A DNA stretch of 54,750 bases, taken from Alphaproteobacteria bacterium. GTDB taxonomy: Bacteria; Pseudomonadota; Alphaproteobacteria; CAAGCB01; CAG-977. The translations under genes and the position numbers were made by a program. The notes under the pieces were generated by a model, which was given only the letters and a program-made list of their open reading frames with translations, was not told the origin of the DNA and searched no databases. The DNA is taken from positions 1-54,750 of the forward strand of contig JAFVAT010000008.1 of assembly GCA_017480385.1 (NCBI GenBank), given 5' to 3'. This document shows positions 1-54,750 of this stretch, piece after piece; positions within the stretch are counted from its first letter, which is position 1; every line of letters begins with the position of its first letter.

Positions 1-67
1 GCAATCCAGTTTGGGCCTGAGCGGGAGAACAGACCGAAAAAATCACTAAAAGGGCTAGGAAAAGCAT
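1..67 (-). CDS. Secreted or membrane-anchored protein, N-terminal fragment
   Basis: Only the first 22 codons are inside the window. Read on the minus strand from the ATG at 65-67 they give MLFLALLVIFSVCSPAQAQT, a hydrophobic run ending in a small-residue AQA motif typical of a signal peptidase I cleavage site. The start lies 2 bases after the TAA of the dUTPase remnant (70-72) and has an AGG-containing purine stretch about 9 bases upstream, inside that remnant. This tight spacing suggests it was once co-transcribed with a complete dut gene and now follows rppH. An upstream in-frame ATG at 137-139 exists but would add a charged, non-signal leader that overlaps the dut reading frame, so I prefer 67. 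The function cannot be judged from 22 residues. Confidence 0.55.
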   Translation of the reverse strand, partial: MLFLALLVIFSVCSPAQAQTGL

Positions 68-69
68 GT

Positions 70-222
70 TTAAATGCCTGTCGATCCGAAACCGCCCGAA
101 CCGCGCTGGGTCGTGCTCAGAGCGCTGATTTCCTGCCATTCGGCTTGCAGAACCGGCGCAATAACCATTTGAGCGATCCTCATACCCCGCTTGAGCAAAA
201 AGACTTTGCTGCCGGCATTTGT
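70..222 (-). pseudogene. dut: dUTPase (Dut) C-terminal remnant
   Basis: Immediately after the rppH stop codon, and in the same frame, 50 sense codons run to a TAA at 70-72. The translation contains KRGMRIAQMVIAPV and ends RGSGGFGSTGI. These match two signature segments of trimeric dUTP diphosphatases: the RIAQ-containing strand, and the C-terminal Gly-rich motif V (RGxGGFGSTG) that closes over the nucleotide. The first two-thirds of a dUTPase (about 100 residues, including the active-site motifs I-IV) is absent, and the sequence upstream is a complete rppH. No ATG in a sensible position would start it. It is therefore a fragment left by a deletion or rearrangement; a functional dut would have to lie elsewhere. 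The assignment to the family rests on the motif match; the history is inference. Confidence 0.8.
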
Positions 223-708
223 TCAGCTGTGCCTGACCGCATCAATAAATGGCATAAACTCATCGACGACATGCCGGTAAACGTCTTGTTTGAAAGCGAC
301 GATCATATCAACGATTTCCTCCGCCTTGACCCATTTCCATTGGTTGAATTCGGGATCGGGGCGGTCTAAATCAATTTCGCTTTCATCGCCGGTGAATTGG
401 AACAAAAACCATTTTTGCTTTTGTCCGTCAAAGGCTTTTTTCTTTTCATTGACGAAATGAACGCCGGTCGGAAAGTCATAGAAATACCACTGCGTGCTTT
501 CCGCTATTAACGTTACGGAAGTTATATTGGTTTCCTCATATAATTCACGCAGAGCCGCCGCATATTCGTCTTCACCCTTATCGATGCCTCCCTGCGGCAT
601 TTGCCAGGCTTTTTGGCGGGAATCCGTCCTGTGAGCCATAAATACGTCACCGGCCGCATTTAAAACCATCAAGCCGACATTCGGACGATAAAGCTTTTGT
701 TTTTTCAT
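223..708 (-). CDS. rppH: RNA pyrophosphohydrolase RppH (Nudix)
   Basis: 161 residues, the usual length for RppH/IalA, which removes pyrophosphate from triphosphorylated 5' ends of mRNA and so triggers decay. It starts MKKQKLYRPNVGLMV, the characteristic YRPNVG opening, followed by WQMPQGGIDKGE and the Nudix box ending RELYEETNI (residues about 42-64). The Nudix Glu residues that bind metal are present, but the usually invariant Gly near the end of the box (EExG) is Asn here. Late conserved elements QKWFLF and FNQWKWV are also present. The ATG overlaps the stop of the upstream deacetylase-like gene (ATGA), so I reject a longer reading that starts at 804 inside that gene. It is probably the last intact gene of the ctpA operon. 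The cell cytoplasm is the expected location. Confidence 0.93.
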   Translation of the reverse strand: MKKQKLYRPNVGLMVLNAAGDVFMAHRTDSRQKAWQMPQGGIDKGEDEYAAALRELYEETNITSVTLIAESTQWYFYDFPTGVHFVNEKKKAFDGQKQKWFLFQFTGDESEIDLDRPDPEFNQWKWVKAEEIVDMIVAFKQDVYRHVVDEFMPFIDAVRHS

Positions 709-2309
709 TCTTTTTCCTTTTTGGAAGAAACATAGTAAGACAGCGGAACAAAAGTGATTTCCGGCGTAGGATTCTGTTCGGTCGGGGCAAAAGACTTGAT
801 CCATTCCGCTGTTGTTAAAAGAGTAATCGGGACCGTTTCTATACGAATGAAAGCTTTTCCTTTTTTCAAAGCGATCTGACGGGCTTGCTCTAATCGGGAA
901 CGAATGGCGGCGCGATGAAATTCGTCAGCAATATGAACATCGGGCCTTAACGCATTTGTGAACAACGGCATACGCGGGTTATCCGTGCCGTCTATATAGA
1001 TCAGTCCACGTTCGACAGCCTCGTCAAAGAAAGGCTTCATTTGAGTTCCCGAATAGGAAAAGTTTTCGTTGGCCGCGGCGCTTAATCCGATAAAGGCGAC
1101 ATTCCGCCCTAAAATTTTATGAAAGCGTTTCCTGTTTTCTTGTTCGGGCAGGCCGGAAACTAATCCCAACGGTCCTGGGTCTGTTTCGGGGAAGGCCCCC
1201 TGCTGCATCGGTAGGTCAAGAAGCGTTTCGTGTCCCGTTTTGCGCGCGTCTGCGACAAAAGTCTTTAATTTTTCTGCATAAGGACTGAAAGACAAAGAAA
1301 CCGTATCCGGCAGGGTTGAGATTGCGGCTTGGGTGGCGTTTTCCCGTTTGCCCAAGCCCGAAAACAAAATGGCGATATACGGCGTTTTGGGCGGATTTTC
1401 TACCGGTTTGGCATAAGCGGACAAGGGTGTTCTGCCTTTGCTTTTAACGGGCAGTTTGCCGTAACGGGAATCCTCCTGCAGTTCGGGTAAAGGTTCGATG
1501 ATATGCAAGGGAATAATGTTTTGTCCCGCACTTTTTTTGATGAGGGAAAAATCGGGCAGAGAAGCCATTAAATTTGTTTGGATCAGATCCGGCTGGGGCA
1601 AGTTATTTTTTTGATCGGATAAAAGCAGCGAATCGTGATTAGGTTCTTTAACAAGTGCTACTTTTGTATTAGTCGATGAAGCCGGCGTTGCTTTTTCTTT
1701 CTTTTTATGTGCCGTCTTTTCCTTTTCCGGAACTTGTGTTTCGGAAATCAGCGTTTTTTCCTGTTTTGAAGGGGGCCAGATCTTTCTTTCTTTTTGAGTT
1801 TCCGCCCCTTCGCGTTCTTGGTACAGTGCTTCTATTTTTTCTATTTTTGCCTGTTCTATCCGGTCCTTTTCCTGTTGCAGCTGTTGTAATTCGGGGCTTT
1901 CGGGCAAAGCGGAAATATCCGGGACCGCAGATGTTTCCGGAGCATTTTGAACAAGTTCCCGCAGCGCCTCCGCCGTTTGTTCGATCGTTGTGCGCTCCTT
2001 TTCCAATTGTTCGATCAGGGGCGAATCCTCTGTTTCCTTTGACGCTTCATTTGCCGCTGATTGCTTTTTCTGCGGCGGCTGCGGATCAATCAGGGCATCT
2101 GCTGTTTGCAGTTCAGGCGTTTGAACGGTTAAATAATAAACGGTCTGAATGATCGGTTTTTTGAAAAAACGAAGATATATGGCGCTGAGCAGGCATAAAA
2201 AGGAAACAACCGCCAGACAAGCAACTACTTTAAACGCTTTTTTCTTTCCGGCGGTTAACCCCTCATTGGAAAACGGAGAATATGAGTCTTTATTATCAGG
2301 CTGCGGCAT
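705..2309 (-). CDS. Divergent polysaccharide deacetylase family protein (YibQ-like)
   Basis: 534 residues. One membrane span lies near residues 25-48 (KVVACLAVVSFLCLLSAIYL), followed by a low-complexity Glu/Lys/Gln-rich linker to about residue 300, then a domain of roughly 220 residues beginning PYIAILFSGLGKRE. This matches the divergent polysaccharide deacetylase family (DUF610/YibQ), which in Alphaproteobacteria regularly sits beside ctpA and an EnvC-like gene. The usual catalytic Asp pair of polysaccharide deacetylases is not visible at the first motif (FSGLG in place of DDxG). Conserved-looking patches include DLPMQ and YIDGTDNPR. It is likely inner-membrane anchored with a periplasmic domain acting on or near peptidoglycan. 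The substrate is unknown. The stop codon overlaps the rppH start. The long charged linker may span the periplasm. Confidence 0.82.
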   Translation of the reverse strand: MPQPDNKDSYSPFSNEGLTAGKKKAFKVVACLAVVSFLCLLSAIYLRFFKKPIIQTVYYLTVQTPELQTADALIDPQPPQKKQSAANEASKETEDSPLIEQLEKERTTIEQTAEALRELVQNAPETSAVPDISALPESPELQQLQQEKDRIEQAKIEKIEALYQEREGAETQKERKIWPPSKQEKTLISETQVPEKEKTAHKKKEKATPASSTNTKVALVKEPNHDSLLLSDQKNNLPQPDLIQTNLMASLPDFSLIKKSAGQNIIPLHIIEPLPELQEDSRYGKLPVKSKGRTPLSAYAKPVENPPKTPYIAILFSGLGKRENATQAAISTLPDTVSLSFSPYAEKLKTFVADARKTGHETLLDLPMQQGAFPETDPGPLGLVSGLPEQENRKRFHKILGRNVAFIGLSAAANENFSYSGTQMKPFFDEAVERGLIYIDGTDNPRMPLFTNALRPDVHIADEFHRAAIRSRLEQARQIALKKGKAFIRIETVPITLLTTAEWIKSFAPTEQNPTPEITFVPLSYYVSSKKEKE

Positions 2310-2318
2310 TTGTTTTCC

Positions 2319-3680
2319 TTATCGCGATTGATAAATGCCCATCGCTTTGACAATGTCAATGGCGCGGTCCAGCTGATAATCCTCGGGCTTTTTTTCTTCC
2401 TTTGGTTTTTCATCAAACGGATCGGGCTCTTTTTCCTTTTTCTTCTTTGCCTTTTTATCTTTTAATGTTTTGTTTTTGGCAGGGCCCGTTTTGTCTTCGT
2501 CTTGTTTGGCCAAAGCGTTGGGAAGGGTCGCTTCGGCAAAATCATCGGAACGCAAAGCGTAATATTCGACATGACCCGGCGGAATTTCAATGTCGGGTTC
2601 AATGCCCTTGGCCTGAATCGAACGGCCCGATGGTGTGTAATAGCGCGCCGTTGTCAATCGAATCGCGCCGAATCCCGTCACGGGAATAACCGTTTGGACG
2701 GATCCTTTGCCGAATGAGCGCATGCCGACAATGACCGCCCGTTTATGATCCTGCAAAGCGCCGGCGACAATTTCGGCAGCAGAAGCGGAGCCTTCGTTAA
2801 TCAAAACGACAATCGGCTTGTTTTTTGTAATATCGCCTTTGGTTGCGTTGTAACGCTGCATTTCTTCGGCGCGGCGGGGGCGCGTGGAAACGATTTCGCC
2901 TTCCTCCAAAAACAGGTCGGCAACGGAAACCGCCTGATCCAGCAAGCCGCCCGGATTATTGCGCAGGTCAAGAATATAGCCGGCCAAGTCTTCAGGATTG
3001 TCTTTTTGAATTTTTGCAATCGCTTTTTTAATGTCGTCCGTTGTTGTTTCGCTGAATGAAGAAACGCGGATATAGCCGACGGAGGGATCCTTTTCCTCCG
3101 TTTTCACAGATCGAATCTTGATGTTGTCACGTGTCAGCGTAACGTCAAACGGTTCTTTGTTTTTGCGGCGGATAGTCAATTTTACTTTTGAATTTACGGG
3201 ACCGCGCATTTTTTCAACAGCTTGTGTCAGCGTTTCGCCCAAAACAGTCGTGCCGTCAATGTGCGTGATATAGTCGCCGGCCTGAATGCCTGCTTTGAAT
3301 GCCGGCGTGTCGTCAATCGGGGAAATAACCTTGATCCAGCCGTTGTCCATTGTCACTTCAATGCCCAATCCGCCGAATTCACCTTTTGTCTGTTCGCGCA
3401 TGTCCTTGAACGTGTCGGCGTCCAGATAAGAAGAATGTGGGTCTAAAGAAGACAGCATGCCGTTAATGGCGTATTCGATCAGTTTGTCTTCGGAAATTTC
3501 TTCGACATAATCGGTTCTGGTCCGTTTCAGCGTTTCACTGAAAATATTGAGATATTTGTAAACGGAAGCGGTTTGTTCCGCTTTGTTTTCCTGTTTTTTA
3601 GCCTTTTCTTTGGCAGATGCCGTGCCGGCGCATAAAAAAGCCAGCAACATCATCGAAACAGTCATGCTGAAACGTTTCAT
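2319..3680 (-). CDS. ctpA: Carboxy-terminal processing protease CtpA (S41)
   Basis: 453 residues with a signal peptide (MKRFSMTVSMMLLAFLCAGTA), a PDZ domain at about residues 95-180 (GLGIEVTMDNGWIKV, AGIQAGDYI) and an S41 protease core. The catalytic Ser is in EGSASAAEIVAG (about residue 295) and the catalytic Lys in RSFGKGSVQT (about residue 321), the Ser-Lys dyad of tail-specific proteases. The C-terminus is strongly Lys/Glu-rich before the closing DYQLDRAIDIVKAMG helix. It acts in the periplasm, trimming protein C-termini; in related bacteria its targets include peptidoglycan hydrolases. It lies between the EnvC-like gene and the deacetylase-like gene, with gaps of about 10 bases, which fits a shared cell-wall remodelling operon. 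An AAAGGA Shine-Dalgarno precedes the ATG. Confidence 0.95.
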   Translation of the reverse strand: MKRFSMTVSMMLLAFLCAGTASAKEKAKKQENKAEQTASVYKYLNIFSETLKRTRTDYVEEISEDKLIEYAINGMLSSLDPHSSYLDADTFKDMREQTKGEFGGLGIEVTMDNGWIKVISPIDDTPAFKAGIQAGDYITHIDGTTVLGETLTQAVEKMRGPVNSKVKLTIRRKNKEPFDVTLTRDNIKIRSVKTEEKDPSVGYIRVSSFSETTTDDIKKAIAKIQKDNPEDLAGYILDLRNNPGGLLDQAVSVADLFLEEGEIVSTRPRRAEEMQRYNATKGDITKNKPIVVLINEGSASAAEIVAGALQDHKRAVIVGMRSFGKGSVQTVIPVTGFGAIRLTTARYYTPSGRSIQAKGIEPDIEIPPGHVEYYALRSDDFAEATLPNALAKQDEDKTGPAKNKTLKDKKAKKKKEKEPDPFDEKPKEEKKPEDYQLDRAIDIVKAMGIYQSR

Positions 3681-3692
3681 TCTTTTTTTCCT

Positions 3693-4871
3693 TTATCCTT
3701 TGTTTCCTTGGTTCAGCCAGCCGGCAGGATTGATCGGCTGGCCGTTTTTCCTCAGTTCAATATACAACGTTGGTTTGTTTTGCGCTACCATTATTCCTAC
3801 TGGTTCGCCGGCTAAAAGCGATTGACCGACGGAAGTGTCCAATCGTCCTATGCCGGCCAGCAGCGTATGGTACCCGTCACCGTGTTCGATAATGACCAGC
3901 TGACCATAGCCGCGGAACGGCCCCGCAAATAAAACAGTCCCGTCATAAGGCGAAATCACTTGTGCATTGGAACGGGTGGCAATCATAATGCCTTTGGAGG
4001 TAATGCCGGCTTCTGTTTTTTCGCCGAATTTTTTGATAACGGTTCCTTTGACGGGATAAGGAATCCGCCCCTTGGCCGACATAAATGCGCCGGTTGATGC
4101 GCTCGGCTGCGTTTTGCTTAAAGCGGCGCGGCGTTTGCTGTCGGCTTCCAACTTTGCCAACAGTTCTTTCAGGTCTCCGGCCTGTTTTGCCAAATTTTCC
4201 GCGCGTGTTTTGGCGCGTGTGCTTTCACTGGCAAAAGCGGTCTGCAGCCGGGACTTTTTCTGGATCAGCACATTCATATCCCGCCGTTTTTCGTCCAGCC
4301 GTTTTGCCATTGTTTTAATCTGAGCGTATTGGGCCCGGATAGCCGTTGTTAAACTGGCAATGCGGTTCAGGTCCTTGCGCAGGCCCTCTGTTGAATATTC
4401 CAGCTGCGGCACGGCTTCGCGCAGCAAAAGAGCGCTTCTTAACGTATCCTGCGGCGCCAACGGCTGGGCGAGCAAGGCTTCCGTCGGCTTGAATGCCAAA
4501 GACTGCAAAGCGGCCAGAACGTGCATGCGTTGGGCCTTTCGGATATCCAGCCGTTTTTTCATCAGCGCCTGCTGCGTTTCAAATTCGGACAGCTTTTGTT
4601 CCAGCCGGTTCAGGCTTTCTTCCTGTTCTTGAATCGATCCTGCCGCGGCGACCATTTTTTTCCGCACGTCCAGAATTTCTTTTTGGACATTTTTGGCTTT
4701 TTCGCGTAATTGCTGATGCTCTTTTTTCGCCTGTTCAATCTGACTGGTAACGCGGGACAGCTCACTTTTCGCCGAATCGGAGCTTTCAATCGCGGCAAAG
4801 GAAAAGGGCGACAGAACCGCTTCTGTCATCAAGACAAGAAAAAACAGTCCGATCGTCCTTTTCAAAGCCAT
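3693..4871 (-). CDS. EnvC-like murein hydrolase activator (degenerate LytM/M23 domain)
   Basis: 392 residues: signal peptide, a long coiled coil over about residues 28-245 (SRVTSQIEQAKKEHQQLREK and further heptads), then a LytM/M23 domain from about residue 267 (GRIPYPVKGTVIKKFGEK). In active M23 endopeptidases Zn is held by HxxxD and HxH. Here the first motif reads KGIMIATRSN, with no His or Asp, and the second reads HGDGYHTLLAGIG, with the HxH position lost. The domain is therefore predicted to be non-catalytic and to act as an amidase activator, as EnvC and NlpD do at the septum. Order gpmI-envC-ctpA is widespread in Alphaproteobacteria. The start lies 4 bases after the gpmI stop, so translation is probably coupled. 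It is likely periplasmic. Confidence 0.88.
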   Translation of the reverse strand: MALKRTIGLFFLVLMTEAVLSPFSFAAIESSDSAKSELSRVTSQIEQAKKEHQQLREKAKNVQKEILDVRKKMVAAAGSIQEQEESLNRLEQKLSEFETQQALMKKRLDIRKAQRMHVLAALQSLAFKPTEALLAQPLAPQDTLRSALLLREAVPQLEYSTEGLRKDLNRIASLTTAIRAQYAQIKTMAKRLDEKRRDMNVLIQKKSRLQTAFASESTRAKTRAENLAKQAGDLKELLAKLEADSKRRAALSKTQPSASTGAFMSAKGRIPYPVKGTVIKKFGEKTEAGITSKGIMIATRSNAQVISPYDGTVLFAGPFRGYGQLVIIEHGDGYHTLLAGIGRLDTSVGQSLLAGEPVGIMVAQNKPTLYIELRKNGQPINPAGWLNQGNKG

Positions 4872-4875
4872 TTTC

Positions 4876-6417
4876 TTATTTAACCAGCAAAGATTCTCCG
4901 GTCATTTCCGCCGGCTGCGGCAGGTGCAGCAGCTCCAGCAGCGTCGGCGCCAAATCGGCCAGCCTGCCGCCTTCGCGCAGTTTATAGCCGTTCTGGTCAT
5001 TGAACAAAACGACGGGGACTTCAAACGTTGTGTGCGCCGTATAGGGAGCGCCCGTCTTTTCGTCCTTCATCAGTTCGCAGTTGCCGTGATCCGCCGTAAT
5101 CAACATCACGCCGCCGACTTTTTTCATCGCGTCTTCCAATCGGCCAAGGCATTTGTCCACAGCCTGCGTTGCCTTGATCGCGGCGTCCAGAATGCCGGTG
5201 TGGCCGACCATGTCGCCGTTGGCGAAGTTGACAACGATAACATCGAATTTTTCCTGTTCAATCGCGTCAACCAGAGCGTCGCAGACTTCAAAGGCGCTCA
5301 TTTCCGGTTTCAGATCATACGTCGCGACTTTCGGGGACGGGATTAAAATCCGGTCCTCTCCTTTGAACAGGCGTTCTTCGCCGCCGTTAAAGAAGAAAGT
5401 GACATGGGCGTACTTTTCCGTTTCGGCAATGCGCAGCTGAGTCAAGCCCGCTTTGGAAACGACTTCGCCGAAGATATTGCTCAGCTGTTCGGGCGGGAAG
5501 ATCGGCGTGACAAAACGGTCATGGTCAACCGAATACTGAGTCATGCTGACAACGGCGGCAAACTTGACCGTTTTCGCGCGGGCGAACTTGTCAAACGGCG
5601 TATCGGCCAAAGCGTACATGATTTCACGAGCGCGGTCGGAACGGAAGTTCGCAAACAAAATCGCGTCGCCGTCGTTCATGCCCTGATAGTCGCCGACAAC
5701 AACCGGAACAACAAACTCGTCATAGACTTTTTGATCATAGGACGCCTGAATTGCGGCTTCAGTGGTCGGCTGAGCAATTCCTTTGCCCAACATCAGCGCA
5801 TTGTACGCCAATTCGATCCGATCCCAACGGTTGTCACGGTCCATTGCATAATAGCGCCCTGAAACCGTAGCGATGCGGACATTGTTCATTTTTGCAATTT
5901 GAGCTTCAAATTCTTTTACATACCCCAGCGCAGAATCGGGCGGGACATCGCGGCCGTCCAAAAACGCATGAACGACAACGGGAATGCCGGCCTCGCTGAC
6001 AATCTTAGCCAAGGCGATAATGTGGTTCATATGGGAATGAACGCCGCCGGGGCTCATCAATCCCATTAAATGGCAGGTGCCTTTGGATTCTTTCAAGGCT
6101 TTAATCAAAGCTTCCACTGCGGGGCGATGTGCCAGAGATCCGTCCTCTGCCGCCTGATCGATTTTAGGCAGATCCTGCATGACGACGCGGCCTGCGCCGA
6201 TGTTCATATGGCCAACTTCGGAATTGCCCATTTGACCGTTCGGCAGGCCAACGTCCAAACCGGACGTGGCAATCAGCGTGTTCGGATAATCGGCAACCAG
6301 TTTGTGCCAGTTCGGCGTATCGCCCAGCTCAATCGCGTTATCCTGTTTGTTTTCGCGGTGTCCCCAGCCGTCCAAAATGCACAGCATGACGGGGCGGGGT
6401 CTTTTGGTCTCTTCCAT
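4876..6417 (-). CDS. gpmI: 2,3-bisphosphoglycerate-independent phosphoglycerate mutase GpmI
   Basis: 513 residues, the usual size for iPGM, which interconverts 3- and 2-phosphoglycerate in glycolysis using two Mn ions. Seen motifs: LCILDGWG (metal Asp), MGNSEVGHMNIG (the Ser that carries the phosphoenzyme), SPGGVHSHMNH, DGRDVPP, and metal-binding ADHGNCE near the C-terminus. An in-frame ATG exists 15 bases further upstream (6430-6432), but a clear GGAGG lies between the two, 8 bases before the ATG at 6415-6417, so I choose the downstream start (MEETKRPRPVM). A TATTAT/TATAGT stretch in the gap before it could be a -10 box, so it may start its own transcript leading into envC-ctpA. Function is certain from the motifs; the promoter is weak inference. 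Confidence 0.97.
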   Translation of the reverse strand: MEETKRPRPVMLCILDGWGHRENKQDNAIELGDTPNWHKLVADYPNTLIATSGLDVGLPNGQMGNSEVGHMNIGAGRVVMQDLPKIDQAAEDGSLAHRPAVEALIKALKESKGTCHLMGLMSPGGVHSHMNHIIALAKIVSEAGIPVVVHAFLDGRDVPPDSALGYVKEFEAQIAKMNNVRIATVSGRYYAMDRDNRWDRIELAYNALMLGKGIAQPTTEAAIQASYDQKVYDEFVVPVVVGDYQGMNDGDAILFANFRSDRAREIMYALADTPFDKFARAKTVKFAAVVSMTQYSVDHDRFVTPIFPPEQLSNIFGEVVSKAGLTQLRIAETEKYAHVTFFFNGGEERLFKGEDRILIPSPKVATYDLKPEMSAFEVCDALVDAIEQEKFDVIVVNFANGDMVGHTGILDAAIKATQAVDKCLGRLEDAMKKVGGVMLITADHGNCELMKDEKTGAPYTAHTTFEVPVVLFNDQNGYKLREGGRLADLAPTLLELLHLPQPAEMTGESLLVK

Positions 6418-6526
6418 AATCGTAGCCTCCATTCAAAACATTAAGATTTTGCGCTCACTATAATACAAAACTTTGCGTTTGACACTCTGAAAAATGGGTT
6501 GGTTGGAAGAAAATGGATACTTTTCT

Positions 6527-6985
6527 TTACGCCCGATGATAGGGGTGGCCGTCAAGAATCGTGCGGGCGCGGTAGATTTGTTCCGCCAGCATTACGCGCG
6601 CTAAAAAGTGGGGCCACGTCATTTCGCCGAACGCCATTAAATAATCCGCCCGCTTGCGCAAGTCTTCCGTATGGCCGTCCGCGCCGCCGATCATAAAGAC
6701 GACCGCCGGTGTGCCCTCGTCCTGCCAGCTGCCCAGCTTTTTGGCAAAAGCCTCTGATCCCGTCTGTTTGCCCCGTTCATCTAAGACAACAACTTTTGCG
6801 CCGTCCGGTACGGCGGACAGCAGCATTTCCGATTCCCGTTTTTTGCGTTCGGCTGGAGAGCCCGATTTCTTGTCTTCAAATTCTTTGACAACAACATTCC
6901 AGCGCGTCTGTTTGATGTAACGCGCCAATAAATCGGCCTCCGCTCCCGTCTTTAAATGTCCGATGCAGGCAATGATGATGTCCAT
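6527..6985 (-). CDS. rlmH: 23S rRNA (pseudouridine1915-N3)-methyltransferase RlmH
   Basis: 152 residues, the standard size for this SPOUT-fold methyltransferase, which modifies pseudouridine 1915 in helix 69 of 23S rRNA on assembled 70S ribosomes. The SAM-binding knot is visible as FMIGGADGH, followed by MAFGEMTWPHFLARVMLAEQ and the family end HPYHRA. The start is the ATG at 6983-6985, which overlaps the rsfS stop as TAATG; a longer reading would run into rsfS. The rsfS-rlmH pair is one of the most conserved neighbourhoods in bacteria and both proteins act on the large ribosomal subunit. About 110 bases separate its end from gpmI. Confidence 0.96.
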   Translation of the reverse strand: MDIIIACIGHLKTGAEADLLARYIKQTRWNVVVKEFEDKKSGSPAERKKRESEMLLSAVPDGAKVVVLDERGKQTGSEAFAKKLGSWQDEGTPAVVFMIGGADGHTEDLRKRADYLMAFGEMTWPHFLARVMLAEQIYRARTILDGHPYHRA

Positions 6986-7587
6986 TACTTTGCGGCGCGG
7001 CGCGGGGTTTCTTCGCCCCACAGCTCTTCAATGCAGTACAGTTCGCGCGTTTCGGGGTGGAAAACGTGCACAATCACGTCCAAAGCGTCCACAATCACCC
7101 AATCGCCGACATCTTCGCCTTCAATGGAAGCGGGAACGCCGGTTTTCTTCAGCCGAAGCTGTACCTGTTCGGCCAAAGCGGTGACATGGCGCGGCGCGCG
7201 ACCGCTGGCAATGATCAGATAGTCGGCAATGGCGGTTTTATCGGTCAGGTCTATCACGGTGACATCTTCCGCTTTGCCGTTTTCCAACGTCTTGACAATC
7301 AAATCGACAAGCTTTTTTTCTTCCGCGTTTTCTTTGGGCTTAGCGGCTTTCTTAAGAAGCTTTTCATTTTTTGCCTGCGCTTTTAAAATCTTTTTGACCG
7401 TCTTTTTAACGGTTTTCTTGATTTCTTTTTTAGTCGCCTTTTCTATTTTTTCTTCTTTTGTTGTTTTTTTGACCGCTGTTTTGGCCGTCTTTTTTACAGC
7501 AGCTTTGTCAGCCGCCGGTTTGACGACTTTTTTAACAGAAGCGGTTTTTGCCTTTGGGGCACTTTTTTCAGTTTTCTTTACAGGCAT
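6985..7587 (-). CDS. rsfS: Ribosome silencing factor RsfS with histone-H1-like N-terminal extension
   Basis: 200 residues. The last 100 or so (KLVDLIVKTLENGKAEDVTV ... YCIEELW) are a normal RsfS/YbeB domain, which binds L14 (uL14) and blocks joining of the two subunits in stationary phase. The first 95 or so are almost all Lys, Ala, Thr, Val and Glu in AVKKT / TVKKT / KKAAK repeats, resembling histone H1 tails; ordinary RsfS is 105-130 residues. The start is the ATG at 7585-7587 with AGGAG 8-10 bases upstream ([12 protein letters not shown]); a longer reading to 7686 lies inside nadD and lacks support. It overlaps nadD by 10 bases and rlmH by one. Function of the domain is secure; the role of the tail (rRNA or DNA binding) is inference. 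Confidence 0.93.
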   Translation of the reverse strand: MPVKKTEKSAPKAKTASVKKVVKPAADKAAVKKTAKTAVKKTTKEEKIEKATKKEIKKTVKKTVKKILKAQAKNEKLLKKAAKPKENAEEKKLVDLIVKTLENGKAEDVTVIDLTDKTAIADYLIIASGRAPRHVTALAEQVQLRLKKTGVPASIEGEDVGDWVIVDALDVIVHVFHPETRELYCIEELWGEETPRRAAK

Positions 7588-8189
7588 TCTTTTTCTCCTA
7601 TTTGAAATAAACCTTTGTTGCGGATTTCCGTTGCCGAAGCCGGGTGTTTGCGGATCGGCAGAAATACCCATGCCGGCGGCTTGCAAAAAGCCAGATTAAA
7701 CACGTTTTGAGGGTCTTTGCGGTACAGGTGATACAGACGGGCCGTTCTGCCGTGAAGCGCTTTCAAGGCATAGTTTTTGCGAGCAAAGACCGCTATCGGA
7801 ACGCTGTGCATAATCGACCTCCAGCGATACCACTGATGAAAATGCTGCAGATTGTCCGCGCCCATCAGCCAAACAAAATTGATGTCGGGGTACAATTCTT
7901 TTAATTTCGTCAGCGTGTCAATTGTGTAATGAGTTCCTATTCTGTGTTCGATATCGGAGACTTTGATTCGCGGGTGGCGGGCGGCTTTTTGTGCCGTTTC
8001 AATCCGGCGTTCGTAAGAGGCCATGTCTTTGGCTTGTTTTAACGGATTTAACGGCGAAACAAGCCACCAAACTTCGTCCAGCCCTAATAATTTCAGCGCC
8101 TGAAGGCTGATATGTCTATGGCCGTCATGGGCGGGATTGAAAGACCCTCCCAATAATCCTACTGTTTTACGGACGAATCTGACCTGCAC
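7578..8189 (-). CDS. nadD: Nicotinate-nucleotide adenylyltransferase NadD
   Basis: 203 residues. It makes deamido-NAD from nicotinate mononucleotide and ATP, the second-last step of NAD synthesis. Nucleotidyltransferase signatures are clear: [16 protein letters not shown] (GxFxPxHxGH) near residue 13, the substrate segment [15 protein letters not shown], and ATEIRNKG near the C-terminus (the SxTxIR motif that binds ATP phosphates). The first Met lies inside the end of proA, overlapping it by 23 bases, and no later Met is available before the GxFxPxH motif, so the overlap is real. It overlaps rsfS by 10 bases at its end. The arrangement proB-proA-nadD-rsfS-rlmH implies a single transcript with translational coupling. 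Confidence 0.95.
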
Positions 8190-9414
8190 CGCGCACCTGA
8201 TATTTGAAAGTGGTTAACTGTTCCAGACCGATCGGGCCTCTGGCATGCAGACGGCCTGTCGCAATGCCGATCTCGGCGCCCATGCCGAATTCTCCGCCGT
8301 CGCAGAATTGCGTCGAAGCGTTGTGCATTACAACCGCGCTGTCAACTTCGTTTAAAAATTTTTCCGCTGCCGAAGCATCCTGCGTCAAAATGGATTCCGT
8401 GTGATGCGAGCTGTGGCGGGCAATGTGATCAATCGCTTCATCGATACCGGAAACGACACGGACAGAAACAATCGGCGCCAAATATTCCGTATCCCAATCC
8501 TCCTCAACGGCAGGGACAACGCGCTTGTCCAGCGCCTGCGTTTTTTCATCGCCCCTGACTTCGCACCCTTTTGTGATCAAATCATCAATGACCGCCGGCA
8601 AAATCGTTTGAGAAACAGCTTCATCACACAAAACCGTTTCGGTCGAATTGCAGGTTCCCGTCCGGCGCAGCTTGGCGTTCAGGACGACTTTGCGGGTCAG
8701 GTCCTTGTCCGCCGCCGCATGAATGTACGTATGGCAGATGCCGTTCAGGTGTTTGAACAAAGGAATTTTGCTTTCATCTGTGATGCGCTGAATTAAAGAC
8801 TTTCCGCCGCGCGGCACGATCACGTCAATGTATTCGTCCAGCTTCAGCATTTCGCCGACGGCGGCGCGGTCGGTCGTCGGAACGGATTGAATGCAGTCAG
8901 TCGGCAATCCGGCTTGTTTCAGCCCTTCGTGCAGCAATTCGGCAATCTTTGCGGAAGAATGAAAACTGTCTGAACCTCCGCGCAAAATCACGGCGTTTCC
9001 GGATTTGAAACATAATGCGCCCGCATCTGCCGTTACGTTCGGGCGGCTTTCGTAAATAACGCCGATGACGCCCAAAGGCACGGCCACGCGCGTGATGACA
9101 AGCCCGTTCGGACGCGTCCATTCGGCGAGCCTCCGGCCGACAGGATCGGGCAGAGCGGCAATGTCGTCCAACCCCTGTGCCATAGCCTCGATGCGTTCGG
9201 GCGTCAACAGCAGCCGGTCGCGCATTGCCGCAGACGTTTCGGGGGAGAGAGCGTTCATATCGGCTTTGTTCGCCGCTAAAAGTTCATCGGCATGGGCTCG
9301 AATCAGCTTTGCCGCGGCTTTCAGCGCCGCGTCCTTTTGTTCGCGGGAAACGCTTGCCAAAATACGGGCGGCCGCTTTCGCCTTTTGCCCCATAGACCGC
9401 ATCAGTTCTTTCAT
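8167..9414 (-). CDS. proA: Gamma-glutamyl phosphate reductase ProA
   Basis: 415 residues, normal length. It reduces gamma-glutamyl phosphate to glutamate semialdehyde with NADPH, the second step of proline synthesis. Family landmarks seen: [57 protein letters not shown], and the catalytic Cys in [11 protein letters not shown]; the C-terminal [19 protein letters not shown] is also typical. The ATG follows the proB stop by 2 bases, with GAGG inside the end of proB as ribosome-binding site. It shares an operon with proB, which makes its unstable substrate, so the enzymes are made together. Confidence 0.97.
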
Positions 9415-9416
9415 TG

Positions 9417-11595
<2,179 letters not shown>

Positions 11596-11607
11596 TCAAG
11601 ATAAAAC

Positions 11608-11635
11608 AAAGGGGAATGGTATACCACTCCCCTTT
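11608..11635 (-). terminator. Hairpin between rpmA and obgE (weak terminator or attenuator)
   Basis: The + strand reads AAAGGGGA-a-TGGTATACCA-c-TCCCCTTT, an inverted repeat with arms of 8 bases around an inner palindrome. In the transcribed (minus) direction it is followed by TGTTTTATCTTG, a broken T tract. Placed between rpmA and obgE, it could let only part of the abundant rplU-rpmA transcript continue into obgE-proBA. Confidence 0.55.
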
Positions 11636-11662
11636 AAAATAAAAGCTTTTCAGTCGAAAACA

Positions 11663-11917
11663 CTATTCCGTAACGACAGAAACATAAACTCTGTCATCGG
11701 CTTTGCGTGTAAAAGCGACACGACCTTCCGCCGTAGCGAAAATGGTATGGTCACGTCCTAAACCGACATTTTCACCGGTGCGGTATTTTGTTCCGCGCTG
11801 ACGGACAATGATGTTGCCCGGAATAACAGCTTGGCCGCCGGATTTCTTTAAACCCAAACGCTTGCTTTCGGAATCACGCCCGTTTCTGGTGCTGCCGCCT
11901 GCCTTCTTATGAGCCAT
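11663..11917 (-). CDS. rpmA: 50S ribosomal protein L27 (bL27)
   Basis: 84 residues, normal length. It begins [20 protein letters not shown], the conserved flexible N-terminus that reaches towards the peptidyl-transferase centre, followed by [20 protein letters not shown] and the beta-barrel body ([16 protein letters not shown]). There is no N-terminal extension of the type cleaved in Firmicutes. AAGGAG precedes the ATG by 7 bases. It forms an operon with rplU, 29 bases upstream. It is cytoplasmic, in the large subunit near the P-site tRNA acceptor end. Confidence 0.98.
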
Positions 11918-11946
11918 AGTAGATCTCCTTAACCTTTAAAACTTAA

Positions 11947-12246
11947 CTATTCGGCAATATCAGTGATCTTGACGATCGAAATATACTGACGATGACCGTT
12001 TTTGCGGCGATAACCCTGACGACGCTTTTTCTTGAAAACAATAACTGTATCATCACGGGTCTGCTTGACGACCTTTGCTGAAACCTTAGCGCCGGCAACT
12101 GTCGGCGTGCCGATTTTTTCACCCAGAGCAAGCACATTGTCAAATGTCACAGTAGAGCCGACCTCTGCGTTGAGTTTTTCAACCACGATTACATCGTCCT
12201 TTGCGACCTTATACTGCTTGCCGCCTGTCTTAATAACTGCGAACAT
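11947..12246 (-). CDS. rplU: 50S ribosomal protein L21 (bL21)
   Basis: 99 residues from the ATG at 12244-12246, giving the standard L21 opening [19 protein letters not shown]. An in-frame ATG 12 bases upstream (12256-12258) has no ribosome-binding site, whereas GTGAAGGA immediately precedes the chosen one (the spacing is short). Later conserved parts: KVSAKVVKQ and [17 protein letters not shown], the basic rRNA-binding segment. It is the first gene of the rplU-rpmA transcript and lies about 65 bases downstream of a consensus promoter. It binds 23S rRNA in the large subunit. Confidence 0.97.
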
Positions 12247-12310
12247 TTCCTTCACCATATTTAGAAAATCTATACCAAAAGCGAAATAACTTCCGCCCTG
12301 AAGAGAGCTC

Positions 12311-12340
12311 TTTATAGCCAGAAATTTAAGAATTTGTCAA
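12311..12340 (-). promoter_or_regulatory. Sigma-70 promoter of rplU-rpmA
   Basis: On the minus strand a perfect -35 box TTGACA (+ strand 12335-12340) is followed after 18 bases by TATAAA (12311-12316). Transcription would start about 60 bases before the rplU ATG. This is the best sigma-70 match in the left part and fits a highly expressed ribosomal operon. Confidence 0.75.
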
Positions 12341-12364
12341 CAGGATATTTAATGTTTGACGCAT

Positions 12365-13273
12365 TTATTTTCTGTTCGCATATGCCTGAGAAGCAAATCT
12401 GCGGGCTAAACGGGAAAAGGGCAGGGACTGAACCCAAACTTTGCCGGGGCCGCTCAGCGTGGCAAAAAATATGCCGGATCCGCCGAAAATCTGCGATTTC
12501 AGACTGCCTGTGCCTTCAATATCAAAATAAACGGAAGGTTCAAAAGCAACCAAACAGCCGGCATCAACCTGTATTGTTTCGCCGTCCCTTAAATCAATCT
12601 CGGCAATTGATCCGCCGGCGTGAATGAAAACGACTCCGGAGCCGGATAAGCGCTGCATGATAAAGCCTGCACCGCCGAATAGAGCTGTGAAGATTTTCTT
12701 TTGAAAATAAACGCCAATATCAATGTTCGGCTGAGCACATAAAAAACTGTCCTTTTGGCAGATGATTTCCCCGTTGAAATCGTCAAGGGGGAGGGGAATG
12801 ATTTTCCCGGGATAAGGCGCGGAAAAGGTTACTTTTGCCGTTTTTTGAGAAGATGTATTGGAAAAAACGGATAGGAATGCCTTTTCTCCGGTCAGAACAC
12901 GTTTGCCGGCCCCCACCAGGCGTCCGAGCATGCCCTCCTGTTTGCCGCCCAGCCGGGCTTCCAATGTGACATCGCGGTCTTTGTAAATCAGCGCGCCGGG
13001 TTCGGCGATCACTGATTCCTGAGGCGCAAGATCGATTTCAACATACTGCATATCGTCACCGCGAATCCGAAAGGATAAGTCAGATTGAAATGTGAAAGAT
13101 GATGGCGGCAAAGAATCGCCGCCGTCTGTCAGAACGGAAAATTTATTCGCGGGCGTCCAAGCTGGCATACCTTCCCGCCAGACCAGGCAATTTGGGTGCT
13201 TTCTAATGAAATCAATAGCTTCTTCCGTACTGAAAGGACCATATTCCTGTTTGTCGAATAAACAATGCCACAT
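12365..13273 (-). CDS. GYF-domain / AIM24 family fusion protein
   Basis: 302 residues with two parts. Residues 1-50 (MWHCLFDKQEYGPFSTEEAI and REGMPAWTPANKF) fit a bacterial GYF_2 domain, a peptide-binding module recognised by the W-x-GPFS and W-x-x-GMxxW pattern. Residues about 65-290 fit the AIM24/TIGR00266 family, a beta-roll with repeated glycine turns (MLGRLVGAGKRVLTGEKAF, GGAGFIMQRLSGSGVVF, GGSGIFFATLSGPGKVWVQS). AIM24 proteins are of unknown biochemical role in bacteria; the mitochondrial relative affects inner-membrane organisation. There is no signal peptide, so it is probably cytoplasmic or membrane-associated. AAGGAA precedes the ATG. It is the last gene of the group that begins with the OmpA-like lipoprotein, 15 bases after the second EAL-like gene. 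The domain match is good; no function can be stated. Confidence 0.8.
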   Translation of the reverse strand: MWHCLFDKQEYGPFSTEEAIDFIRKHPNCLVWREGMPAWTPANKFSVLTDGGDSLPPSSFTFQSDLSFRIRGDDMQYVEIDLAPQESVIAEPGALIYKDRDVTLEARLGGKQEGMLGRLVGAGKRVLTGEKAFLSVFSNTSSQKTAKVTFSAPYPGKIIPLPLDDFNGEIICQKDSFLCAQPNIDIGVYFQKKIFTALFGGAGFIMQRLSGSGVVFIHAGGSIAEIDLRDGETIQVDAGCLVAFEPSVYFDIEGTGSLKSQIFGGSGIFFATLSGPGKVWVQSLPFSRLARRFASQAYANRK

Positions 13274-13288
13274 GGTGCAATTTCCTTA

Positions 13289-14512
13289 TCAATATTTGCG
13301 CAGCAATGTTGTGCCTACCCGCCGATTGCGCGGATTTTTTGCGATTAAATGTTGGACATAGCGTCCTTGAAACAAAGTGATGTTATATTTTTTGGCGACT
13401 TTTAACGCTTCTTCATCATCAATTCGGCACAGAATCGCCCTATTGGCTCCGATATTTAACAAACAATCGGTTAATTCCGTGTCTTCCTGCAAAGCATAAG
13501 GCAAATCGGACGACCACATTAATTTTAAATAATCAGCTGCCAGCCGTTCCCGATCGATGAACTTTAAAGTGTTGAGCGTTACGCCGTCAATGCAGATTTT
13601 ATATCCCAGATTTTGGGCATAATCCCGTGCCATCAGATAAGACTGCAGATCACTGAAAATATCAATCGGCTGCAGCTCCAATACAATAGTATTCCTCATA
13701 TTGGATCGGATATTGTTGTCAAAATCGCGGAAATCTTCTGATAAAATCGTGGAAATATTTAGGTTTAAAGAAAAAGCATGTGTAAAAGCACCGTCGTCAT
13801 GTCTGGAAACACTGCTCAAAACACGTTTATCTAATGTTTCGGTTAAATCCTGAAACAGCCAGGGAGTCGCTGTCAAAGAAACGCCCGGCAGAATGGATTC
13901 GCCCAAATCAGCAATAGAAACAAATACTTCCTCAAACAAAGGCTGCGGATACGCTTCGTCCAGAATAATGCAGACGGATTGACGCCGGATCATGTTTGAA
14001 AAATCTGTGTTTTGCAGCGCTTTGGAAACGCGGGCCAACATTTCCGGCGTAAACAATTTTTCATGTTTATCGTAAACCAGCGGGGCTACAAATTTTTTGC
14101 GTTCTTTCTTTTCATGAGTCGTTCTGGACGGACCGTTGCCGATTCGTGAAATTTCATGTTTTAATATATCCATTTCAAATGGTAATTTATAACGTCGTTC
14201 TAATATCTGCTCCGCTTTCGACGTTTGGGGGTCATTTGAAAAATGTATCCATATGCGGATCAAAATTGCTTTGATGAAATTATCATTAAGGTTAGAATTG
14301 TAAATTATAAAAATATCGTCATTTTTTAAGCAGAATGCTTGCCCGTTTACTTCTAAAGCGTCGATAAGAGAGCTTAAAATAGTCATAATCAAACTATCAT
14401 TCCGCAAATCTTCTTCGATCAAAGATATTTTTAGCTGTAAAGCCGTAGCTTCTTTATGAGAGTTCAAGAAGGTAGATAAATAACCGCGAAGTTTTTCTTC
14501 TTGATTTATCAT
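13289..14512 (-). CDS. Degenerate GGDEF-EAL-like protein, copy 2
   Basis: 407 residues, paralogous to the gene just upstream. The C-terminal half aligns by pattern with an EAL phosphodiesterase fold: IVLELQPIDIFSDL, then ARDYAQNLGYKICIDGVTLN where a true EAL has DDFGxG, then ADYLKLMWSSDL where it has DxxKID, and finally LFQGRYV. The EAL signature itself is absent (PLFEEVFVSIADL), so metal and c-di-GMP catalysis is unlikely. The first 130 or so residues contain FCLKNDDIFIIYN, reminiscent of the GGDEF hairpin but without its Gly residues. It overlaps the upstream copy by 4 bases (ATGA). It could be a c-di-GMP receptor or a protein-interaction scaffold; this is inference. Confidence 0.7.
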   Translation of the reverse strand: MINQEEKLRGYLSTFLNSHKEATALQLKISLIEEDLRNDSLIMTILSSLIDALEVNGQAFCLKNDDIFIIYNSNLNDNFIKAILIRIWIHFSNDPQTSKAEQILERRYKLPFEMDILKHEISRIGNGPSRTTHEKKERKKFVAPLVYDKHEKLFTPEMLARVSKALQNTDFSNMIRRQSVCIILDEAYPQPLFEEVFVSIADLGESILPGVSLTATPWLFQDLTETLDKRVLSSVSRHDDGAFTHAFSLNLNISTILSEDFRDFDNNIRSNMRNTIVLELQPIDIFSDLQSYLMARDYAQNLGYKICIDGVTLNTLKFIDRERLAADYLKLMWSSDLPYALQEDTELTDCLLNIGANRAILCRIDDEEALKVAKKYNITLFQGRYVQHLIAKNPRNRRVGTTLLRKY

Positions 14513-15798
14513 CGGCTCTTTTTCCTTTTATATTCAATCGGCAGATCTAAATTATCAGGGCACAGACAACCTATCCTATGTGTACCGGCAATGCCGGCTT
14601 TTCTGGAAACACATTGCGCTTGTGTGCAGTTTTTTCTTTCAGGGCAACCCTTTCGGATTTTAGCAGCAGTTAATGCGTCAATAAAGTATCCTTGAAAGCG
14701 CGTTATTTTATGCATCAGACCCCAACAGAGAGCTGTTTCGTCTTCGCAGCGCATCAAAATTAAGCGATTAGGATCAAACTCTTGAAGCCTTTTTGTTAAT
14801 TTTTCAGATTCAATTTCTTTGGTTAAAGCGGGGGACCAGTTTAATTTCATTAAATCGGAATCTAAAGCTTTCATATCCATGAATTCAAACGAAATCGGGT
14901 GCAAACCGTCAATCAGAATCTGATGCCCTGCTTCATGCAGAAGGTCGCGGGCGATGATGTAATTGTGGGTGTTCTGAATAATATCCATCAATTGAACTTC
15001 AACAATGATAGACATGCTTTCGGGCATGCCTGCTAAAAACTGTTCAAAAGCCGGAGTAAAAATAGTAGCTATATTTAAATTTAAAGAAATATTTTTGGGT
15101 GTATGAGCAAATAATTCTTTAAAAATGCCCAGCATTCTTTTATCCAAAGTTTCACTTAAATGCTGAAAAAGCCACCGGTTTGACAAGACATTTACGTCAG
15201 GCGCAATTGCTTTTTTCAAATCCGCCATAGACGTAAAATATTCCAAAAATAAAGAAGACAGTCGTCCCTGCGGCGTGATTTGTATGGCTTCCTGCCTGCG
15301 AATAATTTTTAAAATATTGAAACCCTGAATATTGCGCAAAATAGCATCTAAATGTTCAGGGGCTAAAGGAATTTCGCGTTTTTTAGACTGCTGTGCCTGA
15401 TATAGATCGTCCTCACATTTTTTGGCATAAGTCAAGACCTCGTTAAAGTCCCGTCCAAGCGGACAGACTCGAACAAATTCGCCGGGGTGTGTCGCCGCAA
15501 AAGAATCGGATTGAAAAATACGGCGAACTGTTGCCGCAGCTTCATTGATCAGCTGCGGCAAAATATTCTGTCCGATAACAACAATATCGTTATTGGATAA
15601 AACAAACAAGCTGGACTGCGATTTAATCACCATATCATTCACGGCACTCAAGGCCATTTTTACCTGGTTCTGTGATTGATTGGCCGGATTTAGGGCAGAC
15701 AGTCGAATCAGCAAAGCCGTTGAACCTGCTTTTATATGCTCAATGCGCTTGAGTGTATCTATTAACTGCTGTTCTACTGCAGGTATGGGCTTTGCCAC
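14509..15798 (-). CDS. Degenerate GGDEF-EAL-like protein, copy 1, with Cys-rich tail
   Basis: 429 residues. The layout matches the next gene: a N-terminal region with LFVLSNNDIVVIGQN at the place of a GGDEF hairpin, a middle linker, and an EAL-like fold (SIIVEVQLMDIIQNTHNYII, HEAGHQILIDGLHP, LDSDLMKLNWSP, FQGYFIDAL). The EAL motif and the metal-binding Asp pair are missing, so it is predicted inactive as a phosphodiesterase. Both copies share WLFQ-LxETLDKR and SLNLNI blocks. Only this copy ends in a tail of about 45 residues with CPERKNCTQAQC and GCLCP, five Cys that could bind a metal. It starts about 38 bases after the lipoprotein gene. The nearest known type is the inactive EAL receptors; the actual role is unknown. 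Confidence 0.7.
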   Translation of the reverse strand: MAKPIPAVEQQLIDTLKRIEHIKAGSTALLIRLSALNPANQSQNQVKMALSAVNDMVIKSQSSLFVLSNNDIVVIGQNILPQLINEAAATVRRIFQSDSFAATHPGEFVRVCPLGRDFNEVLTYAKKCEDDLYQAQQSKKREIPLAPEHLDAILRNIQGFNILKIIRRQEAIQITPQGRLSSLFLEYFTSMADLKKAIAPDVNVLSNRWLFQHLSETLDKRMLGIFKELFAHTPKNISLNLNIATIFTPAFEQFLAGMPESMSIIVEVQLMDIIQNTHNYIIARDLLHEAGHQILIDGLHPISFEFMDMKALDSDLMKLNWSPALTKEIESEKLTKRLQEFDPNRLILMRCEDETALCWGLMHKITRFQGYFIDALTAAKIRKGCPERKNCTQAQCVSRKAGIAGTHRIGCLCPDNLDLPIEYKRKKSR

Positions 15799-15836
15799 GC
15801 TAAAGAATATCCTTTCTTTGTTTTATGAAGTATTTC

Positions 15837-16964
15837 TTACTTCAAGTATAAATGAACCTCTGTCGTTTTAATGGAATCGCTGCTCGATTTAGAAGAATAA
15901 ATACGGCTTTCGGGCAATCCCATAGATAATAAAGATTCTCGAACGGCGTCGGCATTCTTAGCCGCTTCAAGTGCGCCGGAACGTGTGTTGGCCGGACTGA
16001 CTGCAACGATTTCAAACAGCGTGCTCGGACGTTTTTCCAAAGCGGCTTTGACAGCTTTATATAAAGATTGCTCGTAATCCACTTTGCGCTTGTCAAAACG
16101 AATAATCATCAACGGACGTCTGCCGGATAATTCCGCATCAGGCAGATTGGCCGCAGCTGACAAATAAGCTGGAGCCGCCGGTTGCAGTCCCGATGCCGCG
16201 GAAGATGTCTGCTGTCTGGGGCCCGCTGCAAAACCTCCGTTCTGAATATCGTTGCTTAACAGGTTGATATTTTGACTTTCCGTGCTGAAATACTGCTGTT
16301 GGCGAGTAATCTGAATCGACAGATCAGAGGTTAAGCGGTTCAGAGAAACGATTGTTTGATTCGCTTCATCTTCCAATGCCTTGAGGTTTTCATGGTCAAT
16401 TTCCATCGCGCCGGGAAGCATGAAAGTTTCGCGGATTGTTTCCAATAAAGAATCTAGTTCACTTTTGGCTCTGACCATTTCGCTGGATAACTTTGCGGTA
16501 TCTGACATATTTTTATCGGATACGGTTAACAGAGCGGAAGCCTGCTTCCACATTTCAGTCAATTCCGGATTGCCCGGAGTTGTGCCGTTCTGCAGCCGTG
16601 CCCGAATGCGGGCGACATGTTCAAAATAACGATTGGATTCTTCAGCACCTTTTGTTTTCAGGTCATGAAAAACTTCTGTATCCTTTTTAATATTCTTCTG
16701 AATTTGATGCAATTTTGTTTCAATGGCAGCAACTTTCTTGCTGATTTCGGAAACAATCTGTGTATTAGGAGCATAATTGGATGCTTCTGTTGTTGTTTTA
16801 TGAGCTTCTGTTGCTTTCCCGTTTGAGGAAGCAGGCTCTGTCCGAGCTGTTTCCATGGAAAAATCATCGTCATAATAAGTATCAGCCGATTGATCAGAAG
16901 ACATAGCACAGCCGGTTAAAATCAATAACGCGGAGGCTAAAGAGAGGCTTTTCAGAGTAGACAT
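15837..16964 (-). CDS. OmpA-like coiled-coil lipoprotein
   Basis: 375 residues from the ATG at 16962-16964. It opens MSTLKSLSLASALLILTGC, a signal peptide with a lipobox (LTGC, Cys 19), followed by an acidic low-complexity stretch, helical segments likely to form coiled coils at about residues 70-235 (VSEISKKVAAIETKLHQIQK), and a C-terminal domain (about 275-375) with RPLMIIRFDKRKVDYEQSLY ... SGALEAAKNADAVRESL, which resembles the peptidoglycan-binding OmpA C-terminal fold. A longer reading would start at a TTG with a non-signal leader, so I reject it. It is probably an outer- or inner-membrane lipoprotein. Similar coiled-coil/OmpA proteins are uncharacterised. A promoter-like sequence lies at 17052-17079, so it likely heads the group with the two EAL-like genes. 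Confidence 0.75.
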   Translation of the reverse strand: MSTLKSLSLASALLILTGCAMSSDQSADTYYDDDFSMETARTEPASSNGKATEAHKTTTEASNYAPNTQIVSEISKKVAAIETKLHQIQKNIKKDTEVFHDLKTKGAEESNRYFEHVARIRARLQNGTTPGNPELTEMWKQASALLTVSDKNMSDTAKLSSEMVRAKSELDSLLETIRETFMLPGAMEIDHENLKALEDEANQTIVSLNRLTSDLSIQITRQQQYFSTESQNINLLSNDIQNGGFAAGPRQQTSSAASGLQPAAPAYLSAAANLPDAELSGRRPLMIIRFDKRKVDYEQSLYKAVKAALEKRPSTLFEIVAVSPANTRSGALEAAKNADAVRESLLSMGLPESRIYSSKSSSDSIKTTEVHLYLK

Positions 16965-17051
16965 GTTTTTTAGTACCTTAAAAAGTTTAAGAAAACTGCG
17001 CAATTTTCCAAACCGCCTTTTACAATGAAGTAAAAAAACAGTATCTTCTAG

Positions 17052-17079
17052 AATGTACCGAGAAATAGCTCTTTTGCAA
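17052..17079 (-). promoter_or_regulatory. Possible sigma-70 promoter of the lipoprotein-EAL group
   Basis: On the minus strand TTGCAA (+ strand 17074-17079) and TACATT (17052-17057) are separated by 16 bases. Both boxes are imperfect. The location about 90 bases before the lipoprotein start, in an AT-rich gap divergent from the tRNA gene, supports it. Confidence 0.4.
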
Positions 17080-17128
17080 GAAAATTTATTATAAATATAA
17101 AATTGTTGTATTTTTTATAAAAAAACTC

Positions 17129-17157
17129 TTGCAAGAAAATGCGGAGGGGCGTATATA
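17129..17157 (+). promoter_or_regulatory. Sigma-70 promoter of tRNA-Arg
   Basis: TTGCAA (17129-17134), a 17-base spacer, and TATATA (17152-17157), ending 12 bases before the first base of the tRNA, which is right for a short 5' leader. The spacer end (GGAGGGGCG) is GC-rich just before the -10 box. The sequence TTGCAAGAAAAT also occurs at the divergent promoter 55 bases away. Confidence 0.65.
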
Positions 17158-17169
17158 GGTCTTGCTTAA

Positions 17170-17246
17170 GCGCCCATAGCTCAACTGGATAGAGCATCTG
17201 ACTACGGATCAGAAGGCTGAGAGTTCGAATCTTTCTGGGCGCGCCA
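17170..17246 (+). tRNA. tRNA-Arg (anticodon ACG)
   Basis: 77 bases fold as a full cloverleaf. Acceptor GCGCCCA pairs with TGGGCGC, followed by discriminator G and an encoded CCA. The D arm is GCTC ... GAGC with AACTGGAT in the loop. The anticodon arm TCTGA-CTACGGA-TCAGA gives anticodon ACG (read as ICG after deamination), specific for CGN arginine codons. The T arm GAGAG-TTCGAAT-CTTTC contains one G-U pair. It has its own promoter and a strong terminator, so it is a single-gene unit. Confidence 0.97.
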
Positions 17247-17250
17247 AAAA

Positions 17251-17278
17251 AATCCTCCGACAGCGGGGGATTTTTTTT
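17251..17278 (+). terminator. Intrinsic terminator of tRNA-Arg
   Basis: Stem AATCCTCCG / CGGGGGATT (one U-G pair) with loop ACAG, then an eight-base T run to 17278. It starts 5 bases after the tRNA CCA end. Confidence 0.88.
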
Positions 17279-17701
17279 GTTAGTAAGCCCTAAGATTTGA
17301 ACTCTCCGAGAGAGTTCGGTGACTGTCAGGGAACGACGCCTTCAGGCGTCCCCGCAGGGATAAACGGAGCAAACAATCTTTCTGAACTCTTAAAAAACTC
17401 AATAAATTCAATGTCTTGTTTTATTTTTTTGTTTCGAAAAACGAAAAGAATTAATTCAGTCTGTTGTCTTAAATTGAAAGACGTTCAGAAAATAAGAAAT
17501 ATGAAAATAAGGATATTAGGGATATTTTCGGTGCATAAGCCGATGTGGATCAGAAATAAAAGCCTTTTATGCAATTGTATAAAGGGCCGATAATGCAAAA
17601 GCTTTGAAGAGTTTTTCAGGCACTTGACAGATGATGCTGCATGGTCGAAAAAATGAAAAACGAATGCAAATAAATATAACAGTTAAACGGGAAGGAATGC
17701 T
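17279..17701. other. Intergenic region with two inverted repeats
   Basis: About 420 bases between the tRNA terminator and truB. Two perfect inverted repeats sit close together: GAACTCTC / GAGAGTTC at 17299-17317, and GACGCCT / AGGCGTC at 17335-17350, the latter resembling a REP-type palindrome. The rest is AT-rich with no convincing gene. A TTGACA at 17624-17629 might be a -35 box for truB, but no good -10 box lies 16-18 bases further on. Confidence 0.5.
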
Positions 17702-18610
17702 ATGAGTCGAAAGCGCAGGGGAGAGCCGATTAATGGCTGGGTCATTTTGGACAAACCGGCGGGACTGGGGTCAACGACAGCCGTTTCAATCGTCCGCCGA
17801 TTATTCAATGCGCAGAAGGCTGGTCATGCCGGCACGCTTGATCCGACTGCTTCGGGGGTTCTGCCGATCGCTTTGGGAGAAGCGACGAAAACGATTCCTT
17901 ATGTTATGGACGGAGAAAAAACGTACGCATTCACGGTTCGGTTCGGTCAGGCTACGGATACAGACGATGCGGAAGGGGCTATTCTTGCTGAAACGGACGT
18001 TTTGCCTGATAAAGAAGCCATTTTGAAGACATTGCCGTCCTTTATCGGCGAAATAGATCAGGTGCCGCCTAAATATTCGGCGATTCATATTAATGGTCAA
18101 AGAGCATATGATCTGGCGCGCCGTCAGCAGGAGGTTGAACTGAAAACACGTCGGATTCGGATTGAAGATTTGCGTTTAAAAGAACCGTTTGATCCGTTAA
18201 ATGCCGCTTTTGAGGTTAAATGCGGCAAGGGGACGTATGTGCGTTCTTTGGCGCGGGACATCGCCGAAAAAGCAGGCAGTTTAGGGCATGTAACATCGCT
18301 GCGGCGGTTAAAATGTGCAAAATTTTCGACGGAAAACGCTTTTTCACTGGAATATCTTGAAGCATTAGAGCATAGTTCTAATTGGACAGATGTCCTTTTG
18401 CCTGTTGAGACCGTGCTAGACGACATCCCTGCATTGGCCGTCACACAGGCACAGGCGTCAAAGCTGTCAAATGGAAATTTTCTGCCGGCGACCGATTTTA
18501 GAGTCGTGCCGACAGCTGATGTTTTTCAGGCTCAGCTTGGGGGGCGTTTGGTTGCCCTGGTCCGTGTGCAGGACGGAATGGTCCGGCCTGTGCGCTTGAT
18601 TGTTCAATAA
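17702..18610 (+). CDS. truB: tRNA pseudouridine55 synthase TruB
   Basis: 302 residues, normal length. It converts uridine 55 in the T loop of tRNAs to pseudouridine. The catalytic Asp lies in KAGHAGTLDPTASGVLP (motif II, about residues 36-52); also seen are NGWVILDKPAG at the N-terminus, PPKYSAIHINGQRAYDLAR, and KCGKGTYVRSLARDI. A short C-terminal PUA-like part follows. GGGAAGGA precedes the ATG by 5 bases. rpsO and pnp follow, as in the conserved nusA-infB-rbfA-truB-rpsO-pnp series; here the upstream half of that series is replaced by a tRNA gene and a non-coding gap, a break in the usual order. Confidence 0.97.
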   Translation: MSRKRRGEPINGWVILDKPAGLGSTTAVSIVRRLFNAQKAGHAGTLDPTASGVLPIALGEATKTIPYVMDGEKTYAFTVRFGQATDTDDAEGAILAETDVLPDKEAILKTLPSFIGEIDQVPPKYSAIHINGQRAYDLARRQQEVELKTRRIRIEDLRLKEPFDPLNAAFEVKCGKGTYVRSLARDIAEKAGSLGHVTSLRRLKCAKFSTENAFSLEYLEALEHSSNWTDVLLPVETVLDDIPALAVTQAQASKLSNGNFLPATDFRVVPTADVFQAQLGGRLVALVRVQDGMVRPVRLIVQ

Positions 18611-18634
18611 CTCTTTAATTTTGAGGAGAATACG

Positions 18635-18904
18635 ATGTCGATTACACCAGAACGTAAACAGGAACTGATTAAAGAATATGCTGTTAAGGAAGGCGATACC
18701 GGGTCTCCGGAAGTTCAGGTCGCTATTTTGTCCGAACGCATTAAGAATCTGACGGAACATTTGAAAGATCATGACAAGGATTTCCATTCTCGTCGTGGTT
18801 TGTTAGTCATGGTCGGCCAGCGCCGTCGTCTGTTGGATTATCTGAAAGACAAAGATGTTTCCCGTTACGAAAGCTTGATTGCTCGTCTGGGACTGCGCCG
18901 TTAA
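18635..18904 (+). CDS. rpsO: 30S ribosomal protein S15 (uS15)
   Basis: 89 residues, normal length, opening [20 protein letters not shown] and containing the family signature [25 protein letters not shown] (seen here as [19 protein letters not shown]). It binds 16S rRNA helices near the central domain early in assembly. In well-studied bacteria S15 also represses its own mRNA. The gene lies 24 bases after truB with GAGGAG before the ATG, and upstream of a large hairpin that separates it from pnp. Confidence 0.98.
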
Positions 18905-18925
18905 AGCGCTGATGAGGATTTCGGT

Positions 18926-18959
18926 GAAGCCCTTCTTTTAATGGTAAAAGAGGGGCTTC
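18926..18959 (+). other. rpsO-pnp intercistronic hairpin (likely RNase III site)
   Basis: A 15-base-pair stem, GAAGCCCTTCTTTTA / TAAAAGAGGGGCTTC, with one G-U pair and the loop ATGG. No T run follows, so it is not a simple terminator. In E. coli a hairpin at the same place is cut by RNase III and lets PNPase control its own mRNA; the same function here is inferred from position and shape. Confidence 0.7.
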
Positions 18960-19030
18960 ATTGGAAGAAATGTTTGTTTGTTGGCTCTTTTTGAATCGTC
19001 AAAAAGAGGTTGGAGAAGAAAGTAAGTATA

Positions 19031-21187
19031 ATGTCTATGTTTAAAGAATTCCGCAGGGAAATTGAATGGGGCGGTCGTCCTCTGTCTATTGAAACCGGAA
19101 AAATCGGTCGTCAGGCGGACGCTTCTGTTATTGTTAAGTATGGCGAAACTGTTGTGCACTGCGCTGTTTGCGCGGCGAAGACCGTTCCTGAAGGAATGGA
19201 GGAAGATTTTTTACCGCTGACTGTAAATTATCAGGAAAAGGCCTATGCGGCAGGCCGTATTCCCGGCGGGTTCTTCCGGCGCGAGGGGCGTCCGGCGGAA
19301 CATGAAATTTTAGCGGCACGGTTGATTGACCGTCCGATCCGTCCCCTGTTTGCAAAAGGTTACTGCAATGATACGCAGGTGACCTGCACGGTATTAAGCC
19401 ATGATATGGAAAATGATCCTGATATCGTTGCGATGATTTCCGCTTCTGCGGCTTTGGCTTTGTCTGGACTGCCCTTTTTAGGGCCGATCGGCGCGGCGCG
19501 CATCGGTTATAAGAACGGTCAGTACATTTTGAACCCGACGGTTTCCGAACGCGGTTCTTCCGAATTGGATCTGGTTGTGGCTGGAACGTCTCAGGGCGTG
19601 CTGATGGTCGAATCCGAAGCGCATGAACTGCCGGAAGACGTTATGCTGGGCGCCGTGATGTTCGGCCATGAAAAAATGCAGGCCGTCATCGACATGATTA
19701 ACGGTTTAAAATCCGAAGCGGGCAAAGAACCGTGGCCGATGCCGCAAGCTGCTCCGGAATACAAGATTGTTTATGACAAGTTTATGGAAGCTTACGGCGA
19801 CGAGCTGCGCGAAGCTTACAAGATTACCGATAAGCTGGAACGCCAGAATGCCGTTGCCGATATTCGCGAAGCCGCAAAGATCAGCGTTGCCGAAAATGAA
19901 GCGGAAGCCGCCGTGGCTGCCCGTGTTTTCCATGAAATGGAATACCATACGGTGCGTGATGCGATTTTGGAGACGGGGATCCGCATTGACGGGCGCGATA
20001 CGAAAACAGTGCGTCCGATTACCGCCGAAGTGGCCGTTCTGCCTCGTGCGCACGGATCCGCCTTGTTTACCCGCGGTGAAACGCAGGCGCTTGTCGTCGC
20101 GACGTTGGGAACGGATCAGGACGAACAGATCGTTGATGCTTTGACCGGTGAATACCGTCAGCCGTTCATGTTGCATTATAACTTCCCGCCGTATTCTGTC
20201 GGTGAAACGGGCCGCATCGGTTCCCCGGGCCGCCGCGAAATCGGACATGGAAAGCTAGCTTGGCGCGCGATTCACCCGATGCTACCGTCCAAGGAGGATT
20301 TCCCGTATTCCATTCGCGTCGTTTCTGAAATTATGGAATCGAACGGATCTTCTTCTATGGCTACAGTCTGCGGTTCCTGCCTGGCGTTAATGGACGCCGG
20401 CGTTCCGATGAAGTCTCCGGTGGCCGGTATTGCTATGGGACTGATTAAGGAAGAAGACGGTCGCTTCGCCGTTTTGACTGATATTTTGGGCGATGAAGAC
20501 CACTTGGGCGATATGGACTTTAAAGTGGCCGGCACAAAAGACGGCGTGACCTCTTTACAGATGGATATCAAAATCACATCTATTACAAAGGAAATTATGG
20601 AAATCGCCTTGAAGCAAGCAAAAGAAGGCCGTTTGCACATTTTGGGAAAAATGGCCGAAGCGATCGAAGCGCCGCGTGATGCCGTTTCCGAAAACGCACC
20701 GCGCATTACGACGCTGCAGATCCACAAGGATAAGATTCGCGAAGTGATCGGTACGGGCGGCAAAGTGATTCGTGAAATCACGGAAACAACAGGCTGCAAG
20801 ATCGATATTGACGAATCCGGCCTGATTAAAATCGCTTCGTTTTCCGAAGCTTCGGGTGAAGCGGCGCTGAACTGGATCAAGGGGATTGTGTCTGAACCGG
20901 AAGTCGGCGAAATTTATGACGGTAAAGTTGTAAAGGTCGTTGAATTCGGCGCTTTTGTGAACTTCTTGGGCGCAAAAGACGGTTTGGTGCATATTTCGGA
21001 GCTGGCACCGAAGCGCGTGGGCAAAGTAACTGATGTCGTTAATGAAGGCGACAGCGTGAAGGTCAAATGCATCGCTATTGACAATCGCGGCAAGGTCAAA
21101 TTGTCCATGAAGCGGGTCAATCAGGAAACGGGAGAAGATTTGGATACTCAGGAACAGTCAGAGCAATCTGAACAATCTGCCGAATAA
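19031..21187 (+). CDS. pnp: Polyribonucleotide nucleotidyltransferase (PNPase)
   Basis: 718 residues. It is the phosphorolytic 3'-5' exoribonuclease of the degradosome. It has two RNase PH domains (residues about 5-140 and 320-475; [14 protein letters not shown] and [21 protein letters not shown], plus GHGKLAWRA), a KH domain around 555-610 ([15 protein letters not shown]) and an S1 domain around 620-690 ([17 protein letters not shown]). The tail is acidic and repetitive (EQSEQSEQS). The start at 19031 ([15 protein letters not shown]) is preceded by GGAGAAG; an upstream in-frame TTG at 19010 would add seven residues and is unlikely. Its message is probably controlled by the hairpin at 18926-18959. 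Confidence 0.97.
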
Positions 21188-21211
21188 TTTTTTAAGAAGG
21201 AGCGTTTTGCT

Positions 21212-22606
21212 GTGAAGTCTCTAAAATCACTGCTTATTTCCGGTCGCGAAGTTCTTCCTTTAATTGAAGGAGGAAAGGGCGTGGCTGTCAGCACCTGCAA
21301 AACGGCAGGGGCTTGGGCCGCTGAAAACGCTGTTGGAACGATTTCGGGCGTGTTGCCTGATGTCGTTGATGCCAACGGAGACGTGGTCCCAATGGAAATT
21401 AAGTCGAAAACACGGCGCGAACGTTTTGAGGAACAGATCCGTCATTCAATTGAAGGGATCATTTCTCAGGCAAAAGTTGCGCATGAAATCGCATGCGGCA
21501 AGGGACGTATTCATATCAATGTTCTTTGGGAACAAGGCGGAGCTCAGCAGATTATTACCGAGGCTTTGGCTGGTGCCAAGGGATTGATTGACGGCGTGAC
21601 CTGCGGTGCAGGCATGCCGTATAAATTGGCGGAAATCGCTTCTTCTTTTAAAACATTTTATTACCCGATTGTGTCTTCGGGACGGGCGTTCAAGGCTTTG
21701 TGGGCGCGCGCTTATAAGTCTTATGCGGACTTTTTGGGCGGCGTCGTGTTTGAAGACCCATGGAAAGCGGGCGGTCATATCGGATTGTCTAACGGTGATG
21801 ATCCGAATGTTCCTCAGAATCCGTATGAACGGTTGGTTGAACTGCGTCGGTCAATGTCGGCGGTCGGATTGGAAAATACGCCGATCATTATTGCCGGCGG
21901 TGTTTGGTATCTGCGGGAATTTCAGGATTTTATTGATAATCCGGAGCTGGGGCCGACGGCTTTTCAGTTTGGAACGCGGCCTCTTTTAACGAAAGAAAGT
22001 CCTGTCGCAAAGGCATGGCAGAAAGCTTTGCTGACGCTGAAGAAAGGTGAAATCGCTTTGCAGCGGTTTTCTCCGACGGGCTTTATGTCGTCGGCAATTA
22101 AAAACCGTTTTCTGACGGAGTTGTTTGACCGTTCTGCAACGGCAATGCCATATAAGGAAGAGCCAGAAGGGGATTTCCAGATTCCTCTGACGATCGGAGC
22201 AAATAAGGTGTATATCACTGCGGCGGATAAAGAACGGGCTGATGGCTATATCGGTGCGGGCCGGACTGTTCCTCAGAAAACAAATGATGAACAGCTTGTC
22301 TTTATTACGCCGAAGGATCAGGCAACAATTCAAAAGAACCGCGCTAATTGCTTAGGGTGTATTTCGCGGTGCCAGTTTTCTGGTTTCTGTCAATCATCGG
22401 AAAACTTATCGACCGGCAAGATTCCTGATCCGCGTTATTTCTGTATCGGGGATACGCTGTGCAAAGCGGCACATGGTGCGCCTGCGGAAGAAGAATTGAT
22501 TTTTGTCGGGGATAATGCAACACGGTTTTCAACGGATCCGTTGTTCAAGGATGGTTATTTGCCTACGGTAAAGGAATTTATAGCTCGTTTGCTGACAGGA
22601 AATTAA
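21212..22606 (+). CDS. Nitronate monooxygenase-like flavin oxidoreductase with C-terminal Cys cluster
   Basis: 464 residues. The central part fits the FMN-dependent 2-nitropropane dioxygenase / nitronate monooxygenase TIM barrel (ITEALAGAKGLIDGVTCGAGMP, PIVSSGRAFKALWAR, NTPIIIAGGVW, AFQFGTRPLLTKES). Unlike ordinary members of about 320-380 residues, it continues into a tail with NCLGCISRCQFSGFCQ and two further Cys (RYFCIG, DTLCKAA), a pattern suited to Zn or Fe-S binding. The start is GTG at 21212 with AAGGAG 9 bases upstream; no ATG lies nearby. It follows pnp by 24 bases and ends at a clear terminator, so it is probably the last gene of the truB-rpsO-pnp run. The substrate is unknown; alternative members act as enoyl reductases or quinone reductases. 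Confidence 0.8.
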   Translation: MKSLKSLLISGREVLPLIEGGKGVAVSTCKTAGAWAAENAVGTISGVLPDVVDANGDVVPMEIKSKTRRERFEEQIRHSIEGIISQAKVAHEIACGKGRIHINVLWEQGGAQQIITEALAGAKGLIDGVTCGAGMPYKLAEIASSFKTFYYPIVSSGRAFKALWARAYKSYADFLGGVVFEDPWKAGGHIGLSNGDDPNVPQNPYERLVELRRSMSAVGLENTPIIIAGGVWYLREFQDFIDNPELGPTAFQFGTRPLLTKESPVAKAWQKALLTLKKGEIALQRFSPTGFMSSAIKNRFLTELFDRSATAMPYKEEPEGDFQIPLTIGANKVYITAADKERADGYIGAGRTVPQKTNDEQLVFITPKDQATIQKNRANCLGCISRCQFSGFCQSSENLSTGKIPDPRYFCIGDTLCKAAHGAPAEEELIFVGDNATRFSTDPLFKDGYLPTVKEFIARLLTGN

Positions 22607-22624
22607 ATTGAAAAACGATCAAAG

Positions 22625-22650
22625 AAGGGAGGTTGCGGCTTCCCTTTTTT
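22625..22650 (+). terminator. Intrinsic terminator after the flavin oxidoreductase gene
   Basis: AAGGGA (22625-22630), a GC-rich loop segment, TCCCTT (22641-22646) and a T run to 22650. It lies about 20 bases after the stop codon. From here to 22912 (about 260 bases) I see no convincing gene or signal. Confidence 0.75.
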
Positions 22651-22912
22651 GTGCTCCGAAAATCACGGGCAGGGTGCGTGGTTCAAAAAAGTTTAGCTCG
22701 ACAAAAAGAACTCTGGCTGCAAAAAGAAATGCTTAGCCGCTCCCTATGAGATGTATTCTGTTTTATTTGTGCTCATTATCCCCTCCCTTGTATTTACCGG
22801 AGTCCTGAGCCGTTATCATAAAAATAATGCTTATGCGCTTTTGCACTCCTCTGGAAAGGAAGAGAGAAGCCGAGCTGGAAACAATAATTGGGAAAGTCTT
22901 ATCTTGTTGCGG

Positions 22913-23317
22913 TTATCCTTCAGAGGCCGAATTATTTTCTTGCTGCTGAGCTCGGCGCAGACTTTGTTCGTTCAAACCGCGGGCGATATTCATATTGATA
23001 TTAATTAATATTTCCAAAGACTGTGCGGACGGTTTTGCCATTACGGCGAAAGTATGCTTGAAAATAAAATGCGCTAAATTAAAAATATTCTGTTTGATTT
23101 CAAAGGGTAAAGGATTGCTTTCTTCTGTTGCTCCGGTAACTAAAATAGTCCATAATTTTCGGTTCAGATCCAAGGCTTCATTTAATTCAACGGTTGATAC
23201 GGGCCAATGTTCCTTTATATTATTTAAACGGGAGGCTGTTCTGACAAGCGCTCTGGCTTCCAATTCATTCTGAGGCATAGCCGAAGCCTCTGCGGTCATA
23301 TAGGGATTATCGGTCAT
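22913..23317 (-). CDS. flaF: Flagellar biosynthesis regulator FlaF
   Basis: 134 residues, fitting the FlaF family found only in Alphaproteobacteria. Landmarks: ELEARALVRTASRLN, ALDLNRKLWTILV, NPLPFEIKQNIFNLAHFI, FKHTFAVMA, followed by SLEILININMNIARGL. FlaF works with FlbT in the coordination of flagellin production and secretion; in Caulobacter it is needed for flagellin synthesis and secretion. AAAGGAG precedes the ATG. It usually lies beside flagellin and flbT genes, but here neither is nearby: it stands alone between a non-coding gap and a divergent solute-binding protein gene. No sigma-54 site is visible upstream. The C-terminal tail is Gln/Ser-rich and probably disordered. Confidence 0.88.
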   Translation of the reverse strand: MTDNPYMTAEASAMPQNELEARALVRTASRLNNIKEHWPVSTVELNEALDLNRKLWTILVTGATEESNPLPFEIKQNIFNLAHFIFKHTFAVMAKPSAQSLEILININMNIARGLNEQSLRRAQQQENNSASEG

Positions 23318-23452
23318 GGTAATTCTCCTTTAAAATATGGAAAAGGATAACCGAAATTGCGCTAAAAATCAAAAATCTTTACTCGAATATAAAAAATTAT
23401 TAAAAATAAAAGAAGCGTGGGAAAAAATGCGGTTGATAAAGGAATACGGGAA

Positions 23453-24370
23453 ATGAGAATGTTTAAATTTGGCCTGATCATTTTTATGGCGGTATTTTTG
23501 TATACGACAGGGCTTCATGCATCGCCGGTGAGAAAAAAAGATATCAATTTTTTTATCGAACAATGCGGGGGCGGGAGAACGGGCAGTTTTACAAAGTTTA
23601 CTGTTACGGGTTTCAAAGATTATCCTCCGTTTTCTTGGCAAGGGATAAATGAAAAAGAGACGGAAATAAGGGATACTAATGTTTATGAATACAAAGGGCT
23701 TGTTTCCGATTTAGTCCGGGAAACGTTGAATGATATGACCATAACAAGAATTAAAGACTTATTCTTTGATGATTTTTATCAGGCACAGAAAGCCGTGTTG
23801 CATGGAAAAACAGATTTATTATTTATCAGTTATTATATAGGTGATTCGGCAGGGCAAGATTATATTTATCCGGCCTATTTCGGGAATCCTTTTATTGTTG
23901 TTTCCCGTGCTTCTAAAAAAATTGATGTGGAAGACGCTTCGGGTTTAAAAGGGTTGAAAGGCGTTATTCGCCGCGAAGAAGAAATTGAAAATTTAATTCG
24001 CGGCATTTTGCCGACGGATACTAAACTGGAAGTTGTTGAGGGGCCAAAAGAAGCTTTTCGTCAGCTGTTGTCCGGAGAGGTGGATTTTATGATTACCAGT
24101 CCTTATGCCGCAGATGCAGAGGCCAGACGGTTTAAAATAAAAGATAAATTATATTATGGTACAAAGGCCCTAAGGCATATTAAATATTTCCTTGCCTTTT
24201 CAAAGCTGTCTGCCTGTCGTGAGCTGAAAAAGCTTTTTACTGAAAAATTTATGGCAAAAATCAAAGATAAATCAGAAATGGAAAAATTGATTCAAAAGTA
24301 TATTCAGCATTGGGCAAATATACACGCAGATGAGCCGCCGTTAGAATATGAACCGGCAAATGATTCTTAA
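23453..24370 (+). CDS. Periplasmic solute-binding protein, family 3 type
   Basis: 305 residues from the ATG at 23453, which has AAGGA about 9 bases upstream; a GTG 36 bases earlier is less likely. It opens with a signal peptide (MRMFKFGLIIFMAVFLYTTG). The mature part has the form of an amino-acid/polar-solute binding protein: TVTGFKDYPPFSW near the start, LVSDLVRETLND, GKTDLLFISYYIG (lobe 2 strand), LKGLKGVIRREEEIENLI and LLSGEVDFMITSPY. No permease or ATPase gene is adjacent, so it may serve a transporter encoded elsewhere, or act as a sensor or chemotaxis ligand-binding protein. AT content is higher than in the surrounding genes. It is divergent from flaF with about 135 bases between the starts. 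Ligand unknown. Confidence 0.78.
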   Translation: MRMFKFGLIIFMAVFLYTTGLHASPVRKKDINFFIEQCGGGRTGSFTKFTVTGFKDYPPFSWQGINEKETEIRDTNVYEYKGLVSDLVRETLNDMTITRIKDLFFDDFYQAQKAVLHGKTDLLFISYYIGDSAGQDYIYPAYFGNPFIVVSRASKKIDVEDASGLKGLKGVIRREEEIENLIRGILPTDTKLEVVEGPKEAFRQLLSGEVDFMITSPYAADAEARRFKIKDKLYYGTKALRHIKYFLAFSKLSACRELKKLFTEKFMAKIKDKSEMEKLIQKYIQHWANIHADEPPLEYEPANDS

Positions 24371-24520
24371 AGACGGATTGGTTAAAAGGGGATTAGCGTT
24401 GCAGTTTTGCAATACAGAAAGAGCAAATTTTCTTTGAACGGTTTTCTGTTAGAGGAAACTCTGATTTTTTTGTGTTCTGAAAACCGCATACCCAATGCGC
24501 AAATTTTCTTTGTACAGCCA

Positions 24521-24542
24521 AACGGCGGCTGTTCAACCGCCG
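24521..24542 (-). terminator. Hairpin downstream of rpoH
   Basis: ACGGCGG / CCGCCGT with an eight-base loop, about 20 bases after the rpoH stop codon in the minus direction. The T tract is short (TTTGG), so efficiency is doubtful. It may end rpoH transcription or protect its 3' end. Confidence 0.5.
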
Positions 24543-24562
24543 TCATAGAATAAAGAAAAAGA

Positions 24563-25423
24563 TCAAGCCAGTGTGCCGGCGCGGTTCTGAATATACTGTG
24601 TCATTTTTTCAACAGCACGATTTTCAATTTGACGCACGCGTTCGCGGGAAATGCCCAGCCGTTCGCCCAAAGCATCAAGCGTATCCGGAGTTTCAGACAA
24701 TTTTCTGGCTTGAATGATTGCGCGCTCGCGGTCATTCAGCCTGCCCATGGCCTGTGCTAACAGTTGCAGGCGCATCGTACTTTCCTGATGTTCGGCAAGG
24801 GCGTCTTCAATGTTATGGCTGTCTTTTAAGAAGTCCTGCCGTTCCGCATAGCCGTCATCATAGACGGGCGTATTTAATGAAACATCGCCGTTTAAGCGCA
24901 TATCCATTTCCACAACGTCTGCTTCCGGAACATTCAGGTTTTGCGATATTTCCTTAACGCTGTCCGCGTCCAGAGCCATATTGTCATACAGACCCAGCTT
25001 GGCTTTGATTTTGCGCAGATTGTAAAATAACCGCTTTTGCGCCGCGATTGTACCGATCCGCACCAAAGACCATGACTTGAGGATAAATTCATTAACAGCG
25101 GCTTTTATCCACCAAACCGCATAAGTGGAAAGCCGATTGCCCTTATCAGGTTCAAAGCGCTTGACGGCCTGCATTAAACCGATATTGGCCTCGGAAATCA
25201 GATCCTCCATTGGAAGTCCGTAGAACCGATATGAAAAAGCGACTTTTGCCGCCAAACGCAAATGAGCGGAAATAAGCTTTTTAGCTGCCGATAAATCGCC
25301 GTGATTGCGAAAGCGGTTCGCCAACATGTATTCTTCCTCGGCGGAAAGAACCGGTATGCGCCGAATTGACGCCAAATAAGATTGTATGCCGTTTTGAACG
25401 ACGGGTAAAAAAGTTGTTGTCAT
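24563..25423 (-). CDS. rpoH: RNA polymerase sigma-32 factor RpoH
   Basis: 286 residues. It directs RNA polymerase to heat-shock promoters. Region 1.2-2: YLASIRRIPVLSAEEEYMLA, LISAHLRLAAKVA, YGLPMEDLISEANIGLMQAV, RFEPDKGNRLSTYAVWWIKA. The RpoH box that separates sigma-32 from other sigma factors is present as QKRLFYNLRK. Region 4 ends GERLGISRERVRQIENRAVE, the -35-binding helix-turn-helix. Two in-frame ATGs are 6 bases apart; AAGGA lies 7 bases before the inner one (25421-25423), so I choose it over 25429. Most Alphaproteobacteria have two rpoH genes; only one is in this window. It is monocistronic, between two hairpins. Confidence 0.94.
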   Translation of the reverse strand: MTTTFLPVVQNGIQSYLASIRRIPVLSAEEEYMLANRFRNHGDLSAAKKLISAHLRLAAKVAFSYRFYGLPMEDLISEANIGLMQAVKRFEPDKGNRLSTYAVWWIKAAVNEFILKSWSLVRIGTIAAQKRLFYNLRKIKAKLGLYDNMALDADSVKEISQNLNVPEADVVEMDMRLNGDVSLNTPVYDDGYAERQDFLKDSHNIEDALAEHQESTMRLQLLAQAMGRLNDRERAIIQARKLSETPDTLDALGERLGISRERVRQIENRAVEKMTQYIQNRAGTLA

Positions 25424-25575
25424 CGTCATATCCTTTCATTAAGCAACATGACATTTCTGCCTTTTAAAGAACCTCCTGTGAGCATTCTTATCAAAAAGAG
25501 AATATAAAAAAAATCGGGAAAAAGCAAGTGGCCAAAAGGATAAAAAAAGCAGTCTTGTTGATATTCTTTCGGCGA

Positions 25576-25618
25576 TAAAAAAAGCCCCTATTGAAATTTT
25601 TTCAATCAGGGGCCTTTT
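25576..25618 (-). terminator. Strong terminator after the coiled-coil gene
   Basis: On the minus strand: GGCCCCTGATTGAAA, a short loop, TTTCAATAGGGGC, then TTTTTTT. The stem has one bulged base. It is A-rich on the other side as well, so it could work in both directions. It lies about 110 bases after the end of the 1388-codon gene and before rpoH. Confidence 0.85.
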
Positions 25619-25727
25619 TCGATGTCCGACGAAAAAAGGAGGGGGAGGGGCTGCCGGATAAAGCGCCTTTTCAGGCCCCTCCCTTGCACAGAAAAGCATA
25701 TCCGATAGTTGTAAGTGGAATGTGTCT

Positions 25728-28700
25728 TTAGGCCTCTTTGTTAAAAATGCGGGACAGAAGCATATACAGCCGCCCGGCCTCCGATCCCAATAAAATACCC
25801 GTCAGAACGTCAGCCCGTTCATTTTCCTGCGCGCGGGAAAGAACGCCGTCAAATTCGGCAATATAGCGGGATACGTATTCTCTGAATTCGGCATTTTCCG
25901 TAAACATTTCCGTGATCTTGCGCACTTGCTGTTTGTCAAGCGCACGGGACAAATGCCTGATGAAAGCGCTTCTGTCACCGGAATAATAACGTTTCCATAA
26001 ATCCTCTTCAACATTCGGCGTATAAATGCGCGTTATGTCCACGCCCAAAGACTGCAGGCGTTCCAGAATAAAAGAAGCCTCATGCATAAAGCGGTTCGTG
26101 TCGGCTTCCTCTTTCTTTTTATCCAATGCGGAAATATATTCTTCCGCCGATCGGGACGCGGAAATCAAAGATTGGACCTGCCTGTTAAAGGCGCCGCCCA
26201 ATTTGAGGGACTGCGCTGAAATCTTTTCTCCCGATTCTTGAATTTCTTTGGCATTATCACGCATCACACTCAGCAAATTCTGCAGCCGTTTTAAAGCTTC
26301 ATCAGCGGCAATGGACAACAGATCGGACTGATCTACAAACTGTTCGCCCGACTTGCGCACTTCAACGGCAATGCGTTCGGAATTGCCCGCCACTTCGCTG
26401 ATCATAGAGCGCAAACGCTGGCCGGCCAAGTCAATTTGAATGACGCTTTTGTTGGACATTTCCTCAAATCCTTTGCCGATTTGCGCAATAGTGTCATTCA
26501 TATTTCGGACACGTACGCCGGCGTCTTCGGCGGTCTTGTTGAAATCAACGGCCCGTTCGCGCATCACTACGCTGAAGTTCTTGATCGCTTTTTGCGCCTC
26601 TTCGGAAATACGGGTCAACTGGTGCGATTGGACCAGGAAAGATTCACCCGTTGTTTCCAACTGTTCACGGGCAATTTCTCCGGCGGCTTCAACCATGTTG
26701 GCCTGTGCGGAAAATTCACTGCCGGCTGTTGTCAGCTCATTAATAACCTGTTCAGTCATCGTATTGAGCAAATGCGCTTTTTCCTCCAAGAATTGAGCGG
26801 CGGCCTGAGATCTTGCCAAACTGTCTTCCGCGGATTTGGACGCTTCTTCATTGCGCCGGCGCAGATTTTCACCCATGGCGTCCAGCTCGAAGCCGATGCG
26901 TGAAGAGGCCGCCAACAAATCATTCGTATTTTGACGCACGGCTTCGTTAATGCTGCGGATATGAGTCATAACATTTTCTGCGGCTTCCTTTAAGTAATTG
27001 ATTTGATTGCTTAAAGATGCTTCTCCCATGCGGGACTGCGTTGCGACGATATTGGCGACATCACCTAAATCAATGATATGACGCTGCATGGAATCGCGGA
27101 TCATAACCGCCTGTTGGGTTGACTTTGCCGATTGTTTCTGCAGATTATCCGTTTGTTCGGCAATTTCGTCCTGTAAAGCGGCAATACGCTGCATCAGATC
27201 GTCGGCGGAATATTTAAAATCATTTTGTTTGTTGGCCAAAATCTCAACAGATTCCACATTGCGCTGGCATATATTTTGAGTCGTATCTGACAATTTTTGC
27301 GCCGCTTCGGTAACGGCTGAACCGATTTCCGTGATCTTTAATTTCGCACTGTCGCTCAATGTCGTCAGATTTTCCGTCTGACGGGTCAGAGCCGTTCCAA
27401 CGGTTTCCAGCTGTGTAATTGTCATTTCTGAAGCATTGGCCAGTTCTTTTGTTTGAACGTTTAATCCTTCTTCGATCAGATGAATACGCGAAATCAGCCG
27501 TTCTAAATCTTTATCCGCCTGTTCGGATTGTTCGCGCAGCATGGCGGCGACGCGTGCGCTTTGTTCGATCAGCTTGTCGGACACGGCGGACAGCGTCGAA
27601 TTTTGCCTGTTAAATAAAGATTCGATCCGTTCAGAATATCCGGTGAGCTGAGACGACGCGTTTTGGGTTCCGTCAATTAAAGCCTGTGCATCTTCGGCTA
27701 ATTTACGGAACTGTTCGTCAATTTGCAGAACGGCTTTTTCGGATCGGGATTGAATTAATTCAGCGGAAATGTCCATTTGTGTTGTTTGGCGAGTAATTTC
27801 CGCACTCATTTCTTCCGCATAAGATGTCAACCGTTCAGCCGAAGAATCCAACAAAGCCTTGTGGCGTTCCAATTCTTCGCGCAGGGCATTATTGGCAATG
27901 ACTGTTTTTTGCGACGACATATCGAGCGCGTTGATTTTGTTCAATAACGAGACATCAATTTCGTTGACCCGATCCGTCACTTTTCCGGCCTGCGTCAACG
28001 TATCTTCAAATAAACGGGTTAATTTCAGAACGGTTTCTGCCGCGCGTGTGTCCAACAATTCGGCAATGTTTGTCAGATCAGTAGCCTGTTCCTTGAGGTT
28101 GGTCTTTGTTTCCTCTAATTTTGCGGCGGCATTGGAAACATACTTTTGCTGCTGGGCCAAAGAAGTTTCCGTCACAATGGCTTGTGAGACCAATGCGCCG
28201 GTTAAATCGGATAATTCTCCGGTTTGTTTGGTCAGTTTTTGGCAAGCCGTATCCGTTTTTTCTTCTGCGATAGCGATGCTGTCATTCAGTTCTGAAATGC
28301 CAGTCTGAATGCTTTCCTGCATCGTATAAAGACGTGTATTGGCATCGTCCAAAGCGCCGGTTAGTCTTTGCGTATGATCCGTCAGGGCTTCCGAAACGGA
28401 TTCGGCTCTTGTTTTCAGCTGAGAAACCGCTTGAGTTAGCAGGCCGGCACGATTTTCAATGTCTTCATCAACGGCCAGAATTTCACTGCGGGTTTGTTCT
28501 CCGATAGAGGCAATCCGATCCGCTTTTCCGTTTAAAGCGTCCGATACGGAGGAGATCTGTTCTACGGCAATTGAGGAAACAGCGTTGATTTCGTTAATAT
28601 ATGTATCCAATGTCGTTTCAATTGTTCTGAACCGCGAGATGATTTTTTCGGCCTCCTGATCTAATACCGCATTTTGTTCTTTAAAGGTCGCCTGAATTTG

Positions 28701-29894
28701 ATCGGCGGTCTGCATCAGCTGTCCGTCTTTATCGGAAATAGCTTCATTTTGTTTGGCAAAGATGTCTTCCAGCGTGTCAATGCGTTGTTCCAAGCCCGAC
28801 AGCATTTTTTCAGCGTTTGCCCGGGCTGTCTGCGTCGCGTCGTTTAATACGGCGGTTTGCATTTCCAGGTCGGATATAATGGCCGACATGTCATTTTCAA
28901 CGGCTTTGGCGGAATCGGTCAGCGTAACAGCATGATCTCTGATCGCTTCTTTGATTCGGGACGATTGTTCGTTAATAGTATCAAAAATGCGTGTGCCGGC
29001 TTCAACAAGAAAAGCGGTTTGCCGGTTGAGTTCCGCTGTTGCCGCAGCGGTCTGGCGTGTCAGAAGTTCGCGTGCGTTTTCCGAAGTGTTTTGCAGCAGG
29101 GCCTGCTGTTCCCGAATTTCCGAAGAAATCAGCATGGTTTTGTCCGATAATGTATCGCCGGTTTCCGTCAGCGTTTGAATGTCCGAACGCAAGGCGGAAT
29201 TAACGGAAGCGACCAGCTCGGAAAACTGATCCGCCGCGCTTTCAATTGCCTTCAGATTTGTTTCGAGCAGTTCTGCATTTTGTGTGGTCTGGCGGCTGAC
29301 CTGCAGGGTCGATTCGTCTAAAGAAACCGTTTGACGTTCAATTTTTTGTAAGGAAGAGGCTATGGTTTCTTCCAGAGTTTGGACGATTTGTGTTAATTCA
29401 TGAAGCCGTTCGCTCAGCGTTGTCTGCGTTTTACCGGTGCAGTCTTTTAATAATGCGTAAACCGTGTTCAGATCAGAGGTTTGTTGGCGAATATCGTCCA
29501 ACAGGGACTTGACATATAATTTGTTTTTCGCGCTGGGGTGCGTAAATTCAAAGATATAGCTCCGCAGTGTGGCGGCTTCTTTGACATATTTGCGCTGAGA
29601 CGAAAAGTAAACGGCGGCGATCCAAATAAAAGCAAACGGAGATAACGCGCCGGCGATAAAACTCATAAATTCGGGAGGCGTCATTTCAAAACGCGAAGCC
29701 CACCAGCCGCTGGCCAAAACATAGTCGGCAACCAGGAACCCCCAAACAACGCTTAAAACGGCGGCGATAACAGTCCAGCCGTCCATTCCTTTCGGCTGTG
29801 CCAGTCCGCCCGATCCGATTTCTTCGGAAAACATCATTTTCGCATCATCGGAAAAAGCTTCCGATTTGCTTTCAGCCTCTGTGTTCTGCGCCAT
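25728..29894 (-). CDS. Giant membrane-anchored coiled-coil protein, TipN/GPR-like
   Basis: 1388 residues. Two membrane spans near the N-terminus (WTVIAAVLSVVWGFLVADYV at about 40-60; SFIAGALSPFAFIWIAAVYF at about 82-102) with a short loop between, then about 1150 residues of nearly unbroken Gln/Thr/Ala/Glu-rich coiled coil with loosely repeating segments (SRIKEAIRDHAVTL, SARVAAMLREQSEQADKDLE), and a compact C-terminal domain from about 1260 (VDITRIYTPNVEEDLWKRYYSGDRSAF). This plan matches TipN, the Caulobacter new-pole landmark with two N-terminal spans and a coiled coil, and the Agrobacterium growth-pole ring protein. The resemblance is of architecture and composition; I cannot prove homology. 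HAMP and chemoreceptor signalling motifs are absent. Divergent from ileS and followed by a strong terminator, it is a single-gene transcript. Confidence 0.75.
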   Translation of the reverse strand: MAQNTEAESKSEAFSDDAKMMFSEEIGSGGLAQPKGMDGWTVIAAVLSVVWGFLVADYVLASGWWASRFEMTPPEFMSFIAGALSPFAFIWIAAVYFSSQRKYVKEAATLRSYIFEFTHPSAKNKLYVKSLLDDIRQQTSDLNTVYALLKDCTGKTQTTLSERLHELTQIVQTLEETIASSLQKIERQTVSLDESTLQVSRQTTQNAELLETNLKAIESAADQFSELVASVNSALRSDIQTLTETGDTLSDKTMLISSEIREQQALLQNTSENARELLTRQTAAATAELNRQTAFLVEAGTRIFDTINEQSSRIKEAIRDHAVTLTDSAKAVENDMSAIISDLEMQTAVLNDATQTARANAEKMLSGLEQRIDTLEDIFAKQNEAISDKDGQLMQTADQIQATFKEQNAVLDQEAEKIISRFRTIETTLDTYINEINAVSSIAVEQISSVSDALNGKADRIASIGEQTRSEILAVDEDIENRAGLLTQAVSQLKTRAESVSEALTDHTQRLTGALDDANTRLYTMQESIQTGISELNDSIAIAEEKTDTACQKLTKQTGELSDLTGALVSQAIVTETSLAQQQKYVSNAAAKLEETKTNLKEQATDLTNIAELLDTRAAETVLKLTRLFEDTLTQAGKVTDRVNEIDVSLLNKINALDMSSQKTVIANNALREELERHKALLDSSAERLTSYAEEMSAEITRQTTQMDISAELIQSRSEKAVLQIDEQFRKLAEDAQALIDGTQNASSQLTGYSERIESLFNRQNSTLSAVSDKLIEQSARVAAMLREQSEQADKDLERLISRIHLIEEGLNVQTKELANASEMTITQLETVGTALTRQTENLTTLSDSAKLKITEIGSAVTEAAQKLSDTTQNICQRNVESVEILANKQNDFKYSADDLMQRIAALQDEIAEQTDNLQKQSAKSTQQAVMIRDSMQRHIIDLGDVANIVATQSRMGEASLSNQINYLKEAAENVMTHIRSINEAVRQNTNDLLAASSRIGFELDAMGENLRRRNEEASKSAEDSLARSQAAAQFLEEKAHLLNTMTEQVINELTTAGSEFSAQANMVEAAGEIAREQLETTGESFLVQSHQLTRISEEAQKAIKNFSVVMRERAVDFNKTAEDAGVRVRNMNDTIAQIGKGFEEMSNKSVIQIDLAGQRLRSMISEVAGNSERIAVEVRKSGEQFVDQSDLLSIAADEALKRLQNLLSVMRDNAKEIQESGEKISAQSLKLGGAFNRQVQSLISASRSAEEYISALDKKKEEADTNRFMHEASFILERLQSLGVDITRIYTPNVEEDLWKRYYSGDRSAFIRHLSRALDKQQVRKITEMFTENAEFREYVSRYIAEFDGVLSRAQENERADVLTGILLGSEAGRLYMLLSRIFNKEA

Positions 29895-29966
29895 TTTTAC
29901 ACCCAGTCTAAAAAAATCAATATTGGTTAAGAATCACGTAAAATGCTTTTCTCGTCAAGGATTCTA

Positions 29967-29994
29967 TTGACAATATTTGCTATCCGTTTAAAAA
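29967..29994 (+). promoter_or_regulatory. Possible sigma-70 promoter of ileS
   Basis: A perfect TTGACA (29967-29972) followed after 16 bases by TAAAAA (29989-29994), about 45 bases before the ileS ATG. The -35 box is strong and the -10 box weak. No T-box-like leader is visible in the short gap. Confidence 0.45.
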
Positions 29995-30038
29995 GTCTTA
30001 TGTAAGGCAAAATTAATGTTAACATAAAGTGAAAAGCA

Positions 30039-33000
30039 ATGTCTGAAAAAATTAAATATTATCCCGAAATCAGCCCGAAAGCCGATTTTCCGGCTCTGGA
30101 AGAGGATATTTTGAAACTGTGGCACGATAACGGCACATTTAAAAAGTCCGTCAATAACCGTGCCGCCGGTGAAAAAGGCTCTAACGAATATGTGTTTTAT
30201 GACGGTCCTCCGTTCGCAAACGGTCTGCCACATTACGGGCACTTGGTCACTGGGTATGTGAAGGACATTATTCCGCGTTATCAGACGATGCGCGGTCACC
30301 GTGTGGAGCGCCGTTTCGGCTGGGACTGCCACGGATTGCCGGCGGAAATGGATACGGAAAAGTTTCTGGGTATTTCTGGTCGTGCCGCGATTTCCAAATA
30401 TGGAATCGGCAAGTTTAACGAAACTTGCAAAGAACGCGTGCTGATGTACACAAACGAATGGGAGCAGACCGTTACCCGTCAGGCGCGCTGGGTCGCTTTT
30501 GACAATGATTACAAGACAATGGATCTGCCGTATATGGAATCCATTATCTGGGCGTTCAAAGAGCTTTATAAGAAAGGCCTGATGTACGAAGGCGTGCGAA
30601 TCCTGCCGTACAGCTGGGCCGCGGAAACGCCGGTATCGAATTTTGAAACGCGTATGGACAACTCGTACCGCGAACGCGAAGACCCGTCTGTAACCGTGAT
30701 GTTTACGCTGAACCCCGCTGAGGGCGAAACGAAACCCGTCAAGGTACTGGCATGGACAACGACTCCGTGGACTCTGCCATCCAATCTGGCGCTGTGCGTG
30801 AACAAGGACATCGACTACGACATTTACGAAGAAGACGGCATTCAATACGTCATCGCGCAGGCTTTGGCCGGCAAGTACAAACGCGAACTCGCCAAAGCCG
30901 AAAAAATCCGCACGGTCAAAGGCTCCGATCTGGTCGGGCGCACGTATCAGCCGTTGTTTGATTATTTTGCGGGAACGCCGAACTGCTTCCAGATTATTGA
31001 AGCGGACTACGTTTCAACCGAAGACGGTACCGGAATCGTGCATATCGCGCCCGCTTTCGGTGAGGACGATATGATTGCCTGTCAGCCGTACAACATTCCG
31101 GTGATCTGTCCGGTGGACGGCAAAGGCTGCTTTACCAAAGAAGTTCCCGATTACGAAGGCATGCAGGTTTTTGAAACGAACGAACCGATCATCAAACGCC
31201 TGAAAGCGGAAGGCAAGCTTGTGCGCAAAGAAATGTACAAGCATAACTACCCGCACTGCTGGCGCACGGACACGCCGCTGATCTACAAAGCGATCAACAG
31301 CTGGTTCGTTAAAGTGACCGAGTTTCGCGACCGCATGGTGGAAAACAACAAAACGATCAACTGGATCCCTGAACACGTCAAAAACGGCGCAATGGGAATG
31401 TGGCTTGAGGGCGCGCGTGACTGGTCGATTTCCAGAAACCGTTTCTGGGGAACGCCGATTCCCGTGTGGAAATCGGACGATCCGAAGTATCCGCGTGTGG
31501 ACGTGTACGGTTCGATTGCTGAGCTGGAAAAGGATTTCGGCGTCAAAGTGACCGACTTGCATCGACCGTTTATTGATACGCTTGTCCGCCCGAATCCGGA
31601 CGATCCGACCGGCAAGTCGATGATGCGCCGTGTTGAAGACGTTCTGGACTGCTGGTTTGAATCGGGTTCCATGCCGTTCGCACAAGTCCACTATCCGTTT
31701 GAAAACAAGGAATGGTTTGAAAATCATTCTCCGGCGGATTTCATTGTTGAATATCTGGCGCAGACCCGCGGCTGGTTCTATACGTTAATGGTAATGAGCA
31801 CGGCTCTGTTCGACCGCGCGCCATTTAAGACCTGTTTGTGTCACGGTGTTGTGCTGGACGAAAATCAGCAAAAGCTGTCGAAGCGTCTGCGCAACTATCC
31901 CGACCCGACCGATGTTTTCAACACGTTGGGTTCCGATGCGCTGCGGTGGTTTTTGGTGTCCTCGCCGATTTTGCGCGGCGGCAATTTGTCGATTGACCGC
32001 GAAGGCAGGGAAATCGCAAAGTCTTCTCGCAAGGCGTTGATTCCTTTATGGAACGCGTTTTACTTCTTCACGCTGTACGCCAATGCGGAAGGTCTGAAAG
32101 CGAAGTTCACAACGACGGCCAAAGACGTGCTTGACCGCTATATTCTGGCCAAGACGCGCGAGCTGGTCAAAGGCCTGACCGAGAAGCTGGACGCCTGCGA
32201 CATTGTCGGGGCATGCGCTGATGTGTCGGATTTCTTAGAGCTGATGAACAACTGGTACATTCGCCGTTCCCGCGCCCGTTTCTGGGACGTTTCGAACGGA
32301 CAGGAAGCCTTTGACGTGCTGTATACCGTTCTGGTGACGCTGACAAAAGCGATTGCGCCGTTGATGCCGCTGACATGCGAATACATCTACCGTGCGTTGA
32401 CCGGTGAAGAAAGCGTTCATCTGACGGATTACCCCGATTATACGGTTTTTGAGGCAGATGATAAGCTGGTCGCCGATATGGACTTTGTCCGTGCCGTCTG
32501 CTCGACCGCGAAATCAATCCGTGAAGACCATAAACTGCGCAACCGTTTGCCGCTGGCGTCAATAACGGTGGCGGGCAACAACGCGGAGCGGTTGGCGGAC
32601 TTTGTCGATTTGATTAAGGACGAAGTCAATGTGAAAGATGTCGCTTTCGGCAAAGACGTTTCCGAATTGGCGGATAAGACGCTGTACGTCATTACGCCGT
32701 TGGTCGGCAAGCGTTTGGGACGGTTCATGAAAGACATTCTGGCGGCTTCCAAAACAAACGAATGGGAAAAGAACGCGGACGGCACGCTGTCAATTGCGGG
32801 ACAAACCCTGCTGCCGGAAGAATTTGAATTGCGCCTTATCTTAAAAGACGGCAACGCGGGACAGGCTCTGCCGGACAACACGGCGGTGGTCGTTTTGGAC
32901 GTGACGCTGCGTCCCGAATTGGAACGCGAGGGAATCGCCCGCGATTTTGTCCGCGTTATTCAGCAAAAACGCAAGGACAGCGGCTTTGACGTGTCCGACA

Positions 33001-33176
33001 GGATTCAGGTAGCTTATACCTCTGCCGATCAAACAGTGTTAGAGGCTTTGAAGGAAAACAAGGACTACATTTCCGAACAAGTCTTGGCCGTGGCTTTTGA
33101 AGAGCAGCCAAATGTTGCCGGAGATACAGAAGAAGTCGGCTCTACAGCGGCCACATTCAGGATTGAAAAGATCTGA
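30039..33176 (+). CDS. ileS: Isoleucyl-tRNA synthetase, type 2 (eukaryote-like)
   Basis: 1045 residues. It charges tRNA-Ile and edits mischarged valine. The class I HIGH motif reads HYGH within GPPFANGLPHYGH (residues 65-68) and the KMSKS motif reads KLSKR in QQKLSKRLRNYPDP (near 611). RRFGWDCHGLPAEMD and the editing-domain WTTTPWTLPSNLAL are clear, as is DWSISRNRFWGTPIPVW. HYGH and the long C-terminal extension are features of the eukaryote-like type 2 enzymes, which also occur in Rickettsiales and some other bacteria and are generally insensitive to mupirocin. The ribosome-binding site is weak. A strong terminator follows. Usual E. coli neighbours (ribF, lspA) are absent. Confidence 0.96.
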   Translation: MSEKIKYYPEISPKADFPALEEDILKLWHDNGTFKKSVNNRAAGEKGSNEYVFYDGPPFANGLPHYGHLVTGYVKDIIPRYQTMRGHRVERRFGWDCHGLPAEMDTEKFLGISGRAAISKYGIGKFNETCKERVLMYTNEWEQTVTRQARWVAFDNDYKTMDLPYMESIIWAFKELYKKGLMYEGVRILPYSWAAETPVSNFETRMDNSYREREDPSVTVMFTLNPAEGETKPVKVLAWTTTPWTLPSNLALCVNKDIDYDIYEEDGIQYVIAQALAGKYKRELAKAEKIRTVKGSDLVGRTYQPLFDYFAGTPNCFQIIEADYVSTEDGTGIVHIAPAFGEDDMIACQPYNIPVICPVDGKGCFTKEVPDYEGMQVFETNEPIIKRLKAEGKLVRKEMYKHNYPHCWRTDTPLIYKAINSWFVKVTEFRDRMVENNKTINWIPEHVKNGAMGMWLEGARDWSISRNRFWGTPIPVWKSDDPKYPRVDVYGSIAELEKDFGVKVTDLHRPFIDTLVRPNPDDPTGKSMMRRVEDVLDCWFESGSMPFAQVHYPFENKEWFENHSPADFIVEYLAQTRGWFYTLMVMSTALFDRAPFKTCLCHGVVLDENQQKLSKRLRNYPDPTDVFNTLGSDALRWFLVSSPILRGGNLSIDREGREIAKSSRKALIPLWNAFYFFTLYANAEGLKAKFTTTAKDVLDRYILAKTRELVKGLTEKLDACDIVGACADVSDFLELMNNWYIRRSRARFWDVSNGQEAFDVLYTVLVTLTKAIAPLMPLTCEYIYRALTGEESVHLTDYPDYTVFEADDKLVADMDFVRAVCSTAKSIREDHKLRNRLPLASITVAGNNAERLADFVDLIKDEVNVKDVAFGKDVSELADKTLYVITPLVGKRLGRFMKDILAASKTNEWEKNADGTLSIAGQTLLPEEFELRLILKDGNAGQALPDNTAVVVLDVTLRPELEREGIARDFVRVIQQKRKDSGFDVSDRIQVAYTSADQTVLEALKENKDYISEQVLAVAFEEQPNVAGDTEEVGSTAATFRIEKI

Positions 33177-33198
33177 AATATTTGTCCGGTTTAAAAAA

Positions 33199-33241
33199 GC
33201 CCCTTTGCTTTGATTTCCCTTCTGCAAAGGGGCTTTTTTTT
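33199..33241 (+). terminator. Intrinsic terminator of ileS
   Basis: Perfect 10-base stem GCCCCTTTGC / GCAAAGGGGC with a 15-base loop, followed by eight T. It lies about 20 bases after the ileS stop codon; the A run before it would also allow activity on the other strand. Confidence 0.92.
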
Positions 33242-33388
33242 GTTTCTTTCCTGCGGGGGACTTTTCATATTTAACGGGACTTTTCCGTTTTTTGTAAAAG
33301 AGCATAAAAAAAGAAGCCAAAGTTCTTGCGGGAATAAAACAAAAGGACTAATTCTTTCAAGAGATTATCTTTTGACAGGAGAGGGGCT

Positions 33389-34579
33389 ATGCTGGCGGCG
33401 CGGTATAAAGAAATGCTTAATCAAAAATCCGTTATTCGGGACATGTTTTATTTCGCCTGTGACCGTGTTGTGGCACACGGAGCAGAAAACGTTTTCGATT
33501 ACAGCATTGGCAATCCGTCCGTTCCCGTACCGGTAGCGTATAATAAAAAAATCGCGGAATTGCTTGAAGGACCGGATTTTATCACCGTTCATGGCTACAG
33601 TCCGAATTTGGGGATATTGTCCGTGCGTGAAAAAATCTCGTCGTATTTGAATAAAACGTATGACATGGCCTATAAAGCGGATCATATTTTTATGACGGCA
33701 GGAGCGGCCAGCGCGATTTGTCATGCGCTTCGATGCGTTGTGGAAGAGGGGGAGGAAGTCATCGTTTTTGCGCCGTATTTTCCGGAATACCGTCCTTATA
33801 TCGAATTAAACGGCGGCGTGATGCGTGTGGTTGAACCGGACACAACGGCTTTTCAGATCGACTTTGACAAACTGGAACGGGCGCTGAATGAAAAAACGGC
33901 GGCAGTAATGGTTAATTCGCCCAGCAATCCCTCCGGCGCAGTGTTTTCGGAAGAAACGTTAAAAAAGCTGGCGGCGCTTTTGACCGAAAAACAAAAGCAG
34001 TACGGTCATGAAATATTTATTATTTCCGATGAACCGTATCGGGAAATTGTGTTCAACGGTCAAACGGTGCCGTATGTGTCAAAGTATTATGACAACACGC
34101 TGTCCTGCTATTCTTTTTCAAAATCTTTGTCTGTTCCGGGGGATCGTATCGGCTATCTGGCGGCCAATCCGGACTGTCTTGACGCGGAAATGATTGCGCC
34201 GATGTGCGGGCAGATTTCCCGGGGATTAGGACATAACTGCCCGACGGCTTTTATTCAGCTGGCGGTCGGAGAGCTGATCGGTACAACAGCGGATTTAAGC
34301 GTGTATGAAACGAATATGAATTTGTTGTATGACGCGTTTACGGATATGGGAATTGCGTGTATCCGTCCGAACGGCACTTTCTACCTGTTTCCAAAAGCGC
34401 CGGAACCGGACGCCAAAGCGTTTTGCGATAAGGCCAAGTACGCCAATCTGATCTTTGTGCCGGGGGACAGTTTCGGCTGTCCGGGATATTTCCGCGTGTC
34501 ATTCTGCCGTGACACGGAAACGGTCAAACGATCGATTCCCGTCCTGCGGGATTTTATGCGTAAAACGTACGGCATTTAA
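33389..34579 (+). CDS. PLP-dependent aminotransferase (class I/II)
   Basis: 396 residues with the fold-type I aminotransferase pattern: FDYSIGNPSVPVP near the N-terminus, GYSPNLGILSVREKI, MTAGAASAICHALR (cofactor phosphate site), NSPSNPSGAVFSEE, the PLP-ring Asp in IISDEPYREIVF, the Schiff-base Lys in YSFSKSLSVPGDRIGYLAANP, and the carboxylate-binding Arg in CPGYFRVSFC. The amino-acid substrate cannot be told: the group includes aspartate, aromatic and alanine aminotransferases. AGGAG lies about 9 bases before the ATG. A small hairpin overlaps its stop codon. It stands alone after the ileS terminator; its content resembles enzymes of gut Firmicutes by impression only. Confidence 0.87.
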   Translation: MLAARYKEMLNQKSVIRDMFYFACDRVVAHGAENVFDYSIGNPSVPVPVAYNKKIAELLEGPDFITVHGYSPNLGILSVREKISSYLNKTYDMAYKADHIFMTAGAASAICHALRCVVEEGEEVIVFAPYFPEYRPYIELNGGVMRVVEPDTTAFQIDFDKLERALNEKTAAVMVNSPSNPSGAVFSEETLKKLAALLTEKQKQYGHEIFIISDEPYREIVFNGQTVPYVSKYYDNTLSCYSFSKSLSVPGDRIGYLAANPDCLDAEMIAPMCGQISRGLGHNCPTAFIQLAVGELIGTTADLSVYETNMNLLYDAFTDMGIACIRPNGTFYLFPKAPEPDAKAFCDKAKYANLIFVPGDSFGCPGYFRVSFCRDTETVKRSIPVLRDFMRKTYGI

Positions 34580-34588
34580 GCCGTTTTT
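34569..34588 (+). terminator. Small terminator overlapping the aminotransferase stop codon
   Basis: ACGGC / GCCGT with loop ATTTAA and five T in a row. The stem has only 5 base pairs, so efficiency is uncertain. Confidence 0.45.
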
Positions 34589-34662
34589 GATCGCCGGTGG
34601 ATTTTTTTTTGTTTAACCTTTACAATAGATTAAGAGGTAAACTTGAATAAAGGGAGGCGGTC

Positions 34663-35181
34663 ATGAACGAAACAACCTTGATTTCGTTAGTTCAAAAGCT
34701 TCTTTCGAACAACGGTGTTTATCTGATAGGGACGATTATCGGATCGTTGCTGCTTGGATTTGTTATTTTATGTTTGTTAGCGTGGATTTCTGATAAACAA
34801 CGCGATATTATCAGCAGGTTTTATAAGCCGAAAAAAGTTCTGAATGCGAACGAAGAACAGTTTTTTATTCTGCTGCGGCAATCCGTTCCCGCGGATTATT
34901 ACGTTTTTCCGCACGTATCCATGAGGGCGCTGATTGAAACAAACCACTGGGATTTTTGGGCGCCGTTCAATTTAAAGCGTGTCGATTTTGTTATTTGCGG
35001 TCCGACATTGGAAATCATTTGTGTGATTGAATTGGAGGGCGAAAACCAAAAACGGCATTTGCGGCGTGATAAAATGCTTAAAAATGCCGGCGTACATGTA
35101 TTGCGTTATGATTTGCAGGACGACCTTTCATCGGATCGGATTCGTTTGAATATAGAAGAGCTTATAAAGGGAAGGTCTTGA
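34663..35181 (+). CDS. Membrane-anchored DUF2726 protein
   Basis: 172 residues: one membrane span at about 19-41 (LIGTIIGSLLLGFVILCLLAW) and a cytoplasmic domain fitting DUF2726 (LNANEEQFFILLRQSVPADY, KRVDFVICGPTLEIICVIEL, RRDKMLKNAGVHVLRYD). DUF2726 is related to the restriction-endonuclease-like fold; the Asp of RVDFVI and the Glu of VIELEG fit the D...ExK metal site, but the Lys of ExK is not evident. GGGAGG precedes the ATG by 6 bases. The end overlaps by 20 bases the end of the small convergent gene on the minus strand. Function unknown; possible roles are nucleic-acid processing at the membrane or a non-catalytic sensor. Confidence 0.75.
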   Translation: MNETTLISLVQKLLSNNGVYLIGTIIGSLLLGFVILCLLAWISDKQRDIISRFYKPKKVLNANEEQFFILLRQSVPADYYVFPHVSMRALIETNHWDFWAPFNLKRVDFVICGPTLEIICVIELEGENQKRHLRRDKMLKNAGVHVLRYDLQDDLSSDRIRLNIEELIKGRS

Positions 35182-35440
35182 TAGGATCGATTTCTTCTTT
35201 CAGGGGGCTTTTCGGATAAATGGTGACAGCCGTTTTTCTGATTTTATCATAGACGACGACATAAAGCTGATTTTGAAATTCGTATTCCCACAACGTGACC
35301 CTCAGCGACATTCGCCTGAGGAAATTCAGCTTGCCCGATCTGATTTTGCGGGCGATAAGGATCGGGTCTAACCGGACGCCAATTCTTTCTTCGCTTCTTC
35401 TCCTGAAATGTTTAATGGAGTTTTTTCGTTTGGAAACCAT
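35162..35440 (-). CDS. Small basic protein of unknown function at the end of the flagellar operon
   Basis: 92 residues, strongly basic at the N-terminus (MVSKRKNSIKHFRRRSEERI) followed by GVRLDPILIARKIRSGKLNF and a beta-rich core (EFQNQLYVVVYDKIRKTAVT). The HFxxRxxER opening and the VVVYD-K-x-x-TxI strand pair resemble the small DUF4258/RelE-like phage and toxin folds, but the match is only by pattern. It starts 8 bases after the stop of the membrane J-domain gene in the same direction and has no strong ribosome-binding site, so translation may be coupled. It overlaps the convergent DUF2726 gene at the 3' end. No antitoxin-like partner is visible. Confidence 0.55.
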   Translation of the reverse strand: MVSKRKNSIKHFRRRSEERIGVRLDPILIARKIRSGKLNFLRRMSLRVTLWEYEFQNQLYVVVYDKIRKTAVTIYPKSPLKEEIDPIKTFPL

Positions 35441-35448
35441 GTTTTGGT

Positions 35449-36513
35449 TCAGTCATTTGTCAGCAATATTTTGGAATGATAAGGCTGTGTGCCCGCGCCA
35501 AGACCTTTTGCCAGTTCCGAACGGCGGATAAAGACGACCAGGCCCTGATGAGTCATTGCCTGGACCCAGGGGGAGTGAGGGACGTATCCGGTCAGACGCA
35601 CAGTTGTTTGCGCCGGCAGAACGGCAATAACGCCGCTTTTGATGCTGGGGGCCTGATAAACGGAGGTCTGTTCCGCCGTTGTATGGTACAGCTGCGTTTC
35701 ATCTGACAAGTTAAATGCGAACGGCATAACGTTCTGCTGTTCATAATCTGTCAGAAAAGAACTGTCTCTGTCCGACAGCAGTCGGGGCAGATAAGGCGCG
35801 GTTAAAACCAGAAGGGCGATTAACAATGCGATAAAAGCGGGCAGGTAAACACGCAGTATGTCTGTCCAGCGGGGTCTCCAATAATCCGGTTCATATCGGT
35901 GGGAAGACGGCGGCAGGATATTTAAAAACATGTTTATTTTGGCCCGCTCCGGCGAATCAAGAGCAAAGCGGCGGGCCTGTTCGGCCAATGACTTGGCCAG
36001 GCCGTATCGCTTTTCGCTGTTAAAAGCCGCCGCATTTTGCATCAGCATGGCAAAGTTGTCGGAGGCCGGCATTTCTTGAAGGGCGCGGGCTTTTTTTAAC
36101 AATCGCCAGCTTTCGACCGGAGATATCAGAAATCTCCTCCAAATTTTTAAAGCTGTTTTAAATTGCCGGCGGGACGCGCAGGGGCGGCAAAAAACGCCGC
36201 CGTTTAGGGTGGTCCCGCCTTCGTCAAACAAAATGAAACGCGGTTGGTGCGCATGTCTGCCGCATAAACAGCACGGCATGAAATCCGCCGCGGCGTCCGG
36301 CACGTTATCGTAGGCTTTACGGGCGTCCGGATCTGTCAGAACCTGATACGCTTCGTTGATTTTCAGATAAATGGCCTTGGCCCCGGGATCAGAATTTTTA
36401 TCCGGGTGGTATAATTTGACCTCGCGGCGGAAAGCGTCCTTGATTTCTTTTTCCCCGACGTTTTCCGTTACGTGCAGTATAGCGTAATAGCCCTTTTTAT
36501 CCTTCACGCCCAT
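35449..36513 (-). CDS. Membrane J-domain protein with zinc ribbon and SH3-like tail
   Basis: 354 residues. A J domain at about 7-70 carries the HPD tripeptide (YHPDKNSDPGAKAIYLKINE), so it should stimulate an Hsp70 ATPase. A CCLC...CRPC pair (81-112) may hold zinc. A membrane span at about 221-243 (PAFIALLIALLVLTAPYLP) is followed by a C-terminal beta-rich domain at about 275-345 (TSVYQAPSIKSGVIAVLPAQ, VRLTGYVPHSPW) that looks like a bacterial SH3 domain, presumably periplasmic. It overlaps the FliK-like gene by 10 bases, which places it in the flagellar operon. GAGGAG lies better for a GTG at 36505-36507 than for the ATG, so the true start may be two codons later. A role in flagellar or envelope assembly is inference. 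Confidence 0.78.
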   Translation of the reverse strand: MGVKDKKGYYAILHVTENVGEKEIKDAFRREVKLYHPDKNSDPGAKAIYLKINEAYQVLTDPDARKAYDNVPDAAADFMPCCLCGRHAHQPRFILFDEGGTTLNGGVFCRPCASRRQFKTALKIWRRFLISPVESWRLLKKARALQEMPASDNFAMLMQNAAAFNSEKRYGLAKSLAEQARRFALDSPERAKINMFLNILPPSSHRYEPDYWRPRWTDILRVYLPAFIALLIALLVLTAPYLPRLLSDRDSSFLTDYEQQNVMPFAFNLSDETQLYHTTAEQTSVYQAPSIKSGVIAVLPAQTTVRLTGYVPHSPWVQAMTHQGLVVFIRRSELAKGLGAGTQPYHSKILLTND

Positions 36514-38462
36514 ACTCCTCGTTTGGTTTCCTGTTCAATTTGTTCGGTCAGAAGAATGAACTGATCCGTGTGATCGACTTTGACCGTTCCGGTATAATTT
36601 AACGCCGATAGCGTTTGTGTAAAAATACGGCGGACGGCATCATCAAAATCGACAGGCAAATCCTTTTGATGCCGCATGATCAAATCGAACCGGCGTTCGC
36701 TGCGGTGAGCCAATCCGTCCATTTGCAGCTTTCCCAAGCGGGTCAGAGTCAGGTCAAGCACAAACCGCACCGCATTTTGTTTCGCGTTCGTCCCTTTGGA
36801 AGGAGCAGCTTCCTCCTGCGGTTTTTGCAGGTAAAGGGAAACCGGTTCGACGATTGCTCCGGATAAGAAGGGAACCGTCCACCCTTTCCAGGCGGTCCGA
36901 CCGTCCGATGCCTTTTTCGAAGAAACGGCAAAATCTTTTTCCATTTTCTGAAACAGGCGCTGTCCTTTTTCGCCCAAGCTTTGTATTGCCGCTGCATTGG
37001 CTTCTCCGATCAGGGAAGCCAGCGGAACATTTTGAGTGCTTGCAGAGATAAAAGATAAAATTTGTGCCGGCAGTTTATTTCCGATTTGTGGCAGAACATT
37101 TTTAACGGCTTCGAAAGCAGAAGGCGAATCAGACTGCTGCAGCAGGTTCAGCGTTTCGCTGATGCTTTGAAAAATGTTTTTTTCCGCCGCTTCCGGAACT
37201 GTGAAAAAAAGCGGCTCGATTGTTTGGGTAATTTGAACGGTTACCGGCGTTAAATGCGGCAGGTGGATTTCCTCCTCCAAAGCCAAAACACCGACTTCCG
37301 TAACGACAAGAGGCGCGGAACCGGTTTTAAAATCAAAAACAACCCCCTTCAGAGGGATTTGTACGGCTGACTTTTCCGATGTCTTTTCGGCTGCTGCGGC
37401 TGTAACGGGCTCAGTTTCTTCCTTTATAACGGGCAAAACAGTCGATTCCAGCGTTTCCGAGAAGGAGGAAGAGGGCGTTTGAGGAGAAACGGCGGGGACG
37501 AAATCGGTTGGAGCCGCCTCTTTTTCCGTCGGCATTTCGATTGAAGGAAGGGCTGGCGTTTCCTGTCGGGACAGCGGGCTGTTGAAAAGAAGAGAGGGCG
37601 TTTCCGCCGGACTGTCGGGAACAGGCGTTTGAGACGGAGCTGAAGGAGAAGAAGCGGTTACTGCCGCTGTTGATTCCGAATTAACGGCAGGTGTGCCCTT
37701 TAAAGAATCGGTTAAGACGACCTGCGGACTGCCGGCTGACTGTATGGCGGTTTGTTCCGGTTCGGCTGTTTGCGGAACCGGCATTTCCTCCGGCATGGGA
37801 GCCGCGGACGCATCAGGAAGAGGAGACAGCATTGACTGCGCCGGCTGAGCCGAGGCCGTGGGCTGCGGTGTCGAAATCTGCGGGTCAGATATTGGCGGGA
37901 CGGGCGCATTTGGCGCGGGGGAAAGTTCAATCTGAACCGTTTGATGCGGCGTTAAAGGGGGCAGCTGTTCTTCGTTTGAAGCAGTCAGTTCATTCATTAA
38001 GGCCGTGATTTGTTCGGAAACGGAATGCAGGACAAAGGCTCTGAGAGGAATGGATTTCTTTGCCGACGGAGAAATAATGTCGGTTCGGGGACGTTCGGCG
38101 GCAACTGTCTGCAAGTTTTGGGCCGCCTTTTTTATGTCGGGCAAAGGAGCCGAAAAATGAATGCGGACAGAAAAAGTCTTTTTTAAATCGGCAGGTAAAA
38201 TCTTGATGCTGACCGGTGTTGAAACGCGCAGCACATGGGCCAGTTTAACCGGAACGGCCAGCTCTTTTCCGTTCGGGAGAGTCAATTGCATAATCGGCAG
38301 AGCGGAAGATGTCTCCGGAGGCGTAAGAACAGCGGGCAAAACAAAACCTGCCGGCAGCTCCGTCATTTCCGGCGGCGCATCGGGTAAAGGAATGACTGTT
38401 GACGCTGACGCAGTTTGAGCAGCCGGCCCTGAATTTTGCAAGGAAACAGTAGGGCTGCTCAT
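36504..38462 (-). CDS. FliK-like flagellar hook-length-control family protein
   Basis: 652 residues. Most of it is Pro/Ala/Ser/Thr/Glu-rich and probably disordered (about 180-380). The N-terminal 120 or so residues form a folded part (MQLTLPNGKELAVPVKLAHV). The C-terminus (about 545-640) resembles the FliK C-terminal switch domain, with AVRFVLDLTLTRLGKLQMDG followed by RFDLIMRHQKDLP and a final amphipathic helix and strand. A second, more typical fliK is at 52356-54341, so this one probably has another role; in related bacteria a protein of this kind follows flhG and remains unnamed. It lies 9 bases after flhG and overlaps the J-domain gene. It is likely cytoplasmic or exported through the flagellar secretion system. 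Confidence 0.65.
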   Translation of the reverse strand: MSSPTVSLQNSGPAAQTASASTVIPLPDAPPEMTELPAGFVLPAVLTPPETSSALPIMQLTLPNGKELAVPVKLAHVLRVSTPVSIKILPADLKKTFSVRIHFSAPLPDIKKAAQNLQTVAAERPRTDIISPSAKKSIPLRAFVLHSVSEQITALMNELTASNEEQLPPLTPHQTVQIELSPAPNAPVPPISDPQISTPQPTASAQPAQSMLSPLPDASAAPMPEEMPVPQTAEPEQTAIQSAGSPQVVLTDSLKGTPAVNSESTAAVTASSPSAPSQTPVPDSPAETPSLLFNSPLSRQETPALPSIEMPTEKEAAPTDFVPAVSPQTPSSSFSETLESTVLPVIKEETEPVTAAAAEKTSEKSAVQIPLKGVVFDFKTGSAPLVVTEVGVLALEEEIHLPHLTPVTVQITQTIEPLFFTVPEAAEKNIFQSISETLNLLQQSDSPSAFEAVKNVLPQIGNKLPAQILSFISASTQNVPLASLIGEANAAAIQSLGEKGQRLFQKMEKDFAVSSKKASDGRTAWKGWTVPFLSGAIVEPVSLYLQKPQEEAAPSKGTNAKQNAVRFVLDLTLTRLGKLQMDGLAHRSERRFDLIMRHQKDLPVDFDDAVRRIFTQTLSALNYTGTVKVDHTDQFILLTEQIEQETKRGVWA

Positions 38463-38471
38463 GGGCGGCTC

Positions 38472-39287
38472 TTATTCTTTGGTCAGACGCGCGGCAATGG
38501 CCAATACGTCTTCGGCAGCCTCCGTACTGGGGTGACGGCGCAGAATCGATGTCTGGTTGCGGATAGCGTCACGAACACGCGTATCCCGACGGATTACACC
38601 GGCCAAAGGTGGAGAAATGCGTAGAAAACCTTGGCAGGCTTTTAATAGGGTTGTATAGGTTCTTTCCCCTTCACGCGCAGAATTGGCCGAATTGACAACA
38701 ATATTAATGTTCGGCTGCTGCTGTTCCATGCAGATCATTTTGATAAAAGCATAAGCGTCTGTCAGAGAAGTCGGTTCGTCTGTGCAGACAATCAGCAGAG
38801 TTGCTGCCGAAGAAGCGAATAAGCGCACAGGCCTTTCTACGCCGGCGCCTAAATCGACGATGACCCGGTCATATCCGCCGGCCAATAAGCGCAGATCATC
38901 ATTGATCAGCTGCAGACGGCTGAGCGGCACATTGGACAGACTGCCCGATCCCGACCGACCGGCAATGATGTCAAAGTTGCCTTCCTCATAATGGCAAATC
39001 GCTTGGTTCAAAGTGATCTTTCCGGCGATGACGCTGCCTAAATCGTGTGTCGGCATCAATCCCAGCTGGATATCGATGTTCGCCAGTCCCAGATCCCCGT
39101 CAAACAGCAGCGTTTTCAGGCCGCTTTGGGCAAAAGCATGGGCCATGGTGATCGAAAACCAAGTTTTTCCGACGCCGCCTTTTCCGGAAGCAACGGCAAT
39201 CATATTGCGGACCTGCGGGCGCATAACCTTTCTGGGCGCCAAAGCCAGTATCTGTTCAGAGGAGTTTTGCGTTGGTGACGTATTCAT
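38472..39287 (-). CDS. flhG: MinD-like ATPase FlhG (FleN)
   Basis: 271 residues. The deviant Walker A motif SGKGGVGKTWFSITMAHAF (about residues 33-51) identifies the ParA/MinD family; LLFDGDLGLANIDIQLG and VIVDLGAGVE give the other nucleotide-binding motifs. Next to flhF it is FlhG, which limits flagellar number and, with FlhF, determines position. The N-terminus (TSPTQNSSEQILALAP) carries a DQ-like QIL segment as used to stimulate FlhF. The gene overlaps flhF by 4 bases, so the two are translationally coupled. The C-terminus lacks an obvious membrane-targeting helix. Confidence 0.92.
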   Translation of the reverse strand: MNTSPTQNSSEQILALAPRKVMRPQVRNMIAVASGKGGVGKTWFSITMAHAFAQSGLKTLLFDGDLGLANIDIQLGLMPTHDLGSVIAGKITLNQAICHYEEGNFDIIAGRSGSGSLSNVPLSRLQLINDDLRLLAGGYDRVIVDLGAGVERPVRLFASSAATLLIVCTDEPTSLTDAYAFIKMICMEQQQPNINIVVNSANSAREGERTYTTLLKACQGFLRISPPLAGVIRRDTRVRDAIRNQTSILRRHPSTEAAEDVLAIAARLTKE

Positions 39288-40270
39288 GATTTTTTCCTTG
39301 TAGCAGAATCGGATTCTTCCGATGACATCAAAAGCAGTCTTGCCAGAGAAACTGCATTGATCGGGGACAATCCCCTGGTAACGTTCGGACTCATGCTGGC
39401 TTCACATAAAGTTAAGCGTCCCGCGTCCGCTGCGGCCAAGACGCCGCCGAAACGCCGCGCCGCATCTAATCGCGTCGCCAGCAGGTAAACAGCGCCGGCT
39501 TCGGCAAAAGCCTCTGCCGTTTCCATGGATTCCAGCGGGTCAACGCCGGCAGGCATGACCATAACGGGTAAAACGTCTGCCGCTTCGATATAAGCGGTCA
39601 GGTATTCCATATCGCTGGGCTGGAACGGATTGAAAGCCGGCATGTCAATAAAGATTAAATCGCATGTTTTGCGCAAAGCCGTGATATGCGCCTGCATGTT
39701 TTCCGGGGACCGCGCCTTTAACAAAGTGATGTCCAGAATGTTGGTGAAAGCGACTAATTGTTCAGCCGCGCCGGCTCGCACGATATCCGCTGAAATCAAG
39801 CCGACCCGATGACCGGACAGACACGCGCGGGTCGCCAGTTTGCCGGTGATGACCGTTTTGCCGACACCGGCCGCACCGGTCAGCATAAAGGCCTGTCCTT
39901 TAATTTGTTCGGGCAAAGGGTGAAAGCTGAATACCGTATCCAGTGCGGAGGCAAAAGAAACCAAATCGTTTTTATTTTTGGATTCTTTGACATGCAGGAC
40001 GATTTTTTCGATCAGGGTGGAAGGCAGGGCATGATAACCGAGCGTTTCTCGAATAGTTTGATGCAAATCCGTTTCCTGCGGTTCTTCGCTGTTGTATAAC
40101 CGTTCGATTTCTTCATCACGGTCGTTTTCTTCAATCGCGGCTGTCAGACGAACGCCCGCGCCGGTTCCTAACCGCTGCGTCGATACGATGATCGCGTTTT
40201 CCCCCAGCTCATGGCGCAATTGGTCCATAGCTTCGGACATTGTCGGGGCGGTGTAGGTTTTAATTTTCAT
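39284..40270 (-). CDS. flhF: Flagellar biosynthesis GTPase FlhF
   Basis: 328 residues, shorter than many FlhF proteins because the basic linker is short. The N-terminus MKIKTYTAPTMSEAMDQLRH and LGENAIIVSTQRLG is diagnostic for FlhF. The SRP-type NG domain follows: FMLTGAAGVGKTVITGKLAT (G1), GLISADIVRAGAAEQL, and DLIFIDMPAF in the place of DTAG. The usual G4 TKLD reads TRLD. FlhF recruits early flagellar parts to the pole in polar flagellates. It is flanked by flhA and flhG in the usual order. Confidence 0.93.
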   Translation of the reverse strand: MKIKTYTAPTMSEAMDQLRHELGENAIIVSTQRLGTGAGVRLTAAIEENDRDEEIERLYNSEEPQETDLHQTIRETLGYHALPSTLIEKIVLHVKESKNKNDLVSFASALDTVFSFHPLPEQIKGQAFMLTGAAGVGKTVITGKLATRACLSGHRVGLISADIVRAGAAEQLVAFTNILDITLLKARSPENMQAHITALRKTCDLIFIDMPAFNPFQPSDMEYLTAYIEAADVLPVMVMPAGVDPLESMETAEAFAEAGAVYLLATRLDAARRFGGVLAAADAGRLTLCEASMSPNVTRGLSPINAVSLARLLLMSSEESDSATRKKS

Positions 40271-40280
40271 CTATGGTTCT

Positions 40281-42401
40281 CTAAACTTGTCCTACGGTTC
40301 TGATTTTTGCGCGCGGGTGAATCTCATTTTGCGATATTACCACAGTTGTGGGACGAAAGCGCTCAATAATTGAACGCACATACGGACGAATGCCGGGACT
40401 GGTCAGCAAAACCGGAGCTTCTCCGCGGGCTGCCTGATCTTCAAAGACCTGACGGATCCTTAAAATAAATTTTTGAATTTGGCTGGGCGGCATGGATAAT
40501 TGCTTTTCTTCGCCCTGTCCGGAAAGAGACTCGGCAAAGTTTTGCTCCCATTCGCCGGATAAAGTGACCAGCGGAATAATCCCGTCCGGTCCCGCGACGG
40601 CATTTGAAATCTGACGCGATAAACGCGTGCGGACATGTTCCGTAATGATCATCAAGCTTTGCGTGACCGAACAGGCCTCTGAAATGCCTTCCAAAATCGT
40701 CGGCAGATCGCGGATCGAAACACGCTCTGTCAGCAGGTTTTGCAGAACGCGTTGCACGCCGCCGATCGTGATGCGCTTCGGAATCAGTTCCTCGACCAGT
40801 TTCTGTTGATCCTTGTCCAGCTCATGCAGCAGTTTCTGCGTTTCCGTATAGCTGAGCAGTTCGGACATGTTGGCTTTGACTAATTCGGTGATATGCGTCG
40901 TGATGATTGTCGGACAATCGACAACCGTATAGCCGCGGAACATCGCGTCTTCCCGTGCCGTCATATCGATCCACATGGCGGCCAGACCGAATGTCGGCTC
41001 TTTTGTTTTTTCGCCCTGCAGCGTGATCTCTTCGCCGCGCGGATCCATGACCAGCAGCTTGTTCGGGCGCAGTTCCCCGCGACCGGCCTCCGTTTCTTTG
41101 ATGTAAATTACGTACGTATTCGGCGGCAGGCGCATGTTGTCCTGAATGCGCACTGACGGCATCACAAAGCCCATTTCCAATGCCAAAGCCCGCCGCAGAG
41201 CCTTGATCTGATCGGTCAGGCGGCGGTTGGACGTGTCATTGATTAAAGAAAGCAGACTGTACCCCAGTTCCAAACGCACCAAATCCATTTTCAGTACGCT
41301 GGAAATCGGTTCTTCGACAATGGGCGGCGGCGTTTCCGGCTGCTGTTCCAACAGCATGCGTTCTTCTTCTTCCTTGGCTTTTTGCTGCTGACGGATCAGA
41401 AAATAGGCCGTCGCACCGGTGACAACGCTTAAAAACATAAAAGGGGCTGCCGGCGTGCCGGGAAGGGTGGCCAGCATGAACGCCAGAAAAGAGGTCATGC
41501 CAAGCGCTTTCGGATAATGTGACAGCTGACCGAACAAAACTTTTTCCGTTCCGCCCGAAATGCCCGCTTTGGACACCATAATACCGGCGGCGACAGAAAT
41601 GATCAGCGCGGGAATCTGAGAGACTAAGCCGTCGCCGACCGTCAGGCGCATGTAAGTGTTCGCCGCTTTCATGAACGGCATATTCTGCTGCAAAATACCG
41701 ATTAAAATACCGGCAATAATGTTGATCGCCGTAATGACCAAACCGGCAATCGCGTCCCCGCGCACGAATTTCGAAGCACCGTCCATCGCACCGTAAAAAC
41801 TGGATTCCTGCGATAGTTCATCACGGCGCTTGCGGGCTTCCGGTTCATCAATCAAGCCGGAAGACAAATCCGCGTCGATCGCCATTTGCTTGCCGGGCAT
41901 TGCGTCTAAAGCGAAACGGGCGGCGACTTCCGCGATACGACCGGAACCTTTGGTAATCACCATAAAGTTGACCAACACCAAAATGGCAAACACGATGACT
42001 CCGATGATGAAATTGCCGCTCATGATAAATCCGCCGAACGCGGCAATGACGTGGCCGGCGGCTTCAGGACCGCGATAGCCATTGGCTAAAATCAAGCGGG
42101 TGGAGGACAGGTTCAGAGCCAGTCGGAACAACGTTGTAATCAACAGCACCAAAGGAAAGGACGTGAACTGAATCGGCTTTTCGATAAAAATAGAAGTCAT
42201 CAAAACCAGTACGGAAAACGTCAAAGACAGGGCCAAAGCTACGTCCAACAGCCACGGCGCCAATGGCAAAATCAGAATGACCAGCATCAAAACGATGCCT
42301 AATGCCAACGCAATATCCGACCGTTTTCCTATGGAAAAGAGGCCTTGTTTCAGGTTGGTCGGCGTTGGAATAGAGCCTGCTTTGACGGGTTCGTTTGCCA
42401 T
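40281..42401 (-). CDS. flhA: Flagellar export gate protein FlhA
   Basis: 706 residues. The N-terminal half has about eight membrane spans (SDIALALGIVLMLVILILPL and so on) and the FHIPEP family signature in the cytoplasmic loop, RFALDAMPGKQMAIDADLSS and GAMDGASKFVRGDAIAG. The C-terminal cytoplasmic domain from about residue 355 forms the nonameric ring that receives export substrates and chaperones. AAAGGA precedes the ATG. It lies 9 bases after flbD and 10 before flhF. Together with fliF-fliG it forms the basal body and export gate. Confidence 0.97.
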   Translation of the reverse strand: MANEPVKAGSIPTPTNLKQGLFSIGKRSDIALALGIVLMLVILILPLAPWLLDVALALSLTFSVLVLMTSIFIEKPIQFTSFPLVLLITTLFRLALNLSSTRLILANGYRGPEAAGHVIAAFGGFIMSGNFIIGVIVFAILVLVNFMVITKGSGRIAEVAARFALDAMPGKQMAIDADLSSGLIDEPEARKRRDELSQESSFYGAMDGASKFVRGDAIAGLVITAINIIAGILIGILQQNMPFMKAANTYMRLTVGDGLVSQIPALIISVAAGIMVSKAGISGGTEKVLFGQLSHYPKALGMTSFLAFMLATLPGTPAAPFMFLSVVTGATAYFLIRQQQKAKEEEERMLLEQQPETPPPIVEEPISSVLKMDLVRLELGYSLLSLINDTSNRRLTDQIKALRRALALEMGFVMPSVRIQDNMRLPPNTYVIYIKETEAGRGELRPNKLLVMDPRGEEITLQGEKTKEPTFGLAAMWIDMTAREDAMFRGYTVVDCPTIITTHITELVKANMSELLSYTETQKLLHELDKDQQKLVEELIPKRITIGGVQRVLQNLLTERVSIRDLPTILEGISEACSVTQSLMIITEHVRTRLSRQISNAVAGPDGIIPLVTLSGEWEQNFAESLSGQGEEKQLSMPPSQIQKFILRIRQVFEDQAARGEAPVLLTSPGIRPYVRSIIERFRPTTVVISQNEIHPRAKIRTVGQV

Positions 42402-42410
42402 TTATATCCT

Positions 42411-43739
42411 TTATCCGAAATCGTTCGGCGCGGCGGGAACCTCTGTTCCTTCTTCCATATACTGTTTCAGCTTGTTGCGCAGCGTGCGAATGGAGATGCC
42501 TAAAATATTCGCCGCATGCGTGCGGTTGCCCAAAGTATGCTTTAATGTGCTGATAATTAAATCTTTTTCGACATCGGCAACGGTGCGCCCGACCATACTG
42601 TCCGAAGACGATCCTGTTTCCTGCTGCGCCGACTGTTCCATTGATCCGGTCAGCATAATCGCTTCGGGCTCGATTTCTTTGCCGGTTGACAGCAATACGG
42701 CGCGGTGAATCGTGTTTTCCAATTCGCGCACATTGCCCTGCCAGCCATAGGACAAAAGCATCTCCGCGGCTTTTGAAGACAAGGGCTTGACAATAATGTC
42801 ATTCATTTCCGAATACTTTTTAATGAAGTAATCAGCCAGCGGCAGAATATCGTCCTTCCGCTGGCGCAGAGAGGGAATCGCGATATTGACAACGTTTAAT
42901 CGGAAATAAAGGTCCTCACGGAATGTCTTGTTTAAAACTTCCTGTTGCATGTTGCGGTTGGACGTTGCTAAAATTCGCACGTCGACATCAATCGGCTTTT
43001 TGCCGCCGATCCGGTCGATTTGACGTTCCTGTAAAACGCGCAGCAGTTTGGCCTGCAGACGAATATCCATTTCGCTGATTTCGTCCAAAAGCAAAGTGCC
43101 GCCGTCGGCTTCTTCAAATTTGCCGATCCGGCGGGCGACAGCACCGGTAAAGGCGCCCTTTTCATAGCCGAACAGCTCTGATTCCAAGAGATTTTCGGGA
43201 ATAGCCGCGCAGTTGACCGCGACAAACGGCGCCGAAGAACGTTTGGAGTTGGCGTGAATGTATTTGGCGATCACTTCTTTACCCGTGCCGGATTCGCCGG
43301 TAATCAGGACGCTGGCTGTAGAAGGCGCAATCTGTTTGGCCAGCTGCAGCACTTTTTCCATAGCGGCATCTTTGCAAATGACAGGCGTTGTCTGCATCGA
43401 AAAGGCCGATAAAACCGCGCCGATCAATTCCGCGTCCGGCGGCAGAGGAATATATTCTTTTGCGCCGGCTTTAATCGCTTTGACTGCCGCCCGCGCATCG
43501 GCGGCAACCCCGCAGGCGACGACAGGGACGCAGATGCGTTCGCTGTTCAGCCGTTCTACCAAAGAATAAATGTCCAGCTTTACGTCCGCCATGATCAGGT
43601 CGGCGCTCTGTCCGCCGCGCAGCAGCTCTAAAGCCTGATCTATGGATTCGGCCAAAGCAACAGATCCGCCCTTTTTGATAGCGATCTGACTGGCGGCTCC
43701 GATCTGTCCGTCCATAGCTCCGATTAACAACAGACGCAT
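42411..43739 (-). CDS. flbD: Sigma-54-dependent flagellar regulator FlbD
   Basis: 442 residues. The N-terminal receiver-like domain (1-115) lacks the acidic pair of real receivers (LLLIGAMDG where VVDDE is usual), as in Caulobacter FlbD, which is controlled by FliX rather than by classical phosphotransfer. The AAA+ domain holds Walker A GESGTGKEV, the sigma-54 contact loop GAFTGA, and Walker B TLLLDEISEMD. A Fis-type helix-turn-helix ends the protein (NRTHAANILGISIRTLRNKL). It sits between fliN and flhA, its usual place, and is the expected activator of the sigma-54 promoter before fliK (54381-54398). Autoregulation of this operon is possible but no site is seen. Confidence 0.94.
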   Translation of the reverse strand: MRLLLIGAMDGQIGAASQIAIKKGGSVALAESIDQALELLRGGQSADLIMADVKLDIYSLVERLNSERICVPVVACGVAADARAAVKAIKAGAKEYIPLPPDAELIGAVLSAFSMQTTPVICKDAAMEKVLQLAKQIAPSTASVLITGESGTGKEVIAKYIHANSKRSSAPFVAVNCAAIPENLLESELFGYEKGAFTGAVARRIGKFEEADGGTLLLDEISEMDIRLQAKLLRVLQERQIDRIGGKKPIDVDVRILATSNRNMQQEVLNKTFREDLYFRLNVVNIAIPSLRQRKDDILPLADYFIKKYSEMNDIIVKPLSSKAAEMLLSYGWQGNVRELENTIHRAVLLSTGKEIEPEAIMLTGSMEQSAQQETGSSSDSMVGRTVADVEKDLIISTLKHTLGNRTHAANILGISIRTLRNKLKQYMEEGTEVPAAPNDFG

Positions 43740-43768
43740 GTTTGTTTCCCTAAACGTTTAATAAGCAA

Positions 43769-44155
43769 CTAATTTCTTTCCGCTTTGATAATTTCCGTCA
43801 TTGTAATGCCCAGCCGGTCCTCAATAACAACAACTTCACCGCGGGCGACCAAACGATTGTTGACGTAAATATCAATCGCTTCGCCGATCTTGCGGTCCAA
43901 TTCGACAACGGCGCCGCGTCCCAGTTTTAACAGCTGGTGCACCTGCATGCTGGACTTGCCCAAAACGGCAGACACTTGAACGGGCACATCGTAAACGGCC
44001 TCCAATTCGGCTGAAGATTTTGGCTTTTCCGGAATCTCTTCGTTAAAACGGCTCTCCGAAGCTTTCCTTTTAGGAGCCGTGGTTTCATCTAGTTCGTTGA
44101 GGGACAATTCCTCTCCGTTTTCGGCATCTAAAGAAGTATCGTTTGTATCAGCCAT
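43769..44155 (-). CDS. fliN: Flagellar motor switch protein FliN
   Basis: 128 residues from the ATG at 44153-44155, with GGAG 9 bases upstream; a longer reading would run 51 bases further into fliH and is rejected. The C-terminal SpoA domain (about 50-125) is clear: VPVQVSAVLGKSSMQVHQLL, LGRGAVVELDRKIGEAIDIY, RGEVVVIEDRLGITMTEII. The N-terminal 45 residues are acidic and flexible, as is usual in Alphaproteobacteria. FliN forms the bottom of the C ring with FliM. It overlaps the fliH stop by 8 bases. Confidence 0.95.
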   Translation of the reverse strand: MADTNDTSLDAENGEELSLNELDETTAPKRKASESRFNEEIPEKPKSSAELEAVYDVPVQVSAVLGKSSMQVHQLLKLGRGAVVELDRKIGEAIDIYVNNRLVARGEVVVIEDRLGITMTEIIKAERN

Positions 44156-45086
44156 GGTGTTTTTCTCCGGTATGATCTGCGGACGGTTCATCAGCCGGCG
44201 CAGCATGTGTATATAATTTTAGCAGTTCTTCAGTGTGATTTAAAACATCTTGTGCATTTTTTTCCAATCCGCCGTTTTTCCATTCAACGCGACAGTCTCC
44301 GATCGGCATCGTATCATCGCGGACAACGGCGATTTTTCCGCCGTATGATTCCTTTTTAATCAATTCGGTTAATACCGGTTTGATTTTGTCCGCCAAAAAC
44401 GGATTCAGCCGCAAAGATATTTTAGGCTCATCTTTTAAAAAATGCAGATTTTTTTCCAACAGGGACCGAATTTCGTTTAAGGCGTTTGTTTCGCACAAGG
44501 CCGGAACGGCTTTCTGACAAACGGCCCAAGCGAAATTAACGGCTGTTTCAAAGGCATTTTGAGCATTTTTTTCCAACTGCTGCAAAATTTCTTTTAAGGA
44601 AGCGTCAATAGTACTCAACGTGTCAGAGTTTTGCTTTTCAATCGACACCATTGCCTCCTGCCATGCGGTTTCGCGTCCTTCTTCCAACCCGTTAAGGCGC
44701 CCTTCCTCCCGTGCTTTTTTTTCGGCGGCTTCCATTTGATTTATGGTAAATACGGGAATTGCTGCCGCGGAGGACGGGGTTTCTGCCGTCGGCTTTAAAG
44801 GCTCCTGCTCAACAGCTAAAGAGGGCGGTTCCTCATTTTGTACAGAATCCGTTTCTGAAGTCTTTTGTTCGGCAGGTTCCTGTTTTTCTTCTGTTTCCTG
44901 TTGGTCGGGAATATCTTTATCCTGTTCGGATTGGATCTGCGCCTGTTTGTTTAATGTGTCCAACAGCTGTGAAATGGAAGGCAGTCCGTCCACTGATTTG
45001 TCAGACAAATTTTCATTGGCGACCGGCTCATCGCTTTCCGGTTCGTCAAATCGTCTGTCAAACATGAACTTATATTCTTTCGCCAT
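44148..45086 (-). CDS. fliH: Flagellar assembly protein FliH
   Basis: 312 residues. The position between fliG and fliN and the layout identify it; sequence conservation is low, as is usual for FliH. A conserved-looking start (MAKEYKFMFDRRFDEPE) is followed by a Glu/Gln/Pro-rich low-complexity stretch to about residue 115, a helical segment with Gly-x-x-x repeats (ARE-EGRLNGLEEGRETAWQEA, the FliH dimerisation helix), and a C-terminal domain with RLNPFLADKIKPVL and PIGDCRVEWKNGGLE (the GDxRxEWxxGG motif shared with YscL/AtpF-H-like proteins). FliH regulates the export ATPase FliI and tethers it to the C ring. fliI is not in the window. Confidence 0.88.
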   Translation of the reverse strand: MAKEYKFMFDRRFDEPESDEPVANENLSDKSVDGLPSISQLLDTLNKQAQIQSEQDKDIPDQQETEEKQEPAEQKTSETDSVQNEEPPSLAVEQEPLKPTAETPSSAAAIPVFTINQMEAAEKKAREEGRLNGLEEGRETAWQEAMVSIEKQNSDTLSTIDASLKEILQQLEKNAQNAFETAVNFAWAVCQKAVPALCETNALNEIRSLLEKNLHFLKDEPKISLRLNPFLADKIKPVLTELIKKESYGGKIAVVRDDTMPIGDCRVEWKNGGLEKNAQDVLNHTEELLKLYTHAAPADEPSADHTGEKHHG

Positions 45087-45106
45087 TGTCTCTTGCCGTT
45101 AAAAGA

Positions 45107-46126
45107 TCAATAGATTAATTCGTCCTGCGATCCGCCGTCTGAAATGGTAATTTCACCGTTGTTGGCCAAATCTTTTGCGACTTGAACGATTGTCGCCTGA
45201 GCATCGTCAACGTCACGCAGTCGGACAGGTCCTAAGGCCTCCATATCTTCGCGCATCATCTTGCCGGCGCGTTCGGACATATTCTTGAAGAACAGATCTT
45301 TGATTACATCTGAAGCACCCTTCAAAGCAATGCTGAGTTTTTCCTTGTCCACATTGCGCAGCAGAACCTGTACGCCCATTGCGTCCAAACGGGTCAGGTC
45401 TTCGAAAGTGAACATCAAAGCTTTGATGCGTTCGGCGGATTCGCGGTTTCTGTCCTCCAAAGCGGCCATAAAGCGTCCTTCGGCGTTGCGGTCCATATTG
45501 TTGAACATTTCGGCGATCAATTCGTGCGAATCCTGACGTGTTGTTCTGGTCAGATTGTTCATGAATTCCGTGCGCAGCGTTTGTTCCAAGCCGTCTAAAA
45601 TATCTTTTTGAATCGCCTCCAATCGCAGCAAACGCATAATCACGTCCATTGCGAAAGATTCCGGCAGAAGTGTTAAAACCCGCGCGGAATGGTCAGGTTT
45701 GATTTTGGACAGGATTACAGCTACCGTCTGCGGATATTCGTTCTTTAAATAGTTGGCCAGAACTTGTTCGTTAATATTGCCCAGCTTGTCCCACATAGTA
45801 CGTCCGGCGGGGCCGCGGATTTCTTCCATAATGTTGTCAACGCGGTCTTTGGGGAGCGTTTTAAGCAGCAGCCGTTCCGTGTTTTCAAAATTTCCGACCA
45901 TGGTTCCGGGATTGGAAATGGAGCTGGCAAATTCCAAAAACAGTTTTTCAACGACAGCTGACGGAACTGATCCCAAAGATGTCATGACAACAGACAGTTC
46001 GCGGATCTCTTCATCTTCCAGCAAAGAAAGCATTTTTGTAATATACTCTTCCGGTAAAGACATCATCAAGATGGCCGCTTTTTGCGGGCCGGTCAGGTTA
46101 TAATAATTTTCAACCGCTTGTGCCAT
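45107..46126 (-). CDS. fliG: Flagellar motor switch protein FliG
   Basis: 339 residues, normal length. The N-terminal domain binds FliF ([20 protein letters not shown]); the middle domain shows the EHPQ-like motif as [14 protein letters not shown]; the C-terminal torque domain has the charged helix ([20 protein letters not shown] ... [20 protein letters not shown]). Its end ([16 protein letters not shown]) fits the alphaproteobacterial form. It couples ion flow through the stators to rotation and sets switching. The start lies 11 bases after fliF, with AAGGAA before the ATG. Confidence 0.97.
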
Positions 46127-46137
46127 AAAGAAATTCC

Positions 46138-47751
46138 TTATTCAGAATAAAGCCAGTTACGGATAATGCTGACAGCTTCTTCCGGGTGTTGTTCTATAAT
46201 TTCGCCGATCTTTTTCACGCTTGAAGCCTTAACGCGTCCTTCGACTTTGGCGATGTCAATCAGCTCTTCCAACTGTTCGGATTCGGTCAATCCGCCGCCG
46301 GAAGCCGGACCAGTCAGCTGTTGCAGCTCTTCGCTTTGTGCCATAAGCAGCCTCTCCTCTTCTTCTGTTTCGGGTTGTTCAAAGGCCTTGACAATCAAGG
46401 GGCGGACAACCAATAAAATCACTAAAACGGCAACGAAAGCGACGCAAAGCCCTTCAACCATTTTAATAACTTCTTGTTTTGTAAAGTTCATAAAAACAAC
46501 GGGATCTTCCAATGCCAGCAGTTCATCGGGATTAAAGAACGGCAGGTTGATCACTTCGACCGTATCGCCGCGTGTCGCATCATAACCGACGGCGGAACGA
46601 ACTAAAGTGGTTAATAACTCCATTTCTTTTTCCGTGCGGGGAATGTATTCTCGGCTTCCGTCCGGTTTCGGCAGATATGTCCCGTCAACAATGACGGCAA
46701 CCGACAGCCGTTTGATGACGCCGTTTTTACGGACCTGACTGATGACTTCCTTTGAAATTTCATAATTGACGGTTTCTTCCGTCCGATTTGCTTTTTGTGT
46801 GACTTGGTTGACATTCTTCGCGTCTGCGTCAGGCAGATTTTGTTCCACGCTGACAATCGGTTCGCGTTCGTCTGTATGCGAATTTTCTTCAATCGTTGTG
46901 GAAGAACGCAAGACCTGCGCATCGGGATCGTATACTTCTTTATTAACGACGACTTGATCGAAATCCATTTCCAAAGACGCCTGCACGCGGACTTTTTCCT
47001 GTCCTACAGACTGTTCGATCAAACTTTGAACGGAATTGATCAGCCGTTTTTCATAATCACGGCGCAGTTCTTCGTTTGATGACATCTGCATTTGTTCGTC
47101 GTCATCAAAGCTTTTCGTTAAAAGCGTGCCGCGCGCGTCCATAATAGAGACGTCTTTCATCTGCATCTTTGGCACTGCCGCTGCGACTAAACGTTGAACG
47201 GCTTCGACTTGTTTGGGATTCAGTTTGGCCTTTTCTTCCATACGGATAATAACGGAAGCCGAGGGCGGCTGCTCTTCGCGCGAAAACATTTCCCGGCGTG
47301 GCAAAACCAAATGGACGCGTGCCGCCTTCACATTGTCGATCGCTTTAATCGTGCGCGATAGTTCGCCTTCCAAAGCGCGCAGCATCTGCAAATTAATAAT
47401 GTCATGTCCGACGCCCGGAGATTGAGCCTTGTCAAAAATTTCATATCCGACAACGCTGCCGGCATTAACCGTTTCCGCCAACTGAACGCGCAGCTTTAAG
47501 GCATCGGAAACAGGCACATGAATTTCTGTGCCGTTTTTATGCAGCTGATAGGGAACATTTTGTTCTTCCAGCTGAGCAATAATGTTTTTCGTATCCGCGG
47601 GATCCAATTCATTGAACAATATTGCCATTTCCGTCGATCCCAAATGAGTCGCCAGATAAATCAAAAATCCCATCAGGAAAATCAGCACGCCGCCCATTGC
47701 GGCCAGCCGTCCCGTTCCCAAATTTTTAAGCGTTTGAAGAAATGAAAGCAC
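46138..47751 (-). CDS. fliF: Flagellar MS-ring protein FliF
   Basis: 537 residues. Two membrane spans (residues about 14-36, [20 protein letters not shown]; and about 430-455, [20 protein letters not shown]) flank a large periplasmic region with two ring-building motifs ([40 protein letters not shown]). The C-terminal segment [20 protein letters not shown] binds FliG. The start is GTG at 47751 with AGGGG 6 bases upstream; no ATG is suitable. It heads the long flagellar operon that runs to 35162, with all junctions short or overlapping. The gap upstream contains TATGAT as a possible -10 box but no clear sigma-54 site. Confidence 0.97.
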
Positions 47752-47880
47752 CTTTGCCCCTACATCAAGCCACAGTTACAAATCCGCCAAATCATAACAA
47801 ACTTATAACAAATGAACATAAAAAAACTCTTAATAAATTGATTTTATAGATCTGTTAGTTCGTCAGCCCTCACTGCGAAA

Positions 47881-48128
47881 TGCTCACGTACTTTTTGTAC
47901 GCTCCGCTTTCTCGTTCGGCCTTCCTGCTGTTTGCAATTCCGCCTAAAACTTGCTTTGGACGTTTTCAACGTCCTTGCGCGTTAAGGCTCATTGACCTTA
48001 CAGACAAAAACAGGCATTCCGGCCTGTTTTTGCTTAGCGGTTTCTAAAATCAATTTCTGCCGTGCACGTACCTTTTAGTACGTTTACGCACGCGCCTGCG
48101 CTTCTCGTCGCCTGGCGGTTGCAATGAC
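47881..48128. repeat. Pair of diverged GTAC-hairpin repeats
   Basis: Two related stretches in the same orientation, 47881-47942 and 48058-48128. Each begins CACGTAC-TTTT-GTACG, a small hairpin, continues to CTTCTCGT-type sequence and ends in TTGCAAT. They differ in many positions and by an insertion of about 9 bases. They are non-coding and lie between two terminators. Confidence 0.5.
48005..48032. terminator. Bidirectional hairpin terminator
   Basis: CAAAAACAGGC / GCCTGTTTTTG, perfect 11-base arms with a 6-base loop; A and T runs within the arms let it work in either direction. It follows flgE on the minus strand after the first terminator at 48270-48300 and would insulate fliF from read-through. 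Confidence 0.75.
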
Positions 48129-48151
48129 GATTTTTTTGTTTTCTCTGCCGT

Positions 48152-48262
48152 GTACTTGTCGTACGGGCGTCAGTTTTTTAGATTATGCTAACCGGCAGCC
48201 CCCCCGCCGGGAGGGCGTTGTGCCCGTGGCGCTGCCACCCGGAGGACGTTAAGCCAGTGGCG
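48152..48262 (-). repeat. Diverged inverted copy of the 85-bp edge repeat
   Basis: Read on the + strand, 48152-48232 contains GTACTTGTCGTACGGGCGTC, AGTTTTTTAGATTATGC and CCGGGAGGGCGTTGTGCC before CGTGGCG. This follows the reverse complement of the 85-bp unit at 54421-54750 (GTACTAGCCGTACGGGCGCC, AGTTTTTTATATCGTGC, CCGGAGAACGTTTTACC, CGTGGCG) block by block. A second partial copy (CCGGAGGACGTTAAGCCAG) runs to 48262. Confidence 0.6.
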
Positions 48263-48269
48263 CCGCCAT

Positions 48270-48300
48270 AAAAAGCCCCTGCCGGACAGGCCGACAGGGG
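48270..48300 (-). terminator. Terminator of flgE (fliK-flgD-flgE operon)
   Basis: On the minus strand: CCCCTGTCGG, loop CCTGT, CCGGCAGGGG (one G-U pair), then CTTTTT. It is about 30 bases after the flgE stop codon. Confidence 0.85.
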
Positions 48301-48329
48301 AAGAGAAAAAAGAGAATGAATTTTTGGAA

Positions 48330-51300
48330 TTACCGCTTGATGCTGATCAGTTCTTCCAGCATGGAATCCGCGGTGGTAATGATCTTGGACGCGGCGGAAT
48401 AAGCCCGCTGGGTCGTGATCATATCCGTGAATTCTTCAGCAATATCAACAGTTGATTCTTCCAGAGAGCTGCTGGAAATAACGCCTGCGCCGCCTTCTCC
48501 CGCCGTGCGCAGAGTTGCATTTCCGGAAGAGGTCGTTTCGATATACGCATTGCCGGACAGCATTTCCAAAGAATTCACGTCAACAAAAGTCGCCAGAGGA
48601 ATTTGTGCAATTGCACGGGTTTCTCCGTTGTCGAAAATTGCTGTAACAATTCCGCTTTCACTAATGGACACGCCCGTGTAACTGCCATATTTCGCACCGT
48701 CCTGATTGACATAATTGGTCGCGAATTTGCCGGCAAGCTGGGTTAATCCGTTAGCCGTGTTGGCATCGCCGATATACAGGTTCACTTGCGAACTTTCGTA
48801 ATAATTTCCTGTCATATCGCTGGCGCCGTTGGCCCATTCGATCGCGACTTTGTCCGTGTTGATCTGCTTGGGTGTGCCGTCAGCATTGAAACTGACCGCC
48901 GGAATGATGGATCCGCTTTGCGCACCGGCAACATTATTGAACGAAAAAGTGTTCGTCAGAACCAATAATCCGTCTGTATCCGGCTGGTTCAGCTGCTTGC
49001 CGTTGTCTTTGCCGACAATGTCTAAAGCGCTGCCGATACCGGTCGTTGTACCAAATGTTTTCAGAGGTTCCGTCGTTGTTGTTGTTGTGACAGAGTAATC
49101 GCCCGTTGAAATAGCATTTGTGTTGAACGCCGTCATGACCAAGCTGGCACCGCTTTGGTAATCGGAAACGCCGGCCAAAGCCGCTAAAGCGGTCATGACT
49201 TCTGTTGGATTGACGTAGACCATTAAAGACGCGACCGAGCAAGTTCCGATCGAGATGTTGTCGCCGCTTAACGTTAAGGTCGCGCCGGATACGCTGCTGG
49301 AAATGCCGGCGGCGGAACCAAGGGCGGCCATGGCTTCATCTGCTGTTGTAAACGAAGAAATGTCGATTTCGTTCGTACCGGCAGAGCCGCTGACAAACGT
49401 ATACGTTGTTCCGTTGACGACAACGGTGTCGCCGGCGGACGGAACGGCTGAAAAAGTCAGCTCTTCCGTATTGATCAGAGTATCCAGATCCAGAGTGGTC
49501 GAGTTGGACGTTCCGCGGGCCAGTGTATACGTTGTCCCGTTGATTGTAACGCTGGTTCCGTCATAATCGGTGATGTCCGTAGAGGTAAAGGTCAACGTAT
49601 CCTGATTCAGCGTGGCCGTCGAACTGGCAGCGCTCAGATAATCGCCTGCAGAGACCATTGTCGCGCCGCTGACTTGAATATAGTTGCTTAAGTCTTCTAC
49701 GCCGTTTGCCGATTCATAATAGCTTTTCATTGTGTTGTATAAAGCGTTCATGACGGCGATCGGCGCGGCGGAAGTTCCGTCCTTATCAGACAAGTCGCTG
49801 ATGTTGACGGCAATGGAGCCGTCGGACAAAGTTGTGCCGGAAGGAATGCCGGAATTATTTGAGAACTTATATGTTTTGGAACCGCCGCCGGCGATGTCTC
49901 CGATCGTGACGGTCTGTCCGACATAAGCGGCAATGTTTGTTGTCTGGAATGTGACAGAAGCCGCATTGCCGGAAGACACAAGTATGTTAGAACCGGTTGA
50001 AGTCGGATTGATTTCCAGCGTTGAACCGGAGGCGACATAACGATCATAGTCGGGTTCATTATTGTTGATCGATTGTTTCAACAAAGAAACCAGCTTGACC
50101 GTATCGATCTTTCCTGTGGAATAGTCGATCAAAGAAGAGATATTGACGGTCACAACACCATTGGAAGTTGCGGCGTCAACATCACGAAAGACGTAGGTGT
50201 TTGAACCGATTGTAACGGATTTGCCCAAGTAATCGGTCAGCGTATTGCTGGAAAAATCAATACGAGCCGTGTTCTTAATATCCCAATCAAGTTCAGGCAG
50301 TTCGAATTCGCCGGTGGAAATGCCGGTTGTCGGGTCTGGATTGGCTGCAGACTGCAGACAGGCGGTTGTGCCGACTTTGAATTTCAAAGCGGCGCCGCTG
50401 TTGGACTGGTTGACTTCAATGGTTGTACCGTCCGATCCGACGCTGAAACGTCCTGCGCTGGGCAAGGTGGCCTGAATGACTTCATTGAATTTGGCAACGG
50501 CGTCGCCTGTCGTAACGATACCGGCGCTCAGATCAACGGCAACAACAACTTCGTTGCCGGCTGGAGAATAGGTTGTCGTTCCGTCAGTTGTAAATTCAAA
50601 CACGTAATTCGTGCCGTTTGTTTCAATGGAAACGGTGGAGTGATTTGTCGGAATAGCCGTGAATTCCAGCTGGGCGCGTGCCGAATAAACATCTTGGCTG
50701 GCGTCGTTCGTCACTTCGCTGGAACTGTATGTCACCAGTGTCGCGGCGCCGGAGGGCATGCCGATGTCCAAAGACCACGTGCCTGTTTCCGTTTTGGTAA
50801 AGGTTAAAGTCGCGTTATGGGAATTGCCCAATGAGTCATAAACCAATACAGAGGAACTGTACCGTCCGCCTTTTTCCGGAGCTCCAGCATCAAAGACGGG
50901 CGCATCTGCCGGCAGATTGGCTCCGAAGGAAATGTTGTGCGTTTCCTGAGCCGTGCCGCCGATTGTGTTCAGATTGACCGCGCGCAAATTGGTGGAATCG
51001 ATAATGTTGTCGTTCACATAGACGGTTGTGCCGGCATCGTTTGTATACGCTTTCATATACATGTTGTCACCGATTTGCACTAACGAAGCATTTTCATATC
51101 CGTCATAAGCCTGTAAAGGCCATGCCTGTAGATAAAAACCGTTGTCGTTTTTCAAATACCCGTCCTGATCAACACTGAACGAACCGACGCGGGTATAGCT
51201 CCACAAATCATCTGCGTCAGGCTGAGAAGTTTGCGTTGTTACGAAAAATCCCGATCCGGAAATGCCCAGATCCGTTGAATAAGACGTGCTGCTCAGCAAC

Positions 51301-51518
51301 CCCTGCACATCAACGCCTGCCCGTGTGCGGCATTGGACACCGCCGCTGGTGTAGCGCGTTGAAGACGTTTGTTTGGTGACCAGTGTTGAAAAGCTGGCGG
51401 AATTAGCTTTGTAACCGATCGTATTCACGTTGGCAATGTTGTCCGAAATGATGCCCATAGCAGACGATTGCGCGGTTAATCCCGAAACGCCGGTTCTTAA
51501 TGCACCGAATAAACTCAT
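48330..51518 (-). CDS. flgE: Flagellar hook protein FlgE, unusually long
   Basis: About 1062 residues against roughly 400-600 in most species. The N-terminal hook/rod signature is clear (MSLFGALRTGVSGLTAQSSA, ISDNIANVNTIGYKA), as are FlgE-typical GSGFFV and the C-terminal helix (SLEESTVDIAEEFTDMITTQ RAYSAASK). The extra length lies between about residues 285 and 850, where related beta-rich modules recur: LEFTAIP (~286), IDFSSNTLTDYLGKSVTIG (~414), VTFQTTNIAAYVGQTVTIG (~522), LTFTSTDITDYDGTSVTING (~643) and LTFSAVPSAGDTVVVNG (~686), each followed by a TYxF strand. These would decorate the hook surface. GGAG lies 7 bases before the ATG at 51516-51518, better than for the ATG at 51524. A hairpin (51539-51571) precedes it. 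Confidence 0.95.
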   Translation of the reverse strand: MSLFGALRTGVSGLTAQSSAMGIISDNIANVNTIGYKANSASFSTLVTKQTSSTRYTSGGVQCRTRAGVDVQGLLSSTSYSTDLGISGSGFFVTTQTSQPDADDLWSYTRVGSFSVDQDGYLKNDNGFYLQAWPLQAYDGYENASLVQIGDNMYMKAYTNDAGTTVYVNDNIIDSTNLRAVNLNTIGGTAQETHNISFGANLPADAPVFDAGAPEKGGRYSSSVLVYDSLGNSHNATLTFTKTETGTWSLDIGMPSGAATLVTYSSSEVTNDASQDVYSARAQLEFTAIPTNHSTVSIETNGTNYVFEFTTDGTTTYSPAGNEVVVAVDLSAGIVTTGDAVAKFNEVIQATLPSAGRFSVGSDGTTIEVNQSNSGAALKFKVGTTACLQSAANPDPTTGISTGEFELPELDWDIKNTARIDFSSNTLTDYLGKSVTIGSNTYVFRDVDAATSNGVVTVNISSLIDYSTGKIDTVKLVSLLKQSINNNEPDYDRYVASGSTLEINPTSTGSNILVSSGNAASVTFQTTNIAAYVGQTVTIGDIAGGGSKTYKFSNNSGIPSGTTLSDGSIAVNISDLSDKDGTSAAPIAVMNALYNTMKSYYESANGVEDLSNYIQVSGATMVSAGDYLSAASSTATLNQDTLTFTSTDITDYDGTSVTINGTTYTLARGTSNSTTLDLDTLINTEELTFSAVPSAGDTVVVNGTTYTFVSGSAGTNEIDISSFTTADEAMAALGSAAGISSSVSGATLTLSGDNISIGTCSVASLMVYVNPTEVMTALAALAGVSDYQSGASLVMTAFNTNAISTGDYSVTTTTTTEPLKTFGTTTGIGSALDIVGKDNGKQLNQPDTDGLLVLTNTFSFNNVAGAQSGSIIPAVSFNADGTPKQINTDKVAIEWANGASDMTGNYYESSQVNLYIGDANTANGLTQLAGKFATNYVNQDGAKYGSYTGVSISESGIVTAIFDNGETRAIAQIPLATFVDVNSLEMLSGNAYIETTSSGNATLRTAGEGGAGVISSSSLEESTVDIAEEFTDMITTQRAYSAASKIITTADSMLEELISIKR

Positions 51519-51538
51519 TGTCATTCTCCTTTTTTTGT

Positions 51539-51571
51539 GTTCTTTTTGAAACGGTTCTGTGTCAAAAGAAC
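51539..51571 (-). other. Hairpin in the flgD-flgE gap
   Basis: On the minus strand GTTCTTTTGA / TCAAAAAGAAC form a stem with one extra A, around a 12-base loop. It is followed by an A-rich leader and the flgE ribosome-binding site, not by a T run, so it is more likely to stabilise or process the mRNA 5' of flgE than to terminate. Confidence 0.5.
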
Positions 51572-51604
51572 TTTTTTGTGCCGAATTTTTCTGATCGGCT
51601 TTTA

Positions 51605-52342
51605 TTAAACTGTTAAAGTTCCCTCTTCTGAAGCAGCCGTGCTGTCAGTGGCTGAAACAATGTCGTCTTTGCTGTGAATGGCAAGAACGCTGTTCATGTC
51701 AACGGCGACATTGCCGATGCCGATTGCGACGGTATCGCCGTCATAGGCCACGCCGGTGACTTTGCCGAAAACGGTTTTTTGCACTTCAATAGAGGAGCCC
51801 GAAGAATCCAGAGCCGTTACAACCAACACGTATGCTCCGTCTTCTAATTGATTGCCGTTGTTGTCTTTGCCGTCCCATTCCATTTCATGACGACCGGAGG
51901 ACAGTTCAACGCCTGTAAACGTTTTAACAAAGTTGCCGGCCGAATCTCGAATGGCGACAACGCACGAGGACGCGTCTGCTCCCAAAATGTAAGAAAACTT
52001 GGCATTTCCGTCCTGCAATGGCAGATAATCGCTTAATGCCTGGACATATTGATCCATATAGCTGATCGCCTGAGTCGCAACCGCATTGACATTTTGAGCC
52101 ACGATCGTTTCCAGATACGTGTTTGTCTGAATGCTTTGTTCAACCTGCGCATATTGAACCAGCTGGTTGGTGTATTCGCTAGTATCCATGGGATCCAGAG
52201 GATCTTGGTATTTTAATTGCTGCGTCAGCAGGAAAAGGAAGGCTTCCATATCATCAAACAGCTGTGTTTTAGAGCTGCTGGAATCCTTTCCCGAATTGAC
52301 GGCATTGCTTAAAACGTCTAATCCGCTTACTGATGTAGTCAT
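51605..52342 (-). CDS. flgD: Flagellar hook capping protein FlgD
   Basis: 245 residues. The N-terminal FlgD signature reads DDMEAFLFLLTQQLKYQDPL DPMDTSEYTNQLVQYAQVEQ (split here for length), followed by a Gln/Asn-rich helix and a C-terminal Ig-like/Tudor part with SGRHEMEWDGKDNNGNQLED and GAYVLVVTALD. FlgD is exported and sits at the tip of the growing hook, allowing FlgE subunits to assemble, and is removed when the hook is complete. GGGAGG lies 7 bases before the ATG. The order fliK-flgD-flgE groups the length ruler, cap and subunit. Confidence 0.96.
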   Translation of the reverse strand: MTTSVSGLDVLSNAVNSGKDSSSSKTQLFDDMEAFLFLLTQQLKYQDPLDPMDTSEYTNQLVQYAQVEQSIQTNTYLETIVAQNVNAVATQAISYMDQYVQALSDYLPLQDGNAKFSYILGADASSCVVAIRDSAGNFVKTFTGVELSSGRHEMEWDGKDNNGNQLEDGAYVLVVTALDSSGSSIEVQKTVFGKVTGVAYDGDTVAIGIGNVAVDMNSVLAIHSKDDIVSATDSTAASEEGTLTV

Positions 52343-52355
52343 GACGTTTCCTCCC

Positions 52356-54341
52356 TTATACTCTGATATTCAGCGCATAGCGCCCTGAAATGCTTAACGT
52401 GCCGGCGGATACGGGCAAGTCGCTGTACAGATCATCGTCCGTTTCTGCCGCGGCGGAATGGTGTTGGTGCCGGGACTGCTGATGTTCGTCGTTGTAACGT
52501 TCCCCGCGGTAATTAAAGCTGAACGACTGATCATTCAGGTCAAACCCGCTGTCAGTCAAAGCCTGCTTTAACGCGGTCAGGTCCGACTGCAGCAAATCGA
52601 GCGTTTCCGCCCGTGCCGTGCTGAGGACGGCCTTCATTGTTCCGTCTTTGCCGATTTCCAAATGAATTTTGATCGTGCCCAATTCTTTGGGCTTAACGAT
52701 GATATCAATCTTGTCCAAACCGTCTTTCAGCGCCTTTTTGATGCTGACTTTGATTTGGTCGGCCAGCTCGTTTGCCGGAATGTTTTTCTGAACAGGCACA
52801 TTTCCGGATACCGCTTTGCCGCGCAGCTCGTGTGAAGCGGAAAGGACCGCTGTCGGAGCGCCGGAGATGTTTGGAGATGCGGCCTCCATAACGGCGCTTT
52901 CCGTTTGAACCGCTGTTTGGGACGCGGGCAGGGCTTTGTTTTCGGCATAAAGGACCGCGACCCCGTTCGGCTGATCCGTTTGTTCTGCCTGCTTTTCTGA
53001 AGAAGGCGCAAACTTGGCTTGGTCAATATGCGGCGTTAATGTCTTTTCTGACGGCGCGGCGGCAGTTTCCGTATCGGCAAAGGCAGGCGCTGCTGTGTTT
53101 GTGTCGTTTTCCTCCGCCTTTTTTATTCCGGTTATGCGGGTGTTTTCCCTTTGCGGCAAAATGAAGGCTTTGGCTGCGGGTGTCTGCGTGCTGACCGTTA
53201 TGGCAATGTTAGTGTTTGTCGGTAATTCCCGCGCCAGCTCTTCGGCCTGTCGGTGCGCTTCAGAAGGAGAGGCAGCCTCTTTAAAAGAGTCAAAATTAAA
53301 AGTGTCGGGCAAATCGGCCAGAGGCAGATCTGCGGAAATATTTTCCTTTGCGGCAGGCGCCGTTTTGACGGGAGCAGAGGCGATGCTTTGAGGCTGTGGT
53401 GTCCGATCTGCCGGAACTGTTGGGGTGTGTTCCTGCGGCAGCGGAGAGGTCAAAATTTGTTCCTGCGCCTTTTCCGGTTTTATAGAATCGAAGGCCTCTT
53501 TTTGGTAAAAGGATGCGTTTTCTTGTATTTCAGCCGGCGCTTGTGTCGGGATAAAATCGGAAGAAGCCGATATTTCCGGCGCTTCGTCGGGCAAAGCGTC
53601 CAAAGAGGGGTGTCTGTCAATGATTTGCGGCTGAATGGTTGAGGCCGTATTTTCCTGCGGCTGACTGTCGGCGGGCTGAATTTGCACCGGGGCCGCCTTT
53701 TCCGCGACGACAGCAGGTTGCTCTTGAGGCCGGGGAGCAGCGGCAATGGTCTGCAAGGCGGAATTGATTAAAATGTCTGCCGCTGTTAATTCCTCAGAGG
53801 AATCAAAAGAAGGATCCTGCCGCGAAAAAGTTTGTTCCGGCATGCAAAGTGTCTCAAAATCGGCGGAGAGTGTTTTTTTCTGTACAGCATTTTGTTCTGT
53901 TTGAGTCTGCGCGGTAATTTGAGTGGGGACAATATTTTCCTGCGTCGGAATCTTTTGCCCATCGGAAACTGCGGCAGCAGGAGCTGTGGCCTTGAGTTCA
54001 TCGGCTTTTCTTAATTTTTCGCTGGCTCTTGTACGTTTGATATGAAGCTTGACAATTTTGACATTTTCCCGCGACGGCATGCCTTTCTTTAATTCCTTTA
54101 AAGAAGAGGCCGCTTCCGCCCGTGCGCTGAGCGTATTAAAGAAAGTGTCGGCGCTTTTTTCCGTTTTGCCTGTTCTGACCTGATCCAAAGCCTGCAGGAA
54201 GGCTTCCCCTGTTTTTAAAGAGCTTTGCTCGGCTGAAGAAGCAACAGGAACGCTGTTCTGCCCTGCATTTGAAAATAAGCTTTCTGCGGCAGAAGCGCTT
54301 GGATTTGTACTCATCAGCAAATTGAAAACCGATAAATCCAT
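52356..54341 (-). CDS. fliK: Flagellar hook-length control protein FliK
   Basis: 661 residues. The N-terminal two-thirds is Ala/Pro/Gln/Glu/Thr-rich and disordered, as expected of the molecular ruler. The C-terminal Flg_hook domain (about 520-610) is clear: LADQIKVSIKKALKDGLDKI, IDIIVKPKELGTIKIHLEIG (the PxxLGxIxIxL core), LDLLQSDLTALKQALTDSGF. A His-rich tail follows (HQQSRHQHHSAAAE). It is exported during hook assembly and switches the export gate (FlhB) to filament substrates when the hook reaches its length. AAGGA lies 8 bases before the ATG. It heads an operon with flgD and flgE behind a sigma-54 promoter. Confidence 0.93.
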   Translation of the reverse strand: MDLSVFNLLMSTNPSASAAESLFSNAGQNSVPVASSAEQSSLKTGEAFLQALDQVRTGKTEKSADTFFNTLSARAEAASSLKELKKGMPSRENVKIVKLHIKRTRASEKLRKADELKATAPAAAVSDGQKIPTQENIVPTQITAQTQTEQNAVQKKTLSADFETLCMPEQTFSRQDPSFDSSEELTAADILINSALQTIAAAPRPQEQPAVVAEKAAPVQIQPADSQPQENTASTIQPQIIDRHPSLDALPDEAPEISASSDFIPTQAPAEIQENASFYQKEAFDSIKPEKAQEQILTSPLPQEHTPTVPADRTPQPQSIASAPVKTAPAAKENISADLPLADLPDTFNFDSFKEAASPSEAHRQAEELARELPTNTNIAITVSTQTPAAKAFILPQRENTRITGIKKAEENDTNTAAPAFADTETAAAPSEKTLTPHIDQAKFAPSSEKQAEQTDQPNGVAVLYAENKALPASQTAVQTESAVMEAASPNISGAPTAVLSASHELRGKAVSGNVPVQKNIPANELADQIKVSIKKALKDGLDKIDIIVKPKELGTIKIHLEIGKDGTMKAVLSTARAETLDLLQSDLTALKQALTDSGFDLNDQSFSFNYRGERYNDEHQQSRHQHHSAAAETDDDLYSDLPVSAGTLSISGRYALNIRV

Positions 54342-54380
54342 AGGAACGTTCCTTGCTTAAAATTAAACACGTCTTTTCCT

Positions 54381-54398
54381 ATGCAATAGGTGTGCCAA
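54381..54398 (-). promoter_or_regulatory. Sigma-54 promoter of fliK-flgD-flgE
   Basis: On the minus strand TTGGCAC-ACCTA-TTGCAT, a near-perfect match to the -24/-12 consensus TGGCAC-N5-TTGCA/T (GG and GC 10 bases apart). Transcription would begin about 12 bases after the GC, some 30 bases before the fliK ATG. FlbD, encoded at 42411-43739, is the expected activator. Its upstream binding site would fall in or before the tandem repeats. Confidence 0.85.
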
Positions 54399-54420
54399 AT
54401 TTTAAAATCCTGTGGCGTCG

Positions 54421-54750
54421 CCACGGGTAAAACGTTCTCCGGAAAAAGATTAGGTTCTGTCAGTTGGCACGATATAAAAAACTGGCGCCCGTACGGCTAG
54501 TACCGCCACGGGTAAAACGTTCTCCGGAAAAAGATTAGGTTCTGTCAGTTGGCACGATATAAAAAACTGGCGCCCGTACGGCTAGTACCGCCACGGGTAA
54601 AACGTTCTCCGGAAAAAGATTAGGTCCTGCCAGTTGGCACGATATAAAAAAACTGGCGCCCGTACGGCTAGTACCGCCACGGGCAAAACGTTCTCCGGAC
54701 AAAGATTAGGTCCTGCCAGTTGGCACGATATAAAAAAACTGGCGCCCGTA
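54421..54750. repeat. Tandem repeat, 85-86 bp unit, about 3.9 copies to the window edge
   Basis: Copies start at 54421, 54506, 54591 and 54677, each opening CCACGGGTAAAACGTTCTCC (the last with GGGC for GGGT). The first two are identical or nearly so; the third differs at a few positions and is one A longer. Each contains TTGGCACGATATAAAAAA and ends GCCCGTACGGCTAGTACCG, which has a self-complementary core (CGTACGG, GTAC). It probably continues beyond 54750. No coding potential seen. Confidence 0.9.

Follow-up and report, generated by a model that had tools for sequence, protein, structure and literature searches.

A membrane J-domain protein encoded behind flhG in alphaproteobacterial flagellar operons

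A gene for a membrane J-domain protein, here called dnaJ, was found behind flhG and fliK2 in a flagellar operon on an alphaproteobacterial contig stretch of 54,750 nucleotides (the window), and its position 3' of flhG is conserved in related genomes. We propose, tentatively, that its product may be a membrane-anchored Hsp70 co-chaperone which acts with FlhG, and through FlhG with FlhF, in the placing and counting of flagella.

Operon structure and domains of the dnaJ product

The genes on the minus strand of the window follow the order sigma-54 activator, flhA, flhF, flhG, fliK2, dnaJ and a 92-aa basic ORF (Table 1). The activator, which lies upstream of flhA, is taken here to be of the FlbD/FleQ type. 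Nine bases separate the end of flhG from the start of fliK2, fliK2 shares its last 10 bases with the start of dnaJ, and a gap of 8 bases lies between dnaJ and the 92-aa ORF, in agreement with the layout given in the initial annotation. Comparison of the window with genome G003 revealed purifying selection on dnaJ (dN/dS about 0.11) and on fliK2 (about 0.14), and both are real genes. Elsewhere, the window encodes a 1388-aa repetitive protein, probably coiled-coil and without a clear Pfam family (25728-29894), and a protein with a GYF_2 domain fused to an AIM24 domain (12365-13273).

Table 1. Coordinates of the operon genes, of the dnaJ segments and of related features in the window.
Feature	Position	Strand	Basis or remark
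sigma-54 activator	42411..43739	-	PF00158, PF02954
flhA	40281..42401	-	PF00771, E=1.3e-257
flhF (SRP-type GTPase)	39284..40270	-	PF00448
flhG (MinD-type ATPase)	38472..39287	-	probable functional partner of dnaJ
fliK2	36504..38462	-	652 aa; family without a name in the libraries searched
fliK2, conserved C-terminal domain	36507-36902	-	
dnaJ	35449..36513	-	354 aa; membrane J-domain/CxxC/SH3b protein
dnaJ, J domain (residues 9-69)	36307..36489	-	PF00226, E=2.9e-20
dnaJ, two CxxC pairs (residues 81-84 and 109-112)	36178..36273	-	sequence
dnaJ, helical TPR-like stretch (residues about 149-199)	35917..36069	-	conserved in alignments
dnaJ, single transmembrane helix (residues about 219-240)	35794..35859	-	hydrophobicity
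dnaJ, bacterial SH3 (SH3_3) domain (residues 284-330)	35524..35664	-	E=0.0027
92-aa basic ORF	35162..35440	-	orphan, judged outside the system
genuine fliK	52356-54341		same genome as fliK2

The dnaJ product had been annotated as a membrane J-domain protein, and a J domain with its HPD motif, two CxxC pairs and one hydrophobic helix are indeed present. The J domain scores 72.5 bits against a Pfam cut-off of 27.8 and carries the HPD motif at residues 36-38, so that by sequence the product is a J-domain (Hsp40) protein. All linked homologues examined keep the HPD motif. The CxxC pairs form a probable zinc ribbon; they are missing from the dnaJ genes of family f48 (genomes G058, G182, G277 and G353) and are thus not essential to the linked clade described below. 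The helical stretch gave a single weak match to TPR_12, in the relative at locus L062 (E=0.05). A Kyte-Doolittle maximum of 2.59 over 19 residues marks the membrane helix, and the charge bias around it is slight (3 vs 2 Lys+Arg). The predicted topology places the N-terminus with the J domain inside and the C-terminus with the SH3 domain outside.

A probable periplasmic SH3-like domain had also been proposed. In relatives, SH3_3 exceeds the Pfam cut-off of 27 bits at L065 (27.7) and L062 (29.6), and it matches 8 of 11 homologues (best E 2.8e-6). The match in the window protein itself falls below the threshold (18.3 bits), and the periplasmic side is a prediction. Beyond DnaJ and SH3_3, no Pfam family matched the dnaJ product at E up to 1. 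A profile search of solved structures returned nothing significant for the tails of dnaJ and fliK2, and the single-sequence structure model of the dnaJ product was poor (mean pLDDT 44.5). In the proteins from L028, L035 and L036, the SH3 part has a CxxC that is probably periplasmic (YQAPCLDCG or a similar sequence); the window protein does not have it. The best NCBIfam match of the dnaJ product is TopJ (TIGR03835/NF037946), the J-domain protein that serves the polar motility organelle of Mycoplasma. This match concerns the J domain alone, covers 65 of the 871 positions of TIGR03835 with 60 bits vs a cut-off of 512, and leaves nothing else in common.

Distribution and phylogeny of dnaJ

A total of 12 genomes of the order were compared, the window genome among them. 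All 12 possess flhA and a genuine fliK of the Flg_hook type located elsewhere in the genome. The dnaJ gene is present in nine of them, each time directly 3' of flhG-fliK2 or of a fliK2 remnant. Genome G005 keeps dnaJ despite a badly eroded fliK2; the 459-aa ORF at the fliK2 position (L032 6879-8258) shows residual similarity alone, which may denote fast decay or relaxed selection. G004 has lost dnaJ and retains flhF, flhG and fliK2, G011 has flhF-flhG without fliK2 or dnaJ, and all four genes are missing behind flhA in G010. Because G004 and G011 do without it, dnaJ is dispensable, and its absence from G004, together with the unlinked relatives found elsewhere, cautions against an essential role. 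Between G006 and G007, dnaJ (L033 6071-7129, L034 11437-12495) has a dS of 0.37, against 1.07 for the flanking flhG and 1.68 for fliK2, a sign of recent dnaJ allele exchange between congeners.

In a class-wide search with a profile built from dnaJ outside its J domain, 20 of 385 alphaproteobacterial genomes matched; a broader profile matched 39, the extra ones being mostly weak SH3-only matches. The order flhA-flhF-flhG-fliK2-dnaJ was found in G182 and G277, and likewise in G061, where two dnaJ genes stand in tandem. G058 shows flhA-flhG-fliK2-dnaJ with flhF missing there, G353 has the flhG-dnaJ pair alone, and in G054 dnaJ adjoins fliK2. Two J-domain/SH3 genes in tandem were thus observed in G061 and also in G013 (L063 7675-9862; L062 1-1673). 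Weak dnaJ-tail matches from G126, G256, G300, G364 and others, consisting mainly of the SH3 part or forming long branches, were left out.

In the phylogenetic tree, the tested members of the window family, f48 and the first copy from G061 form one clade with support of 100/99, and every one of its 12 entries lies 3' of flhG. The linkage spans three families within one clade, and the initial proposal of a dedicated membrane J-domain/SH3 protein with linkage to flagellar genes is supported by this survey of gene neighbourhoods; a lack of conserved linkage, which had been named as a refutation, was not observed. The dnaJ gene of G054 falls outside the clade with weak support, so the association may predate the clade, or it may have arisen twice. 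Relatives from G321, G276 and G227 also lie outside the clade and have no flagellar neighbours in the stretches read. The genes 3' of dnaJ vary by lineage (DUF2726, a second dnaJ, others), and dnaJ is thus the end of the conserved block. A literature search found no report of a J protein encoded among the flagellar genes of Alphaproteobacteria.

In one genome, G353, dnaJ appears to be separated from the flagellum. Its assembly is rated 100% complete and yielded no match for FlhA, FliG, Flg_hook or fliK2, and the organism most likely has no flagella. Its dnaJ is nevertheless intact and overlaps a divergent flhG, whose product (L065 10677-11474) has an altered Walker A motif, GSKAAGKTW, with GKTW kept and the usual GKGGVGKT form lost. 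Since the flhG-dnaJ pair survives without detectable flagellar genes, dnaJ appears to track FlhG and not the flagellum. Taken together, the patterns in G353, G058 and G010, few genomes as they are, suggest that the partner of dnaJ is FlhG and not FlhF, FliK2 or the flagellum itself.

The fliK2 family and the 92-aa ORF

The fliK2 product consists of a Pro/Ala/Ser-rich N-terminal part and a conserved C-terminal domain. It had been described as a second FliK-like protein with a FliK-type C-terminus, in addition to a genuine fliK. The genuine fliK is there; the FliK-type C-terminus was not confirmed. In FliK as in fliK2, a compact C-terminal domain follows a long N-terminal part rich in Pro, and both occur in a flagellar context, but no fliK2 locus gave a match to Flg_hook (PF02120) at E up to 5, and hhalign of fliK2 against FliK gave probabilities of about 0.3-2% (below 3%) vs 100% for a split FliK-versus-FliK control. 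With a broad FliK set, whose strands were chosen by HMM, the score was insignificant, although the weak alignment kept its register along most of the domain. By these comparisons fliK2 is not recognisable as a FliK, though the two may share a remote ancestor. No Pfam or NCBIfam model matched the window protein or the other members scanned, and prediction of the C-terminal part without relatives was poor (mean pLDDT 46.3).

The fliK2 family occurs in 129 of the 385 genomes, and FlhA is present in 120 of these vs 220 of 385 overall (Fisher p=7.7e-27). Of the 30 best loci, 23 show flhG immediately upstream of fliK2; for several of the other seven the flank is too short to judge. Most fliK2 genes have no dnaJ behind them. 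About a third of the sampled Alphaproteobacteria carry behind flhG a gene that the libraries searched do not name.

The 92-aa ORF had been counted in the tail of the flagellar operon, and it proved to be an unrelated orphan. The other 11 genomes of the order, PHROGs and phages yielded no relative, and its G+C content is 0.43 vs 0.52 for dnaJ. In G003, dnaJ directly abuts a convergent DUF2726 gene instead, and the ORF was rejected as a member of the operon or system.

Known systems and possible function

The closest known systems come from other bacteria. SflA of Vibrio alginolyticus crosses the membrane once, has its J domain in the cytoplasm and another domain in the periplasm, and regulates flagellation in interplay with FlhF/FlhG; it represses flagellation when FlhF/FlhG are absent, and its deletion from the wild type is silent (PMC7226244). 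The dnaJ product resembles SflA in its J domain and membrane helix, with the topology predicted here. However, SflA has an N-terminal periplasmic TPR/Sel1-like domain and a C-terminal cytoplasmic J domain (PMC7226244), the reverse of the N-terminal J domain and C-terminal SH3b domain of the dnaJ product. SflA is moreover said to be Vibrio-specific and is encoded outside flagellar clusters, and its recognition of the flagellation state has been called enigmatic (PMC7226244), whereas dnaJ is located inside the flhA-flhF-flhG operon. FipA, described for gammaproteobacteria, is a single-pass membrane protein with a cytoplasmic DUF2802; its gene lies beside the flhA-flhF-flhG operon, it occurs only with FlhF/FlhG, and it can recruit FlhF (PMC11620751). 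It shares with dnaJ the genomic slot and the single membrane helix, but DUF2802 is absent from the dnaJ product and FipA has neither J nor SH3 domain. By sequence the dnaJ product belongs to neither family, though it is possibly similar in working. The initial annotation had suggested that it would be a new accessory to flagellar assembly. A dedicated and linked protein is supported; with SflA as precedent (PMC7226244), a membrane J-domain protein in flagellation is not wholly new.

We propose that the cytoplasmic J domain would bring DnaK to FlhG/FlhF or to the nascent basal body at the membrane, and that the periplasmic SH3b domain would tie the protein to the cell wall itself or to some site associated with it, e.g. 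the pole. The dnaJ product would then work like Vibrio SflA in the genomic slot of FipA, with a domain layout different from both. The partnership with FlhG, the recruitment of DnaK, the contact with the wall and the direction of the effect are what we infer from sequence and gene context, and gene neighbourhood is association rather than contact.

Three other explanations were weighed against this proposal. The dnaJ product might be a membrane J protein with a general role in envelope stress or housekeeping, carried in the operon as a mere passenger, as its unlinked relatives in G321, G276 and G227 and its dispensability in G004 would permit. Linkage persists in all 12 entries of a deep clade with strong support although the genes behind dnaJ vary, which makes this rather unlikely in our judgement. 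A dedicated co-chaperone of FliK2, which would hold the long Pro-rich protein in an unfolded state or pass it to the export gate, would account for the immediately upstream, overlapping fliK2 and for the adjacency of the two genes in f1, in three genomes of f48, in G061 and in G054, and fliK2 could be the real partner of dnaJ in most cases. We consider this role unlikely, given dnaJ without fliK2 in G353 and with an eroded one in G005, fliK2 without dnaJ in G004, and the many genomes with fliK2 that mostly have no dnaJ behind it.

The initial annotation had considered recruitment of DnaK to the basal body, here taken as an aid to assembly in general, or sensing of wall penetration, here taken as that by the rod. 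A probably periplasmic SH3b domain and linkage to flagellar genes would fit either role. However, the flhG-dnaJ pair of G353 persists without flagellar marker genes, two of the 12 flagellated genomes of the order have neither dnaJ nor fliK2, another one lacks dnaJ, and no rod or P-ring gene adjoins dnaJ. The phylogenetic pattern points to FlhG instead, and we regard these roles as very unlikely. A bolder form of the FlhG proposal, which we hold to be quite improbable, would join FlhG and the membrane J protein in a module that can exist apart from the flagellum. In it, FlhG as a positioning ATPase of the MinD type would be remodelled in state or location by a dedicated, wall-linked Hsp70 co-chaperone and, as in G353, be kept for another polar task after the loss of flagella.

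The placement of dnaJ suggests that flagellar positioning in these bacteria may be chaperone-controlled. This bears on how the pole anchors FlhF and FlhG and how the two are switched there, and the linkage of dnaJ to flhG yields a testable partner. If the proposal is true, recruitment of Hsp70 would be a recurring element of flagellar placement, by way of a second, differently built membrane J protein that is tied to flhG over deep divergence.
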